Below, piece by piece: positions 1 to 45,410 of a DNA stretch of 45,410 nucleotides. Position 1 is the stretch's first letter. Each line of letters starts with the position of its first letter. The translations under genes and the position numbers were made by a program. The notes beneath the pieces are model-generated. The model made no database searches and was not told the origin of the DNA. It saw only the letters and a list, made by a program, of their open reading frames with translations. Source of the stretch: Thermococcus sp. (GTDB lineage: Archaea; Methanobacteriota_B; Thermococci; Thermococcales; Thermococcaceae); contig WAKU01000101.1 in NCBI GenBank assembly GCA_015523195.1, forward strand, positions 1 to 45,410, read 5' to 3'.

Positions 1-1
1 A

Positions 2-367
2 AAAAGAGCGGGATTGGAAAGACCGCTTATAGCCGGGATGCTCCTCCAGAGTGGGGCTCTACTCCTCGTTGGCTTTCCCACCGTGGTGGCGCTCTTCCCG
101 GCGGTTCTACTTGTGGGCTTCGGCGGGGAGCTCCTCAACGTCTCCTTCGACAGCCTGATGCAGAAGGCCATCCCACTCGAAAGCCTCGGAACCGCGAGGG
201 GCATCTTTGACGCCCTCGCGACGCTGATAATTCCCCTCTCGCAGTTAGCTTTTGCGTGGGCGATTGAAAAGGGCGGTGAAATCCGGGTTTTTGCAATTGT
301 GGCGTTTTCCCTTGCGTTGACCGCTTCCCTCCTCTTTGAGAAATTCCTCGGGGACGCAAAAGCATAA
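2..367 (+). CDS. MFS transporter, C-terminal fragment (cut by window edge)
   Basis: The frame is open to the first bases of the window, so the TTG at 14 in the ORF track is not a real start; about 121 C-terminal residues are visible. They form roughly three to four hydrophobic membrane segments separated by short charged loops, with a conserved-looking stretch (SLGTARGIFDAL) of the kind found in the second half of major facilitator superfamily carriers. It ends with a short basic cytoplasmic tail. The substrate cannot be told from this part. A GNAT gene follows on the same strand after a short gap with its own TATA-like element. Confidence 0.7.
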   Translation, partial: KRAGLERPLIAGMLLQSGALLLVGFPTVVALFPAVLLVGFGGELLNVSFDSLMQKAIPLESLGTARGIFDALATLIIPLSQLAFAWAIEKGGEIRVFAIVAFSLALTASLLFEKFLGDAKA

Positions 368-403
368 AATCCCGGGCATCGACACACCTGCGGGTGAAAA
401 GCA

Positions 404-1216
404 ATGAACCCAACCATCCGCGAGGCAACACCCGAGGACAAACCCTTCATAGAGGAAATTGCAAAGCTGACGTGGGGCGGAGGGGACTACTTAGCGAGGG
501 TATTTGACGAATGGGTAAAGGACGGCCACTTCTACGTCCTTGAGCTTGGGGGAAAGGTGATCGGAACGGCGAAGCTAACCCTTCTGCCCGGCAAAGTCGG
601 CTGGCTTGAAGGCCTAAGGGTTCATCCGGACTACCGCTTGAGGGGCTACGGAAGGCTTTTGCACAGCTTCATGCTCGACCTTGGCGAGAAGCTCGCTGAG
701 GAAGGGAAAATAGGGGCCCTTGAGTTCGCAACTTATTTCCTCAACCGCGAGAGCATCTCACTGGCGGAAAAGACCGGCTTTCGTGTCAAAGCGAAATTCT
801 TCGTTTTCAGTGCAAAAACAGAAAGCTTCGAGCCGGAAGAACCCGAGAGGGTTGAGCCCGAGATGGAGGATCTAACCCTCGGAATAATCCCGCTCGGCTG
901 GAAGTTCGTCCACAGGAGCGAGGAAGCCTTAAGGTGGCTCAGAGAGAAGGGGGAAGTCTATGAAGTTAGCGGCTTCAAGTTCCTCGCCACCAGGGACGGT
1001 GGGAGCTTCACGCCGCTCTCAACCGGCTTGGGGTGCATAAGGGTAATGCTGCCGGCGATGGCGTGGGTGGCCGGCGAGAAGGGTAGGGAGGAGTTCGACC
1101 TGATGCTCCCGAGCGGCATGAAGCCCGTCCTCCCCGGCCTGAGGAGGCTCGGCCTCTTCCTCTGGGACGAGACGGAAGAACCGAACGTCCTCGTCTTCAG
1201 AAAAAAGTTGAAGTAA
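404..1216 (+). CDS. GNAT family N-acetyltransferase with extra C-terminal domain
   Basis: The N-terminal 140 residues have the GNAT fold signature: a beta-strand pair (FYVLELGGKVIGTAKL) and the acetyl-CoA loop RLRGYG at residues 78-83. The C-terminal 130 residues are not recognised and may be a second, degenerate GNAT lobe or a substrate-binding domain. Such proteins acetylate an amine on a small molecule or protein; the acceptor is unknown. The ATG at 404 follows GGGTGAAAA, a fair ribosome binding site, and an AT-rich TATA-like element lies near 361-368. The gene stops one base before the convergent CGP-CTERM gene. Confidence 0.85.
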   Translation: MNPTIREATPEDKPFIEEIAKLTWGGGDYLARVFDEWVKDGHFYVLELGGKVIGTAKLTLLPGKVGWLEGLRVHPDYRLRGYGRLLHSFMLDLGEKLAEEGKIGALEFATYFLNRESISLAEKTGFRVKAKFFVFSAKTESFEPEEPERVEPEMEDLTLGIIPLGWKFVHRSEEALRWLREKGEVYEVSGFKFLATRDGGSFTPLSTGLGCIRVMLPAMAWVAGEKGREEFDLMLPSGMKPVLPGLRRLGLFLWDETEEPNVLVFRKKLK

Positions 1217-1217
1217 G

Positions 1218-2798
1218 TTAGGGCCTCCTGCGGAAAAGCGGAAGCAGGGAGAGCACAACAAGGAAGGCCGGCCCGCAGATTCCTCCCTTTTCAGCCGTTG
1301 AGGTTGGGGAGGTTGAGGAAGTTTCTCGGCTGGAAGTGCTCGACGTAGAGGTCTCTGACAGGGAGCTTGAGGAAGTGCTGGCGGATGTTGAAGACCTGCT
1401 GTGGGTGTAGGCCGTTGATGTTGTGCTCGTCCTCGGCTTTAAGCTTGAGCTCATGAGGTTGCCCGAACAGGGGTTCTTCTCGGAGAGGTCGAGCTTTTCG
1501 AGCTTCACCTCAAGGGGCAGGGCTTTTACCATGGCCTTCCCGGTCTTGATGGGCCCGGCGCTTTCCGTGCTCACGTCAAAAGATTGCGCCTTCAGTTCCG
1601 GGTTCTCCGCTTGACAGGGTGTTGAGCCGTCCTTGGTGATGGCGAGGAATACCAAACCCGGATCCATCAGGAAGTTCCTGTAGTAGGTCACGTAGAGGTA
1701 GTCGCCGAGGGAAATGCCGCCGAGCCTGTCGTCTATCATGGAATCGCCGGTTACGATGTTCCACCTCGGCTTCCCGCCTCCGTCGAGGCTGAGAACCCAG
1801 ACGTGCCTGTGGTAACCGCTCCCTCCCTCCTGAAGGGTTGAGCCCGCGCTTCCGAGGATGTAGAAGTTCCCGTCCGAGAGGAGCGAGACGAAGGTGTAGC
1901 CCGTTTTCGGAAACTTCTCCGCCCACAGGGGCTTTCCGTCACCGCTTAAGGCCAAGATGAACGGCTCGTAGAGCTCGGGCTTGATGGCACCGATAATGTA
2001 GACCTTTCCATCCTTCACCAGGAGTCCCTTCAGGATGTACTCGTTGTTGAGGTTTACGGCGATTCCCTTGGTTATGTTTCCGTTTTCGTCAATCCAGAAG
2101 AGGAGTGGTCTAAGAACGCTGACGAGCATGAGAACCCTTCCATCCGGGGAAAGCTCGATGCCGATAGGCTTGGCCCCGATGTCGGCTGTTGTGAAGCTCC
2201 TCGCCCAGATGAGCGTTCCATCGTTGGCGAGCCTTAGGAGAACCGTTACAGGTCTCTGCCAGCTTATGCTCTGGGCTAAGATGTAGATGCCGTCCTGACT
2301 CACGAGGGCGTCAACGGGCATAAGCTCCCTGGGTTTTGTTTTTCCGCTGGAGCGAACTGAGAGCTGGTAGTATTTCGCCCAAACCGCACTGCCGTCCTTT
2401 TTAAGCTCGGTGACGATCATGGCCGAGAAGGAGGAAGAGCCAATCCTTTTCGCCGGAAATACCGCTAAGAGGTTGCCGTTGGGGAGGGGCCTGAGTATTC
2501 CGTGACTCCCCTCGGTAATCCCTCTTGCCATGACCTCGCTCCCGTTGACTGTAAAGATTAACCTTTCAGCGAACTTTAGTTCACCGCTCCCCGCATTTAG
2601 GGCAAGGAGGTAGAACCTCCCTTTAGTGTAGTTGGCTTCGTAGACACCCGCTAAATAGATTGTCCCGTCGGTGAATATCGGCTGAGCAGGGTAGGTGAAG
2701 GTTGCGCCCTTTATCGCGTACTTAACCGCCCAGCCCTTGGCGCTCACAGCGGGAGCCGTCAGAAGGATGGCTATGAGGAGCACCGCAAGGTTCCTCAC
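1218..2798 (-). CDS. secreted propeller-like protein with CGP-CTERM tail
   Basis: A 526-residue exported protein. A signal peptide (RNLAVLLIAILLTAPAVSA) opens it, then comes a long beta-rich region with repeated units of the type LLRLANDGTLIWARSF and ALSGDGKPLWAEKF, typical of PQQ- or SBBP-like beta-propeller repeats. A Ser/Thr-rich linker follows, and the end is ICGPAFLVVLSLLPLFRRRP, which is the CGP-CTERM signal (Cys-Gly-Pro, hydrophobic helix, Arg tail) known in Thermococcales. The Cys probably becomes the anchoring site after processing. The GTG at 2798 follows GGGTGGTT; GTG 2807 is an alternative. It resembles the gene at 29490 in overall plan. The ligand is unknown. Confidence 0.85.
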   Translation of the reverse strand: MRNLAVLLIAILLTAPAVSAKGWAVKYAIKGATFTYPAQPIFTDGTIYLAGVYEANYTKGRFYLLALNAGSGELKFAERLIFTVNGSEVMARGITEGSHGILRPLPNGNLLAVFPAKRIGSSSFSAMIVTELKKDGSAVWAKYYQLSVRSSGKTKPRELMPVDALVSQDGIYILAQSISWQRPVTVLLRLANDGTLIWARSFTTADIGAKPIGIELSPDGRVLMLVSVLRPLLFWIDENGNITKGIAVNLNNEYILKGLLVKDGKVYIIGAIKPELYEPFILALSGDGKPLWAEKFPKTGYTFVSLLSDGNFYILGSAGSTLQEGGSGYHRHVWVLSLDGGGKPRWNIVTGDSMIDDRLGGISLGDYLYVTYYRNFLMDPGLVFLAITKDGSTPCQAENPELKAQSFDVSTESAGPIKTGKAMVKALPLEVKLEKLDLSEKNPCSGNLMSSSLKPRTSTTSTAYTHSRSSTSASTSSSSLSETSTSSTSSRETSSTSPTSTAEKGGICGPAFLVVLSLLPLFRRRP

Positions 2799-3229
2799 GC
2801 CAACCACCCATTATTTCCCTTTCGCTCAAATCCTTAAATAAGTTTTTTAGAGGCAGATTTTAGCGGTTAAAGCTGAGTTAAGTCAGGTAGGAGGGTTTTG
2901 GAGATGGTGGAACCTTCCACCTTAAAATCAGCCGGGGGCGTGGGAACCAAAGCGGTGCCGGAGGTGACCCAAAGTTGGTTTCAACCTGAAACTTTATTTT
3001 AAGTTTTGGATAATGTTAAGAACCTCAGCTTTTCGGTTGGGATGACTTGGTATTGGAACCTTTTGTAGCTTTTTAATGGCGACATATGACACGACCTTTG
3101 ATATTTATAAAACATGAGGACCATTAGTATGCAAACGATGCTTGCTGGTTATGTTTGGGTAACAAACCGCAACTTTAATAACCCCTTTCGAAAATTTTTC
3201 GATGAACCAGGCTTTCGAGGTGACATAAG
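2799..3229. promoter_or_regulatory. divergent intergenic region upstream of amt
   Basis: A 431-base gene-free stretch between two divergent genes. For the minus-strand gene a TATA-like TTATTTAA lies near 2830. For amt there are two candidate TATA boxes, TTTATAAAA near 3104 and TTTAATAA at 3174-3181, and a good ribosome binding site (GAGGTGA) before the ATG at 3230. Between the proximal TATA and the start is a perfect 15-base palindrome, TCGAAAA-T-TTTTCGA (3188-3202), placed near the expected transcription start and so a candidate repressor site. A second inverted repeat, GGTGGAA-CC-TTCCACC, is at 2906-2921. No convincing ORF or RNA was seen. Confidence 0.5.
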
Positions 3230-4435
3230 ATGTTCAATCCTGGCAGCGATGGATTTATGCTGATTGCGGCCGCCCTGGTCTTTATAATGACCCCCGGTCT
3301 GGCTTTCTTCTACGGGGGAATGGTGCACAGGAAGAACGCGGTAAACATGATGATGCAGAACTTCTTCTCCGCCGGCTGGACAACAGTCCTCTGGGTTACC
3401 TTCGGCTTCAGCTTGGCCTTCAGCAGGGACATTGCAGGGGTGATAGGCAACCTTCACTACGCTTTCCTGACCCACATAAGCCCGAGCACTCTCTTTCCTG
3501 GAAACGACCAGATAAGCATGCTGACCTTCATGGTCTATCAGCTCATGTTCGCGATAATCACGCCCGTTCTCATGACCGGTGCGTTCGCGGACAGGATGCG
3601 CTTCAAAGCCTTCATCGTCTTCCTCACGCTCTGGCTCACCGTCATATACTTCCCCCTCGCCCACTGGGTCTGGGGAGGCGGCTTCCTCGCCAAGTGGGGT
3701 GTTGAGGACTTCGCTGGAGGTCTCGTCGTCCACACGAGTGCCGGCTTCGGTGCATTGGCTGCAGTCCTCTACCTCGGCAAGAGGAAGTTCCCGAAGGAAG
3801 GCAACCACAACCTTGCCCTGATAGCGGTTGGGACGGCCCTCCTGTGGTTCGGCTGGTTCGGGTTCAATGCGGGCTCAGCCCTGAGGGTTGATCTCGACAC
3901 GAACATTGCCTTCGTCAACACCATGGAGGCCGCGGCATTTGCGGCCGTGACCTGGATGTTCTGGGACTACTGGAGAACCGGCAAGTGGAGTGCCATCGGC
4001 TTCATGGCGGGTTCAATAGCGGGCCTCGCCACAATAACCCCGGCTGCAGGCTTTGTGAACCCCCAGGCGGCCATGCTCATAGGTATCGTAGCGGCTATAG
4101 TCTGCCACCTCGCCGTTGACTACAAGAACAGAAAGGGCTGGGACGATGCACTTGACGTCTGGGGCGTCCACGGGATAGGTGGCTTCAGTGGCATAATACT
4201 CTTAGGAATATTCGGCAGTGCGGCGATACTCGGGAGCAACGGCCTAATCTACGGTGGGGGAACCTTCTTCCTCAAGGAGACCGCAGCAGCCATATTCGTG
4301 GCCATCTACGCCTTCGTCGTCACCTACATCCTAATCTGGATAACCGACAAGATAACACCCGTCCGCGTCCCGGAGGAGGCTGAAAAGGTAGGGCTCGACG
4401 AATACGAGTGGGCTGAGGAAGCTTACGCCCTCTGA
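3230..4435 (+). CDS. amt: ammonium transporter, Amt/MEP/Rh family
   Basis: A 401-residue membrane protein, normal length for Amt, with about eleven hydrophobic helices. It carries the family signature VHTSAGFGALAA, which holds the first pore histidine, and the second pore histidine in WGVHGIGG; the Asp in EDFAGG is the usual structural residue beside the ammonium site. The N-terminal FFYGGMVHRKNAVNMMMQ block is also typical. The trimer passes ammonium or ammonia across the cytoplasmic membrane. No glnB (PII) gene is adjacent, although such linkage is common in archaea. A T-rich stretch (CTTCTTTTTTCGTTTT) after the stop looks like an archaeal terminator. Confidence 0.95.
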   Translation: MFNPGSDGFMLIAAALVFIMTPGLAFFYGGMVHRKNAVNMMMQNFFSAGWTTVLWVTFGFSLAFSRDIAGVIGNLHYAFLTHISPSTLFPGNDQISMLTFMVYQLMFAIITPVLMTGAFADRMRFKAFIVFLTLWLTVIYFPLAHWVWGGGFLAKWGVEDFAGGLVVHTSAGFGALAAVLYLGKRKFPKEGNHNLALIAVGTALLWFGWFGFNAGSALRVDLDTNIAFVNTMEAAAFAAVTWMFWDYWRTGKWSAIGFMAGSIAGLATITPAAGFVNPQAAMLIGIVAAIVCHLAVDYKNRKGWDDALDVWGVHGIGGFSGIILLGIFGSAAILGSNGLIYGGGTFFLKETAAAIFVAIYAFVVTYILIWITDKITPVRVPEEAEKVGLDEYEWAEEAYAL

Positions 4436-4436
4436 A

Positions 4437-4455
4437 CTCTTCTTTTTTCGTTTTG
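4437..4455 (+). terminator. T-rich transcription terminator after amt
   Basis: Directly after the amt stop the coding strand reads CTCTTCTTTTTTCGTTTT. Archaeal RNA polymerase terminates at such oligo-U runs without needing a hairpin. The next gene has its own TATA-like element, which agrees with a transcription boundary here. Confidence 0.55.
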
Positions 4456-4510
4456 CTCGACAACGGCAAACCTCTTTAGGATTAAATCCCATTCCCTTCA
4501 GGTGTTTTGA

Positions 4511-5134
4511 ATGGAGGTAGTCGGTCTGGATGAGGCTCGCCTACCGGAGTTTCAGGCCCTCTACACCGAGTTCTTCGTGGAGCTCCGGGGAAAGCAGGGG
4601 TGGAAGGCGACGAAAGAAGCCTACAGAAGGGAGGCCGAAAACTACTTTAAGCGGGGCGACACCATCTTCCTCGCCCTGGAAGGCAGCAAAGCGGTAGGGT
4701 TCCTAAGGCTTTCGAGCAGGGAAGGCTGCTTCTGGGTCGAGGAGATATACGTGAGGCCAGAGTTCAGGGGAAAGGGGATCGGCAGGGCGCTTGTTGGGAG
4801 GGCCGAGGAGGAGGTTCTGAAGCACGACAACTCGCTTTACCTCTTCGTCCTGCCGCAGGACAAGGATGCGATAGCCTTCTGGAAGAGGCTCGGCTACGAC
4901 GTGGTGAACACTGTTGAACTGGTTAAGGATCCCACAGGAGCGCCGCGGGACGGGGACTTCCTCACGATCGAGATTTTGGGTGAAGGCTTTAGAATCTTTG
5001 GGTGGAAGGGCAGGAGCTTCACCGATGAGGAGAGGCGCTTCATGGATCTTTTGAGGGAGTTCTATGGAAAGGGTGGGACGAAAGAAGAGTTCTTAGAGCT
5101 CGTGAGCAGGGCATTGGAGGGATGGCTGGAGTGA
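4511..5134 (+). CDS. GNAT family N-acetyltransferase
   Basis: A 207-residue protein. The GNAT core spans about residues 1-150 with the acetyl-CoA binding loop FRGKGIG at 85-91 and the following helix GRALVGRAEEEV. The last 45 residues (after FGWKGRSFTDEE) form an extra helical tail that predicts an added function or partner contact. Start ATG 4511 follows AGGTGTTTTGA, and a TATA-like ATTAAA lies about 30 bases upstream. The next gene begins 13 bases before this one stops, so the two are translationally coupled and probably act together. The acetyl acceptor is unknown. Confidence 0.85.
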   Translation: MEVVGLDEARLPEFQALYTEFFVELRGKQGWKATKEAYRREAENYFKRGDTIFLALEGSKAVGFLRLSSREGCFWVEEIYVRPEFRGKGIGRALVGRAEEEVLKHDNSLYLFVLPQDKDAIAFWKRLGYDVVNTVELVKDPTGAPRDGDFLTIEILGEGFRIFGWKGRSFTDEERRFMDLLREFYGKGGTKEEFLELVSRALEGWLE

Positions 5135-5577
5135 TCGCGGAGCCAGAGGAGATTGAAGTCCTAATAGGTGAGCTCTCAGAGAGAACTGGGAAGGGCTTCA
5201 GCGTTTCATCCAGGGAGCTCTGGGAGTACCTCCATGCGGAGACCTATGAGGACGATGTATACACTGCCAAAGACGTTCTGTCAAATGAATACCTGCTGTT
5301 CCATGAACTCCTTGAAATTGAGTGCCTCAAGGGGAAGGGTCTGGGGATAACGCCAAAGGTTATCATTGAGAACCCTGAAACGGTTTACGAGTGCCATCTG
5401 ATGGCCCTTGAGGAGGAGCTTGAGTTAGCCCTCAAAGAGGGCGACCTTGAATGGGTTGAGGAGAGACTCAAAGACGCCGAGGGCTATCTGGAGGACGAAC
5501 ATCTGCCCGAAAAGCTGAGGGAGGAGGAGGTGAGGATCCTCCGGAAGTTTGGCCAGGGGGGCAAGCAGAAATTTTGA
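5122..5577 (+). CDS. conserved hypothetical protein coupled to GNAT
   Basis: A 151-residue acidic, mostly helical soluble protein that I do not recognise. It starts inside the end of the GNAT gene in another frame, so the pair is one operon. Visible features are HELLEIECLKGKG at about residues 57-69, where His and Glu residues sit on one helix face as in metal-binding or HD-like helices, and a Glu/Leu-rich C-terminal helical hairpin (LMALEEELELALKEGD, then EERLKDAEGYLEDEHL). No signal peptide or membrane segment. A role as substrate or regulator of the acetyltransferase is only an inference from coupling. Confidence 0.7.
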   Translation: MAGVIAEPEEIEVLIGELSERTGKGFSVSSRELWEYLHAETYEDDVYTAKDVLSNEYLLFHELLEIECLKGKGLGITPKVIIENPETVYECHLMALEEELELALKEGDLEWVEERLKDAEGYLEDEHLPEKLREEEVRILRKFGQGGKQKF

Positions 5578-5721
5578 GTTAAAGGAACCTCTTTCAGATA
5601 TCTTCCGAATTGATAGAGTTCTTGAGCTGATGAACTAATGCAAAACCCTGCGCAACTTGAGTTCCCTGACAAGAAAAGCTGCGAGAGCAGAAAACTGCCG
5701 GTAATATAAGCGGAGAACTCC

Positions 5722-5775
5722 TTCACCCCGGGAGGGAGAGAGGCGCTGATTTACGTGGAGCCCATAAAAAAGATT
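5722..5775 (+). pseudogene. remnant of a GNAT gene C-terminus
   Basis: A short open stretch reads TPGGREALIYVEPIKK, which resembles the end of the GNAT at 6598-7056 (PEWGEEALIYVKCIKR). The core 17 bases GAGGCGCTGATTTACGT are identical in both places (5740-5756 and 7021-7037) and in the same reading frame. No start, acetyl-CoA loop or other GNAT part is present upstream, so this is most simply a decayed duplicate or recombination scar. It could be chance, but shared frame and flanking residue similarity argue against that. Confidence 0.4.
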
Positions 5776-5788
5776 TGGTGGGAGGAAG

Positions 5789-6073
5789 TCATTCCTCCAG
5801 AAAACGCTCCATCTTCTCGACTTTCTCCTCGATGTGACTGAGCCTCCGGTCTATCTCCTCTAACTTTGAACCGAGCTGTGCGGGCACTTCACTCCCCTTT
5901 GGTTCGGGAACGGCGCGAACTATTCCAATGGAAATGCCTGCTGACAGCAGTAGAAACAACAGGAGCCCGAAGAGGGTGTCGCTCGGGGTTAAATCCATTG
6001 CCCAGATCCAACCAACGACGATTACTGTCGTGACGATCCATACTCCTGCAATAGCCACATGCTTAGTCTCCAT
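5789..6073 (-). CDS. small membrane protein with C-terminal coiled coil
   Basis: A 94-residue protein with two hydrophobic helices (VAIAGVWIVTTVIVVGWIWAM and LFGLLLFLLLSAGISIGIV) followed by a Pro-rich spacer and a charged heptad segment (LEEIDRRLSHIEEKVEKME) that should form a cytoplasmic coiled coil. The ATG at 6073 is chosen over the ORF-track start because GGAGGTGG sits just before it. It overlaps the ArsR-type regulator gene by 11 bases and must be co-transcribed with it. A DNA-binding regulator paired with a small membrane partner is a recurring archaeal plan, so this may tether or sense for the regulator. No family name can be given. Confidence 0.75.
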   Translation of the reverse strand: METKHVAIAGVWIVTTVIVVGWIWAMDLTPSDTLFGLLLFLLLSAGISIGIVRAVPEPKGSEVPAQLGSKLEEIDRRLSHIEEKVEKMERFLEE

Positions 6074-6362
6074 AAAACCACCTCCTGAGGGATTCCGGGG
6101 AGATGCAAACGTTAAAGGGGACCAGCTCATAGAACCTGAGCGCCTTTCCCCTTTCCTCGTCGATCACGAGCCTGCTTTTGACTATCCCTGCCTTTTCGAG
6201 CTTCTTCAGGTGTATCTTTGCCAGTCCCCTGCTTACCCCAAGTGAACGGGCTATCTCGTTGAGGTACATCGGCCTCTCCCCTTCCGCGAGCAGGGCCACT
6301 ATCTTGAGCCTGAGTGGATGCCCAAGGCCGTCGAGCAACTTCGCAAGCTCCTCGGCACTCAT
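6063..6362 (-). CDS. ArsR-type winged-helix transcriptional regulator
   Basis: A 99-residue DNA-binding protein. The pattern LGHPLRLKIVALLAEGERPM then EIARSLGVSRGLAKIHLKKLEKAGIV is a clear helix-turn-helix and recognition helix of the ArsR/HTH_20 type; the wing follows in VKSRLVIDEERGKALRFYEL. The second Met (ATG 6362) is used because a TATA-like element near 6399 would give a start of transcription near 6374; the TTG at 6374 is the longer alternative. No cysteine metal site is visible, so the signal is not a metal seen in sequence. It overlaps the downstream membrane-protein gene. The inverted repeat just upstream may be its own operator. Confidence 0.85.
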   Translation of the reverse strand: MSAEELAKLLDGLGHPLRLKIVALLAEGERPMYLNEIARSLGVSRGLAKIHLKKLEKAGIVKSRLVIDEERGKALRFYELVPFNVCISPESLRRWFYGD

Positions 6363-6379
6363 GTAATCACTCAATAACT

Positions 6380-6397
6380 TGTAACCATTTAATTACA
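6380..6397. promoter_or_regulatory. candidate operator of the ArsR-type regulator
   Basis: The inverted repeat TGTAA-N8-TTACA lies about 18 to 35 bases before the chosen ATG and overlaps the AT-rich TATA-like region read on the minus strand. A dimeric winged-helix regulator bound here would block TBP, so autorepression is a reasonable inference. Confidence 0.4.
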
Positions 6398-6445
6398 TTT
6401 AAGGGTTTCGGCTTGATCGGTTGATGTTTGCTATGCCTCTAAGAG

Positions 6446-6467
6446 TGGGGGACTGTTAACGCCCCCA
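6446..6467. repeat. hairpin-forming inverted repeat
   Basis: TGGGGG and CCCCCA flank a 10-base loop (ACTGTTAACG). It sits in the divergent gap between the ArsR-type gene and a GNAT gene, well upstream of both TATA boxes. It could be a protein site or part of an untranslated RNA; nothing decides this. Confidence 0.35.
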
Positions 6468-6557
6468 TCACCCCGCTGAGGGTTCATGATCTCCCTTAGG
6501 CTATCTAAAAGATTATACTCAGGAGGTGAGGGAAGGGCAAAGAGGTGAGCAGGAGGC

Positions 6558-6565
6558 TTTAAATA
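6558..6565 (+). promoter_or_regulatory. TATA box of the GNAT gene
   Basis: TTTAAATA preceded by a purine-rich BRE-like stretch lies 33-40 bases before ATG 6598. The expected start of transcription, about 6585-6588, leaves a leader of only ten or so bases, which supports 6598 rather than the ORF-track start at 6526 as the initiation codon. Confidence 0.6.
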
Positions 6566-6597
6566 CGTCTCGCGAAACTGGACTTATGGGAGAAGGC

Positions 6598-7056
6598 ATG
6601 CACATCAAGCCACTCGAAGCCGAAGAAGAAAGGCTCGCCTGCCTTGAGATAGCTCGCGGTTTGCCCGAGTGGTTCAACGAGGCCGGACTTGAGGCGATGG
6701 AACGCGACCTTAAAAGCGAAACGACGTTCATAGCCGTTGAGAACGGTAGGGTTCTCGGCTTCATAACGGTAAAACCAATCGATAAGAAAGCCCTCGAAAT
6801 CCTCTGGATGGCGGTTACGAGGGAGTTTAGGGGGAAGGGCATCGGAACTGAAATGCTGCGCTTCGTTGAGAGGTGGGCAGAAGAACGGAACTTTGAGATT
6901 CTGGTCGTCAAGACCTCGGGCGATTTGAGCTACAAACCCTACGACGAGACAAGGAGGTTCTACGAGCGGAGGGGTTTTGTTAGGGTGGCCTTGATAGACC
7001 CCTATCCAGAGTGGGGTGAGGAGGCGCTGATTTACGTCAAATGTATTAAGAGGTAA
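6598..7056 (+). CDS. GNAT family N-acetyltransferase
   Basis: A 152-residue single-domain GNAT. The acetyl-CoA loop EFRGKGIG is at about residues 76-83, and the C-terminal half has the usual NEILVVKTSG-like strand and the FYERRGFVRV strand found in amino-acid-like or antibiotic-like acetyltransferases. Start 6598 fits a TATA box at 6558; an in-frame ATG at 6586 is possible. It is monocistronic: divergent from the ArsR unit and convergent with the next gene. Substrate unknown. The last residues recur in a short remnant near 5722-5775. Confidence 0.85.
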   Translation: MHIKPLEAEEERLACLEIARGLPEWFNEAGLEAMERDLKSETTFIAVENGRVLGFITVKPIDKKALEILWMAVTREFRGKGIGTEMLRFVERWAEERNFEILVVKTSGDLSYKPYDETRRFYERRGFVRVALIDPYPEWGEEALIYVKCIKR

Positions 7057-7071
7057 AAGTAAAAATCTCAC

Positions 7072-7590
7072 TCAATCCCCTTCGATCTCCTCTGCCATCT
7101 TCCTCAGCTTCTTGATGTCCTCTGGAGTCATGTCGCAGAGACACTTACTCTCCACCATCAGGTTCTCAATCGTTAGGGCGAGGTTGGAGATGCGGTCTTT
7201 GTTCTTGAGCACGAGCTCCCTCGATTCAAAGAAGTTGTTCCCCACCCTGTGGAAGAATATCCCCAAACTGCTTCCAAAGGCGGCGAGGTCTGAGTATTTG
7301 GGATCATTGGTGAGGAAATATAGGGAATTTGCAGTAGACTCAAGGTTGTAGGCACAATGTGCGAGCATTAGTGAAAAACTGCCGAGTGTTGGAGAGGAGG
7401 TGTTCTTCTCAGCCAGCGAGACTAAAATGCCGGAGCCTTCAAAGCATTCCATCTCAGAGCTTGCAACTTCCTCTAAATCGTTAATCGCGTTATCCTTTGA
7501 CTTCTCGGTCTCCCTCCATTTCCAGGTCGCAAAGCTCGCGTAGACGAGAAGAACCACCAACAGCGCGGCCAGGATCTTATACTTCTGCAT
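7072..7590 (-). CDS. membrane-anchored hypothetical protein
   Basis: A 172-residue protein with one N-terminal hydrophobic helix (ILAALLVVLLVYASFATW, residues 6-23) acting as an uncleaved anchor, and an outward-facing, mainly helical domain. Four Cys are present outside the anchor (MECFEG, AHCAYN and the pair in KCLCD), which could form disulfides. I do not recognise the family. Codons are more AT-rich than in the neighbours. The ATG at 7590 has a weak ribosome binding site. It is convergent with the GNAT and divergent from the MFS gene. Confidence 0.7.
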   Translation of the reverse strand: MQKYKILAALLVVLLVYASFATWKWRETEKSKDNAINDLEEVASSEMECFEGSGILVSLAEKNTSSPTLGSFSLMLAHCAYNLESTANSLYFLTNDPKYSDLAAFGSSLGIFFHRVGNNFFESRELVLKNKDRISNLALTIENLMVESKCLCDMTPEDIKKLRKMAEEIEGD

Positions 7591-7666
7591 TGTAATTCAC
7601 CCAAATAAAGTCATCTAAATCTTTTTAAAAATTCTGTCTAAACTTCCTTAAGCTGATGGTGAGGAC

Positions 7667-8854
7667 ATGCGCTGGAGCGAGATTCCGAGGGGCGCTAAAG
7701 CCTACATCCTCTACCACACGCTCATTTCTCCGGGCCTGATAGTCTGGATACTCTTCCCGCTCTACCTCATGGAGACCGGCTACTCCATCCTTGAAGTCGG
7801 TGCCTTCTTCACAGCGGTCAACCTCGCCTCGATTCCCTTAACGTATCTCTTCGGCAGGGCCTTCAACCGCTGGGACATCAAGAAGGGCCTCATCGCGATT
7901 GACGTTCTCGATGGAATTGCCTACGTTCTCTACGGCCTCGCCAAAGGTGCTATCGCTCCTGTTCTGCTCTTCACCGGGAGGGCGATAGAGAAGCTTTCAA
8001 CGATGCTCTACCCGCTCTACCGGGCCTACGAGCAGATAATTTATCCCGAGGACAAATATGAGGAGGTATTCGCATGGCATCTCAGATTGCCGGAGATGGC
8101 CCAGGTTCTCACCTTTCCCATCATGGGCTACCTTCTCGGCTACATCTACCCCGGTCCGGAGAGCTACCGCTGGGCCTTTATCATCTTCGGCCTCTTCTCA
8201 GTTTTTACCGTCGCCTACATCTGGCGCTTCCTCCCATCGGTCGGAAAGGAGGAGAGGCTAACACCGGAGGGCTTCACCTTCAAGGCCGGTGAGTTCAGGC
8301 TCCTCATAGTTTTTGAAACCTTCATCACCCTTGCCTGGGCCCTCGCGCCCGAGATGGTGCTAATCAACTACGTCGTCTTCGTGCTGCATAAAACTGTCTT
8401 CGAGGTAACCCTTGTGGCGGTTGCCAGCGGTCTTGCCTCGATTTTAGGAACCTACGCCAGCGAGCGCGTTCCAAAGGGAAAGGGTTTTCAGGCCCTTGGG
8501 GTGGGCATGGCCATAAACGCTCTTTACACCCTGGTCATGGTCCTATCACCGCCCCTGTGGATTGTTCTGCTTGTGTATGCGCTTGGCGACTTCGGGAGCA
8601 GTTTGGGGTTTCCCTTCTACCGCTCCTGGATGTTCAGGCTGATTCCGAAGGAGAGGGCGAGTGAGTTCCACGCGGCGATATCGAGCTACCGGAAGGTCTT
8701 AGGCATGTTCACACCACTCGTAGCCGGGGGCCTGGCGAGCTTACACGCGACGCTGCCCTACGCTGCCAGTCTGGCCTTCTTCGTCCTCACCGGAGTGATG
8801 TTCGCGGTGCTCTCAAGAAAGGAAAGGAACTTCCGATCACCTGCCCCTCCTTAA
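7667..8854 (+). CDS. MFS transporter
   Basis: A 395-residue integral membrane protein with about twelve hydrophobic segments in two halves, joined by a charged loop near residues 195-210 (SVGKEERLTPEGF). Loop motifs such as GRAFNRWDIKKG after the second helix resemble motif A of the major facilitator superfamily (G-x-x-x-D/R-R). It may export or import a small molecule; position beside a glycanase and sugar-transport operon suggests a sugar or related compound but nothing in the sequence proves this. ATG 7667 follows GGTGAGGAC, with a TATA-like TTTTTAAAA near 7620. Its 3' end overlaps the convergent GH5 gene by 18 bases. Confidence 0.85.
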   Translation: MRWSEIPRGAKAYILYHTLISPGLIVWILFPLYLMETGYSILEVGAFFTAVNLASIPLTYLFGRAFNRWDIKKGLIAIDVLDGIAYVLYGLAKGAIAPVLLFTGRAIEKLSTMLYPLYRAYEQIIYPEDKYEEVFAWHLRLPEMAQVLTFPIMGYLLGYIYPGPESYRWAFIIFGLFSVFTVAYIWRFLPSVGKEERLTPEGFTFKAGEFRLLIVFETFITLAWALAPEMVLINYVVFVLHKTVFEVTLVAVASGLASILGTYASERVPKGKGFQALGVGMAINALYTLVMVLSPPLWIVLLVYALGDFGSSLGFPFYRSWMFRLIPKERASEFHAAISSYRKVLGMFTPLVAGGLASLHATLPYAASLAFFVLTGVMFAVLSRKERNFRSPAPP

Positions 8855-10471
8855 GGTCAGCAGGTACGCGAGAAAGACCGAGGCGATGAGAGCAGCGATC
8901 AGGTACCCGGCCAAGGGGCGGTGGGAGAGGGATTTGCCTCTCCCTGGTGACGTCTCCGGTGCGGACGATGTGGGAGACGACGTGACGGAGGCCTTGCCTC
9001 CGGTGCTGCCCCCAATGACGTACAATTTCAGCTCTTTTCTGAGCGTCCGGTTTCCTTTTCTGGCCACTATGTAGAACGTTATGCTCCTGTTGAGCGTCAG
9101 GTTCATCTCGCCTTCCCTTGAGCGGGCGAAGTTGGAATCGACGACCTCGCCGCTCGTGTACCAGTATATCCTGACCTTTTCCCCGGCCCCGAGGACGGAA
9201 GTCGTTGCGTTGCTTTCCAGGATTATGTAAAGAGGTTCCTCAAATCTCGGATCGGACGCTTTGATCAGACGGTATATGAGCCTCATTTTCTCCCAGTTCA
9301 CGGTCTTCCAGTCGTCGAGGAAAATCCCTCCCGTGTCCCCGCTCTCCGGGTTCAGACACCAGTAGAAAAAGTTGTAGATCCTTTTCCTCAGCAGCCACTG
9401 GACGAAGGAGTCCTGCCAGACTTTATCCAGCCCCCTGTAGGTTCCACCCCACTCGCCGATCGCGATGGTGTAGTTCAAATCGGTAAGGTAGCCAAAGTGT
9501 GCGTTCCAGATGGCGGGCATGTTGGCAGGGAAATCGGGGCTTTTGAAGTAGTTCATCATATAGACGCTCGGCCCGTACACGTGTGGGGAATAGACGACCT
9601 TCCCCTTGGGCAGTCTGACGGGATATTCCCTTACCCCCATGAGGTTCTCGCCCCAGAAGGTCCACCATCCGTTTTTCTCGATTTCGCTGTCTATCCCCGG
9701 CACGTGGGTGTACTGGGTTCCCTCGACGAAGATGAGCCACTGGGGCGCTACCTTGAGTATCTCCCTTCCAGCCCTCTCGGCAAAGAGCCGGAAGTCCCTC
9801 TTATCGCCCGTCCCCCATCCAGCCGGGCCGTGGGGTTCGTTCTTCAGGTCGGCCCCAATGACGTTGGGGTACTTTCCAAACGTTCTTGCGAGAAACAGCC
9901 AGTCTTTGATGTACTGCTCCTCCGTATAATTTTCGGTGTACCACAGGGGCTCTATTTCGGTGCAGCCTATCCTGTGGTAATCGAGGAGGACGTAAAGTCC
10001 GATGGTGTTTGCGTACGACACTATCTTTTCCATGATTTTTAGGGATGTCAGGTTTCTGAGATCTGGGTTTAGGGCGTAGTTTATCCTTCCGGGCATGGGC
10101 TTTGTGCCGGGCCTTATGGACTCGCTGCAGAAGGGGAGCCTTATCGCATTAAAGCCGAGCTTTTTGACGTCGTCGAGGATCCCCTTCCAGTTCCTTTCAT
10201 TGAGGCCGTAAACCACGTGGTCTTTGAGCTCAAAGCCAAACCAGCTGACACCGTGTAGATAGAGCGGTCTCACCTCGCCCGTTGTGAGATTTTGAACGAA
10301 GATTGTACCGTTTTCGGCGGTGTAATTTACCCCAGGGGAATCGGCGGCACCTGCGGGGGGCAGGTGGATGAGCGGAAGGAGCAGGATCAGGGAGATCAGG
10401 GTAACCTTTAGAAGGGCGAGAAAAGGGGGGCAGGTTGATTCGCTCCTGCCCCCTTGGTGGGTGGGTGCCAT
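8837..10471 (-). CDS. membrane-anchored GH5 endo-glycanase (cellulase-type)
   Basis: A 544-residue exported enzyme. A hydrophobic signal (LLKVTLISLILLLPLIHL) is followed by a GH5 domain with the acid/base Glu in ADLKNEPHG (E212) and the nucleophile in IAIGEWGG (E340); LLDYHRIG and SPHVYGP are further active-site blocks. After it come a beta-sandwich-like domain (about residues 420-495), a Ser/Thr/Pro linker, and a C-terminal membrane helix with Arg tail (GYLIAALIASVFLAYLLTLRRGR). The plan matches the Pyrococcus horikoshii endocellulase EGPh. It should cut beta-1,4-glucan or glucomannan outside the cell and feed the adjacent transporter. ATG 10471 is preferred; the ORF-track ATG at 10606 adds 45 residues of low-complexity, non-protein-like sequence. 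Confidence 0.85.
   Translation of the reverse strand: MAPTHQGGRSESTCPPFLALLKVTLISLILLLPLIHLPPAGAADSPGVNYTAENGTIFVQNLTTGEVRPLYLHGVSWFGFELKDHVVYGLNERNWKGILDDVKKLGFNAIRLPFCSESIRPGTKPMPGRINYALNPDLRNLTSLKIMEKIVSYANTIGLYVLLDYHRIGCTEIEPLWYTENYTEEQYIKDWLFLARTFGKYPNVIGADLKNEPHGPAGWGTGDKRDFRLFAERAGREILKVAPQWLIFVEGTQYTHVPGIDSEIEKNGWWTFWGENLMGVREYPVRLPKGKVVYSPHVYGPSVYMMNYFKSPDFPANMPAIWNAHFGYLTDLNYTIAIGEWGGTYRGLDKVWQDSFVQWLLRKRIYNFFYWCLNPESGDTGGIFLDDWKTVNWEKMRLIYRLIKASDPRFEEPLYIILESNATTSVLGAGEKVRIYWYTSGEVVDSNFARSREGEMNLTLNRSITFYIVARKGNRTLRKELKLYVIGGSTGGKASVTSSPTSSAPETSPGRGKSLSHRPLAGYLIAALIASVFLAYLLTLRRGR
10426..10453 (-). other. strong hairpin at the 5' end of the GH5 gene
   Basis: GGGGGCAGG and CCTGCCCCC are perfect 9-base arms around a 10-base loop. 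Read on the transcribed (minus) strand the hairpin is followed by CCTTTTCTC. It lies 18 bases inside the predicted coding region, before the signal peptide. It may slow translation or act as an attenuator between the transporter genes and the glycanase gene. Confidence 0.4.
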
Positions 10472-10606
10472 GGCCAGCGGCTGCCACGGGGAACGTGAAC
10501 CACTCCGGCAGGATGCATCACTCGGTAACCGGGAGTCGTGATGGGTTACAGACCCTTCGGGTTTCTCCTGTGGAGCCCTCCCGACTTCTTCAGGTGTCGC
10601 GTGCAT
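10472..10606 (-). other. GC-rich spacer between oppF and GH5 gene
   Basis: A 135-base spacer with no evident TATA box. It contains several short self-complementary parts, for instance AGACCC-TTC-GGGTTT near 10551 and CGGGAG/CTCCCG flanking it. An ORF runs through it in frame with GH5 but its residues look non-protein-like. It is probably a structured leader within a co-transcribed operon. Confidence 0.35.
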
Positions 10607-11572
10607 TTACTCGCCCCCGTAAAGGTGGCAGGCGACCCAGTGGTTTTCTTCGAGTTCTCTGAGCTTGGGACGGACTTTGAAGCAAACGTCCTTGGCCCTC
10701 GGACACCTCGGAGCGTAACGACAGCCTTGGATTGAGTAAACCGCCCCCTCCTCTTTTTCAGGCTCGATCCCCTTGAACTCCCACTTCACGTTCAAATCGG
10801 GAACGCTTTCGAGGAGCATTTGAGTGTACGGGTGAAGCGGATTGTGAAAGACTTTTTCAGTATCACCCATTTCAACGATCGTTCCCCTGTACATGATGAT
10901 CGTGTAATCACTAATGTAGTAGCCCAAGGCTAAGTCGTGCGTTATGAAGAGTACTGCCGTACCGTACTTGTCCCTGAAGTCGCCGAGGAGGTTTAGAATG
11001 TCTATCCTCGTGCTCGCGTCGAGCATTGAAACAGCTTCATCCGCGATCAAGAGTTTTGGCTTGAGCAGGAGGGATCTCGCTATGAGAACGCGCTGTAATT
11101 GGCCGCCGCTTAACTGGTGGGGGTACTTGCCGCGGACTTCCGAGGGGTTTAGGCCGACTTGAACGAGGGCCTGGTTTATCATGTCGTTCCTCTCGCCCTT
11201 GCTCACGTCGGGGAAGAAGGAGTTGAAGACCAGGTCGAAGGCTCTGTCGACCTCGTGGAGGGGGTTGAAGCTCGCAAAGGGATCCTGGAAGACGGCTTGG
11301 ACTTTTCTGTAGTAGTTCTTCTTGATTTCTTTTTTGCTGAGTTTCATTATGTCTTTGCCTTCGAAGAGTATTCTGCCTGAGGTGGGTGTGAGGAGGTGGA
11401 GGATGAGTTTTCCTATTGTTGTTTTGCCGCTTCCGCTCTCGCCGACGAGTGAGACTATTTCTCCGGGTTTTATTTCGAAATTGACGTCGTCTACTGCTCT
11501 TATTTCGAAGCCTCCTATTAGTCCTGAGGTGAAGGTTTTGGTGAGGTGTTCGACTTTGAGGAGTTCTTTCAT
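10607..11572 (-). CDS. oligosaccharide/peptide ABC transporter ATP-binding protein (CbtF/OppF type)
   Basis: A 321-residue ATPase with Walker A GESGSGKTTI, signature LSGGQLQRVLIA, Walker B LLIADEA and a switch His in FITHDLAL. The C-terminal region has the Opp-type cysteine block CRYAPRCPRAKDVC then ACHL. It pairs with the preceding ATPase to power uptake by the two permeases. In this context, next to a binding protein, GH1 and GH5 enzymes, the likely cargo is cello- or manno-oligosaccharides. Its first roughly 85 codons use AAA, GAA and AGA heavily and then usage switches to AAG, GAG and AGG at about 11300, which hints at a recombination joint. It overlaps the upstream gene by 4 bases. Confidence 0.9.
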   Translation of the reverse strand: MKELLKVEHLTKTFTSGLIGGFEIRAVDDVNFEIKPGEIVSLVGESGSGKTTIGKLILHLLTPTSGRILFEGKDIMKLSKKEIKKNYYRKVQAVFQDPFASFNPLHEVDRAFDLVFNSFFPDVSKGERNDMINQALVQVGLNPSEVRGKYPHQLSGGQLQRVLIARSLLLKPKLLIADEAVSMLDASTRIDILNLLGDFRDKYGTAVLFITHDLALGYYISDYTIIMYRGTIVEMGDTEKVFHNPLHPYTQMLLESVPDLNVKWEFKGIEPEKEEGAVYSIQGCRYAPRCPRAKDVCFKVRPKLRELEENHWVACHLYGGE

Positions 11573-12540
11573 TGTGATTCACCTCCGAGGAGGTGGCAGG
11601 CGGCGTAGTGTTCTTCCCCAACCTTGACGAGTGGTGGTTCTTCGTCCTTGCAGCGGTCCATGGCGTATGGACAGCGGGTGTAGAAGCGGCAGCCTTTTGG
11701 AGGGTTGAGGAGGCTGATTGGGTAGCCTGGGATTCCTTTGAGTTTTTGTTTTTTGTACTGGACTCCCATTCTTGGGAGTGCGTTGAGGAGGAGTTGGGTG
11801 TAGGGGTGGGTTGGGTTGTTTATGATTTCTTCGGTTGGTCCTAATTCGGCTGTTTTGCCCGCGTAGAGGATCATTGTCCTGTTGGCGATTTTGTCGAGTA
11901 AGGCTAAGTCGTGGGTGACGAAGATTATGGATTTGACTATGTCTTCCTCCATGAAGTGGTGGAGGAGTTCTATTACGACTCTTTGGGTTGTGACGTCTAA
12001 TGCTGAGGTGATTTCGTCTGCTATCAGGAGATCGGGGTTGAGGAGGGTTGAGACGACCATTGTTGCGCGTTGTCTCATTCCGCCGCTGAGTTCAACCGGA
12101 TACATGTCTGCTACTTTGGGTGTGAGTTTGACCATTGCTAATCTCTCGCGGAGGAGTTTTTCGACTTCGCTCCTGTTGGTGTGGCCGTGTTCTCTTGCTA
12201 AGTCCCAGACGATGTCTTTGATTTTTTTGGTTGGGTTTAGGGCGTTCATTGCGTACTGGGGGATTATTGAGAGTTGTGTGTAGCGGATTTTTCTGGCTTC
12301 TTCTGGGCTTAGTTTCATTAGGTTTTTTCCTTTGAAGAGGGCTTCTCCGCCGGCGTGCTCCATTGGGGGTTTTCTGAGGATTAGGGAGTGGACGAGGGTT
12401 GATTTTCCGCAGCCGCTTTCGCCTGCTATTCCGAAGACTTCTTCTTTTTTGACTTTGAAGCTTACTCCGTCGACGGCTTTTACTGGGCCTGCTGGTGTTT
12501 TGTAGTAGATTTTGAGGTTTTTGACTTCGAGGAGGCTCAT
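11569..12540 (-). CDS. oligosaccharide/peptide ABC transporter ATP-binding protein (CbtD/OppD type)
   Basis: A 323-residue ATPase with Walker A GESGCGKSTL, signature LSGGMRQRATM, Walker B LLIADEIT and FVTHDLAL. The C-terminal CRFYTRCPYAMDRC ... ACHL block is the Opp/Dpp family extension. It acts at the inner membrane face with the second ATPase. Start and stop overlap the neighbouring genes by 4 bases each, so the operon is tightly coupled. Codon choice is unlike the permeases: A- and C-ending codons dominate, and the plus strand is visibly T/G-rich over the whole gene. That block extends into the start of the next ATPase gene and suggests an introgressed segment. Confidence 0.9.
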   Translation of the reverse strand: MSLLEVKNLKIYYKTPAGPVKAVDGVSFKVKKEEVFGIAGESGCGKSTLVHSLILRKPPMEHAGGEALFKGKNLMKLSPEEARKIRYTQLSIIPQYAMNALNPTKKIKDIVWDLAREHGHTNRSEVEKLLRERLAMVKLTPKVADMYPVELSGGMRQRATMVVSTLLNPDLLIADEITSALDVTTQRVVIELLHHFMEEDIVKSIIFVTHDLALLDKIANRTMILYAGKTAELGPTEEIINNPTHPYTQLLLNALPRMGVQYKKQKLKGIPGYPISLLNPPKGCRFYTRCPYAMDRCKDEEPPLVKVGEEHYAACHLLGGESQ

Positions 12541-13463
12541 TCCCCACCCCCCCTCAAACGAGGATTAAACACCTCGTCAAGGCCCGTGTTGATGAAGTAA
12601 AGGCCGGTTATCAGGATCGCAATGACGAGCCCCGGAGGGATCGCCCACCACCAGTAGCCGAGCGTTACTGCGTTCCAGAGAACTGCCTGCTGAAGCATTA
12701 TCCCGAGGGACATGCCCCTCGTTGGGCCCAGTCCGATGAAGTCCAGCCCAACGGCCGCGAGTATCGAACCCCCAAACTGAAGGATGAACACCATGAAAAC
12801 GTAGGATATCATGTTCGGCATTATCTCCCCGAAGATTATCCTGAGGTCGCTGAGTCCCGAGAGCCTGGCGAGGTTCACGAACTCCCTGTTCTTTAGGGAG
12901 AGTGTCTGGGCTCTTACCGCCCTGGCGGCCCAGGGCCATGCCGTCAGGCCGATTATGAGGCTCTCTATTCCCGTCCCCCTGTAGGGGAGGTAGGCGGCTA
13001 TTATGATGAGGAGGGCCATCGTTGGAATGACCAGCATTATGTTTGTGAGTATCATCAGGGACTCATCAGTCCACCCGCCTTTGTAGCCGGCAACAAAACC
13101 TATCAGCAGCCCCAAGAGGGTGGCGAGGCCACCGGCTACGATTCCAATAAAGAAGGACGACCTCATACCGTACGTTAGCTGGGCGTAGATGTCCCTCCCA
13201 AAACTGTCGGTTCCGAGGTAGTGGGTGACGTTGACAACACCGCTTGAACCGTAAACTGTGTCCTGGGACATCGGAGGTAAAGAGGGCGTCGTGGGCTTTG
13301 GAAAGGTAGTGTTGCCGAACTTTATGGGGTAGTACCCCATGTTGTCGAAGGGCGTTGTCAGCGGACCTAACAGGGCGAAGATGGCCATGATGGTGACTAT
13401 GGCGATGCCCACCTTAAACTTCGAATTCTTCAGTGCTATCCTGAGGGTCCTCTTTAGGGACAT
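12537..13463 (-). CDS. ABC transporter permease (CbtC/OppC type)
   Basis: A 308-residue membrane protein. One N-terminal helix is followed by an extracellular loop of about 70 residues (containing HYLGTDSFGRDIYAQLTYG, the standard OppC motif) and then five more helices. The EAA coupling loop is the stretch ARLSGLSDLRIIFGEIMPN. It forms the translocation path with the upstream permease. The extracellular loop carries Pro/Thr-rich sequence. ATG 13463 directly follows the stop of the upstream permease. Confidence 0.9.
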   Translation of the reverse strand: MSLKRTLRIALKNSKFKVGIAIVTIMAIFALLGPLTTPFDNMGYYPIKFGNTTFPKPTTPSLPPMSQDTVYGSSGVVNVTHYLGTDSFGRDIYAQLTYGMRSSFFIGIVAGGLATLLGLLIGFVAGYKGGWTDESLMILTNIMLVIPTMALLIIIAAYLPYRGTGIESLIIGLTAWPWAARAVRAQTLSLKNREFVNLARLSGLSDLRIIFGEIMPNMISYVFMVFILQFGGSILAAVGLDFIGLGPTRGMSLGIMLQQAVLWNAVTLGYWWWAIPPGLVIAILITGLYFINTGLDEVFNPRLRGGGE

Positions 13464-14465
13464 TCAGGCCCCCTCCTCGGTATAGCTCGTCCTCACCCTC
13501 GGATCAATGAGGGCGTAGAGCAGGTCTATAGTGAAGTTGGCGATCAGAACCGTCAGGATTATCACAAGAAACGCGCCTTGGATTAGGAAGTAGTCCTGGT
13601 TCATTATGCCCTGCATCAGAACGTATCCTATACCGGGGTACGAGAAGACTATCTGGACAGTGACGTTTCCAGCGACGAGGAGACCGAGCTGAATGGCCAG
13701 CCCAGTGACCTGGGGGAGCATTGCGTTCTTGAACGCGTGCTTCATCAGGGTTCTCTCGCTCGCTCCCAGGGCTTCTAAATAGCGTATGTAGTCGGCTTCG
13801 ACCTCGTAGATTATCATGTTCCTCATACCAATGGCCCAGCCACCGAGCTGGACCATAAACAGGCTCAGAAATGGAAGTATCCAGTGGTACAGGTAGTCCT
13901 TTATAAACTCCCAGCTCAGGGAGGGGATTATGCCGTAGCTGTACGCACCGGAGATGGGGAACCATCCCAACTTGAAAGTGAAGAGGTATGAGAGCAGGAT
14001 GGCAAACCAGAAGTACGGGGAGGCCTGGAGAAAGTAGAAAACCGGCATCAGGTAGCTGTCAAGTTTCCGGTTTTTACCCGCAATGGCACCGAGCCAGTTG
14101 CCCACAAACCAGCTCGCCACGAGGGCCGGGAACAGGAGGGCGAGATCGTAGGGGATGGCTGCTTTCAGGATCTCGGTCACCGGCTTGGGGTAGTAGTAAA
14201 TGCTCACGCCAAGGTCGCCGTGGAGAACGGCGTTCCAGAACGAGAGGTACTGTTCCCACAGGGGCTTGTTGAGACCGAAGGCCTGGACGAAGTAGCCGTG
14301 GAGGTACTTGGTGGCCTCCGGTAAAGTGGCGAACCTCGAAAGGAGAACCCCAATGGGATCTCCCGGCATCATCCTTGGGATTATAAAGTCTATCGTAACG
14401 GCGAGGAAGAAGGTTAGCGTATAGATGAGGGTCTTCCTGATGAGGTACCTCTTTATCCCTGACAT
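13464..14465 (-). CDS. ABC transporter permease (CbtB/OppB type)
   Basis: A 333-residue membrane protein with six predicted helices. The OppB features seen are the N-terminal IDFIIPRMMPGDPIG block, the FGLNKPLWEQYLSFW segment and the coupling loop EALGASERTLMKHAFKNAM. It pairs with the downstream permease in oligosaccharide import. GGGGGG precedes the ATG as a ribosome binding site. The gap from the binding-protein gene contains a long U-rich tract on the transcript, so expression of the membrane parts may be lower than that of the binding protein. Confidence 0.9.
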   Translation of the reverse strand: MSGIKRYLIRKTLIYTLTFFLAVTIDFIIPRMMPGDPIGVLLSRFATLPEATKYLHGYFVQAFGLNKPLWEQYLSFWNAVLHGDLGVSIYYYPKPVTEILKAAIPYDLALLFPALVASWFVGNWLGAIAGKNRKLDSYLMPVFYFLQASPYFWFAILLSYLFTFKLGWFPISGAYSYGIIPSLSWEFIKDYLYHWILPFLSLFMVQLGGWAIGMRNMIIYEVEADYIRYLEALGASERTLMKHAFKNAMLPQVTGLAIQLGLLVAGNVTVQIVFSYPGIGYVLMQGIMNQDYFLIQGAFLVIILTVLIANFTIDLLYALIDPRVRTSYTEEGA

Positions 14466-14487
14466 CTTAAGCCCCCCGTACTACATA

Positions 14488-14507
14488 ATAAAAAGAAAAA
14501 ACAAAAA
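14488..14507 (-). terminator. U-rich tract between binding protein and permease genes
   Basis: Immediately after the binding-protein stop the transcript would read GATTTTTGTTTTTTCTTTTT, a strong archaeal terminator sequence. As it is inside an apparent operon, partial read-through is expected and would make the binding protein more abundant than the permeases and ATPases. Confidence 0.6.
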
Positions 14508-16403
14508 TCACTTACGCCTTCTTAAAAGTAGTGGGACAAGGGCCAGTCCAACTGCCAGGGCCGGGCCGCAGATTCCCTTCTTGCTCTTTGAGGTGGAACT
14601 GCTTGTAGTGCTTGGGGTCGTTTGGGATGTCGAGGACGAAGAGGAGGGGGAGGATGTTGAGATTGATGAGCTCGAAGAGCTCGAAGATGAGCTCGGAGTG
14701 GTGGCTGCTTTCACGGGTTTCAGGTTGAGGAGAACCTTTACCCCACCCATCTGCCAGTAGTTCTGCCAGGTTATGGGCAACGCGTATGGGTTGTGCTCTG
14801 TCGGCCAGTTTGTCCAGTACTGGTTGCTTGCCTCAAACCAGGCTCCGTTGTATATCAAGGGGATGTAAGGCAGGTCTTTGAGGAATATCTCCTGGAGCTC
14901 GTGGTAGTACTGGATCTTCTTGTTCTCGTCTTTCTCAGTGTTTATCATGTGAAGCAGCTCAGCAACGCGGTTGTTCTTGTACCTTCCCCAGTTCCCGGAG
15001 TACGTTGCGTTTCCGATGGGGGCCACATCCGGGTAGAGGAGCCAGTTGAACCACTGCCAGGGGGTTGCATATACCTGGCTTCCAAAGTTGTTGATTGCCA
15101 TGTCAAACTGGCCCTTGGTTATGTCTTCGTAGTACTTGCTGTAGTCCGGGAACTTCGGATCAACCCTAATCCCAACCATCTGGAGGTCCTCGCTTATGAC
15201 CCTGCACATCTCCATCCAATCGGTCCAGCCGTAGGGAACCTCTATCGTAAGCTTGAGGGGCTTTCCATCTGGGGTTTCCCTATAGCCGTCGCCGTTTATG
15301 TCCTTGTACCCGAGCTTGTCGAGTATCTCCTTGGCCTTGGCAGGGTCGTAGGTGAAGCCGTACTTCTTAACTGCGTCGGCGTCGTATATCTTCTTGAAAA
15401 CTGGATAGTTTAAGATGAGGCCGGTGGGATTGGCAGGTTCAACTTGGTTTTCCTCGGCCCTTGCCGCTATCTCCTTCGGGTTTATTGCGTACGCTATGGC
15501 ACGTCTGAACTCCGGGTTGTTCAGGGGTGCCTTCTGGTTGTTCATGAACAGGAAGGCGGTGTTTATCGGGAGGTGATAAGGCTGCTTGTCAAACCACGTT
15601 ACTATCCCGTAGTGCGACTTGACATCCGGCACCCCTGGAATGAAGAAGTTGCTCCAGTCAAGGTCCCCTTTAACGAGCATTGAAAGCGCAAGGTTGTTGC
15701 TGTAGACTATAACGTAAACGATGTACTTCGGAGCGGGCTTTCCGTAGTACTTAATCCCCCACCAGTTGTCATTCCTGACGAGTATGAACCTCATCTGGTC
15801 TGTCTTGTAGAGCTTGTACATCCCCGAGCCAACGGGCTTCATGTTTGCAAAGCTCTGGGGGTTGTCAATGCTCTGCCATATGTGCTTGGGGATTATTGCT
15901 ATGTTGTAGAGCCAGTACTTCCACTCCTCATAGTGGGGTTCGCTGAAAACGAAGTCAACTGTGTTTTCATTAACGACCTTGACCTCCTTGAGCCATCCCC
16001 AGATGGGTGAGTAGCTGAGACCCTGATGTTCTTTGGCGTAGTCAAAGGTGAACTTCACGTCCTCCGCCGTCAGGGGTTTTCCGTCCTGCCATGTGAGGCC
16101 GCTCTTGAGGACTACACGGTAGGTGTCGTTAGAGATCCACTCACCACTCTTGGCCAACCAGGGTTCGAGCTTGTCCTTGAGCGGATCGTAGATGAAAAGG
16201 GTTTCATAAATAAGACCGATCGTTCCGGTTACAGCCGCCCAGCTGACAGTGGGATTGAAGTTGTTTGGCTGGCTCCAGAGACCTCCACCGACGTAGATGG
16301 TCTCACTACGGGGGAGTTGCGTTTGGGTGGCCGCTGCGCCAAACTGGCCAAAGAGACTCAAAAAGAATATCCCAACAACTATGGGCCCCAACAGTTTTTT
16401 CAT
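14508..16403 (-). CDS. cbtA: ABC transporter substrate-binding protein with CGP-CTERM (CbtA type)
   Basis: A 631-residue extracellular solute-binding protein of the OppA/SBP_bac_5 family. A signal peptide (KKLLGPIVVGIFFLSLFGQFGAAA) is followed by the two-lobe binding domain, with family blocks such as YRVVLKSGLTWQDGKPLTAEDVKF (quoted in part) and PEFRRAIAYAINPKEI. A Ser/Thr linker rich in runs of Ser leads to KGICGPALAVGLALVPLLLRRRK, the CGP-CTERM anchor. It resembles P. furiosus CbtA, the cellobiose-binding protein, and the divergent GH1 neighbour is placed as in that genome. ATG 16403 follows GGAGGTGGATT; the GTG at 16412 overlaps that site and is rejected. Confidence 0.9.
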   Translation of the reverse strand: MKKLLGPIVVGIFFLSLFGQFGAAATQTQLPRSETIYVGGGLWSQPNNFNPTVSWAAVTGTIGLIYETLFIYDPLKDKLEPWLAKSGEWISNDTYRVVLKSGLTWQDGKPLTAEDVKFTFDYAKEHQGLSYSPIWGWLKEVKVVNENTVDFVFSEPHYEEWKYWLYNIAIIPKHIWQSIDNPQSFANMKPVGSGMYKLYKTDQMRFILVRNDNWWGIKYYGKPAPKYIVYVIVYSNNLALSMLVKGDLDWSNFFIPGVPDVKSHYGIVTWFDKQPYHLPINTAFLFMNNQKAPLNNPEFRRAIAYAINPKEIAARAEENQVEPANPTGLILNYPVFKKIYDADAVKKYGFTYDPAKAKEILDKLGYKDINGDGYRETPDGKPLKLTIEVPYGWTDWMEMCRVISEDLQMVGIRVDPKFPDYSKYYEDITKGQFDMAINNFGSQVYATPWQWFNWLLYPDVAPIGNATYSGNWGRYKNNRVAELLHMINTEKDENKKIQYYHELQEIFLKDLPYIPLIYNGAWFEASNQYWTNWPTEHNPYALPITWQNYWQMGGVKVLLNLKPVKAATTPSSSSSSSSSSISTSSPSSSSSTSQTTPSTTSSSTSKSKKGICGPALAVGLALVPLLLRRRK

Positions 16404-16570
16404 GCAATCCACCTCCTAAATGAGGGCATCGTCGTAATGTAAATGATGTCCATACCTTATAAGTTTTGCTATAGCTTATAATTCCTGATCCAATTTTTAT
16501 AAGACTCGGGAAATATTTATAAGTAATGGGACAGTTTAATATTATAACCAAAGGAGACGGGGGAGATGTC
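16404..16570. promoter_or_regulatory. divergent promoter region of the cbt operon and GH1 gene
   Basis: This 167-base gap drives the transporter to the left and the GH1 gene to the right. The palindromic hexamer TTATAA occurs five times, starting at 16457, 16476, 16497, 16517 and 16542; the first four are spaced 19, 21 and 20 bases, close to two helical turns. The outer copies fit TATA boxes for the minus (16457) and plus (16517) promoters; the inner ones may be extra TATA elements or binding sites for a regulator. The Thermococcales glycolytic motif TATCAC-N5-GTGATA was not found. Confidence 0.6.
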
Positions 16571-18103
16571 ATGTTCCCGGAGAACTTTTACTGGGGGGTT
16601 TCACAGTCCGGGTTTCAGTTTGAGATGGGGGACAAGTACAGGAGGCACATAGATCCGAACACCGATTGGTGGCACTGGGTTAGGGACAGGAGCAACGTTG
16701 AGAAGGGGCTCGTCAGCGGAGACCTGCCCGAGGAGGGAGTGAACAGCTACGAGCTCTACGAAAGAGACCACGAGATTGCAAAGGAGATGGGTCTCAACGC
16801 GTACCGCATAGGTATCGAGTGGAGCCGGATATTCCCCTGGCCGACGACTTACGTTGACGTTGACTACTCCGTTGACAGCTCGTACGACCTTGTGAAGCGC
16901 GTTAGGATAGACGCAAACACCCTTGAGGAGCTGGACGAGCTTGCAAACCAGAGGGAGGTTCTCTACTACCGGCGGGTCATATCGAGCCTCAGAGAGAAAG
17001 GATTCAAAGTTATCGTTAACCTCAACCACTTCACCCTTCCGTACTGGCTCCACGATCCAATAACCGCGAGGGAGAAGGCGCTTACCAACGGCAGAAACGG
17101 ATGGGTTAGCAAGCGGTCGGTTATCGAGTTCGCCAAGTTCGCCGCATACGTTGCCCACAAGCTCGGTGACGTCGTCGATATGTGGAGCACCTTCAACGAG
17201 CCCATGGTAGTTGTTGAGCTCGGCTACTTAGCCCCCTATTCAGGGTTCCCGCCGGGGGTTATGAATCCGGAGGCCGTTAAGCTGGCGATGCTGAACATGA
17301 TAAACGCTCACGCCCTTGCGTACAGGATGATAAAGAAGTTCGACAGGAAAAAAGCGGACGGGGACTCAAAGGAAGCCGCGGACGTTGGCATAATCTACAA
17401 CAACATAGGCGTTGCCTACCCAGAAAACCCCCGGGACGAGAAGGACGTTGAGGCTGCCGAGAAGGACAACTTCTTCCATAGCAGGCTGTTCTTAGAGGCC
17501 ATCACATGGGGAAAGCTCAACATCGAATTCGATGGGGAGGACATCGTGGACCTGCCTTACCTCAGGGGAAACGACTGGATCGGCATAAACTATTACACGC
17601 GGGAGGTTGTTAAGTGGCAGGAGCCAAAGTTCCCTACGCTGCCCCTTATATCCTTCAAAGGAGTTCCGGGATACGGCTACGCCTGCAGGCCCGGGATGTC
17701 CTCAAAGTCAGGAAAGCCCGTGAGCGATATGGGGTGGGAGATCTACCCTGAGGGCATATACGACTCCATCGTTGAAGCTGAGAGGTACGGACTGCCCCTT
17801 TACATAACGGAGAACGGGGTGGCCGATTCAAAGGACGTGCTGAGGCCCTATTACATAGCCAGCCATCTGGCCACAGTTGAGCAGGCCTACGAGGAAGGGC
17901 ATGAGGTTAAGGGCTATCTCCACTGGGCCCTGACGGATAACTACGAGTGGCCCCTCGGGTTCAGGATGCACTTCGGTCTCTACGAGGTGAACTTAATAAC
18001 AAAGGAGAGAAAGCCCAGGAGGGGAAGCGTGGAAGTCTTTCGTAAAATAATAAAAGAGGGAACGACAAAGAACATCCAGGGGGAGTTTAACATCAGAGGG
18101 TGA
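16571..18103 (+). CDS. GH1 beta-glycosidase, beta-mannosidase-like
   Basis: A 510-residue intracellular enzyme (no signal peptide) of glycoside hydrolase family 1. Acid/base Glu is in WSTFNEP (E210) and the nucleophile in YITENG (E414). Length and sequence, as I recall them, are close to P. furiosus BmnA, a beta-mannosidase, which also lies beside the cbt genes. It should release mannose or glucose from the non-reducing end of imported oligosaccharides. ATG 16571 follows GGAGATG; the track start at 16526 lies too close to the TATA box. No secretion or anchor is seen. Substrate preference (mannoside versus glucoside) is inferred, not seen. Confidence 0.9.
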   Translation: MFPENFYWGVSQSGFQFEMGDKYRRHIDPNTDWWHWVRDRSNVEKGLVSGDLPEEGVNSYELYERDHEIAKEMGLNAYRIGIEWSRIFPWPTTYVDVDYSVDSSYDLVKRVRIDANTLEELDELANQREVLYYRRVISSLREKGFKVIVNLNHFTLPYWLHDPITAREKALTNGRNGWVSKRSVIEFAKFAAYVAHKLGDVVDMWSTFNEPMVVVELGYLAPYSGFPPGVMNPEAVKLAMLNMINAHALAYRMIKKFDRKKADGDSKEAADVGIIYNNIGVAYPENPRDEKDVEAAEKDNFFHSRLFLEAITWGKLNIEFDGEDIVDLPYLRGNDWIGINYYTREVVKWQEPKFPTLPLISFKGVPGYGYACRPGMSSKSGKPVSDMGWEIYPEGIYDSIVEAERYGLPLYITENGVADSKDVLRPYYIASHLATVEQAYEEGHEVKGYLHWALTDNYEWPLGFRMHFGLYEVNLITKERKPRRGSVEVFRKIIKEGTTKNIQGEFNIRG

Positions 18104-18115
18104 GGTGGAGACGGT

Positions 18116-18322
18116 ATGAAGACGATAGCTGTTGATGAGGAAACCTGGGAGGCTATAAAACACCTAAAGGCCAAGCTGGATGCGAAGTCTTACACTGAAG
18201 TATTGAAGAAGCTCATTGAGGTGTGGCATTCAGTCGAGCTCGACCTGAAAGCCGAGAAGGTCGTGCTGGACGACGATGAAGCCGACATGATCATATCCCT
18301 GCTCGAAAATTCCGATGAGTAG
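18116..18322 (+). CDS. VapB-like antitoxin (DUF7557-like)
   Basis: A 68-residue protein. The N-terminal half reads as a short strand plus two helices (KTIAVDEETWEAIKHLKAK then SYTEVLKKLIEVW), the ribbon-helix-helix-like plan of archaeal VapB antitoxins, and the acidic tail (DDDEADMIISLLENSDE) would wrap around a toxin. It follows the GH1 gene closely and may share its transcript. The next gene starts at or near its stop, and that gene encodes a PIN-like protein, supporting a toxin-antitoxin pairing. Confidence 0.7.
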   Translation: MKTIAVDEETWEAIKHLKAKLDAKSYTEVLKKLIEVWHSVELDLKAEKVVLDDDEADMIISLLENSDE

Positions 18323-18338
18323 GCAAGGAGGGTTCAAC

Positions 18339-18806
18339 TTGAGAATGCTCCCTGAGAAGATCTCCTTTGATCCCCTCTCCTTCCTCAAGGTGACGAGAAA
18401 ACAGAACAAGGAGATACTTGAATTCATCATCGCCGAGTTTCAAGTGTACCTCCCCCTTTCCACCGTGAACTCGTACCTCATGGCAAAGGCAGCGTCAGGG
18501 AAGGACACCGGTGAGGAGATGGGGGCCCTCAGAGAGGTATTCAACGTTGTGGATGCATCAGACCAGCTAATGGAGAAGATGGCGGAAATAGGGGGGACCC
18601 TTATAAAAGAGGGGGTCGTTCCCAACTTCTCCGACCTTATCACCGCAGCGTCGGCCATTCTAACTGGCTCCCTGCTCGTGGTAAACGATAAGAAGGTCAA
18701 AAAATACGGTATCTTCTCCAAGTACGGCCTGGATGTTATAAGCTACACCAAGTTTTTGGAGGAGATTGAAAGCCTCGCCGAGGAAGAGGCGAAAAAAGTG
18801 GTTTAA
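18339..18806 (+). CDS. PIN-like protein lacking a catalytic Glu
   Basis: A 155-residue protein with PIN-domain landmarks: a first Asp in ISFDPLSFL, a late Asp in NFSDLITAASAI, and NDKK near the end, as in VapC ribonucleases. Where VapC proteins have an STVTxAEL-type helix (compare the protein at 44395), this one reads STVNSYLMAKA, so the usual Glu is missing. It may be an inactive or altered nuclease. TTG 18339 has a well-spaced GGAGGG before it; ATG 18315, overlapping the antitoxin stop, and ATG 18345 are alternatives. Assignment to PIN is from pattern only. Confidence 0.6.
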   Translation: MRMLPEKISFDPLSFLKVTRKQNKEILEFIIAEFQVYLPLSTVNSYLMAKAASGKDTGEEMGALREVFNVVDASDQLMEKMAEIGGTLIKEGVVPNFSDLITAASAILTGSLLVVNDKKVKKYGIFSKYGLDVISYTKFLEEIESLAEEEAKKVV

Positions 18807-18841
18807 TCAGAAGTTGACCATCAAAAAGAGCCGAAGACCAG

Positions 18842-19078
18842 CTATGGGTATCTTCTGAACCTTGGGGACGACCTGAGAAGCTCCCCAAGGCTGACGTTCT
18901 CAAGTGGGTCGAACTCTCTCACAAGCTCCTCGACGACCTCCTTCGGAAGGTCTTCGCTCTCAAGACCCTTCCTAAAGGCCCTCCTCCCCCGGTTTATCGC
19001 GCGGAGTATTCCGGCTATCTGAAACGCTATCCTCGGAAGGTGAAAGAAGAGAAATTTAAGAAGGGAGCGGAGGATCAA
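18842..19078 (-). CDS. small basic hypothetical protein
   Basis: A 78-residue protein. The first 30 residues form a hydrophobic-to-basic helix (LRSLLKFLFFHLPRIAFQIAGILRAI) that could lie on or cross the membrane; then a charged segment follows (EDLPKEVVEELVREFDPLENVSLGEL). The ATG overlaps the preceding gene's stop by 4 bases, so it is the last member of a three-gene unit. I do not recognise the family. Its close coupling suggests it works with the coiled-coil protein upstream. Confidence 0.6.
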   Translation of the reverse strand: MILRSLLKFLFFHLPRIAFQIAGILRAINRGRRAFRKGLESEDLPKEVVEELVREFDPLENVSLGELLRSSPRFRRYP

Positions 19079-19572
19079 TCCTTCTCCCCCTTCACCTCAA
19101 CTGGAGGCTTCTTGCCCGGGTGTATCACTATACCCCCACCCTTCTTCGTGAGGAAGCTCTGGAAGGTTTCTAAGATTGTTTTGGCGGCGTTAATGCTTTC
19201 CATGTACTGCTTGGTCAGCTCAAGGGCGTCTTCCTTGTCCATTCCGGCCTCGACGAGGTTCTTGTAGAATTCTGCCACGCTCTTGCCCATGGCCTGCATC
19301 TTCTCAGGGCTGTAGAGTTCTTCGATGAGCTCCTTTAGGGGGCCCATTATGCTCTCGACCATCGGGCCGAGCTTGTCCATCAGTACCGCCACCTTATCGA
19401 GGTCTCTGTCGCCCTCGTAGGCCTCTATGAGGTCCTCGATGATGTCGACCTTCTTCTCAAGTACCTCAAGCTCCTCCTTGGTCTTTGCCCGCTTCATTTC
19501 CTCAGTCAGCTCCCCGAGGAGTTCCTCAAGCTGGGCCGGGGCCTTCTTCTCAATCTCAACTTCCTCCACCAT
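19075..19572 (-). CDS. coiled-coil hypothetical protein
   Basis: A 165-residue soluble, acidic and highly helical protein. Residues 10-60 have strong heptad-like periodicity (LEELLGELTEEMKRAKTKEE, then LEKKVDIIEDLIEAYEG), and the second half has a helical bundle with SPEKMQAMGKSVAEFYKNLV. Start ATG 19572 follows GAGGTGGTTGAT; the ORF-track start is inside the regulator gene. No enzyme motif is visible. It lies between a winged-helix regulator and a small membrane-binding-like protein in one operon, so it may be a scaffold or adaptor. Function unknown. Confidence 0.7.
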   Translation of the reverse strand: MVEEVEIEKKAPAQLEELLGELTEEMKRAKTKEELEVLEKKVDIIEDLIEAYEGDRDLDKVAVLMDKLGPMVESIMGPLKELIEELYSPEKMQAMGKSVAEFYKNLVEAGMDKEDALELTKQYMESINAAKTILETFQSFLTKKGGGIVIHPGKKPPVEVKGEKD

Positions 19573-19582
19573 ATCAACCACC

Positions 19583-20023
19583 TCAGTAATCGTTAGTCTG
19601 CTCAAACCTAATCGGCATTCCGATCAGCTCTAACCACCTTTTGACCACGTCCTTTGAGAGGGCGTAGACCTTGCCCCTCTCGGCTGGAAGCTTTCTCACC
19701 ACTCCGAGCCTCTCAAGCTCCTCCAATTTTACCCGAACTGTGTTTCTGGATGCCTTTCCGCGCCTTCCCTTCAGCTCGCGCGTTATCTGGCTCACGTTCG
19801 CCCTCCTGAGGTCAAAGAGAATCTTCACAATCTCCCTCGCTATAGGGTCGTGCTTTATCTCAGGGATGACGACGTCTATGCTCAAGCCACCGTACTCCGC
19901 GTAAACGTTGAGGAGCCTGAGGTAAGCTTGGGCCATCTTGGAGACTACCTCGAAACTCGCCCTCATCGCTTCGAGGGCCTTTTTGAGCTCTTGGACTTCC
20001 CTGGCCAGTTCCTCATCGGGCAT
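19583..20023 (-). CDS. winged-helix transcriptional regulator with N-terminal coiled coil
   Basis: A 146-residue protein. Residues 1-45 are helical and charged (EELAREVQELKKALEAMRAS); the C-terminal part is a winged helix with the recognition region ANVSQITRELKGRRGKASRN and the wing LGVVRKLPAERGKVYAL. ATG 20023 is chosen because residues upstream in the track ORF are Arg/Ser/Pro-rich and non-protein-like. It heads a three-gene unit. A perfect inverted repeat TTGCTC-N6-GAGCAA lies 35-52 bases upstream and is a candidate self-operator. Confidence 0.8.
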   Translation of the reverse strand: MPDEELAREVQELKKALEAMRASFEVVSKMAQAYLRLLNVYAEYGGLSIDVVIPEIKHDPIAREIVKILFDLRRANVSQITRELKGRRGKASRNTVRVKLEELERLGVVRKLPAERGKVYALSKDVVKRWLELIGMPIRFEQTNDY

Positions 20024-20057
20024 GTTTGTTAGTTGTGTGCTCAATCCTAAAGGGTTT

Positions 20058-20075
20058 TTGCTCGGAGGTGAGCAA
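20058..20075. promoter_or_regulatory. candidate operator upstream of the winged-helix gene
   Basis: TTGCTC-GGAGGT-GAGCAA is a perfect 6+6 inverted repeat placed just upstream of the likely core promoter of the minus-strand regulator gene. A second short palindrome, CCAATTGG, is at 20085-20092. Binding by the regulator is inferred from position. Confidence 0.4.
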
Positions 20076-20257
20076 GAAACTTTACCAATTGGCAGGAAAC
20101 GTCGATGACCCTTTATGAGTTTGGGTCTCAGGGGCCGAACGCGACGCTGATGGGCCTTAAGCGATGAGCTTCGGACCTTCTTTCCAACAGATGATGTTCC
20201 AGTGGCTGGCGAGGAAAGGTATTTATTCAAGAACCGCGAGTTAGGGACGTGATAGAA

Positions 20258-20530
20258 ATGAGCGAGGTCGTGATTTCAAAGAGGGACGTGTTGGCATACG
20301 AGAGGTTGAGGATAATCTCTGAGCTGGCACCCATACGTGAGAGAGTGAAGGCCTTCGAGAAGAAATACGGGATGACATTAAAGGAGTTTGAAAGGAAACT
20401 TACGGACTCAGAGGAATCCTTTGAGGCCTGGGACGACTATATTGAGTGGAAGGCCTACGTCAGAAAGCTTGAAGAGCTGGAGAAGAGGCTGAAGGAGATT
20501 GAACATGCTGAGAGAGTTAGAATTGCTTGA
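20258..20530 (+). CDS. putative antitoxin partner of TumE-like toxin
   Basis: A 90-residue helical, charged protein without a signal or membrane segment. It contains VISKRDVLAYERLRIISELAPIRERVKAFEKKYG (quoted here only as pattern: a long helix followed by a turn) and a C-terminal heptad-rich helix ending in KRLKEIEHAERVRIA. A TATA-like TTTATT at about 20219 puts the start of transcription near 20250, so the ATG at 20258 would have a very short leader; GTG 20249 is the alternative. The next gene begins 26 bases before this one stops, the usual arrangement of a toxin-antitoxin pair. Confidence 0.6.
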   Translation: MSEVVISKRDVLAYERLRIISELAPIRERVKAFEKKYGMTLKEFERKLTDSEESFEAWDDYIEWKAYVRKLEELEKRLKEIEHAERVRIA

Positions 20531-20879
20531 GAAGAGCTCAGCAGTCAAAAGCTACGAAATTCTAGACTACAAGGAGGGGGACAGTTTTTACTTTCTGAAA
20601 ATCAAGGTAGAACTAATAGATGGAAGCGTTCTTTACATCAGGGAATTTGTATCGGAAGAGGAGTACAACTACTCTTTCCAATGGCAGAAAGACGGAAAGC
20701 TTATAGTCCGCTGGGACAACGCGCCACATCACAGAGATATTGAAACTTTTCCCCACCACAAGCACGTTGGCTCACAAGACAACATCCAGCCTTCAAAAGA
20801 GATCTCTCTTGAAGACATCTTGAGAGTTATTGAGGAGAAAATTAAACCCTCGTCCTCAACTTCCACCCGTCTATGCTGA
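20505..20879 (+). CDS. TumE-like (DUF6516) toxin family protein
   Basis: A 124-residue beta-rich protein. The stretch VELIDGSVLYIREFVSEEE, the Trp/Arg/His core RWDNAPHHRDIETFPHHKHV and the final acidic helix SLEDILRVIEE match the pattern I know as DUF6516, annotated in bacteria and archaea as TumE-type toxin. The clustered His residues are the likely functional core. ATG 20505 follows GGAGATT. The upstream small helical protein overlaps it and is the probable antitoxin. The DNA is more AT-rich than neighbouring core genes, as expected for a mobile module. The 3' end overlaps a convergent gene by 38 bases. Confidence 0.7.
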   Translation: MLRELELLEKSSAVKSYEILDYKEGDSFYFLKIKVELIDGSVLYIREFVSEEEYNYSFQWQKDGKLIVRWDNAPHHRDIETFPHHKHVGSQDNIQPSKEISLEDILRVIEEKIKPSSSTSTRLC

Positions 20880-21591
20880 AGCCGCCCATCCTCTCAAGGA
20901 CGTGGCTTACTAACGCCTCGGCGTTTTCTGTTCTGACATTCCGCATGGCCCGGAGGAAGAGACTGACGAACTCATTATCCGGGAAGTCTGGGAAAAGATA
21001 CGCCTTTCTAAAGGCCTCGTCACTGAAGAGGCGATATACCTTGCTCGCCGGCGGTATCTCAGTTCCAAGAAATCGGGCGTAGGACTCAAGCGCTTCCCTT
21101 AGGGTCAGGTGATAGAGATAAGCGTAGCTTGGGTCTCCCCTCTCCTCGGCGTCCTTCAGGCTATCAAGGGCGTCCCAGAGAATGTACTTGGCCAGCTCGA
21201 TTCTCGACTCGTCGGGCTTTTGAAACGGCTTTCCCATGTATTTCTCGGCTTCGGCCTTGAGGGTTTCTATTATCCCCGTTTTGTCGAAGAGGACTTTCCC
21301 GATGAGAATAATTCTGGCAGTATTTCTCTTGTTCTTGGAGTGTTCATCCTCAAGGTACCGTCTCACTGCTCGAACCGGGTTTGCAAAGTACTCAATCAAA
21401 ACACCGTTCACGAGGACGTTTCCCCTCTCCCTCCAGTCCACGTTGTTAGAGAGGATTATGTAAACGTCCACGTCCGAGCGAGGGGTCTGAAGTCCGAGGG
21501 CGTAACCTCCAGTCAGCAGAGCGGCTTCAACAAAGTCCTTTTCCCTCCACTCGCCTATGAACTTCTCAAGTGCCCGTTTCCAGTCCGCCAT
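20842..21591 (-). CDS. MNT-like nucleotidyltransferase with helical C-terminal domain
   Basis: A 249-residue protein. The N-terminal domain has the polymerase-beta-type signature GGYALGLQTPRSDVDVYII, with Gly-Gly and the Asp-x-Asp metal site, and a third acidic residue in GVLIEYF. The remaining half is all helical (KYILWDALDSLKDAEERG and onward) and could be a HEPN-like or substrate-binding domain. Such enzymes transfer a nucleotide to a small molecule, protein or tRNA; in MNT-HEPN modules the nucleotidyltransferase silences a HEPN ribonuclease. Here both may be in one chain. It is convergent with the TumE-like gene and precedes no toxin on its own strand. Confidence 0.75.
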   Translation of the reverse strand: MADWKRALEKFIGEWREKDFVEAALLTGGYALGLQTPRSDVDVYIILSNNVDWRERGNVLVNGVLIEYFANPVRAVRRYLEDEHSKNKRNTARIILIGKVLFDKTGIIETLKAEAEKYMGKPFQKPDESRIELAKYILWDALDSLKDAEERGDPSYAYLYHLTLREALESYARFLGTEIPPASKVYRLFSDEAFRKAYLFPDFPDNEFVSLFLRAMRNVRTENAEALVSHVLERMGGFSIDGWKLRTRV

Positions 21592-21600
21592 AAAATCACC

Positions 21601-22167
21601 TCAGAACTCAGGAATCCTTATCGGCGCCTGCAGTTCCTTTTCGTTCTTCTCAAGGTTCGTCGCCAGCATTCTTATCCTCTCCACGCCGTGGATTTCCTTT
21701 ATGAACTCGGCGACGCTTTTAGGAACCAGCTCCTCCCATGGTTCACCTTCTATCATGCGACGCCGTATCTCCGTCGCCGAGAGAATGTCCTTACGGAACA
21801 TGGGCTGGACTATCACCTCGTAGCCCTTCTCGCGGAATAGCTGTGCAACGAGTGAGTTGCCGGTGAAGACGACATCAAACCTTGGAACCATGCTGACAAC
21901 GTAGGTCGCCCAGATGGCGTTGAAGTTTATGTCCGGGAGCGGGATGAGGTAGTAGCGTTTTTTGGTTAATCCTGCCTCGTCCAAAGCCCTTATGAGCATC
22001 TCCATCCTCTCGCTCGTCGTGAAGGGGTTCTTGAGGGTGTGGCTGGCCTGTGCGCTTCCTATGCCGATGATCACCTCATCAACCTGCGAGAAAACGAACT
22101 CAAGGGCCTTTATGTGTCCGTTGTGCACCGGCTGGAACCTTCCAACGAAGAGACCGCGTTTAACCAT
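21601..22167 (-). CDS. nadM: nicotinamide-nucleotide adenylyltransferase
   Basis: A 188-residue cytosolic enzyme joining NMN and ATP to make NAD. The nucleotidyltransferase motif GRFQPVHNGH is at the N-terminus and ISATEIRRR-type motif appears as LSATEIRRRMIEGE near the end; both bind ATP. Length agrees with archaeal NadM. The ATG at 22167 follows GGAGGTGAAGCCG, a very strong ribosome binding site that lies inside the last codons of the truncated vapC, so the true start is not the longer track ORF. It is 9 bases from the downstream nucleotidyltransferase gene, so the two are likely co-transcribed. Confidence 0.95.
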   Translation of the reverse strand: MVKRGLFVGRFQPVHNGHIKALEFVFSQVDEVIIGIGSAQASHTLKNPFTTSERMEMLIRALDEAGLTKKRYYLIPLPDINFNAIWATYVVSMVPRFDVVFTGNSLVAQLFREKGYEVIVQPMFRKDILSATEIRRRMIEGEPWEELVPKSVAEFIKEIHGVERIRMLATNLEKNEKELQAPIRIPEF

Positions 22168-22522
22168 CGGCTTCACCTCCAAACAGGGAAGAATCATTTG
22201 GGAGAAGCGCGTGCTTTGTCATAAGCTCAAAAGCCAGGCCGCTTATCTCCTCGGTCAGGGGAACTTCGACAAAATTTTCTCGAAGAAATCTGTAAAGCTT
22301 GGAAAGCTTTTCCTCCTGCGCCAAAAATTCCCTTTTGTTGCCCCTCAAAGAGCGGTAGCTTTTTCCGGTGATGTTTTTCAGGAATATGAAAAGCACCTCG
22401 CTGAATATTATGGAGTTTATGAACTTTGAGCTGTTCCCAAGGCCGTTCAGGACTTCCCTTGCCCGGGGATTGCCCTTCAGGGCCTCAAGGATAACGGAGG
22501 AATCAACCAAATAGCTCCTCAT
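22160..22522 (-). pseudogene. VapC-type PIN toxin, truncated at the C-terminus
   Basis: The 120-residue reading frame opens as a PIN ribonuclease: first Asp in YLVDSSVILEAL, Glu in NSIIFSEVLFIF, and a third acidic position in ALLPNDS. Family members normally continue some 25-30 residues with an alanine-rich helix and a last strand, but here the frame ends with SSLFGGEADG, which is simply translation through the nadM ribosome binding site. The toxin therefore appears cut by a deletion that joined it to nadM. It may still fold partly, but activity is doubtful. It overlaps its antitoxin gene by 20 bases. Confidence 0.65.
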
Positions 22523-22703
22523 ACAGCTCCAACCTCATCTCTTTTGCAGACTTCCGGGATGGCATAATGCCAAAGACGTCATCAACGGTGACCGATGGCT
22601 TTTTCTTCAGCCGTGAAAGACCTGTTGAGAGGGCCTTTAGTTCCTTTTTGAAAACCTCTTCAGGCCCATCAGGGACTGAAATCCGCACCATTATTTCTCC
22701 CAT
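22503..22703 (-). CDS. VapB-type antitoxin
   Basis: A 66-residue protein. It starts with a short strand segment (MVRISVPDGPEEVFKKELKA, partly helical) and ends with SRKSAKEMRLELYEELFG, a helix of the kind that docks onto PIN toxins. The middle SVTVDDVFGIMPSRKSA resembles the linker of archaeal VapB proteins. ATG 22703 follows GGTGAGC; GTG 22715 is possible. Its partner toxin directly downstream is truncated, so this antitoxin may be left without a target or act on other VapC proteins. Confidence 0.65.
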   Translation of the reverse strand: MGEIMVRISVPDGPEEVFKKELKALSTGLSRLKKKPSVTVDDVFGIMPSRKSAKEMRLELYEELFG

Positions 22704-22789
22704 CTCGCTCACCACTGAAATATTGGAGGTAGGGTTGATAAATCTTCTTAGCTCGAACTGGCCATGTTCAAAATTTTTGAACCTTTCGT

Positions 22790-23587
<798 letters not shown>

Positions 23588-23624
23588 TTATTCCCATCGT
23601 TTAAGAGGTTGCCGGAGGGGGAGC

Positions 23625-24176
23625 ATGATAGTCGTGCTTAGACTTGGACACAGGCCGGAGAGGGACAAGAGGATAACGACGCATGTCGCTTTAACGGCGA
23701 GGGCCTTCGGTGCCGATAAGATCGTGATCGCGGCCGAGGAGGACGAGCATGTAAGGGAGAGCGTGGAGGACGTTGTGAAAAGGTGGGGAGGGCCCTTCAC
23801 GATAGAGTTCAACCCGAGCTGGAAGAAGGTAATGCGGGAATGGAAAGCGGGGGGAGGTATAATCGTCCACCTCACGATGTACGGGATCCACGTAGACGAG
23901 GCCCTGCCGGCAATAAAGGATGCACTGAGAGCAGGAAAAGACATTATGGTCGTCGTCGGGGCCGAAAAAGTCCCGAAGGAGGTCTACGAGGTAGCGGATT
24001 ACAACGTGGCCATCGGCAACCAGCCCCACAGTGAGGTCGCGGCTTTGGCGGTTTTCCTCGACAGGCTGCTTGAGGGTGAAGGCTTGAGAAGGGAGTTCAG
24101 GAACGCGAAGCTCAGGATAATCCCGCGGGAGAGGGGGAAGAAGGTACTCAAACTGGGTGATGCCGATGGTCCTTAA
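23625..24176 (+). CDS. trm56: tRNA (cytidine(56)-2'-O)-methyltransferase
   Basis: A 183-residue SPOUT-class enzyme that methylates ribose of C56 in the T-loop of tRNA. The opening [20 protein letters not shown] and the knotted SAM site, with [14 protein letters not shown] and [20 protein letters not shown], are characteristic of archaeal Trm56. ATG 23625 follows GGAGGGGGAGC. The gene stop lies inside the start of the phosphatidyltransferase gene, so the two are co-transcribed. Its methylation stabilises tRNA at high temperature. Confidence 0.93.
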
Positions 24177-24735
24177 CAAATACCGTGGGAACTTTAGGGA
24201 CTACCTCGAAGCAATCGTGAGGCCCTTAGCAAAGGCCGGCGTCACACCGAACACGATAACTGTTGTTGGACTGATACTCAGCCTGCTCTCGGCATACCTC
24301 CTCTACCTCCGCGAGCCGAGAATTGCTGGCCTCGTTTTGCTCCTCGGCTCGCTCATCGATGCCCTCGACGGAACCTTAGCGAGACTGACGGGAAAGGTGA
24401 GCCGCTTCGGGGCCTTTTTGGATTCCACCTCGGACAGGATAAGCGACGGCTTCGTCCTCTTCGGGGTAGCCCTCGGGAACCTCGTCGACTGGCGCGTTGC
24501 CTTTTTAACCTTCATGGGGGCTTACCTCGTTAGCTATGAGCGCTGCAGGGCCGAGTTAGCGGGTTCCGGAAAGCTTGCCGTTGGCATAGCTGAGAGGGCT
24601 GAAAGACTGCTCATACTCATAGCCTTTTCCCTGGCTGGAGTCGAGTACGTGAAATACGGGGTTTACCTCGTTGGTGTACTCGCGTGGATAACGGTCTTCC
24701 AGAGGATGTGGGCGGCTTATAAAAGGCTCAGATGA
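24166..24735 (+). CDS. CDP-alcohol phosphatidyltransferase (archaetidylinositol phosphate synthase-like)
   Basis: A 189-residue membrane enzyme with about six helices. The family motif D-G-x2-A-R-x8-G-x3-D-x3-D is complete in [20 protein letters not shown] and the following LDSTSD. It joins a polar alcohol (probably inositol phosphate) to CDP-archaeol to form a polar lipid. ATG 24166 has GGTGAT close before it; ATG 24160 is also possible. It overlaps trm56 by 11 bases. The choice of archaetidylinositol over another head group is from family expectation in Thermococcales, not from a visible residue. Confidence 0.85.
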
Positions 24736-24791
24736 GGAGGGGATGACGAGAATTTCGCTAAACGAGGCTCCGCCGATGAAGAGTCCCGCCG

Positions 24792-25463
24792 TTACCGACC
24801 CTGCCCCCCATTCCCTGACTCAGGCGACCCTTTAAATGTCAGCTCGGACAGGAGGGCGCCCTGGAGCTTCCTCATGCAGGACGGGCAGTAGGAGAGGGGC
24901 CTCCTGTCCCACTCCCCCATATCAGAGGGGGGGTTCATAACGCACTCGTTGGGGCAGTGCTCAAGACCGAAGCTGTGGCCGAGCTCGTGGAGGACGCCTT
25001 TAAAGATGCGGGCCTTCATGAGCTCCTTGTTGGGGCTCTCAAAGGGCTTAATCGAGAGAACCATTATCTTCATCCCGAGGATGTCCTGCTGGAAGCCGAG
25101 GAACTTCTCGTAGATGTGAAAGTACTGGTTTCTCGAAACCAGGGGAAAGGTCGTCAGGCCGAAAATGCGCCTCATAGGGAAGCCGGCCTCACCCTGACCC
25201 TCCTGAAGGAGCCTCGCATAGAGGGCCTCTATTACGGCCTCGAGGGGGTACCCCTTGACCTGCCCTCCCTCAACCGGTATGTTTATCAGGTAGCCGGGGC
25301 CAACCTCAAGCTTCCCGAGGTAGACGAACCTCGTAGGAAGCCCGTTCTCAGCGAGGTAGCGGTTGAGTTCATCAAAGACCTCGAATATCAGGTTCTTGTC
25401 CGTGAAGTTCCCGATGTAGGTCGCCCCAATGTAGGTCATCCTGCGGTCGTCGGGATGTGGCAT
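24792..25463 (-). CDS. amzA: archaemetzincin metalloprotease
   Basis: A 223-residue zinc protease. The metzincin site HELGHSFGLEHC, followed by NECVM (the Met-turn) and the CPSCMRKL cysteine pair, is the archaemetzincin signature; the four Cys bind a second zinc. It cleaves peptides in the cytosol, substrate unknown. A TATA-like TTTAATAA at about 25485-25493 lies 25 bases before ATG 25463, so the message is probably leaderless and the TTG at 25469 in the track is not used. The same AT-rich patch also serves the H/ACA RNA side on the other strand. Confidence 0.92.
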   Translation of the reverse strand: MPHPDDRRMTYIGATYIGNFTDKNLIFEVFDELNRYLAENGLPTRFVYLGKLEVGPGYLINIPVEGGQVKGYPLEAVIEALYARLLQEGQGEAGFPMRRIFGLTTFPLVSRNQYFHIYEKFLGFQQDILGMKIMVLSIKPFESPNKELMKARIFKGVLHELGHSFGLEHCPNECVMNPPSDMGEWDRRPLSYCPSCMRKLQGALLSELTFKGSPESGNGGQGR

Positions 25464-25534
25464 GTTCAAAGGAACCCCGTGAGGTTATTAAATTTTGTGG
25501 GCAAAGGTCTTAAGGATGAACGCCAATACCAACC
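25464..25534. promoter_or_regulatory. shared promoter region of amzA and the H/ACA RNA
   Basis: The AT-rich patch GAGGTTATTAAATTTTGTGG (around 25478-25497) has TATA-like sequence on both strands. Leftward it would start amzA without a leader; rightward it would start RNA about 20-25 bases before the guide RNA. TCTTAAGG near 25508 is another rightward TATA candidate that would place the start almost exactly at the guide RNA 5' end. Confidence 0.45.
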
Positions 25535-25602
25535 GCCCCCGGGAAACCGCGGCGGATGAGCGACAGGCGAGCTGTGATTCCGCTTCGCTCCCCGGGGGCA
25601 CA
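25535..25602 (+). ncRNA. H/ACA box guide RNA, predicted to pseudouridylate 16S rRNA
   Basis: A single H/ACA hairpin. Lower stem GCCCCCGGG (25535-25543) pairs perfectly with CCCGGGGGC (25591-25599), directly followed by the ACA box (25600-25602). Between them is an internal pocket: 5' arm AAACCGCG (25544-25551) and 3' arm TTCGCTC (25584-25590). The upper stem GCGGA/TCCGC (25552-25556 and 25579-25583) carries TGA motifs (ATGAGC, TGTGAT) as for a kink turn, capped by ACAG-gcgag-CTGT. The guide arms pair with GAGCG-U-N-CGGUUU, matching archaeal 16S rRNA near E. coli position 940; the same arms occur in the H/ACA RNA of published archaeal RNP crystal structures, as I recall. Confidence 0.85.
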
Positions 25603-25614
25603 GGGGGGAGGGAG

Positions 25615-26679
25615 ATGAGGCGTGTTGCAGGCATTATCCTCATAATCCTCCTATCCGTCTCCCTTTTTGCAATCCTACACCGGGGCCTGAACTGGGGGCA
25701 CCATAGTTCCCAGGAAAACAGAATGAGAGGGGTTAGCAGCAACGCCCTGCCCCGGGGAAACAAAGCAATAACGGCGATTGAGTATCAGAGAATGTTAAAC
25801 GTCGGGATAAACGTGGACTGGATGACCTTTGCAAAGGTTAATCACTACTACTTCTACTGGCGCTCAAGGGGTATAAACGTTCCCCAGTACTTCAAGGAGG
25901 AGGGCTTCTCCAACGTCCGGATTAGGGTGGGCATGGACGTGGTGGAGAACAAAACCGTCCTGCTCCAGCTGGCTGAGATAGTAAACGACACCCTGGAGGT
26001 CGGTTTGATCCCAATAATCACATACACCGCCCCGGAGCTTAGGGAGAACCCGACGAGCGAGGCCGCCCAGGAGCACTTCGTCAAATGGTGGGAAACCGTG
26101 GCTAACTACTTCCAAGGCTATCCCTATCTGCTCTCCTACGACCTCCTCATAGAGTCGAGCGGTGGAATAAAATCACATCCTGAGGTTCTGAACAAGGTCT
26201 ACTCCGAGACAATTAGAGAGATACGAAAAATCGACCCTTACAGGTTGATCTTTGTTACTCCGTCCCACGTCTCAAGTCCCTTTTATCTAAACGAGCTGAA
26301 CGTTACCAACGATGGCTACACCTTAGCGGAGTGGCACATTTACGCCTCCGGCCCCAAGGGATGCTCCTACAACGAGAGCTACGTAGAGAAAGCCATCTCA
26401 AGCGCCCTCAAGTGGTCGAGGAAAACGGGAACCCCAACCTGGTTCGGCGCCTGGAGACCGAACTGTTACCCCAAGGCAGGGGGAGGTAACGGGCCTTTGT
26501 GCTCTATGGAAGTCGAGCTGAATTTCAGCAGGGCCATGGTTTCGGCGCTCTCAAAGGCCGGAATCCCCTACGACATCAACTCCGACGTTCACTTCTTTGA
26601 CATCGCCAGCCTGACGTGGTATCAAAGCCAAGAGAGCGTCCTCGAGGTCATTCTTCATCCTCAACGTACGGAGCGGTAA
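25615..26679 (+). CDS. secreted GH5-like protein, nucleophile Glu apparently absent
   Basis: A 354-residue exported protein. An N-terminal hydrophobic helix (VAGIILIILLSVSLFAIL) serves as signal or anchor. The remainder follows the GH5 barrel order: a start like RMLNVGINVDWMTF, then YFKEEGFSNVRIRV, the acid/base-like YDLLIESS, a WHIYASGP block, and then TPTWFGAWRPNC where GH5 enzymes have GEWG or GEFG. So the acid/base Glu remains but the nucleophile is Ala. It may bind glycans without cutting, or use another residue. ATG 25615 follows GGGGGGAGGGAG, right after the H/ACA RNA. The 3' end overlaps hef by 32 bases. Confidence 0.75.
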   Translation: MRRVAGIILIILLSVSLFAILHRGLNWGHHSSQENRMRGVSSNALPRGNKAITAIEYQRMLNVGINVDWMTFAKVNHYYFYWRSRGINVPQYFKEEGFSNVRIRVGMDVVENKTVLLQLAEIVNDTLEVGLIPIITYTAPELRENPTSEAAQEHFVKWWETVANYFQGYPYLLSYDLLIESSGGIKSHPEVLNKVYSETIREIRKIDPYRLIFVTPSHVSSPFYLNELNVTNDGYTLAEWHIYASGPKGCSYNESYVEKAISSALKWSRKTGTPTWFGAWRPNCYPKAGGGNGPLCSMEVELNFSRAMVSALSKAGIPYDINSDVHFFDIASLTWYQSQESVLEVILHPQRTER

Positions 26680-29020
26680 TCACCTTTCTTATCTCCCTCG
26701 CCTTCTTTTCACCGATTCCCCCGACTTCCTTGAGCTCCTCCTCGGTCGCAGTGAAGACCCTCTCAACGTTCCCGAAGTGTCTCAGGAGTCTCTTTGCTAA
26801 GGTCGCCGAAACGTTCGGAAGGCCCTCCACTATGAGCCGCTGCCTCTCGGCTAAGGTCAGGGCCTTCTTCTCGCTCCTGATCCTTACCTCCTTCTTCCTC
26901 TCCTCCTGTTCGCGCTTCGCCATCAGGTAGATGAAGCCGGCCGTCTCCTCTTTCGTGCGCGAGAACAGTATCGGAACGCCCCAGTCCAGCGTCACGGCCG
27001 TTATCGCCCCCCTTATCGCGTTGGGGTGGACGTTCCTTATGCCGTAGAGCTCGCCCTCTATTATTATTACGGGCTTCTCGTAGGCCCTCTTCAAGCGCTC
27101 AACCTGGTCGAAGAGCCTGCCGTCTATGATGGACTGTATAAAGTCGTTGGCGCTCTTCCTCTCTATGCCGACCTCCTCGCTGACGACGTAGTCTGCAACG
27201 TCCAAAGTTCTGACCTCGACTTCCGCCCCGAGCTCCTTAAGGTGCTTCGGGACGCCGCTCCTCAGCTCCCGCGAGTCAACGTAGACAACGATTCCCTTCG
27301 GCTTCCTCACAAAGACCGGCTTTATTGGAAGTTCCTTGGTTTCCTGCGAGGTTTCTCTGACCTCTTCGGCCTTCTCTATCTCTTTGGGCCCTTTTTCCTC
27401 CTCCCGCTTCAACTTTAGAAAGGCATCCAGTGGGGTTATCTTTCCCTTACCCATCTCGACACTCTCCGGGGGTTTTTCCCGTATCTCAGCCTTCTTAACC
27501 CTCGGCTTCGACTTCTCAAGCTCCCGCGCTATTCTCTTTATCGCATCGAACATGCCCCTCTCCTTTCTCTTGGAGCTCCAGTAGTAGGCCTCATCGCGCG
27601 TTCCCCTCGCCATCAGGATGACGACCCTCCCGGGCCTGTGCCTGCCCGTTCTCCCCCTCCGCTGTATGCTCCTTATCGCCGAAGGCACGGGCTCGTAGAA
27701 GACGACCAGATCCACCTCCGGGACGTCCAGTCCTTCCTCCCCGACGCTCGTCGCAACGAGGACGTTGAACTCCGCCCTGGAAAAGCGCTCCAGTATTTCC
27801 TTCTGCTCCCTCTGACTCATACCCCGGTCGTTGGCCCTGCTGGCCTGCCCTATAAAGCGCTCCGCTGAAACCCCCATGGCTTTGAGCTCCTCGACGATCT
27901 TCCTTCCCGTGTCGCGGTAGTTGGTGAAGACGATTATTTTGGAGTCAGGCTTCCTTTCGAGCTGTTTCCCGATGAGCTCCTTCAGCTTCTCCATCTTCGG
28001 GTGGTCTACGCCGCTTTCTCTGGCCTGGACGAGGAGGTAGATCACCTTCCTCATTCTTGGGTCTTCCATCAGCTGCCGGCTGGACTTCGTTCTCCTGTCC
28101 TCGCGGAGCTTCTTGAGGTAGGAGCTCAAAGCCGTCAGCCCTTGGGTTTCGAGGAGCTCAATGGCGTGAAGCAGCTTGACGGCCTTTGCCTGGTGGAGCC
28201 TCAGCCTGCCGAGCTCGTAGTTGCCCTTCGCGACCTCCTGGTTTATCTTGGCCCCCGCCTGAAGGACCTCCCTCTTGGATATGTCGGGGGAGTACGTCGA
28301 GACGAGCTTGAAGTGGGCGAGCGGCTTGAGGCTCTCCTTGAGCATCTCCCTAAGAAGCTTCCTGACCTCCTTGTAGATCTCCGGGAGCTCAACCCGCACC
28401 CACTCAAAGGCTATTCCCTGGACGTAGGGCCTGACGTCCGGTGAGTTCTCCGTTTTGACCTCCACGTGCTCTATCCCGAGGTTCCCTATTACCTCCCTTA
28501 TCCGCTCCTCGTCGCTTCCGGGTGAGGCCGTCAATCCCAAAACGAGCGGGTGCTTTGCAGTCTTGAGGTACTCCCTCGCTATGAATACGTAAGAGTAGCC
28601 CCCGACGGCCCTGTGGGCCTCGTCTATAACGAGGAGAACCACGTCCTCCAGGGAGATTCTCCCTGTCAGAAGGTCGTTCTCAACCGTCTGGGGCGTGGCG
28701 GTGATTACAACGCTCTTCCTCCAGACCTCCGCTCTCTTCTCCGGCGGAAGTTCACCGGTGAGGACGTTTATCTTCTCAGGGGAAAGGGCGAAGAGCCTCC
28801 TGAAGCTCTCCGCGTGCTGGAGCGCTAAGGGCTTTGTGGGGGCGAGCATCAAAACTTTTCCACCGTACTTCGAAAGGCGGTAGTCGGCTATGAGCATCGC
28901 TATCAGGGTCTTTCCTAAACCCGTGGGGAGGACGACGAGGCAGTTCCTCTCCTTGCACTTAGCGTAGATGACCTCCTGGTAGACCCGGGGCTCGATGAGG
29001 TCGCGTCTCAGGTAGCTCAT
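26648..29020 (-). CDS. hef: Hef helicase/nuclease (FANCM/XPF family)
   Basis: A 790-residue repair enzyme processing stalled forks and branched DNA. Domains in order: SF2 helicase with Walker A PTGLGKT (32-38), VIDEAHR, the TASPGS motif, a FANCM-type helical insert, helicase lobe 2 ending in QRRGRTGRHRPG, a charged linker (about 500-570), an XPF nuclease domain with the GIERKSANDF core, and tandem helix-hairpin-helix (GLPNVSATLAKRLLRHFG; VGGIGEKKAREI). Helicase and nuclease residues look intact. A TATA-like TTTTTAT about 25 bases upstream suggests a leaderless ATG at 29020. Close to P. furiosus Hef in length and plan. Confidence 0.95.
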   Translation of the reverse strand: MSYLRRDLIEPRVYQEVIYAKCKERNCLVVLPTGLGKTLIAMLIADYRLSKYGGKVLMLAPTKPLALQHAESFRRLFALSPEKINVLTGELPPEKRAEVWRKSVVITATPQTVENDLLTGRISLEDVVLLVIDEAHRAVGGYSYVFIAREYLKTAKHPLVLGLTASPGSDEERIREVIGNLGIEHVEVKTENSPDVRPYVQGIAFEWVRVELPEIYKEVRKLLREMLKESLKPLAHFKLVSTYSPDISKREVLQAGAKINQEVAKGNYELGRLRLHQAKAVKLLHAIELLETQGLTALSSYLKKLREDRRTKSSRQLMEDPRMRKVIYLLVQARESGVDHPKMEKLKELIGKQLERKPDSKIIVFTNYRDTGRKIVEELKAMGVSAERFIGQASRANDRGMSQREQKEILERFSRAEFNVLVATSVGEEGLDVPEVDLVVFYEPVPSAIRSIQRRGRTGRHRPGRVVILMARGTRDEAYYWSSKRKERGMFDAIKRIARELEKSKPRVKKAEIREKPPESVEMGKGKITPLDAFLKLKREEEKGPKEIEKAEEVRETSQETKELPIKPVFVRKPKGIVVYVDSRELRSGVPKHLKELGAEVEVRTLDVADYVVSEEVGIERKSANDFIQSIIDGRLFDQVERLKRAYEKPVIIIEGELYGIRNVHPNAIRGAITAVTLDWGVPILFSRTKEETAGFIYLMAKREQEERKKEVRIRSEKKALTLAERQRLIVEGLPNVSATLAKRLLRHFGNVERVFTATEEELKEVGGIGEKKAREIRKVITAPYVEDEE

Positions 29021-29057
29021 GATATTGGAAACGGGGTTGGGGATAAAAAGTTCCCGG

Positions 29058-29360
29058 TCAGAGCCCGACCAGGAGAAGTGTGTTGCTGAGCACTGGAAGC
29101 GCCTTCAGAACCACCATGAGCCTGCCGAGGTGTCTGAACGGCTTCCCCTTCAGGTTGAAGGAGACCAGTATTAATGAGGCCCCGATTAGAGTATAGGCAG
29201 CGTAGCGGGCGAGGAAGGTGGTGGGATCTGCTAAGCCGGCCCTTAGAACGGGGTTGGCCTCAGAGAAGCCATGCTTAATCCCGAACAGCGTTGTGAAGGC
29301 GTCTATTCCGGACAGGAGCACGAAGGCAAGGGCGTATTTGATCCCCCTGATGTCCAACAC
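29058..29360 (-). CDS. DUF5658 family membrane protein
   Basis: A 100-residue protein with three or four hydrophobic helices. The signature pattern LSGIDAFTTLFGIKHGFSEANPVL (a conserved Asp and Thr, then a helix turn and SEANPVL) is that of the DUF5658 domain found in many archaea and bacteria. No enzymatic motif is present; function is unknown. The GTG at 29360 is about 25 bases from a TATA-like TATTTAA, so it may be leaderless. It lies between hef (same strand) and a divergent CGP-CTERM gene; hef and this gene look separately transcribed. Confidence 0.75.
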   Translation of the reverse strand: MLDIRGIKYALAFVLLSGIDAFTTLFGIKHGFSEANPVLRAGLADPTTFLARYAAYTLIGASLILVSFNLKGKPFRHLGRLMVVLKALPVLSNTLLLVGL

Positions 29361-29489
29361 CCGGTCTGCTATCTGCCCTTTCCGTTAAATACTTTGTGCA
29401 CTCGTCAGAACATGCATAGGCACCTACACGTGCATATACACAAACCCGCAAGGCTTTTAGGGGGAGGGAGTAGTGAAGGTGGTGGTGTC

Positions 29490-31019
29490 ATGAGGGGCAT
29501 CTTAGCTTCACTGCTGATCCTGCTTCTAACTGCCGGTCTTGTCTCGGGGAGCGTGGAGGTAATAGAGGAGAGGGGGCTGAACTCCCTGATGAGCCTGGAT
29601 TCTGAGGCTGGAGTGCTCGTCGCGGGGGGTGTCTCCAACGGGACGGGCCTCGGGGATTTCGACGCCGTCATCATGATGTTCTCAGGGGGGAAGTTGGCGT
29701 GGGCGAGGGCCATAGGAGGCCGGAGCCGGGACCTCGTCTCGGAGGTCAGGCTGATCGGAACTAATGTTGCGGTCTCGGGGTTGAGTGCCTCCACCGGGGG
29801 CGGCTGGATGTTCGAACTCGATGACCGCGGGAGGCTCCTCTGGAGCAGGGGCTACACGGCGGGCATGGTGTACTCCTTCATCCCCTGGAAGGGGGGCTTC
29901 CTCGGCGTGACCACCGTGGGCCAGTACGGGGTCATGATGAGACTGAGCAGCAACGGCAGCGTGGTTGCATCGTACAAACTCTCGAACGACAGCGTCATCC
30001 CCCTCATTATAAGGGCCCTCCCAACGGGGGAGATCTTCGTCGCCGGGATGGCGCAGGGAGCTTCGTCCATAGACTTCTGGCTCGCAAGGGTTCTCGACAA
30101 CGGAACTGTCCTCTGGGAGAGAACCTACGGGGGGAGCGGGAAGGACAGGCTCTACGACATGGAGGTGGACGGTAAGGGGATAACCCTCGTCGGGTACACC
30201 CTCTCGAAATCCCTGGGTGCTTCCGATGCCGATCTCCTCGTGATCAGGACGGACCTGAACGGCAACCCCCAGTGGACGAGGGTCTTGAGGAGCCCCGGCG
30301 ATAACTGGGGCAACTCCGTGTCCGTGCTCCCGGATGGAAGCATCCTTGTGGGCGGGATAGATTACACGAAAAACGAGAGCGGGCAGATGTGGTTCATCCG
30401 GTTCAGCCAGGACGGAAGCGTTGAGGGGTGGATGGCCCTCGGGGGAGGGGGCGTGGACTGGGTGAGGACAGTCACGGCCCTGCCCAACGGAACCGTGCTC
30501 TTTGCAGGGGGCTTCAGCGGCAGGGAAAACGGAATGGGAGGGCTTCGCTCATCCTACGGCCTTTTAGGATCCTTCAGCGGGAACCTCAGAGAACTCGCCA
30601 AGTGCATGAAAGCGGAAAGGCCGGCCCTCCAGGTTCTGAACCCCAAGCTAAGCGTCAGGGCACTGGGCGGGGGCTACTTCGGCAGCGTCCGGGTGGTCTC
30701 AAGGGAGGAGAACGTCTCCGTTAAGGCCATCGCCCCCCACGTACTGGGCCTCTGCGGGGAAAGCGGTTCGAAAACCTCCTCGACCTCAAGCGGCACTTCA
30801 ACCCCTTCGGGCTCCCCGAGCAGTTCTCCTTCAGCCTCTTCCCAGCCGAGCGGCAGTTCGAGCCCTTCGAGCACGCTTTCGAGCAGTTCCCCCACAACTC
30901 CATCAAATACACCGTCAAGCACAGCCGGCAGTGCCAAGAAGAGCCGCTGGCACATCTGCGGACCGGCGGCTGTAATAGGCCTCATGATCGTCCCGGCTGT
31001 ACTTAGGCGCAGGCGGTGA
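29490..31019 (+). CDS. secreted propeller-like protein with CGP-CTERM tail
   Basis: A 509-residue exported protein. A signal peptide (MRGILASLLILLLTAGLVSG) opens it, then six or so repeats of a blade such as VLDNGTVLWERTYGG and IRTDLNGNPQWTRVL, each with a WxR-turn and a DG/NG turn, consistent with a seven-bladed propeller. A Ser/Pro-rich linker of about 60 residues follows, and the tail HICGPAAVIGLMIVPAVLRR is the CGP-CTERM anchor. ATG 29490 follows GGTGGTGGTG; the ORF-track start at 29271 overlaps the divergent gene. It abuts scpA with no gap, convergently. Role unknown; surface binding or adhesion is an inference. Confidence 0.85.
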   Translation: MRGILASLLILLLTAGLVSGSVEVIEERGLNSLMSLDSEAGVLVAGGVSNGTGLGDFDAVIMMFSGGKLAWARAIGGRSRDLVSEVRLIGTNVAVSGLSASTGGGWMFELDDRGRLLWSRGYTAGMVYSFIPWKGGFLGVTTVGQYGVMMRLSSNGSVVASYKLSNDSVIPLIIRALPTGEIFVAGMAQGASSIDFWLARVLDNGTVLWERTYGGSGKDRLYDMEVDGKGITLVGYTLSKSLGASDADLLVIRTDLNGNPQWTRVLRSPGDNWGNSVSVLPDGSILVGGIDYTKNESGQMWFIRFSQDGSVEGWMALGGGGVDWVRTVTALPNGTVLFAGGFSGRENGMGGLRSSYGLLGSFSGNLRELAKCMKAERPALQVLNPKLSVRALGGGYFGSVRVVSREENVSVKAIAPHVLGLCGESGSKTSSTSSGTSTPSGSPSSSPSASSQPSGSSSPSSTLSSSSPTTPSNTPSSTAGSAKKSRWHICGPAAVIGLMIVPAVLRRRR

Positions 31020-31688
31020 TCAGGCCGCCGTTGGGGGCCCGATGGGGACTATGAGGATGTCCCCAAAGGGCTCCTCCTGTACGAGATCCACCTTTCCCAT
31101 GTTTGAGAGGAAGAGGAGGTAGAGGAAAGTCCGGGCCACCACCTTCGGGCTGGGGTCGAAGACGAGGTCCCAGAAGTTTATGGGCTTTCCCGTCTCCCTG
31201 TAAAGTTCCACGACTATGTCGTTGAGCCTGCGGACGTGCTTCTCTATGTCCACCCTGAAGTCGTCGACGACGAAGACCTGCTCCTCTATGTTCTCCCTCC
31301 TTCTCTTGGACGGCCTCCTCTTCTCCGCCTCCTCCAGGGCATCCATGAGGGCCTCCAAGAGGTCATCGAATGTGTAGTAGCGCTCGCTCCTCCGTATGGG
31401 AGGGGCCAGAGGCTCCACCTCAACCCGTACCCTCTCCTCGTTCTCCTCCACTGCCTCCTCTTCGTCCTCCCTCAGGAGGGCCTCGCTCTTCATCCTAACG
31501 AGTATCGAGGCCGCGAGTATGGCCCTCGCGGATATTCTCAGGTCGAGCTCGCGCATCTCCCTGAGCATCCTGACGTACTTCTCCGTGAGGTCAACTATGT
31601 CGATGTTCCACGGGTCAACCTTTCCCATCTTCACGAGCTGGAGCAGGATGTCCACGGGGGTGACCTCGCTCTCAAAGCGCGATTCCAT
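31020..31688 (-). CDS. scpA: segregation and condensation protein A (ScpA)
   Basis: A 222-residue kleisin that bridges SMC heads in the condensin-like complex. The N-terminal SMC-binding region (EVTPVDILLQLVKMGKVDPW) and the helix DLTEKYVRMLREMRELDLRI are typical, the middle is acidic and variable, and the C-terminal winged helix contains DLVFDPSPKVVARTFLYLLF. ATG 31688 follows GAGGTGGTGG. It lies 10 bases after smc on the same strand, so smc-scpA form one operon. No scpB is seen here. Confidence 0.92.
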   Translation of the reverse strand: MESRFESEVTPVDILLQLVKMGKVDPWNIDIVDLTEKYVRMLREMRELDLRISARAILAASILVRMKSEALLREDEEEAVEENEERVRVEVEPLAPPIRRSERYYTFDDLLEALMDALEEAEKRRPSKRRRENIEEQVFVVDDFRVDIEKHVRRLNDIVVELYRETGKPINFWDLVFDPSPKVVARTFLYLLFLSNMGKVDLVQEEPFGDILIVPIGPPTAA

Positions 31689-31698
31689 CTCCACCACC

Positions 31699-34600
31699 TC
31701 ACTCCCTTAGGTGCCCGAACATCTCCTCGTGCTCGGCCTCGCTCTTTTTCCTGGCCTCCTCTATGATCTTCATTGCCTTCTCCAAGCTCAGCGCAACAAC
31801 CTTAGAGACGCCGTCCCTCATGCTGACGCCGATTATCTTGTCGGCGTTGGCCATCATAACGTCCCTGAGGGTCATGACTATGAACTGGCTGTCCCTTGAG
31901 GACTCCTTGATGAGGTCGGCCACGCGCTTCACGTTGGCGTCGTCGAGGTGGGCGTCGATCTCGTCGAAGAGGTAGAAGGGAGCGGGTTTGTAGCGCTGTA
32001 TTGCGAAGACGAACGCTAAAGCCGTTAGGGCCTTCTCACCCCCGCTCATGGCCTCGATCCTCTTGACGTCCTTTCCAGCTGGCTTGGCCTCTATCTGCAG
32101 CCCGCCCGAGAAGGGATTCTCCTGGTTTTCGAGGATGAGCCTCGCACTTCCCCCCGGAGAGAGTTTTGAAAACAGCTCGGAGAAGTTCTTGGCTATCTCG
32201 TTGAGCGTCTTCATGAAAACCTGCCTCTTCTGGCCTTCAATCTCGTTTATGAAGTCCTCTATGCTCTCCTTTTCGGCTAAAACCTGCTCGCGCCTGCTGG
32301 TCAGCTCAAGGTACCTGCGCTCGACGACCTCGAAGTCCTCGATGGCCTTCATGTTAACGGGTTCAAGGGAGCGTATCTCGGCCTCCATCCGTTCTATCTC
32401 ATCTCTCAGGGCGGAGAGCTCTTCCTCGGTTGGAGCCTCGCTGACCTTTACGGATTTAATGAGCTTCCCGTCGTAGTGCTTGAGCTCCGCCTTCCTCTGG
32501 GCCAGCTCGCTCTCGTACTGGGCGAGGCGTATCTTGAGGGTGTTCGCCTCTATCCTGAGCTCCTGGAGCCTTGAGTTCATCTCGTCTTTCTTGGCCCTCA
32601 GCTCTTCTATCTCCTTCTTCAGTCTCTCCTTCCTCTCACGGAGCTCTTTGAGCTCACCCTTGACCTTCTCCTCGGCTTTCCTGAGCTCCTCAAGCTCGGC
32701 CTCGAAGCCGCTTATAGCCTTCTCGTTCTCGGCTATGTTCGACCTTAGGGCGTTTATCCTGTTGACGAGCCCCTCTATCTCCTCCTCAAGGTCGGCCTTC
32801 CTCGGGAGGAGCTCTTCCGTGATCTTGGCCTCAAGGGATTCGAGCTTGCTCTCCACCTTACCGAGCTCCTCCCTCAGTTTGCTTATCTCAACCTCGACCT
32901 CCCTGATGCGCTGGTTGAGCTCCCTCGCCTCAGGGTTCTCAAGGGCCTTCCTGAGCTTCTCCCTCTTCCGCTCAAGCCTCTCTATTCTGCCCCGGAGCTT
33001 TGCTATCTCCCCGGTCTCCTCTTTTATCTTCTCTTCAAGGGCGGAAATGCGCTTTTTGCTCTCCTCGATCTCGGCTGCGATGGCCTCTTCCTCCCGCAGG
33101 AGGCGGTCGAGGTCAGTCTGGAGAACCTGGACGTCCTTGGAGAGGCCGCTCCTCCTCATTCTGAGCTCGAATATCTCGTTCCTGAGGCCGTTAACCTCTA
33201 TCTTGAGGGCGTTGACGGCCGATTCAAGGGCCTCCTTCTCGCCTTCAAGCCGCTGCACGCGCCTCCTTATTCCCTCAACGTCGTCTCCGAACTTGCCCCT
33301 GGGTCTGTAGTGGCCTCCAGTTATGGCCCCGCTCCTCTCAAGGAGCTCCCCCCCGATGGTAACCATCCTGACCTTCCCGATGCCTACGGTTCTCGCCTCG
33401 TCCATGTCCTCAACTATCAGGGTATCCCCGAGGGCGTAGGCTACGGCGTTGCCGAACTTCGGGTCGTACCTGACAACGTCCATCGCCGGCACGCCGCGGG
33501 CCGGGTCAACCTTCATGGAGCGCGGTTTTATTCTGTTCAGGGGCAGGAACGTCAGCCTGCCGAGCTTCCTCTCCTTCAGGAGCTTTATGGCCCTCTCGGC
33601 AACCCGGTCGTCCTCGACTACCACGCTGTCGTAGTTTCTCCCGAGGGCCACCTCAACGGCCGTCGCGTACCTTCCGTCCGGGACGCTTATGAGCTCCCCA
33701 AGGGTGCCGTGCAGCCCCGGTATTGCCTGGGCCTTCAGGAACTCAACGGCCCTGTTGCCGCGGGCCTCCCTCTGGGCCTCCGCCTTTATCAGCTCCTCCT
33801 TTGCCTTGGACAGCTCCTTTTCCACGGATTTCAGCTTTCTGCTCTTCTCTTCGAGTTCCCCCTCGGCCTTTCTCAGCTTGGCTTCGGCCTTCGATATTGC
33901 AGCGTCCACCTCGGCCAGCTCGGCTTTCTTCTCCTCAAGGGACGCCCTTAGGCTCTCCATACTGCTCTTCAGCCCCTTTCTCTTCACCTCGGAGGATGCT
34001 ATCTTCGATTTCAGCCTCTCCACTTCCTCCTTGAGCTTCTCGACCTCCGCTTCTTTCGTGTAGAGGTCCTTCTTTGAGTCCTCGAGCTCGCCGACGACCC
34101 GGTCGAAGTTCTCCCTCGCGACCGCGTAGCTCCTGTCTATCTCGCCCAGCTTCACGACGAGCTCGTTCTTTGCCACCTCCCGTTCCTTGATCTCGGCCAC
34201 CAGTTTCTCGCGGCGCTTTTTCCACCGGGTTATAGCGCTCTTGCTCCTCTCTATCTCCCCCGAGACCTTCTTGAGCTCTTCCTTGGCCTTTGCCAGCCGT
34301 CTCTGGCTCTCCTCGATTTCCCTCTCGGCCGCCTTTATGTTCCCCTTGGCCAGCTCGATCTTCGACTTAACCTCGCTCACCCTTCTCGTGACCTCTAAAA
34401 TGCCATCCTCGCTCTTCTCATCGAGCTCCCTCTCGACCTCGCTCACTTCCCTCTCCTTGGCAACGAGATCCTTCACCAGGGACTTGAGGGACTCCCCTAT
34501 CTCCTCCATCTCACCCTCTATGTTAGTGTCCCTCTCCCTGCTCTCCGCGATGAGGTTTTCTATGCGCTTTATCTCACCGAGGAGGAGCGATACCCTCGCC

Positions 34601-35277
34601 CTCTCGACCTTTCCCTTTAGATCGAGGTAGCGGAGGGCGTCGTTCCTCTCCTTCTCAAGTTTGTCGAGCTGCCCCTTGACCTCCCTTATAAGGAGGTCGA
34701 CCCTCGCAAGGTTCTCCTCGGTCTGTTTGAGCTCCTCCAGGGCCCTCTCCTTCTTGGCATCGTACTCGGCTATGCCAGAGATCTCGTCTATGATGAGCCT
34801 CCTCTCCGTTGGAGACATCTTGATGAACTTGGTTATGTCCCCCTGAAGGACGAGGTTGTAGCCCTCCGGGGATATCATGGCTGCGCTCAGCATGTCGAGT
34901 ATCTCGCTCCTCGTTGCCCTCCGGCCGTTCAGCCAGTATGAACTCCTTCCGTCCGGATAAACACGCCTCTTTATCACGACCTCGTCTTCATCAACCGGGA
35001 AGCCCCTGTCCTCGTTGTTGAAGTATATCGCAACCTCGGCGTATTTGGCGGGGGATTCCCTCTTGCTTCCGGCGAAGATCAGGTCGCTTATCCTGCTCGC
35101 CCTCATGGCCTTTGCGGAGAGGCCGCCGAGAACGAAGAGGACGGCGTCGCCTATGTTGCTCTTCCCGGAACCGTTGGCCCCCACGACCGCGGTGAAGTTC
35201 TTTGAGAATGGTATCACGACCTTCCTGTTACCGTAAGATTTGAAGCCCTTCATTTCAAGCTTTTCTATATAGGGCAT
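31699..35277 (-). CDS. smc: chromosome segregation protein SMC
   Basis: A 1192-residue SMC ATPase that folds and segregates chromosomal DNA. Walker A GANGSGKSNIGDA is at residues 33-45; long coiled coil runs to about 490; the hinge is LHGTLGELISVPDGRYATAV and onward; a second coiled coil follows, then the signature AMSGGEKALTALAF and Walker B FYLFDEIDAHLDD. All ATPase motifs are intact and length is usual. ATG 35277 follows AGGTGTG; the track start at 35286 is weaker. A TATA-like TTATATAA lies near 35312. It is followed directly by scpA. Confidence 0.96.
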   Translation of the reverse strand: MPYIEKLEMKGFKSYGNRKVVIPFSKNFTAVVGANGSGKSNIGDAVLFVLGGLSAKAMRASRISDLIFAGSKRESPAKYAEVAIYFNNEDRGFPVDEDEVVIKRRVYPDGRSSYWLNGRRATRSEILDMLSAAMISPEGYNLVLQGDITKFIKMSPTERRLIIDEISGIAEYDAKKERALEELKQTEENLARVDLLIREVKGQLDKLEKERNDALRYLDLKGKVERARVSLLLGEIKRIENLIAESRERDTNIEGEMEEIGESLKSLVKDLVAKEREVSEVERELDEKSEDGILEVTRRVSEVKSKIELAKGNIKAAEREIEESQRRLAKAKEELKKVSGEIERSKSAITRWKKRREKLVAEIKEREVAKNELVVKLGEIDRSYAVARENFDRVVGELEDSKKDLYTKEAEVEKLKEEVERLKSKIASSEVKRKGLKSSMESLRASLEEKKAELAEVDAAISKAEAKLRKAEGELEEKSRKLKSVEKELSKAKEELIKAEAQREARGNRAVEFLKAQAIPGLHGTLGELISVPDGRYATAVEVALGRNYDSVVVEDDRVAERAIKLLKERKLGRLTFLPLNRIKPRSMKVDPARGVPAMDVVRYDPKFGNAVAYALGDTLIVEDMDEARTVGIGKVRMVTIGGELLERSGAITGGHYRPRGKFGDDVEGIRRRVQRLEGEKEALESAVNALKIEVNGLRNEIFELRMRRSGLSKDVQVLQTDLDRLLREEEAIAAEIEESKKRISALEEKIKEETGEIAKLRGRIERLERKREKLRKALENPEARELNQRIREVEVEISKLREELGKVESKLESLEAKITEELLPRKADLEEEIEGLVNRINALRSNIAENEKAISGFEAELEELRKAEEKVKGELKELRERKERLKKEIEELRAKKDEMNSRLQELRIEANTLKIRLAQYESELAQRKAELKHYDGKLIKSVKVSEAPTEEELSALRDEIERMEAEIRSLEPVNMKAIEDFEVVERRYLELTSRREQVLAEKESIEDFINEIEGQKRQVFMKTLNEIAKNFSELFSKLSPGGSARLILENQENPFSGGLQIEAKPAGKDVKRIEAMSGGEKALTALAFVFAIQRYKPAPFYLFDEIDAHLDDANVKRVADLIKESSRDSQFIVMTLRDVMMANADKIIGVSMRDGVSKVVALSLEKAMKIIEEARKKSEAEHEEMFGHLRE

Positions 35278-35430
35278 GACGCACACCTAAGGGAGAACAA
35301 CGTCCCTGCTTATATAACTTTAGCCACGCCCCTTTTATAACCACGGGTAATAAAGGTGCGGGTCTTCGATTACTACGAAACATGAAAAGGGTTAAATACC
35401 CTCTGTTCCAAGAATAGAGTGGTGATGGTC

Positions 35431-35664
35431 ATGGAGATAATCGAACTGGACGTTACCCTCCCTTATGAGGGCAGGGGCCCCCTGCTGAGGGAGATCATGA
35501 AGAGACTCCAGGGCAGGATAAGGGACATCCATTTCTTCCCCCCAAACAGCATGGGGCTGAGCAGGATTAGGATGGAAGTACTCGCCGATAGGGTTCCGAA
35601 GGGCATAGAGCGCCTGAAGGGGGTAAAGGTAAGGCTCCGGGTCATGGAGCCCAAAACGGTTTGA
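35431..35664 (+). CDS. small conserved hypothetical protein
   Basis: A 77-residue protein with an alternating strand-helix-strand pattern: EIIELDVTLPY, then PLLREIMKRLQGRI, DIHFFPP and RIRMEVLADRV, and a final strand KVRLRVME. That is an alpha/beta sandwich resembling a small ferredoxin-like fold. No catalytic motif is visible. ATG 35431 follows GTGGTGAT and is 40 bases from a TATA-like TTAAATA; the GTG at 35419 is less likely. It is divergent from smc, so joint regulation with it is possible but not shown. Confidence 0.7.
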   Translation: MEIIELDVTLPYEGRGPLLREIMKRLQGRIRDIHFFPPNSMGLSRIRMEVLADRVPKGIERLKGVKVRLRVMEPKTV

Positions 35665-35666
35665 GC

Positions 35667-36476
35667 TCACCCCTTCGCCCGAGGTGGTCTTTCCAAGTTT
35701 TCGAAGTTCTGGAGTATGGCCACCGCCCTTTCAACGTCCTCCGGGGACCCATTGAGGACTATGAGGGCGTGGTACCTGAGGCCGTAGCTCCTCAGGATCC
35801 TCAGGCTGTGGTCGGCCTTTCTCAGCTCGTACGCGGCGTATTCTGCCTGGTCCTCCTTCGTGTACACGAGTATGAGGACGTCAACCCCTTCTCCGACTTC
35901 GACCCTGAAGGAGAACTTGCCGAGGTACCAGTCCGGTAGGGGGCCCTTCCATTCGGCGTTTTCTACGGCGATCCCCCTGTTGGAGAATAGGGCCCCGAGC
36001 TTCAGGCTCAAAGCCACCGCCTCCCTCTGGGGCGAGGGCGTGAGGAGGGTGCTGGCGTTGGAGGGGTTCTGGCAGAGCCACCTGCTGCCCGCTGCCCGTA
36101 GGACTTCCTCTTCCCTTCCCCTGATGCCGAGGAACCTCTTCCCCGAGTAGGCTATGTAGTAGGTTCTGTTGAAGACGGGGTTATCCCAGACGCTCCACTG
36201 GCAGGACACGCTGCTCCAGTTGCCCATGAGCATTGAGTAGCCGAGGTCAAGGAGCTCTCTCTCGAACTCACCGTAAAAGCGGGCCGCGTTGCCGATGCTC
36301 TCCTCCGCGACCTGAACCCCCGTTCCGCTCCAGGTGAGGTTGTCCGCCGCTGGTGGATCGGTGAGACCCCACAGGGCGGGTCTCTGGGGCTTTTCCCCTC
36401 GGTTACTGTACTCCCACACGACCGCTCCGGATGCCACCACAACTGCAACCACGATAAGCGCGAGCAGCTTCCTCAT
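35667..36476 (-). CDS. secreted or membrane-anchored hypothetical protein
   Basis: A 269-residue protein with an N-terminal hydrophobic helix (KLLALIVVAVVVASGAVVW) and an extracellular domain rich in Trp, Asn and NxS/T sites. There are two Cys (SVSCQW, SRWLCQNP) that could pair. The sequence ESIGNAARFYGEFERELLDLG and VLILVYTKEDQAEYAAYELR suggest an alpha/beta fold that I cannot name. ATG 36476 follows ATGGTGGT, and a TATA-like ATATAAA lies at about 36508. It is convergent with the small gene next to smc and has an upstream direct repeat. Confidence 0.7.
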   Translation of the reverse strand: MRKLLALIVVAVVVASGAVVWEYSNRGEKPQRPALWGLTDPPAADNLTWSGTGVQVAEESIGNAARFYGEFERELLDLGYSMLMGNWSSVSCQWSVWDNPVFNRTYYIAYSGKRFLGIRGREEEVLRAAGSRWLCQNPSNASTLLTPSPQREAVALSLKLGALFSNRGIAVENAEWKGPLPDWYLGKFSFRVEVGEGVDVLILVYTKEDQAEYAAYELRKADHSLRILRSYGLRYHALIVLNGSPEDVERAVAILQNFENLERPPRAKG

Positions 36477-36521
36477 ACCACCACCATGGGGGCCATGGAA
36501 GGAGGGGTTTATATGCTTCAC

Positions 36522-36545
36522 TAAATGAGGTGCCCTTAAATGAGG
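36522..36545. repeat. direct repeat upstream of the TATA box
   Basis: TAAATGAGG is repeated exactly at 36522-36530 and 36537-36545, with a 15-base period. The repeat lies just upstream of the TATA box for the minus-strand gene ending at 35667 and downstream of the trpB2 terminator, so it may be an activator or repressor site. Confidence 0.35.
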
Positions 36546-36548
36546 CTT

Positions 36549-36566
36549 TCGAAAGAAAAAGAGGGG
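36549..36566 (-). terminator. U-rich terminator after trpB2
   Basis: Just past the trpB2 stop the minus strand reads CCCCTCTTTTTCTTTCG. The pyrimidine and U-rich run fits archaeal intrinsic termination. Confidence 0.5.
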
Positions 36567-36569
36567 AAG

Positions 36570-37898
36570 TCATGGCCCTTCCAGGGCCGGGAAGTAGTCG
36601 GGCTCGTAGTCTTCGAGCTTTCCGTCTAAGTAATCCTCGTAGCCCTGGAGGTCGAGCAGGCCGTGTCCGCTGAGGTTGAAGAGTATGACTTCCTCTTTTC
36701 CTTCTTCCTTAGCTTTCAGCGCCCTTTCTATCGCCCCCTTTATTGCGTGTGCACTTTCTGGAGCGGCAATTATTCCCTCGGTCTTCGCAAAGAGTTCAGC
36801 CGCCTGGAAGACCTCGTTCTGATGGTAGGCAACGGGCTTGACGATTCCGTGGTTTATCAAAATGCTCAGCGTGGGAGCGAGGCCGTGATAGCGTAAACCG
36901 CCGGCGTGTATCGGCGGGACGTAGTAGGTGTGGCCCAAAGTGTGCATCTTCATCTTCGGCGTGTAGCCTCCTGAGTCGCCGAAGTCGTACTTGTAAACGC
37001 CGCGCGTCATAGAGGGAGCGGCTTTAGGTTCAACCGCTATGAACTCGTAGTCGGCTTTGCCGTCCAGTTTGCCCTTCACGAAGGGATAGGCCAAGCCGGC
37101 GAAGTTGCTCCCGCCGCCGACGCAGCCGATTATAACGTCCGGTTCTTCAAACTCCTTCATCTGCTCCTTAGCTTCCAGCCCTATAACAGTCTGGTGCATA
37201 AGGACGTGATTTAAAACGCTTCCAAGGGCGTAGCGGGCCTTCTCGTCCCTCAGAACGTCTTCTATAGCTTCGCTTATCGCTATGCCCAGGCCACCGGGGT
37301 GGTTCGGATCCTCTGCCAAAAACTTCCGCCCTATCTCTGTCCTCTCGCTCGGGCTCGGGTAGATTTCAGCTCCGTAGAGGCGCATTATCGTCTTCCTGTA
37401 GGGTTTCTGCTGGTAGCTGGCGCGCGCCATGTAAACGCGAACCTTCAGCCCGAGTAGCGCCCCCGCGAGGCTTAAGGCGGTTCCCCACTGGCCGGCCCCG
37501 GTCTCGGTGACTAACCTCTCAATCCCCTGATTCTTGGCGTAGTAAGCTTGAGCCAAAGCCGTGTTTATCTTGTGGCTTCCCGTTACCGTCGCTCCCTCGA
37601 ACTTGAAGTAGATCCTCGCCGGCGTCCCCAGGGCTTTCTCAAGGTGCGTCGCCCGGAAGAGCGGTGTTGGGCGGCCTATCTTGGCGTAGAGCCTCCTCAC
37701 CTCCTCCGGTATCTCGATGTAGCGCTCTCTGCTCACCTCCTGCTTTACCAGCTCGGTCGCGAAAATCCTGAGCAGTTTCCCCGGTTCAACCGGTTCGTCC
37801 GTCTCTGGGTCGAGGGGCGGCGCCAAAGGCTCCGGAAGGTCCGGCAGGATGTTGTACCACCTCTTGGGTATCTTAGAGTCGGGAAGAACGGCTTTCAT
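36570..37898 (-). CDS. trpB2: TrpB2-type tryptophan synthase beta-like protein
   Basis: A 442-residue PLP enzyme. The Schiff-base Lys is in TGSHKINTA (K110), the phosphate-binding Gly-loop in CVGGGSN, and the long N-terminal region ([18 protein letters not shown]) marks the TrpB2 subgroup rather than TrpB1. It makes tryptophan from indole and serine without needing TrpA, and can scavenge indole at high temperature. ATG 37898 follows GGAGGTGTT. No other trp genes are near. A T-rich tract after the stop should end the transcript. Confidence 0.93.
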
Positions 37899-38243
37899 TC
37901 CAACACCTCCTTTTCAAGAATCTCCCCACTAAGGGGTTCGGCAAGTCCCAAAAGCGAGGGAATAATGAGCGTGACTAAATGGGCGGGTTTACTGGAGTTG
38001 AAACTGCCAAAAGCACTCCCTCCCACTCAGCTCAGTGCCAAAAACAACCCCGCCCTAAAATTGGTGGACTAACGGGCTCTGCAAGGATGGCACCGTTAAA
38101 GCCAAAAACGATCACTCCTGGCAGTCATCGGGCATCAGAGAAAGGGGTCCGAAGGGAAATAAATACTTTTCGGCTCTGAGGCTGACATTATGATGAAAAT
38201 ACAGCGAAATAGCTGGAGATTTTGACGTTCTTTTTGAACAATA
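37899..38243. other. 345-base gene-free region upstream of trpB2
   Basis: The gap lies between trpB2 and the end of the GGGP synthase gene, both on the minus strand. A near TATA-like CATTATTC at about 37963-37970 on the minus strand would start trpB2 with a 40-base leader; a stronger one, TATTTATT at 38158-38165, would start a longer RNA. CCCC-ACTAA-GGGG at 37924-37936 is a small inverted repeat near the trpB2 start. ORFs drawn here are not convincing. No guide RNA could be established. Confidence 0.45.
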
Positions 38244-39008
38244 TCAGCGAAGTTTAACGCCCCTGTTGAGTTCTTCCAGCTTTTCCCGGGCCTTCTCAAT
38301 GGAACCGGCCTTCTCTATTGCCGTCCCCGTGACGACGATGTCGGCTCCGGCTTTAACGGCTTTTCTGGCCTGCTCCCCGCTCCTTATTCCGCCGCCGACT
38401 ATGAGGGGGACGTCTATGACGCGCTTAACGGAGGATATCAGCCCGGGCGGAACCGGCTGCGGGGCACCGCTTCCCGCCTCAAGGTAAACGAGCCTCATCC
38501 CAAGGTACTGGCCGGCTAAGGCGTAAGCTGCCGCGATTTTCGGTTTGTGCCTTGGAATGGGCTTTGCATCGCCAACCCAGCCGACAGCTTCCCCCGGTTC
38601 AACAATGAGGTAGGCCATTGGAATTGGCTCTATCCTGTAGCGCTTTACCTGGAAGGCACCGAGTGCCTGAGCGCCGGTGATGAAGAAGGGGTTGCGCGAG
38701 TTGAGCAGGCTCATGAAAAATATCGCATCTGCGTATCTGCTTATCCCGCCGTGCGAGCCCGGGAAGAGTATGACGGGCAGTGATGAGGACTCCTTAATGG
38801 CCTTAACGACGCCATCTAAAACCTCCCCCTCGGCCCCGGTGGAACCCCCGACCATTACCGCATCGACGCCGATTTCCTCACCCATCTCGGCTATCTTCCC
38901 TGCAGTTTCGGGCTCAACATCGTCCGGATCGAGGAGAACGAAGTGGAGTCTCTCCCTTTCGAGCTTCTCGTGGATGTATCTCTCGACCTTTCCGGGTTGA
39001 AGCTTCAT
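38244..39008 (-). CDS. geranylgeranylglyceryl phosphate synthase
   Basis: A 254-residue TIM-barrel prenyltransferase that makes the first ether bond of archaeal lipids from glycerol 1-phosphate and geranylgeranyl diphosphate. Motifs are VLLDPDDVEPETAGKI, VGGSTGAEGEVLDG, FPGSHGGISRYADAIFF, YLEAGSGAPQPVP and VGGGIRSGEQA, which bind the phosphates and Mg2+. It overlaps the DUF123 gene by 4 bases, so they are co-transcribed. Length and motifs are normal for the archaeal enzyme. Confidence 0.95.
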   Translation of the reverse strand: MKLQPGKVERYIHEKLERERLHFVLLDPDDVEPETAGKIAEMGEEIGVDAVMVGGSTGAEGEVLDGVVKAIKESSSLPVILFPGSHGGISRYADAIFFMSLLNSRNPFFITGAQALGAFQVKRYRIEPIPMAYLIVEPGEAVGWVGDAKPIPRHKPKIAAAYALAGQYLGMRLVYLEAGSGAPQPVPPGLISSVKRVIDVPLIVGGGIRSGEQARKAVKAGADIVVTGTAIEKAGSIEKAREKLEELNRGVKLR

Positions 39009-39448
39009 TTTCTCTCACCGAACTCCCTAATCTCCTCCGCACTTTTAACCCTTTTCCACTTCAGGCCGAGTCTTCCAAGGATTTCCACCAAAACCCCGTC
39101 AGGTTCCTCATCAAACCTGTAGAGGTTCGTGCTGACCTTGATATCACTGGCACCGAAGCCCTCAACCGGCTCCCCAAAGCTGGAGACCTCCCGTGAGAGC
39201 TTCTCCTCAAGCCTCTCCTCGCTTGGAATCAAGTAAGCCCTCAAAAGCTCGGCTTCCCTCAGGAGGTAATCGATGTGCCAGTGGAGCCTCTTCTCCTTCG
39301 AGAAGTGCCTCTTAACCCTCTTTTCGAGGGAGTTCATGGCGGAACCGACGTAGACGTAGTAGCCGGCCTTAAGTGGGAACTCCTTAGCTTTCGTTCTCAC
39401 CACTTTATCCCCTTCCAGTCGTATAACGAGAAAGTAAGACCCCTTCAT
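39005..39448 (-). CDS. DUF123 GIY-YIG nuclease-like protein
   Basis: A 147-residue protein. The opening KGSYFLVIRLEG leads into AGYYVYVGSAMNSLEKRVKR, the GIY-YIG fold motif, and then HWHIDYLLREAE and FGEPVEGFGASDIK, which are typical of the DUF123 family. DUF123 domains occur alone in archaea or fused to endonuclease III-like enzymes and are thought to act on nucleic acid, though no defined reaction is known to me. ATG 39448 is about 25 bases from a TTTATAAA element shared with the divergent gene, so the message is likely leaderless. It is followed by GGGP synthase. Confidence 0.85.
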   Translation of the reverse strand: MKGSYFLVIRLEGDKVVRTKAKEFPLKAGYYVYVGSAMNSLEKRVKRHFSKEKRLHWHIDYLLREAELLRAYLIPSEERLEEKLSREVSSFGEPVEGFGASDIKVSTNLYRFDEEPDGVLVEILGRLGLKWKRVKSAEEIREFGERK

Positions 39449-39469
39449 GAACCTTCCTTCGGCCCATCA

Positions 39470-39477
39470 TTTATAAA
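39470..39477. promoter_or_regulatory. palindromic TATA box shared by two divergent genes
   Basis: TTTATAAA is its own reverse complement. Its centre is 25 bases from ATG 39448 on the minus strand and about 32 bases from ATG 39506 on the plus strand, so one TBP site could serve both directions. The gap is only 57 bases and no second TATA-like element is visible. Confidence 0.5.
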
Positions 39478-39505
39478 CCCTTGAGCCGACTATGCCCCGG
39501 TGTGG

Positions 39506-39901
39506 ATGATGGATGAAGAGAAGAAGAAGCGGCCCGTTGACGAATTTGCCTGGCAGGAGTACGATAGGGAGGAGTTTGAAAAGGCCTTTCCAGCCCTTTC
39601 AAGGGAGCTCGAAGGGGCCGGGCTTTCCATAGAAGCGTACCGTCTCTCCGAGAGGGAGGCCATTGAGGAGGAAGAGCTTGGATCGATGGACTTCTCCGGA
39701 TACACCCCCACCGTGATAGACTTCCTCAGGAGATGCGAGACCGATGAAGAGGCCCTTGAGATAATCAACTGGATGGAGGAGAGGGGAGAGATAACCCATG
39801 AGATGGCCAGAGACCTCAGGATCACGCTGACGAAGAAGGGTGTTAGGGCCTTCGGGCCAAAGAAGGGGTGGGGCTGGTACGAGAGGCACGGAAGGCGCTG
39901 A
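39506..39901 (+). CDS. DUF2095-like conserved archaeal protein
   Basis: A 131-residue, charged, cytosolic protein. It starts with a Lys/Glu-rich segment and then the pattern YDREEFEKAFPALSRELEGA, SGYTPTVIDFLRRCETDEEALEIINWMEERGEI and KKGVRAFGPKKGWGWYERHG (each quoted in short form), which I associate with the archaeal DUF2095 family. Helical with a C-terminal basic tail; no enzyme residues are evident. Start 39506 (or 39509) has a short leader. It overlaps no downstream gene; the M20 gene has its own TATA. Function unknown. Confidence 0.7.
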   Translation: MMDEEKKKRPVDEFAWQEYDREEFEKAFPALSRELEGAGLSIEAYRLSEREAIEEEELGSMDFSGYTPTVIDFLRRCETDEEALEIINWMEERGEITHEMARDLRITLTKKGVRAFGPKKGWGWYERHGRR

Positions 39902-39963
39902 CCATTAAGACCCCCATCGAAAAGTTAATATCCCCTTCCAACCTTTCTTCCCCGGTGTGGGCT

Positions 39964-41115
39964 ATGGACTTCAACCCGGTTTCTGAGGCCAAGGAGATTG
40001 AGGACGAGATAATAGCCTGGCGCAGGGACTTTCACATGCACCCCGAGCTCAAGTACGAGGAGGAGAGAACGTCAAAAATCGTCGAAGAGCACCTCCGCGA
40101 GTGGGGCTACTCAATCAAGCGCGTCGGGACGGGGGTAATAGCGGACATAGGAAAAGGGACGAAAACTATAGCACTCCGCGCCGATATGGACGCCCTTCCG
40201 ATTCAGGAGGAGAACGACGTCCCCTACAAATCGAAAATCCCTGGAAAAATGCACGCCTGCGGCCACGACGCCCACACGGCGATGCTTTTGGGGGCGGCGA
40301 AGATAATAGCGGAGCACAAAGACGGGCTCAACGGAAAGGTGAGGCTGATATTCCAGCCCGCTGAGGAAGGCGGGAACGGAGCGGTTAAGATGATAGAGGG
40401 CGGTGCCTTAGAAGGCGTCAACGCCATCTTCGGCTTCCACGTCTGGATGGACCTGCCGAGCGGAGTGATCGGAATTAGAGACGGCCCCTTCCTCGCTGGA
40501 GCGGGAATATTCGGTGGGAGGATAACCGGGAAGGGCGGCCACGGAGCTTCCCCGCACGAGACCGTTGACCCGATTCCGATAATGGCTGAGACCGTCTTAG
40601 CCTTCCAGACCATCGTGAGCAGGAACGTCAATCCGGTAGAGACGGGCGTCGTAAGCGTCACCAGCGTGCACGGTGGAACCGCCTTCAACGTCATCCCCGA
40701 GGAGGTAGAGTTCAAGGGCACCTTCCGCTTCTTCAAGCCCGAGGTCGGCGAGCTCATCCAGAGGAGGATGCGCGAGATTCTGGAAGGTGTAACGAAGGCC
40801 CATGGGGCAAAATACGAGCTGAACATAGAGGAGCTAACGCCCCCGACGATAAACTCCAAGGAGATGGCAGATTTCGCGAGAAAAGTCGCCCAGAAGTACG
40901 GCCTCAAGTACGGCGACGTTCCCCCAACTATGGGAGCGGAAGACTTCGCCTTCTACCTCCAGAAGGTCCCGGGAGCTTTCCTTGCCTTGGGAATCAGAAA
41001 CGAGGAGAAGGGAATAACCTACCCGCACCACCACCCGCGCTTTGACGTCGACGAGGACGTCCTCTACCTCGGAACTGCTATGGAGGTTGCTTTAGCTTTT
41101 GAGTTCCTCAGGTGA
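39964..41115 (+). CDS. M20-family amidohydrolase (carboxypeptidase/aminoacylase type)
   Basis: A 383-residue zinc hydrolase. Metal-binding and catalytic motifs are in ALRADMDALPIQEENDVPYK (part), MHACGHDAHTAMLLGAA, FQPAEEGGNGAVKMIEGG, FGFHVW and the late GAEDFAFYLQ. The dimerisation domain is inserted at about residues 180-295. The M20D subgroup includes Sulfolobus CPS carboxypeptidase and Pyrococcus aminoacylases; the substrate may be an acyl-amino acid or a small peptide. ATG 39964 follows GGTGTGGG and a TATA-like TTAATA. Eight bases overlap with the convergent GNAT gene. Confidence 0.9.
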   Translation: MDFNPVSEAKEIEDEIIAWRRDFHMHPELKYEEERTSKIVEEHLREWGYSIKRVGTGVIADIGKGTKTIALRADMDALPIQEENDVPYKSKIPGKMHACGHDAHTAMLLGAAKIIAEHKDGLNGKVRLIFQPAEEGGNGAVKMIEGGALEGVNAIFGFHVWMDLPSGVIGIRDGPFLAGAGIFGGRITGKGGHGASPHETVDPIPIMAETVLAFQTIVSRNVNPVETGVVSVTSVHGGTAFNVIPEEVEFKGTFRFFKPEVGELIQRRMREILEGVTKAHGAKYELNIEELTPPTINSKEMADFARKVAQKYGLKYGDVPPTMGAEDFAFYLQKVPGAFLALGIRNEEKGITYPHHHPRFDVDEDVLYLGTAMEVALAFEFLR

Positions 41116-41959
41116 GGGCCTTTCCTATTATCGGCACTTTTCCTTTCTTTTCCGCCCCCAGGGATTCAGCGGTTTCCCCGTCAAGAACCGTCAAAACTTT
41201 CTCAAAGCCCAGCTCCCCAGCCCTGGCTATGGCCGTTGGGATGTCCTCCTTCGACCCCCATAAAAAGAGGGCAGCCTTTCCGGGCCTCCCTGGAAGGGAC
41301 TTCAGAGCGTAGTGGGAACCCCCTGCTTTCCCGGCCTCTATGAGTTCTTGAATTCCAGCGAAGATGTCTCTGAATCTCGAAAACCACATGCTGTAAGAGC
41401 TCTGGAAGCGGCCGGCGACGAGCTCAAGGGGCTTCACGCTCTCCCACGGAAAGTAGCGGAGGGGCTTAATTTCCCCTGGCTCGAACTCCCCAGTCTGAAT
41501 CTCCACGAGCAGTCCTTCGTAGAAGATCTCATCGAAGCCCAGCTTCCTGTAAAAGCCCAAAGCTTCTTCGTCCGGCTGCGTTGTTATGAATTCGGCTTCC
41601 TTTCCCTTAGCGACCTCCCCTAAGAACCCGATGAGGGCCCTTCCAATTCCCCTCCGCCTGAAATCCGGGTGGACTTCGATGACGTCGAGGTGAGCTATCC
41701 TCCGCAATTTCCCTCCAAGAGGCTCCTCTGAGAATAGGACCTCTGCCTCGCCAACTATCTTCCCGTCGAGTTCTGCAACAACCGGCAGCTGGCCCTCAAG
41801 GAGGAGGTTGTTTATGTGGACCGAGCAGGTCTCAACGCTCATCCAGGGGCCGCCGCGGAGGTAGCGCTGCTTCACTGAAAGGCCGGAGAGGTCTTCACCG
41901 GCGGTGTGGACGCTAACTATGGCTTTGACGTCGTCAAGGGTCGCTTTCCTGATCTTCAT
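41108..41959 (-). CDS. GNAT family N-acetyltransferase, two-domain
   Basis: A 283-residue protein. The GNAT core has RRRGIGRAL as the acetyl-CoA loop at about residues 101-109, and the C-terminal 130 residues form a second, degenerate acetyltransferase-like lobe ([31 protein letters not shown]). Plan resembles the two-lobe GNAT at 404. ATG 41959 follows GGTGAGGG; the track start is 3 codons upstream. It overlaps the HAD gene by 26 bases and follows it in the same operon. Substrate unknown. Confidence 0.85.
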
Positions 41960-42674
41960 AGCCCTCACCGAGGTAGCCGAACTTCTTCAGGATGTGCAGT
42001 ACCGCCTCGGCACCGCCGTCGCCATAGGGCTTTTTTGTGATGTAGTCGGCATTCTCCTTTAAGCTGTCCGGAGACTGGGCAACTGCAACGCGGTAGCCGA
42101 CGACGCGGAAGGCATCCAAATCGTTCTCGCCGTCGCCAACGTGAGTCACTTCGCTCGGTCTTATCCCGAGGAACTCGCAGGCCTTCTCTATGCCGGCTCC
42201 CTTATTTATCCAGGGCTTCTTGATGTGTATTGCGAAGCCTGAATCAACCGCGGTAAGGTTCAGCCCGAGCTCCTCTATGAGCTCCCTGACGGCCTCAACG
42301 GGGACCTTTCTCGTTATCACGAGGCCTGCTTTTCGCTCCATCGTCGAGTAGCTCAGCTCCGCCTCGGGATAGCGCTTTTTGAGCTCGCTCCAGAGGATCC
42401 ACTCCTCGTCCATGTCCGTTAGAAAAACGCGCTTCCTCATAGTCCCCTCGCCCTTTATGGAGAGCGCCCCCCCGTCTTCGGCAATAACGGGCCCGCTCGT
42501 GCCGATAAATACCGCCGCGGCTTCCGCGAACGGAACGGAGTTGCCAGTTACAAGCATCACCGGAAGGCCGAGCCTTTCTGCGAGCCTTATTGCCTTCAGG
42601 GCGTCTATGCTTAGGGTTCGGTCTTTGTACGTAATCGTTCCGTCTATGTCAAGCGAAATAGCCTTTACCCTCAT
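41934..42674 (-). CDS. HAD phosphoglycolate phosphatase-like protein
   Basis: A 246-residue HAD hydrolase. The nucleophile motif is LDIDGTIT, motif II is VTGNS, motif III is IKKPWINKG (Lys), and motif IV is [12 protein letters not shown]; the C2-type cap lies between II and III. This set is typical of archaeal phosphoglycolate phosphatases of the TA0175 type, which remove 2-phosphoglycolate and similar phosphates. ATG 42674 follows GGGTGGAAG. It precedes the GNAT gene and follows the pxpC gene at 31 bases. Confidence 0.85.
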
Positions 42675-42705
42675 TTCTTCCACCCAATGAGAGGGGGAAG
42701 GGTCT

Positions 42706-43713
42706 CTATTTAACCTTTCCCGCAAAGGCCGTGAACTCTTTCCCGCTAACCTTCACTTTATACGCCCTCATTTTTTCCTCCAAAAAGGCTCTTATGGCCT
42801 CAATCGTCTTCTCCCTTTTCCTAAGGAGTTTCTGAGCCTCTTCAACTTCAACGGCCTTAAAGCGCACCTTTGCCCCGGGCCTGCTTTGGGCCAAGAGGTG
42901 CAAATCGGCACTTACAACCGCCGCTATCTTCGCGTAGCCACCGGTTGTCTGGGCGTCGCGCATCATGACTATCGGCTTTCCATTAGCGGGAACCTGAACG
43001 GCTCCGGGAAGGAGCGGTTCGGTTACGATGTCGGCTCCAAGAGAAGAGTGCTCAATAGCCGGCCCGTCAAGGCGGTAGCCCATCCTGTCGGATTCCGGGG
43101 TTACGGTGTAGGTCTCGCTTAAAAAGGTCTCGATACCTTCCTCCGAGAAGTGCTCTAAATTAGGGCCGAGAACAACCCGTATCTCCCTTTCGTTACCCGA
43201 GTAATCCGGCCTGAGTTCCTTTGGGAGGTAGCGCCCTTCCCTGCCCGTTAAAAGAGCGTAGCCGAGGCTTAACCTATCACCTGCCTTCAGCGGTCTCCCG
43301 AGCTTTGCCCTCGGATAGGCGGAGCAGCTGCCTAAAAGCTTCTCGCACTTTATTCCACCCGCGAAGGCTATGTATCCGTAGAGACCGCTCCTCAAAGTTC
43401 CAACCTCAAGTACGTCTCCCCTCTTCGCCCAGTGGCTCGTCCAGGGGTCTATTGGAGCGCCGTTGAGCCTGACCTCAACGTCTCCAACAACGGCAAAGAC
43501 CGCTGAGGCGTTGAACCTTACCACCGGCCCGGCAAGGAGGAACTCAAGGAGTGGGGCATTGCCCGGATTTCCGACGAGGTAGTTTGCTATCCTCGCCGAG
43601 TAATCGTCCATGAAGCCTGAAACAGGGACGCCGAGCTTTCTGTAGCCTTTCCTGCCAGCGTCTTGAATTGTCAGCAAAGACGGAACCCGGAGGAGCTCAA
43701 TCAACCCCTTCAC
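42706..43713 (-). CDS. pxpC: 5-oxoprolinase subunit C
   Basis: A 335-residue protein of the biotin-dependent carboxyltransferase-like family. Typical blocks are [66 protein letters not shown] and [15 protein letters not shown]. With PxpB and PxpA it cleaves 5-oxoproline to glutamate with ATP, recycling a heat-formed waste compound. It overlaps pxpB by 17 bases. Length and motifs agree with family members. Confidence 0.92.
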
Positions 43714-44389
43714 CCCATTCTTCCAGGTAGATCTCCCTGAACTCGCTTTCCTCTATCGGGACGAACTTCACTCTATCGCCGGGCTGGAGGAGTGTTGGCG
43801 GTTCTTTTGCAGGGTTGAAAAGCCTCAACGGTGTTCTCCCGATGAGGCGCCAGCCACCGGGGCTTTCGAGCGGGTAAATGCCGGTCTGCTTTCCCGCTAT
43901 TCCCACGGAACCGGCGGGCACTTTCAGGCGGGGCTTTTCCAAGCGGGGTGTTGCTATTCTCTCGTCCATCCCGCCGAGGTAAGCAAATCCGGGAAGGAAG
44001 CCGAGGAAATAAACCCTGTAAACTGGTTTGGAGTGTATCTCGATGATGTCATCAACGCTCAAACCGTTGTAGTTAGCTACGAACTCGATGTCCGGGCCGT
44101 AGGAAGAGCCGTAAACTACTGGAATCTCGATGAGCCTGCCCTCAAAGCGCTCCGATGTAACTCTTATTCCCTCAACGGCCCGCTTAACCTCTTCAAAGCC
44201 CACCAAAGTAGGGTCATAGATTACGGCGAGGGAAGAATAGGCCGGAACGACCTCGACGAGCCACTCAAATCTGGCCTGTTCCAGTCTTTTGGCGAGAGCG
44301 TGAACTTTTTCGTTTACTTCCTCGTCAATTGTCTCACCAAAGGAAACGAGAAGCGCGGAGTCGCCGGCGGGCTTTAGCTCTGGTTTCAT
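43697..44389 (-). CDS. pxpB: 5-oxoprolinase subunit B
   Basis: A 230-residue protein of the KipI/allophanate-hydrolase subunit 1 family. Blocks seen are PAGDSALLVSFGETID, LPGFAYLGGMD, PRLKVPAGSVGIAGKQTGIY and ESPGGWRLIGRTP. It works with PxpC. ATG 44389 follows GGTGAACTCC, and this site lies across the end of the VapC gene. The upstream gene on the strand is vapC, which separates it from pxpA although the three pxp genes are usually adjacent. Confidence 0.92.
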   Translation of the reverse strand: MKPELKPAGDSALLVSFGETIDEEVNEKVHALAKRLEQARFEWLVEVVPAYSSLAVIYDPTLVGFEEVKRAVEGIRVTSERFEGRLIEIPVVYGSSYGPDIEFVANYNGLSVDDIIEIHSKPVYRVYFLGFLPGFAYLGGMDERIATPRLEKPRLKVPAGSVGIAGKQTGIYPLESPGGWRLIGRTPLRLFNPAKEPPTLLQPGDRVKFVPIEESEFREIYLEEWGEGVD

Positions 44390-44394
44390 GGAGT

Positions 44395-44772
44395 TCACCG
44401 GTATGGGGGCTTCAGTATAGAAATACCCTCAATCCTGGCGAAGTGTTTGACATTTCCAGTAACAACAGTAAGGCCGTGAGCTACGGCAGTAGCGGCTATG
44501 ATAGCGTCTCCGAGAGGTACTTGATAGTCCCGTCTAATCTCTCCTGCAAGCATTGCCACCTCGGGAGTTACGGGCAGGGCTTCAAAGTGACTGAGAAGTT
44601 TCGTTATCTTCTCCCTCTTGATTGGATCTCTTGTCTCCCTGCCTGAGAACAGCTCCGCTATCGTAACGGTGGAGATAAACGTCCCCCTCTCCACGATCTC
44701 TATCAAAAATTCTCTAGCTTCCTCAACACCTCTGAGAACGTCAATCAGGACGTCGGTGTCAAGAAGATACAT
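44395..44772 (-). CDS. VapC-type PIN ribonuclease toxin
   Basis: A 125-residue PIN-domain toxin with all usual acidic residues: LLDTDVLID at the start, STVTIAELFSG with the Glu, LGDAIIAATA with the third Asp, and VTGNVKHF near the end. It should cleave RNA, with tRNA or rRNA a usual target. ATG 44772 follows GGAGTGGGAC; the track start is ten residues upstream. Its antitoxin lies upstream and overlaps by 14 bases. It sits inside the pxpA-pxpB interval. Confidence 0.85.
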   Translation of the reverse strand: MYLLDTDVLIDVLRGVEEAREFLIEIVERGTFISTVTIAELFSGRETRDPIKREKITKLLSHFEALPVTPEVAMLAGEIRRDYQVPLGDAIIAATAVAHGLTVVTGNVKHFARIEGISILKPPYR

Positions 44773-44956
44773 CCCTGTCCCACTCCTTCCTGAGCTTCTC
44801 AAAGTCTATTCCCTCTTCCAGTATCCCAAAGGCATCGTTTAGGTCTTTGATGAACTCGTCCAGGATTATCAGCTTCACCCTCCTTTTTTCTGGAAGGTTG
44901 GGTTTTTTCAGTGGCTTAAAAACCCCGTTCTCGTAAATCGCCTCCACGACTCCCAT
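44759..44956 (-). CDS. antitoxin, DUF104 (AF2212-like) family
   Basis: A 65-residue protein. The pattern VEAIYENGVFKPLKKPNLPEKRRVKLII is the DUF104/AF2212-like antitoxin opening, in which a beta-hairpin dimerises and binds DNA; the C-terminal helix FEKLRKEWDRDVSS would mask the VapC active site. The stop is inside the toxin start. The upstream TTGAGA-like AT region before 44956 can be a promoter, so it may be transcribed apart from pxpA. Confidence 0.8.
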   Translation of the reverse strand: MGVVEAIYENGVFKPLKKPNLPEKRRVKLIILDEFIKDLNDAFGILEEGIDFEKLRKEWDRDVSS

Positions 44957-44994
44957 AGTCTCACCACACTTACTTTGTTATCAGGCCTTAAAAA

Positions 44995-45410
44995 CTAACG
45001 GACTATCTCCCCCATCGGCACTACCTTCACTCCCTCCGCCTCAAGTGCCTTCCTCACCATCGAGGCTATCTCCACAGCTTTTGGGTTGTCCCCGTGGACG
45101 CAGATTGTGTCGGCTTTAAGGTCAACCCACTCGCCGTTTATCGCCCTGACTCCACCATCCTTGACCATCGAGACCACGCGCTCGACTATCTCTTCCGCGT
45201 CGCCTATCACCGCCCCGGGTTTTGAGCGTGAAACGAGCGTTCCGTCCGGGTTGTAGGCCCTATCCGCGAAAACCTCATGGGCCACATTAACGCCCATCTC
45301 CTCCGCTATTTGGGCTGCTCTTGAGCCCGAGAGCGTTACGAAGATGAGCTTTCTGTCAAAGTCAGCTATCCCCTCTATCACCGCTCTGGCCAGCTCCTCC
45401 TCTTTCACGA
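44995..45410 (-). CDS. pxpA: 5-oxoprolinase subunit A, C-terminal part (cut by window edge)
   Basis: About 138 C-terminal residues of a LamB/YcsF-family protein, usually about 255 long; the 5' half is beyond the window. Visible blocks are [28 protein letters not shown] and the late [17 protein letters not shown], which carries the conserved His/Asp residues. It hydrolyses the phosphorylated oxoproline intermediate with PxpB and PxpC. The frame is open to the end of the window, so the GTG in the track is not a true start. A VapBC pair separates it from pxpB. Confidence 0.9.

Follow-up and report, generated by a model that had tools for sequence, protein, structure and literature searches.

In the 45,410-nt stretch of Thermococcus DNA analysed here (the window), a short structured element lies between the divergent amzA gene and a putatively secreted cellulase-family (GH5) gene, which raises the question of whether it represents a guide RNA, a regulatory leader of the mRNA that follows, or both. 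A preliminary description had proposed an H/ACA guide RNA in the leader of a secreted protein gene. Scanning of the whole window with Rfam cmscan assigned exactly the interval of that description, positions 25535–25602 on the forward strand, to family RF02796 (Pab160), with a score of 88.3 bits as compared to a gathering score of 47.4. The alignment spans model positions 1–68 of 68 (E = 1.7e-14, calculated over the whole window), and RF02796 is the sole family at or above its cut-off anywhere in the window, where none of the other Pyrococcus/Thermococcus H/ACA sRNA families scored. This full-length match bears out the classification as an H/ACA guide RNA. In all probability, close to certainty, the element represents the Thermococcus version of Pab160, a box H/ACA guide sRNA. 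It is predicted to be transcribed from its own promoter and to target a uridine in 16S rRNA. As such, it is an already known feature, that is an ordinary, standard copy of a housekeeping guide RNA. An annotation based on ORFs would miss it, as had been anticipated, but a routine Rfam scan does show it.

The comparison across relatives that had been suggested revealed Pab160 in 85 of the 94 genomes of the family, with each of the six genera represented; of the 74 high-quality genomes, 72 carry it. Beyond the family, 0 of 10 genomes from the same class contained a match, and Methanocaldococcus jannaschii was the single positive case out of 14 control genomes. Searching the contigs of the source genome with Rfam returned a single copy above the cut-off; a second match (C47, 34.8 bits) fell below it and was discarded. 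The genome also encodes Cbf5 (453.7 bits) and Nop10 (94.7 bits), which are core protein partners of H/ACA RNAs. In T. kodakarensis, a tractable species, deletions of cbf5, nop10 and gar1 are already available (PMC6138745).

Table 1. Positions of the Pab160 RNA, its elements and its neighbours in the window.
Feature	Position	Strand	Basis
amzA, archaemetzincin (Peptidase M54), divergent upstream neighbour	24792..25469	-	PF07998, E 3.2e-53
Divergent TATA box of amzA, separate	25485..25496	-	sequence; placed by eye
BRE/TATA box of Pab160, AAAGGTCTTAAGG	25503..25515	+	conserved upstream columns; placed by eye
Pab160 box H/ACA guide sRNA (RF02796), predicted mature RNA	25535..25602	+	cmscan, family occurrence, covariation
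Lower stem, 5' strand, opposite 25591-25599	25535..25543	+	sequence, Rfam consensus structure, compensatory changes
5' guide AAACCG, complementary to CGGUUU on the 3' side of target U	25544..25549	+	invariant core, 16S complement
Upper (GA) stem, 5' strand, opposite 25578-25584	25551..25557	+	Rfam structure; G-C/C-G and A-U/G-C exchanges
K-turn (L7Ae site)	25557..25577	+	conserved alignment columns; L7Ae role as described in the literature
Upper (GA) stem, 3' strand	25578..25584	+	Rfam structure, alignment
3' guide UCGCUC, with CGCUC complementary to GAGCG on the 5' side of target U	25585..25590	+	invariant core, 16S complement
Lower stem, 3' strand	25591..25599	+	sequence, Rfam structure, alignment
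ACA box	25600..25602	+	invariant in 56/56 distinct RNAs
GH5 (cellulase family) gene, N-terminal signal-like segment	25615..26679	+	PF00150, E 1.6e-13

The RNA displays the features of an archaeal box H/ACA RNA: two stems around an open pocket, a K-turn, and an ACA directly 3' of the lower stem (Table 1). A perfect 9-bp lower stem, a two-arm pocket, a 5-bp upper stem with UGA/UGA elements and an ACA right after the stem had been noticed beforehand, and all of them were recovered. The pocket arms read AAACCGC (25544–25550, including the C that follows the 5' guide) and TCGCTC, and the upper stem comprises five Watson-Crick pairs with G-U and U-U at its ends. The K-turn, which is the L7Ae-binding element of archaeal H/ACA RNAs, consists of UGA at 25557–25559 and UGA at 25575–25577 (G-A/A-G), with a short G-C helix and a loop between them. 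The ACA box is separated from the upper stem of the Rfam structure by 15 nt (25585–25599); for archaeal H/ACA RNAs, a distance of 14–15 nt has been described as a rule (PMC4652768).

Alignment of 79 distinct upstream regions revealed an A-rich/TATA block from -34 to -23, a pyrimidine at -1 and a G at +1, with conserved columns at -32 (A, 1.35 bits), -27 (T, 1.23 bits) and -10 (A, 1.54 bits). From this layout, the expected transcription start is the initial nucleotide of the RNA, which in the window is G25535, preceded by the promoter-proximal A at 25525. The spacing of these promoter elements stays fixed with the M55 peptidase, the Hef helicase, amzA or other genes as upstream neighbour, as read by tblastn with named proteins (clustering of ORFs was dropped because of spurious ORFs). 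Conservation of the promoter regardless of the neighbour argues for Pab160 being an independent RNA gene. The proposal that the RNA and amzA share one promoter patch had to be revised, as two separate TATA boxes are arranged back to back (Table 1).

On the downstream side, the ATG of the GH5 gene follows the RNA after a gap of 12 nt, as described beforehand. The designation as a secreted-protein leader is appropriate at this locus, but it does not hold generally, as Pab160 is free-standing and has unrelated neighbours in most relatives. This GH5 is present in 12 of the 94 family genomes, and in six of these carriers (G000, the genome analysed here, as well as G055, G067 contig 27, G059, G065 and G047) it follows Pab160 immediately and in the same orientation. 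The gap between RNA and ATG measures 12 nt in G000, 13 nt in G055 and about 20 nt in G047 (read by eye). Gaps of 12–20 nt leave no space for a separate promoter, which makes read-through into GH5 likely in those three genomes; transcription of GH5 by read-through from the Pab160 promoter is plausible at this locus. No fewer than two Thermococcus lineages, one comprising the present genome and its sister G055 and the other G047, may have a secreted GH5 that lacks, or has lost, a promoter and relies on read-through from the housekeeping guide RNA gene, such that a single transcript would yield both the guide and, upon trimming at the ACA, an mRNA with a short leader. We give this scenario in its entirety an even chance.

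Guide RNA and GH5 mRNA could also be separate transcripts, with the RNA being terminated or degraded at its 3' end and GH5 being expressed from a cryptic promoter within the RNA gene. This constellation would agree with the situation in G059, G065 and G067 contig 27, in which, by eye, about 120 nt with TATA-like sequences precede GH5. However, the ~40 nt upstream of the ATG in the window correspond to the GC-rich 3' half of the RNA and contain no TATA-like sequence, and a conserved T-run terminator after the RNA was not found in the family alignment, leaving two transcripts a possible but rather unlikely arrangement.

It is far less probable that the structure serves mainly as a cis-regulatory leader of the GH5 mRNA, that is as an L7Ae-binding K-turn element, and not as a guide RNA. 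Such a role could be suspected because the ATG is so close that a separate promoter finds no space, and K-turn elements in 5'UTRs of T. kodakarensis have been proposed as possible cis-regulators (PMC4247193). However, 82 of the 94 family genomes lack this GH5 and yet nearly all keep Pab160, the neighbours vary (M55, Hef, amzA, others) whereas the guide cores are invariant, and GH5 relatives occur without the RNA nearby, which makes a primary function as a leader highly improbable. Since GH5 is restricted to 12 of 94 genomes and has relatives elsewhere without Pab160, the tandem of the guide RNA and GH5 is, judging from gene order, a local, lineage-restricted addition. Joint movement of RNA and GH5, suspected because GH5 is found inserted between Pab160 and Hef in three distinct upstream settings, was considered and rejected. 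GH5 also resides far from the RNA in G022, G025, G033 and G044, and relatives are found in other MAGs without Pab160, so that the two do not form an obligate unit.

Several further observations concern GH5-like genes. The relative in G022 (locus L147, 2595–2889) lies near a CRISPR array (DR6 repeats) and far from Pab160. Loci L202 and L203, from MAGs labelled Desulfurococcales, contain close relatives of the GH5 protein of the window (67–68% identity), suggesting horizontal transfer or mis-binning; Pab160 was not found in the fetched stretches of these loci. In the window itself, a second secreted protein resembling a GH5-type cellulase by eye is encoded at 8837–10606 on the reverse strand, and a copy of the guide target motif on the antisense of this gene (9041–9053) is probably a chance occurrence.

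The conservation of the RNA was assessed in an alignment of 80 family RNAs, of which 56 are distinct. Standard pairs are formed by 95.1% of the stem cells, and two-sided changes occur at 10 of the 16 pairs of the lower and upper stems. When the 3' partners were slid by 1–3 positions, 39.5–76.9% of the cells were paired and two-sided changes were seen at 0–3 pairs, and re-dealing the 3' letters in 500 shuffles gave at most 89.1% paired cells. The guide cores (A11, A12, C13, C14 and G15 on the 5' side, positions 52–56 on the 3' side) are invariant in 56 of 56 distinct RNAs, as are the K-turn residues A25, U41, G42 and A43, while G24 is present in 51 of 56. The fold of the free RNA is only modestly better than that of shuffled sequences (z = -1.73), and the thermodynamic MFE structure adds pairs across the pocket. 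This unremarkable energy is owed to the GC-rich region, and given the weak z-score we set folding energy aside as evidence; it is the family model, the covariation and the target match that place the Pab160 assignment well beyond chance. A degenerate or inactive pseudogene copy can practically be dismissed, as the departures of the window RNA from the consensus, which might hint at decay, are confined to the apical loop and the upper stem, where the change is compensated (C19-G48) and common to eight other distinct RNAs, while every position of the guides, the K-turn, the stems and the ACA box is preserved in what is the only copy of the genome above the cut-off.

Which uridine would Pab160 address? 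The arms predict 5'-GAGCG-U-N-CGGUUU-3' as substrate, a sequence present as GAGCG-U-G-CGGUUU in 16S rRNA. The source assembly (86.6% complete, 115 contigs) is devoid of any 16S, and therefore the 16S loci of relatives were used. The site, at least as GAGCG-U-N-CGGUU, was detected in 60 of 60 such loci from five of the six genera, with a few of these loci being parts of one and the same fragmented 16S, and the complementarity of the arms to archaeal 16S rRNA that had been claimed is thereby confirmed. Pairs of letter-shuffled arms matched 16S strictly in 1 of 20,000 cases and in 12 of 20,000 when G-U pairs were allowed; the duplexes of the authentic arms with 16S amount to -9.2 and -6.3 kcal/mol. 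The target U occupies position 898 in a 1486-nt archaeal 16S match. By alignment, it is the counterpart of E. coli U950, a residue of the small-subunit head, which is close to, albeit not identical with, the location around 940 given previously. Initially, mafft alignment with an E. coli 16S record returned position 945; this record contains Ns and absent bases, and the number was corrected to 950 by means of the known positions of m2G966 and m5C967 in E. coli 16S. S922 is reportedly one of the listed P. abyssi target sites.

Despite a completeness of 99% each, two genomes of the same genus, G035 and G054, are devoid of Pab160, and they nonetheless keep the 16S site (loci L184 and L186; 16S loci L037 and L034). 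A lax Rfam search of both genomes retrieved no degenerate Pab160, a guide-core pattern gave 9 matches in the two genomes versus 8 for the reversed control pattern, none of them with H/ACA anatomy, and the sequence after Hef contains no such RNA. These genomes probably represent natural losses of the guide, and retention of the 16S site without the RNA indicates that Pab160 is dispensable in some lineages. They may therefore serve as natural knock-outs in studies on the role of the predicted pseudouridine. The opposite situation is encountered in G067, which carries two Pab160 copies, L131 (contig 27) and L085 (contig 43), with GH5 beside the weaker one (68.5 bits). As contamination of G067 is 6%, a mixed assembly is the simpler reading.

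Taken together, the sequence evidence suggests the following course of expression, RNP assembly, modification and read-through. Transcription of Pab160 would begin at G25535 under the control of its own promoter, whereupon L7Ae would bind the K-turn and Cbf5-Nop10-Gar1 would attach along the stems and the ACA box. The open pocket would pair with 16S rRNA on either side of one uridine in GAGCG-U-G-CGGUUU (E. coli U950), allowing Cbf5 to convert U950 in the paired pocket into pseudouridine. The GH5 gene directly behind Pab160 would probably receive transcription from the promoter of the RNA, and trimming at the ACA end would give rise to a GH5 mRNA with a 12-nt leader that includes a Shine-Dalgarno-like sequence. 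The tandem of Pab160 and GH5 may thus provide a simple case for how archaeal guide RNAs are cut from transcripts that also bear an mRNA. The main outcome is the correct recognition of a known guide RNA from sequence alone.

Pa160 (Pab160) belongs to the H/ACA guides of P. abyssi and has Pf9 as its ortholog in P. furiosus (PMC4652768). Pf9 was used in PDB entry 2RFK, and a Pf9-Pf6 chimera in 3HJW, 3HJY and 3LWO (PMC4652768), so that the proposed link to a crystallised H/ACA RNA with these arms proved right. The window RNA resembles Pab160/Pf9 in its full-length match to the model, the 9-bp lower stem, the pocket, the K-turn, the ACA and the guide cores, and differs in the letters of the apical loop, the compensated C-G pair in the upper stem and the GH5 directly downstream. 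In T. kodakarensis, each of the H/ACA guides has an ortholog in Pyrococcus (PMC4652768), and 11 potential snoRNAs reside within 5'UTRs (PMC4247193). As in the latter, a guide RNA precedes an ORF in the same orientation and is presumably released by processing; unlike those loci, the pair of Pab160 and GH5 is found in few Thermococcus genomes only. With Pab21, Pab35/HgcF, Pab40/HgcG, Pab91, Pab105/HgcE and Pab19, finally, the RNA has RNP machinery and architecture in common, whereas guide sequences and targets differ.
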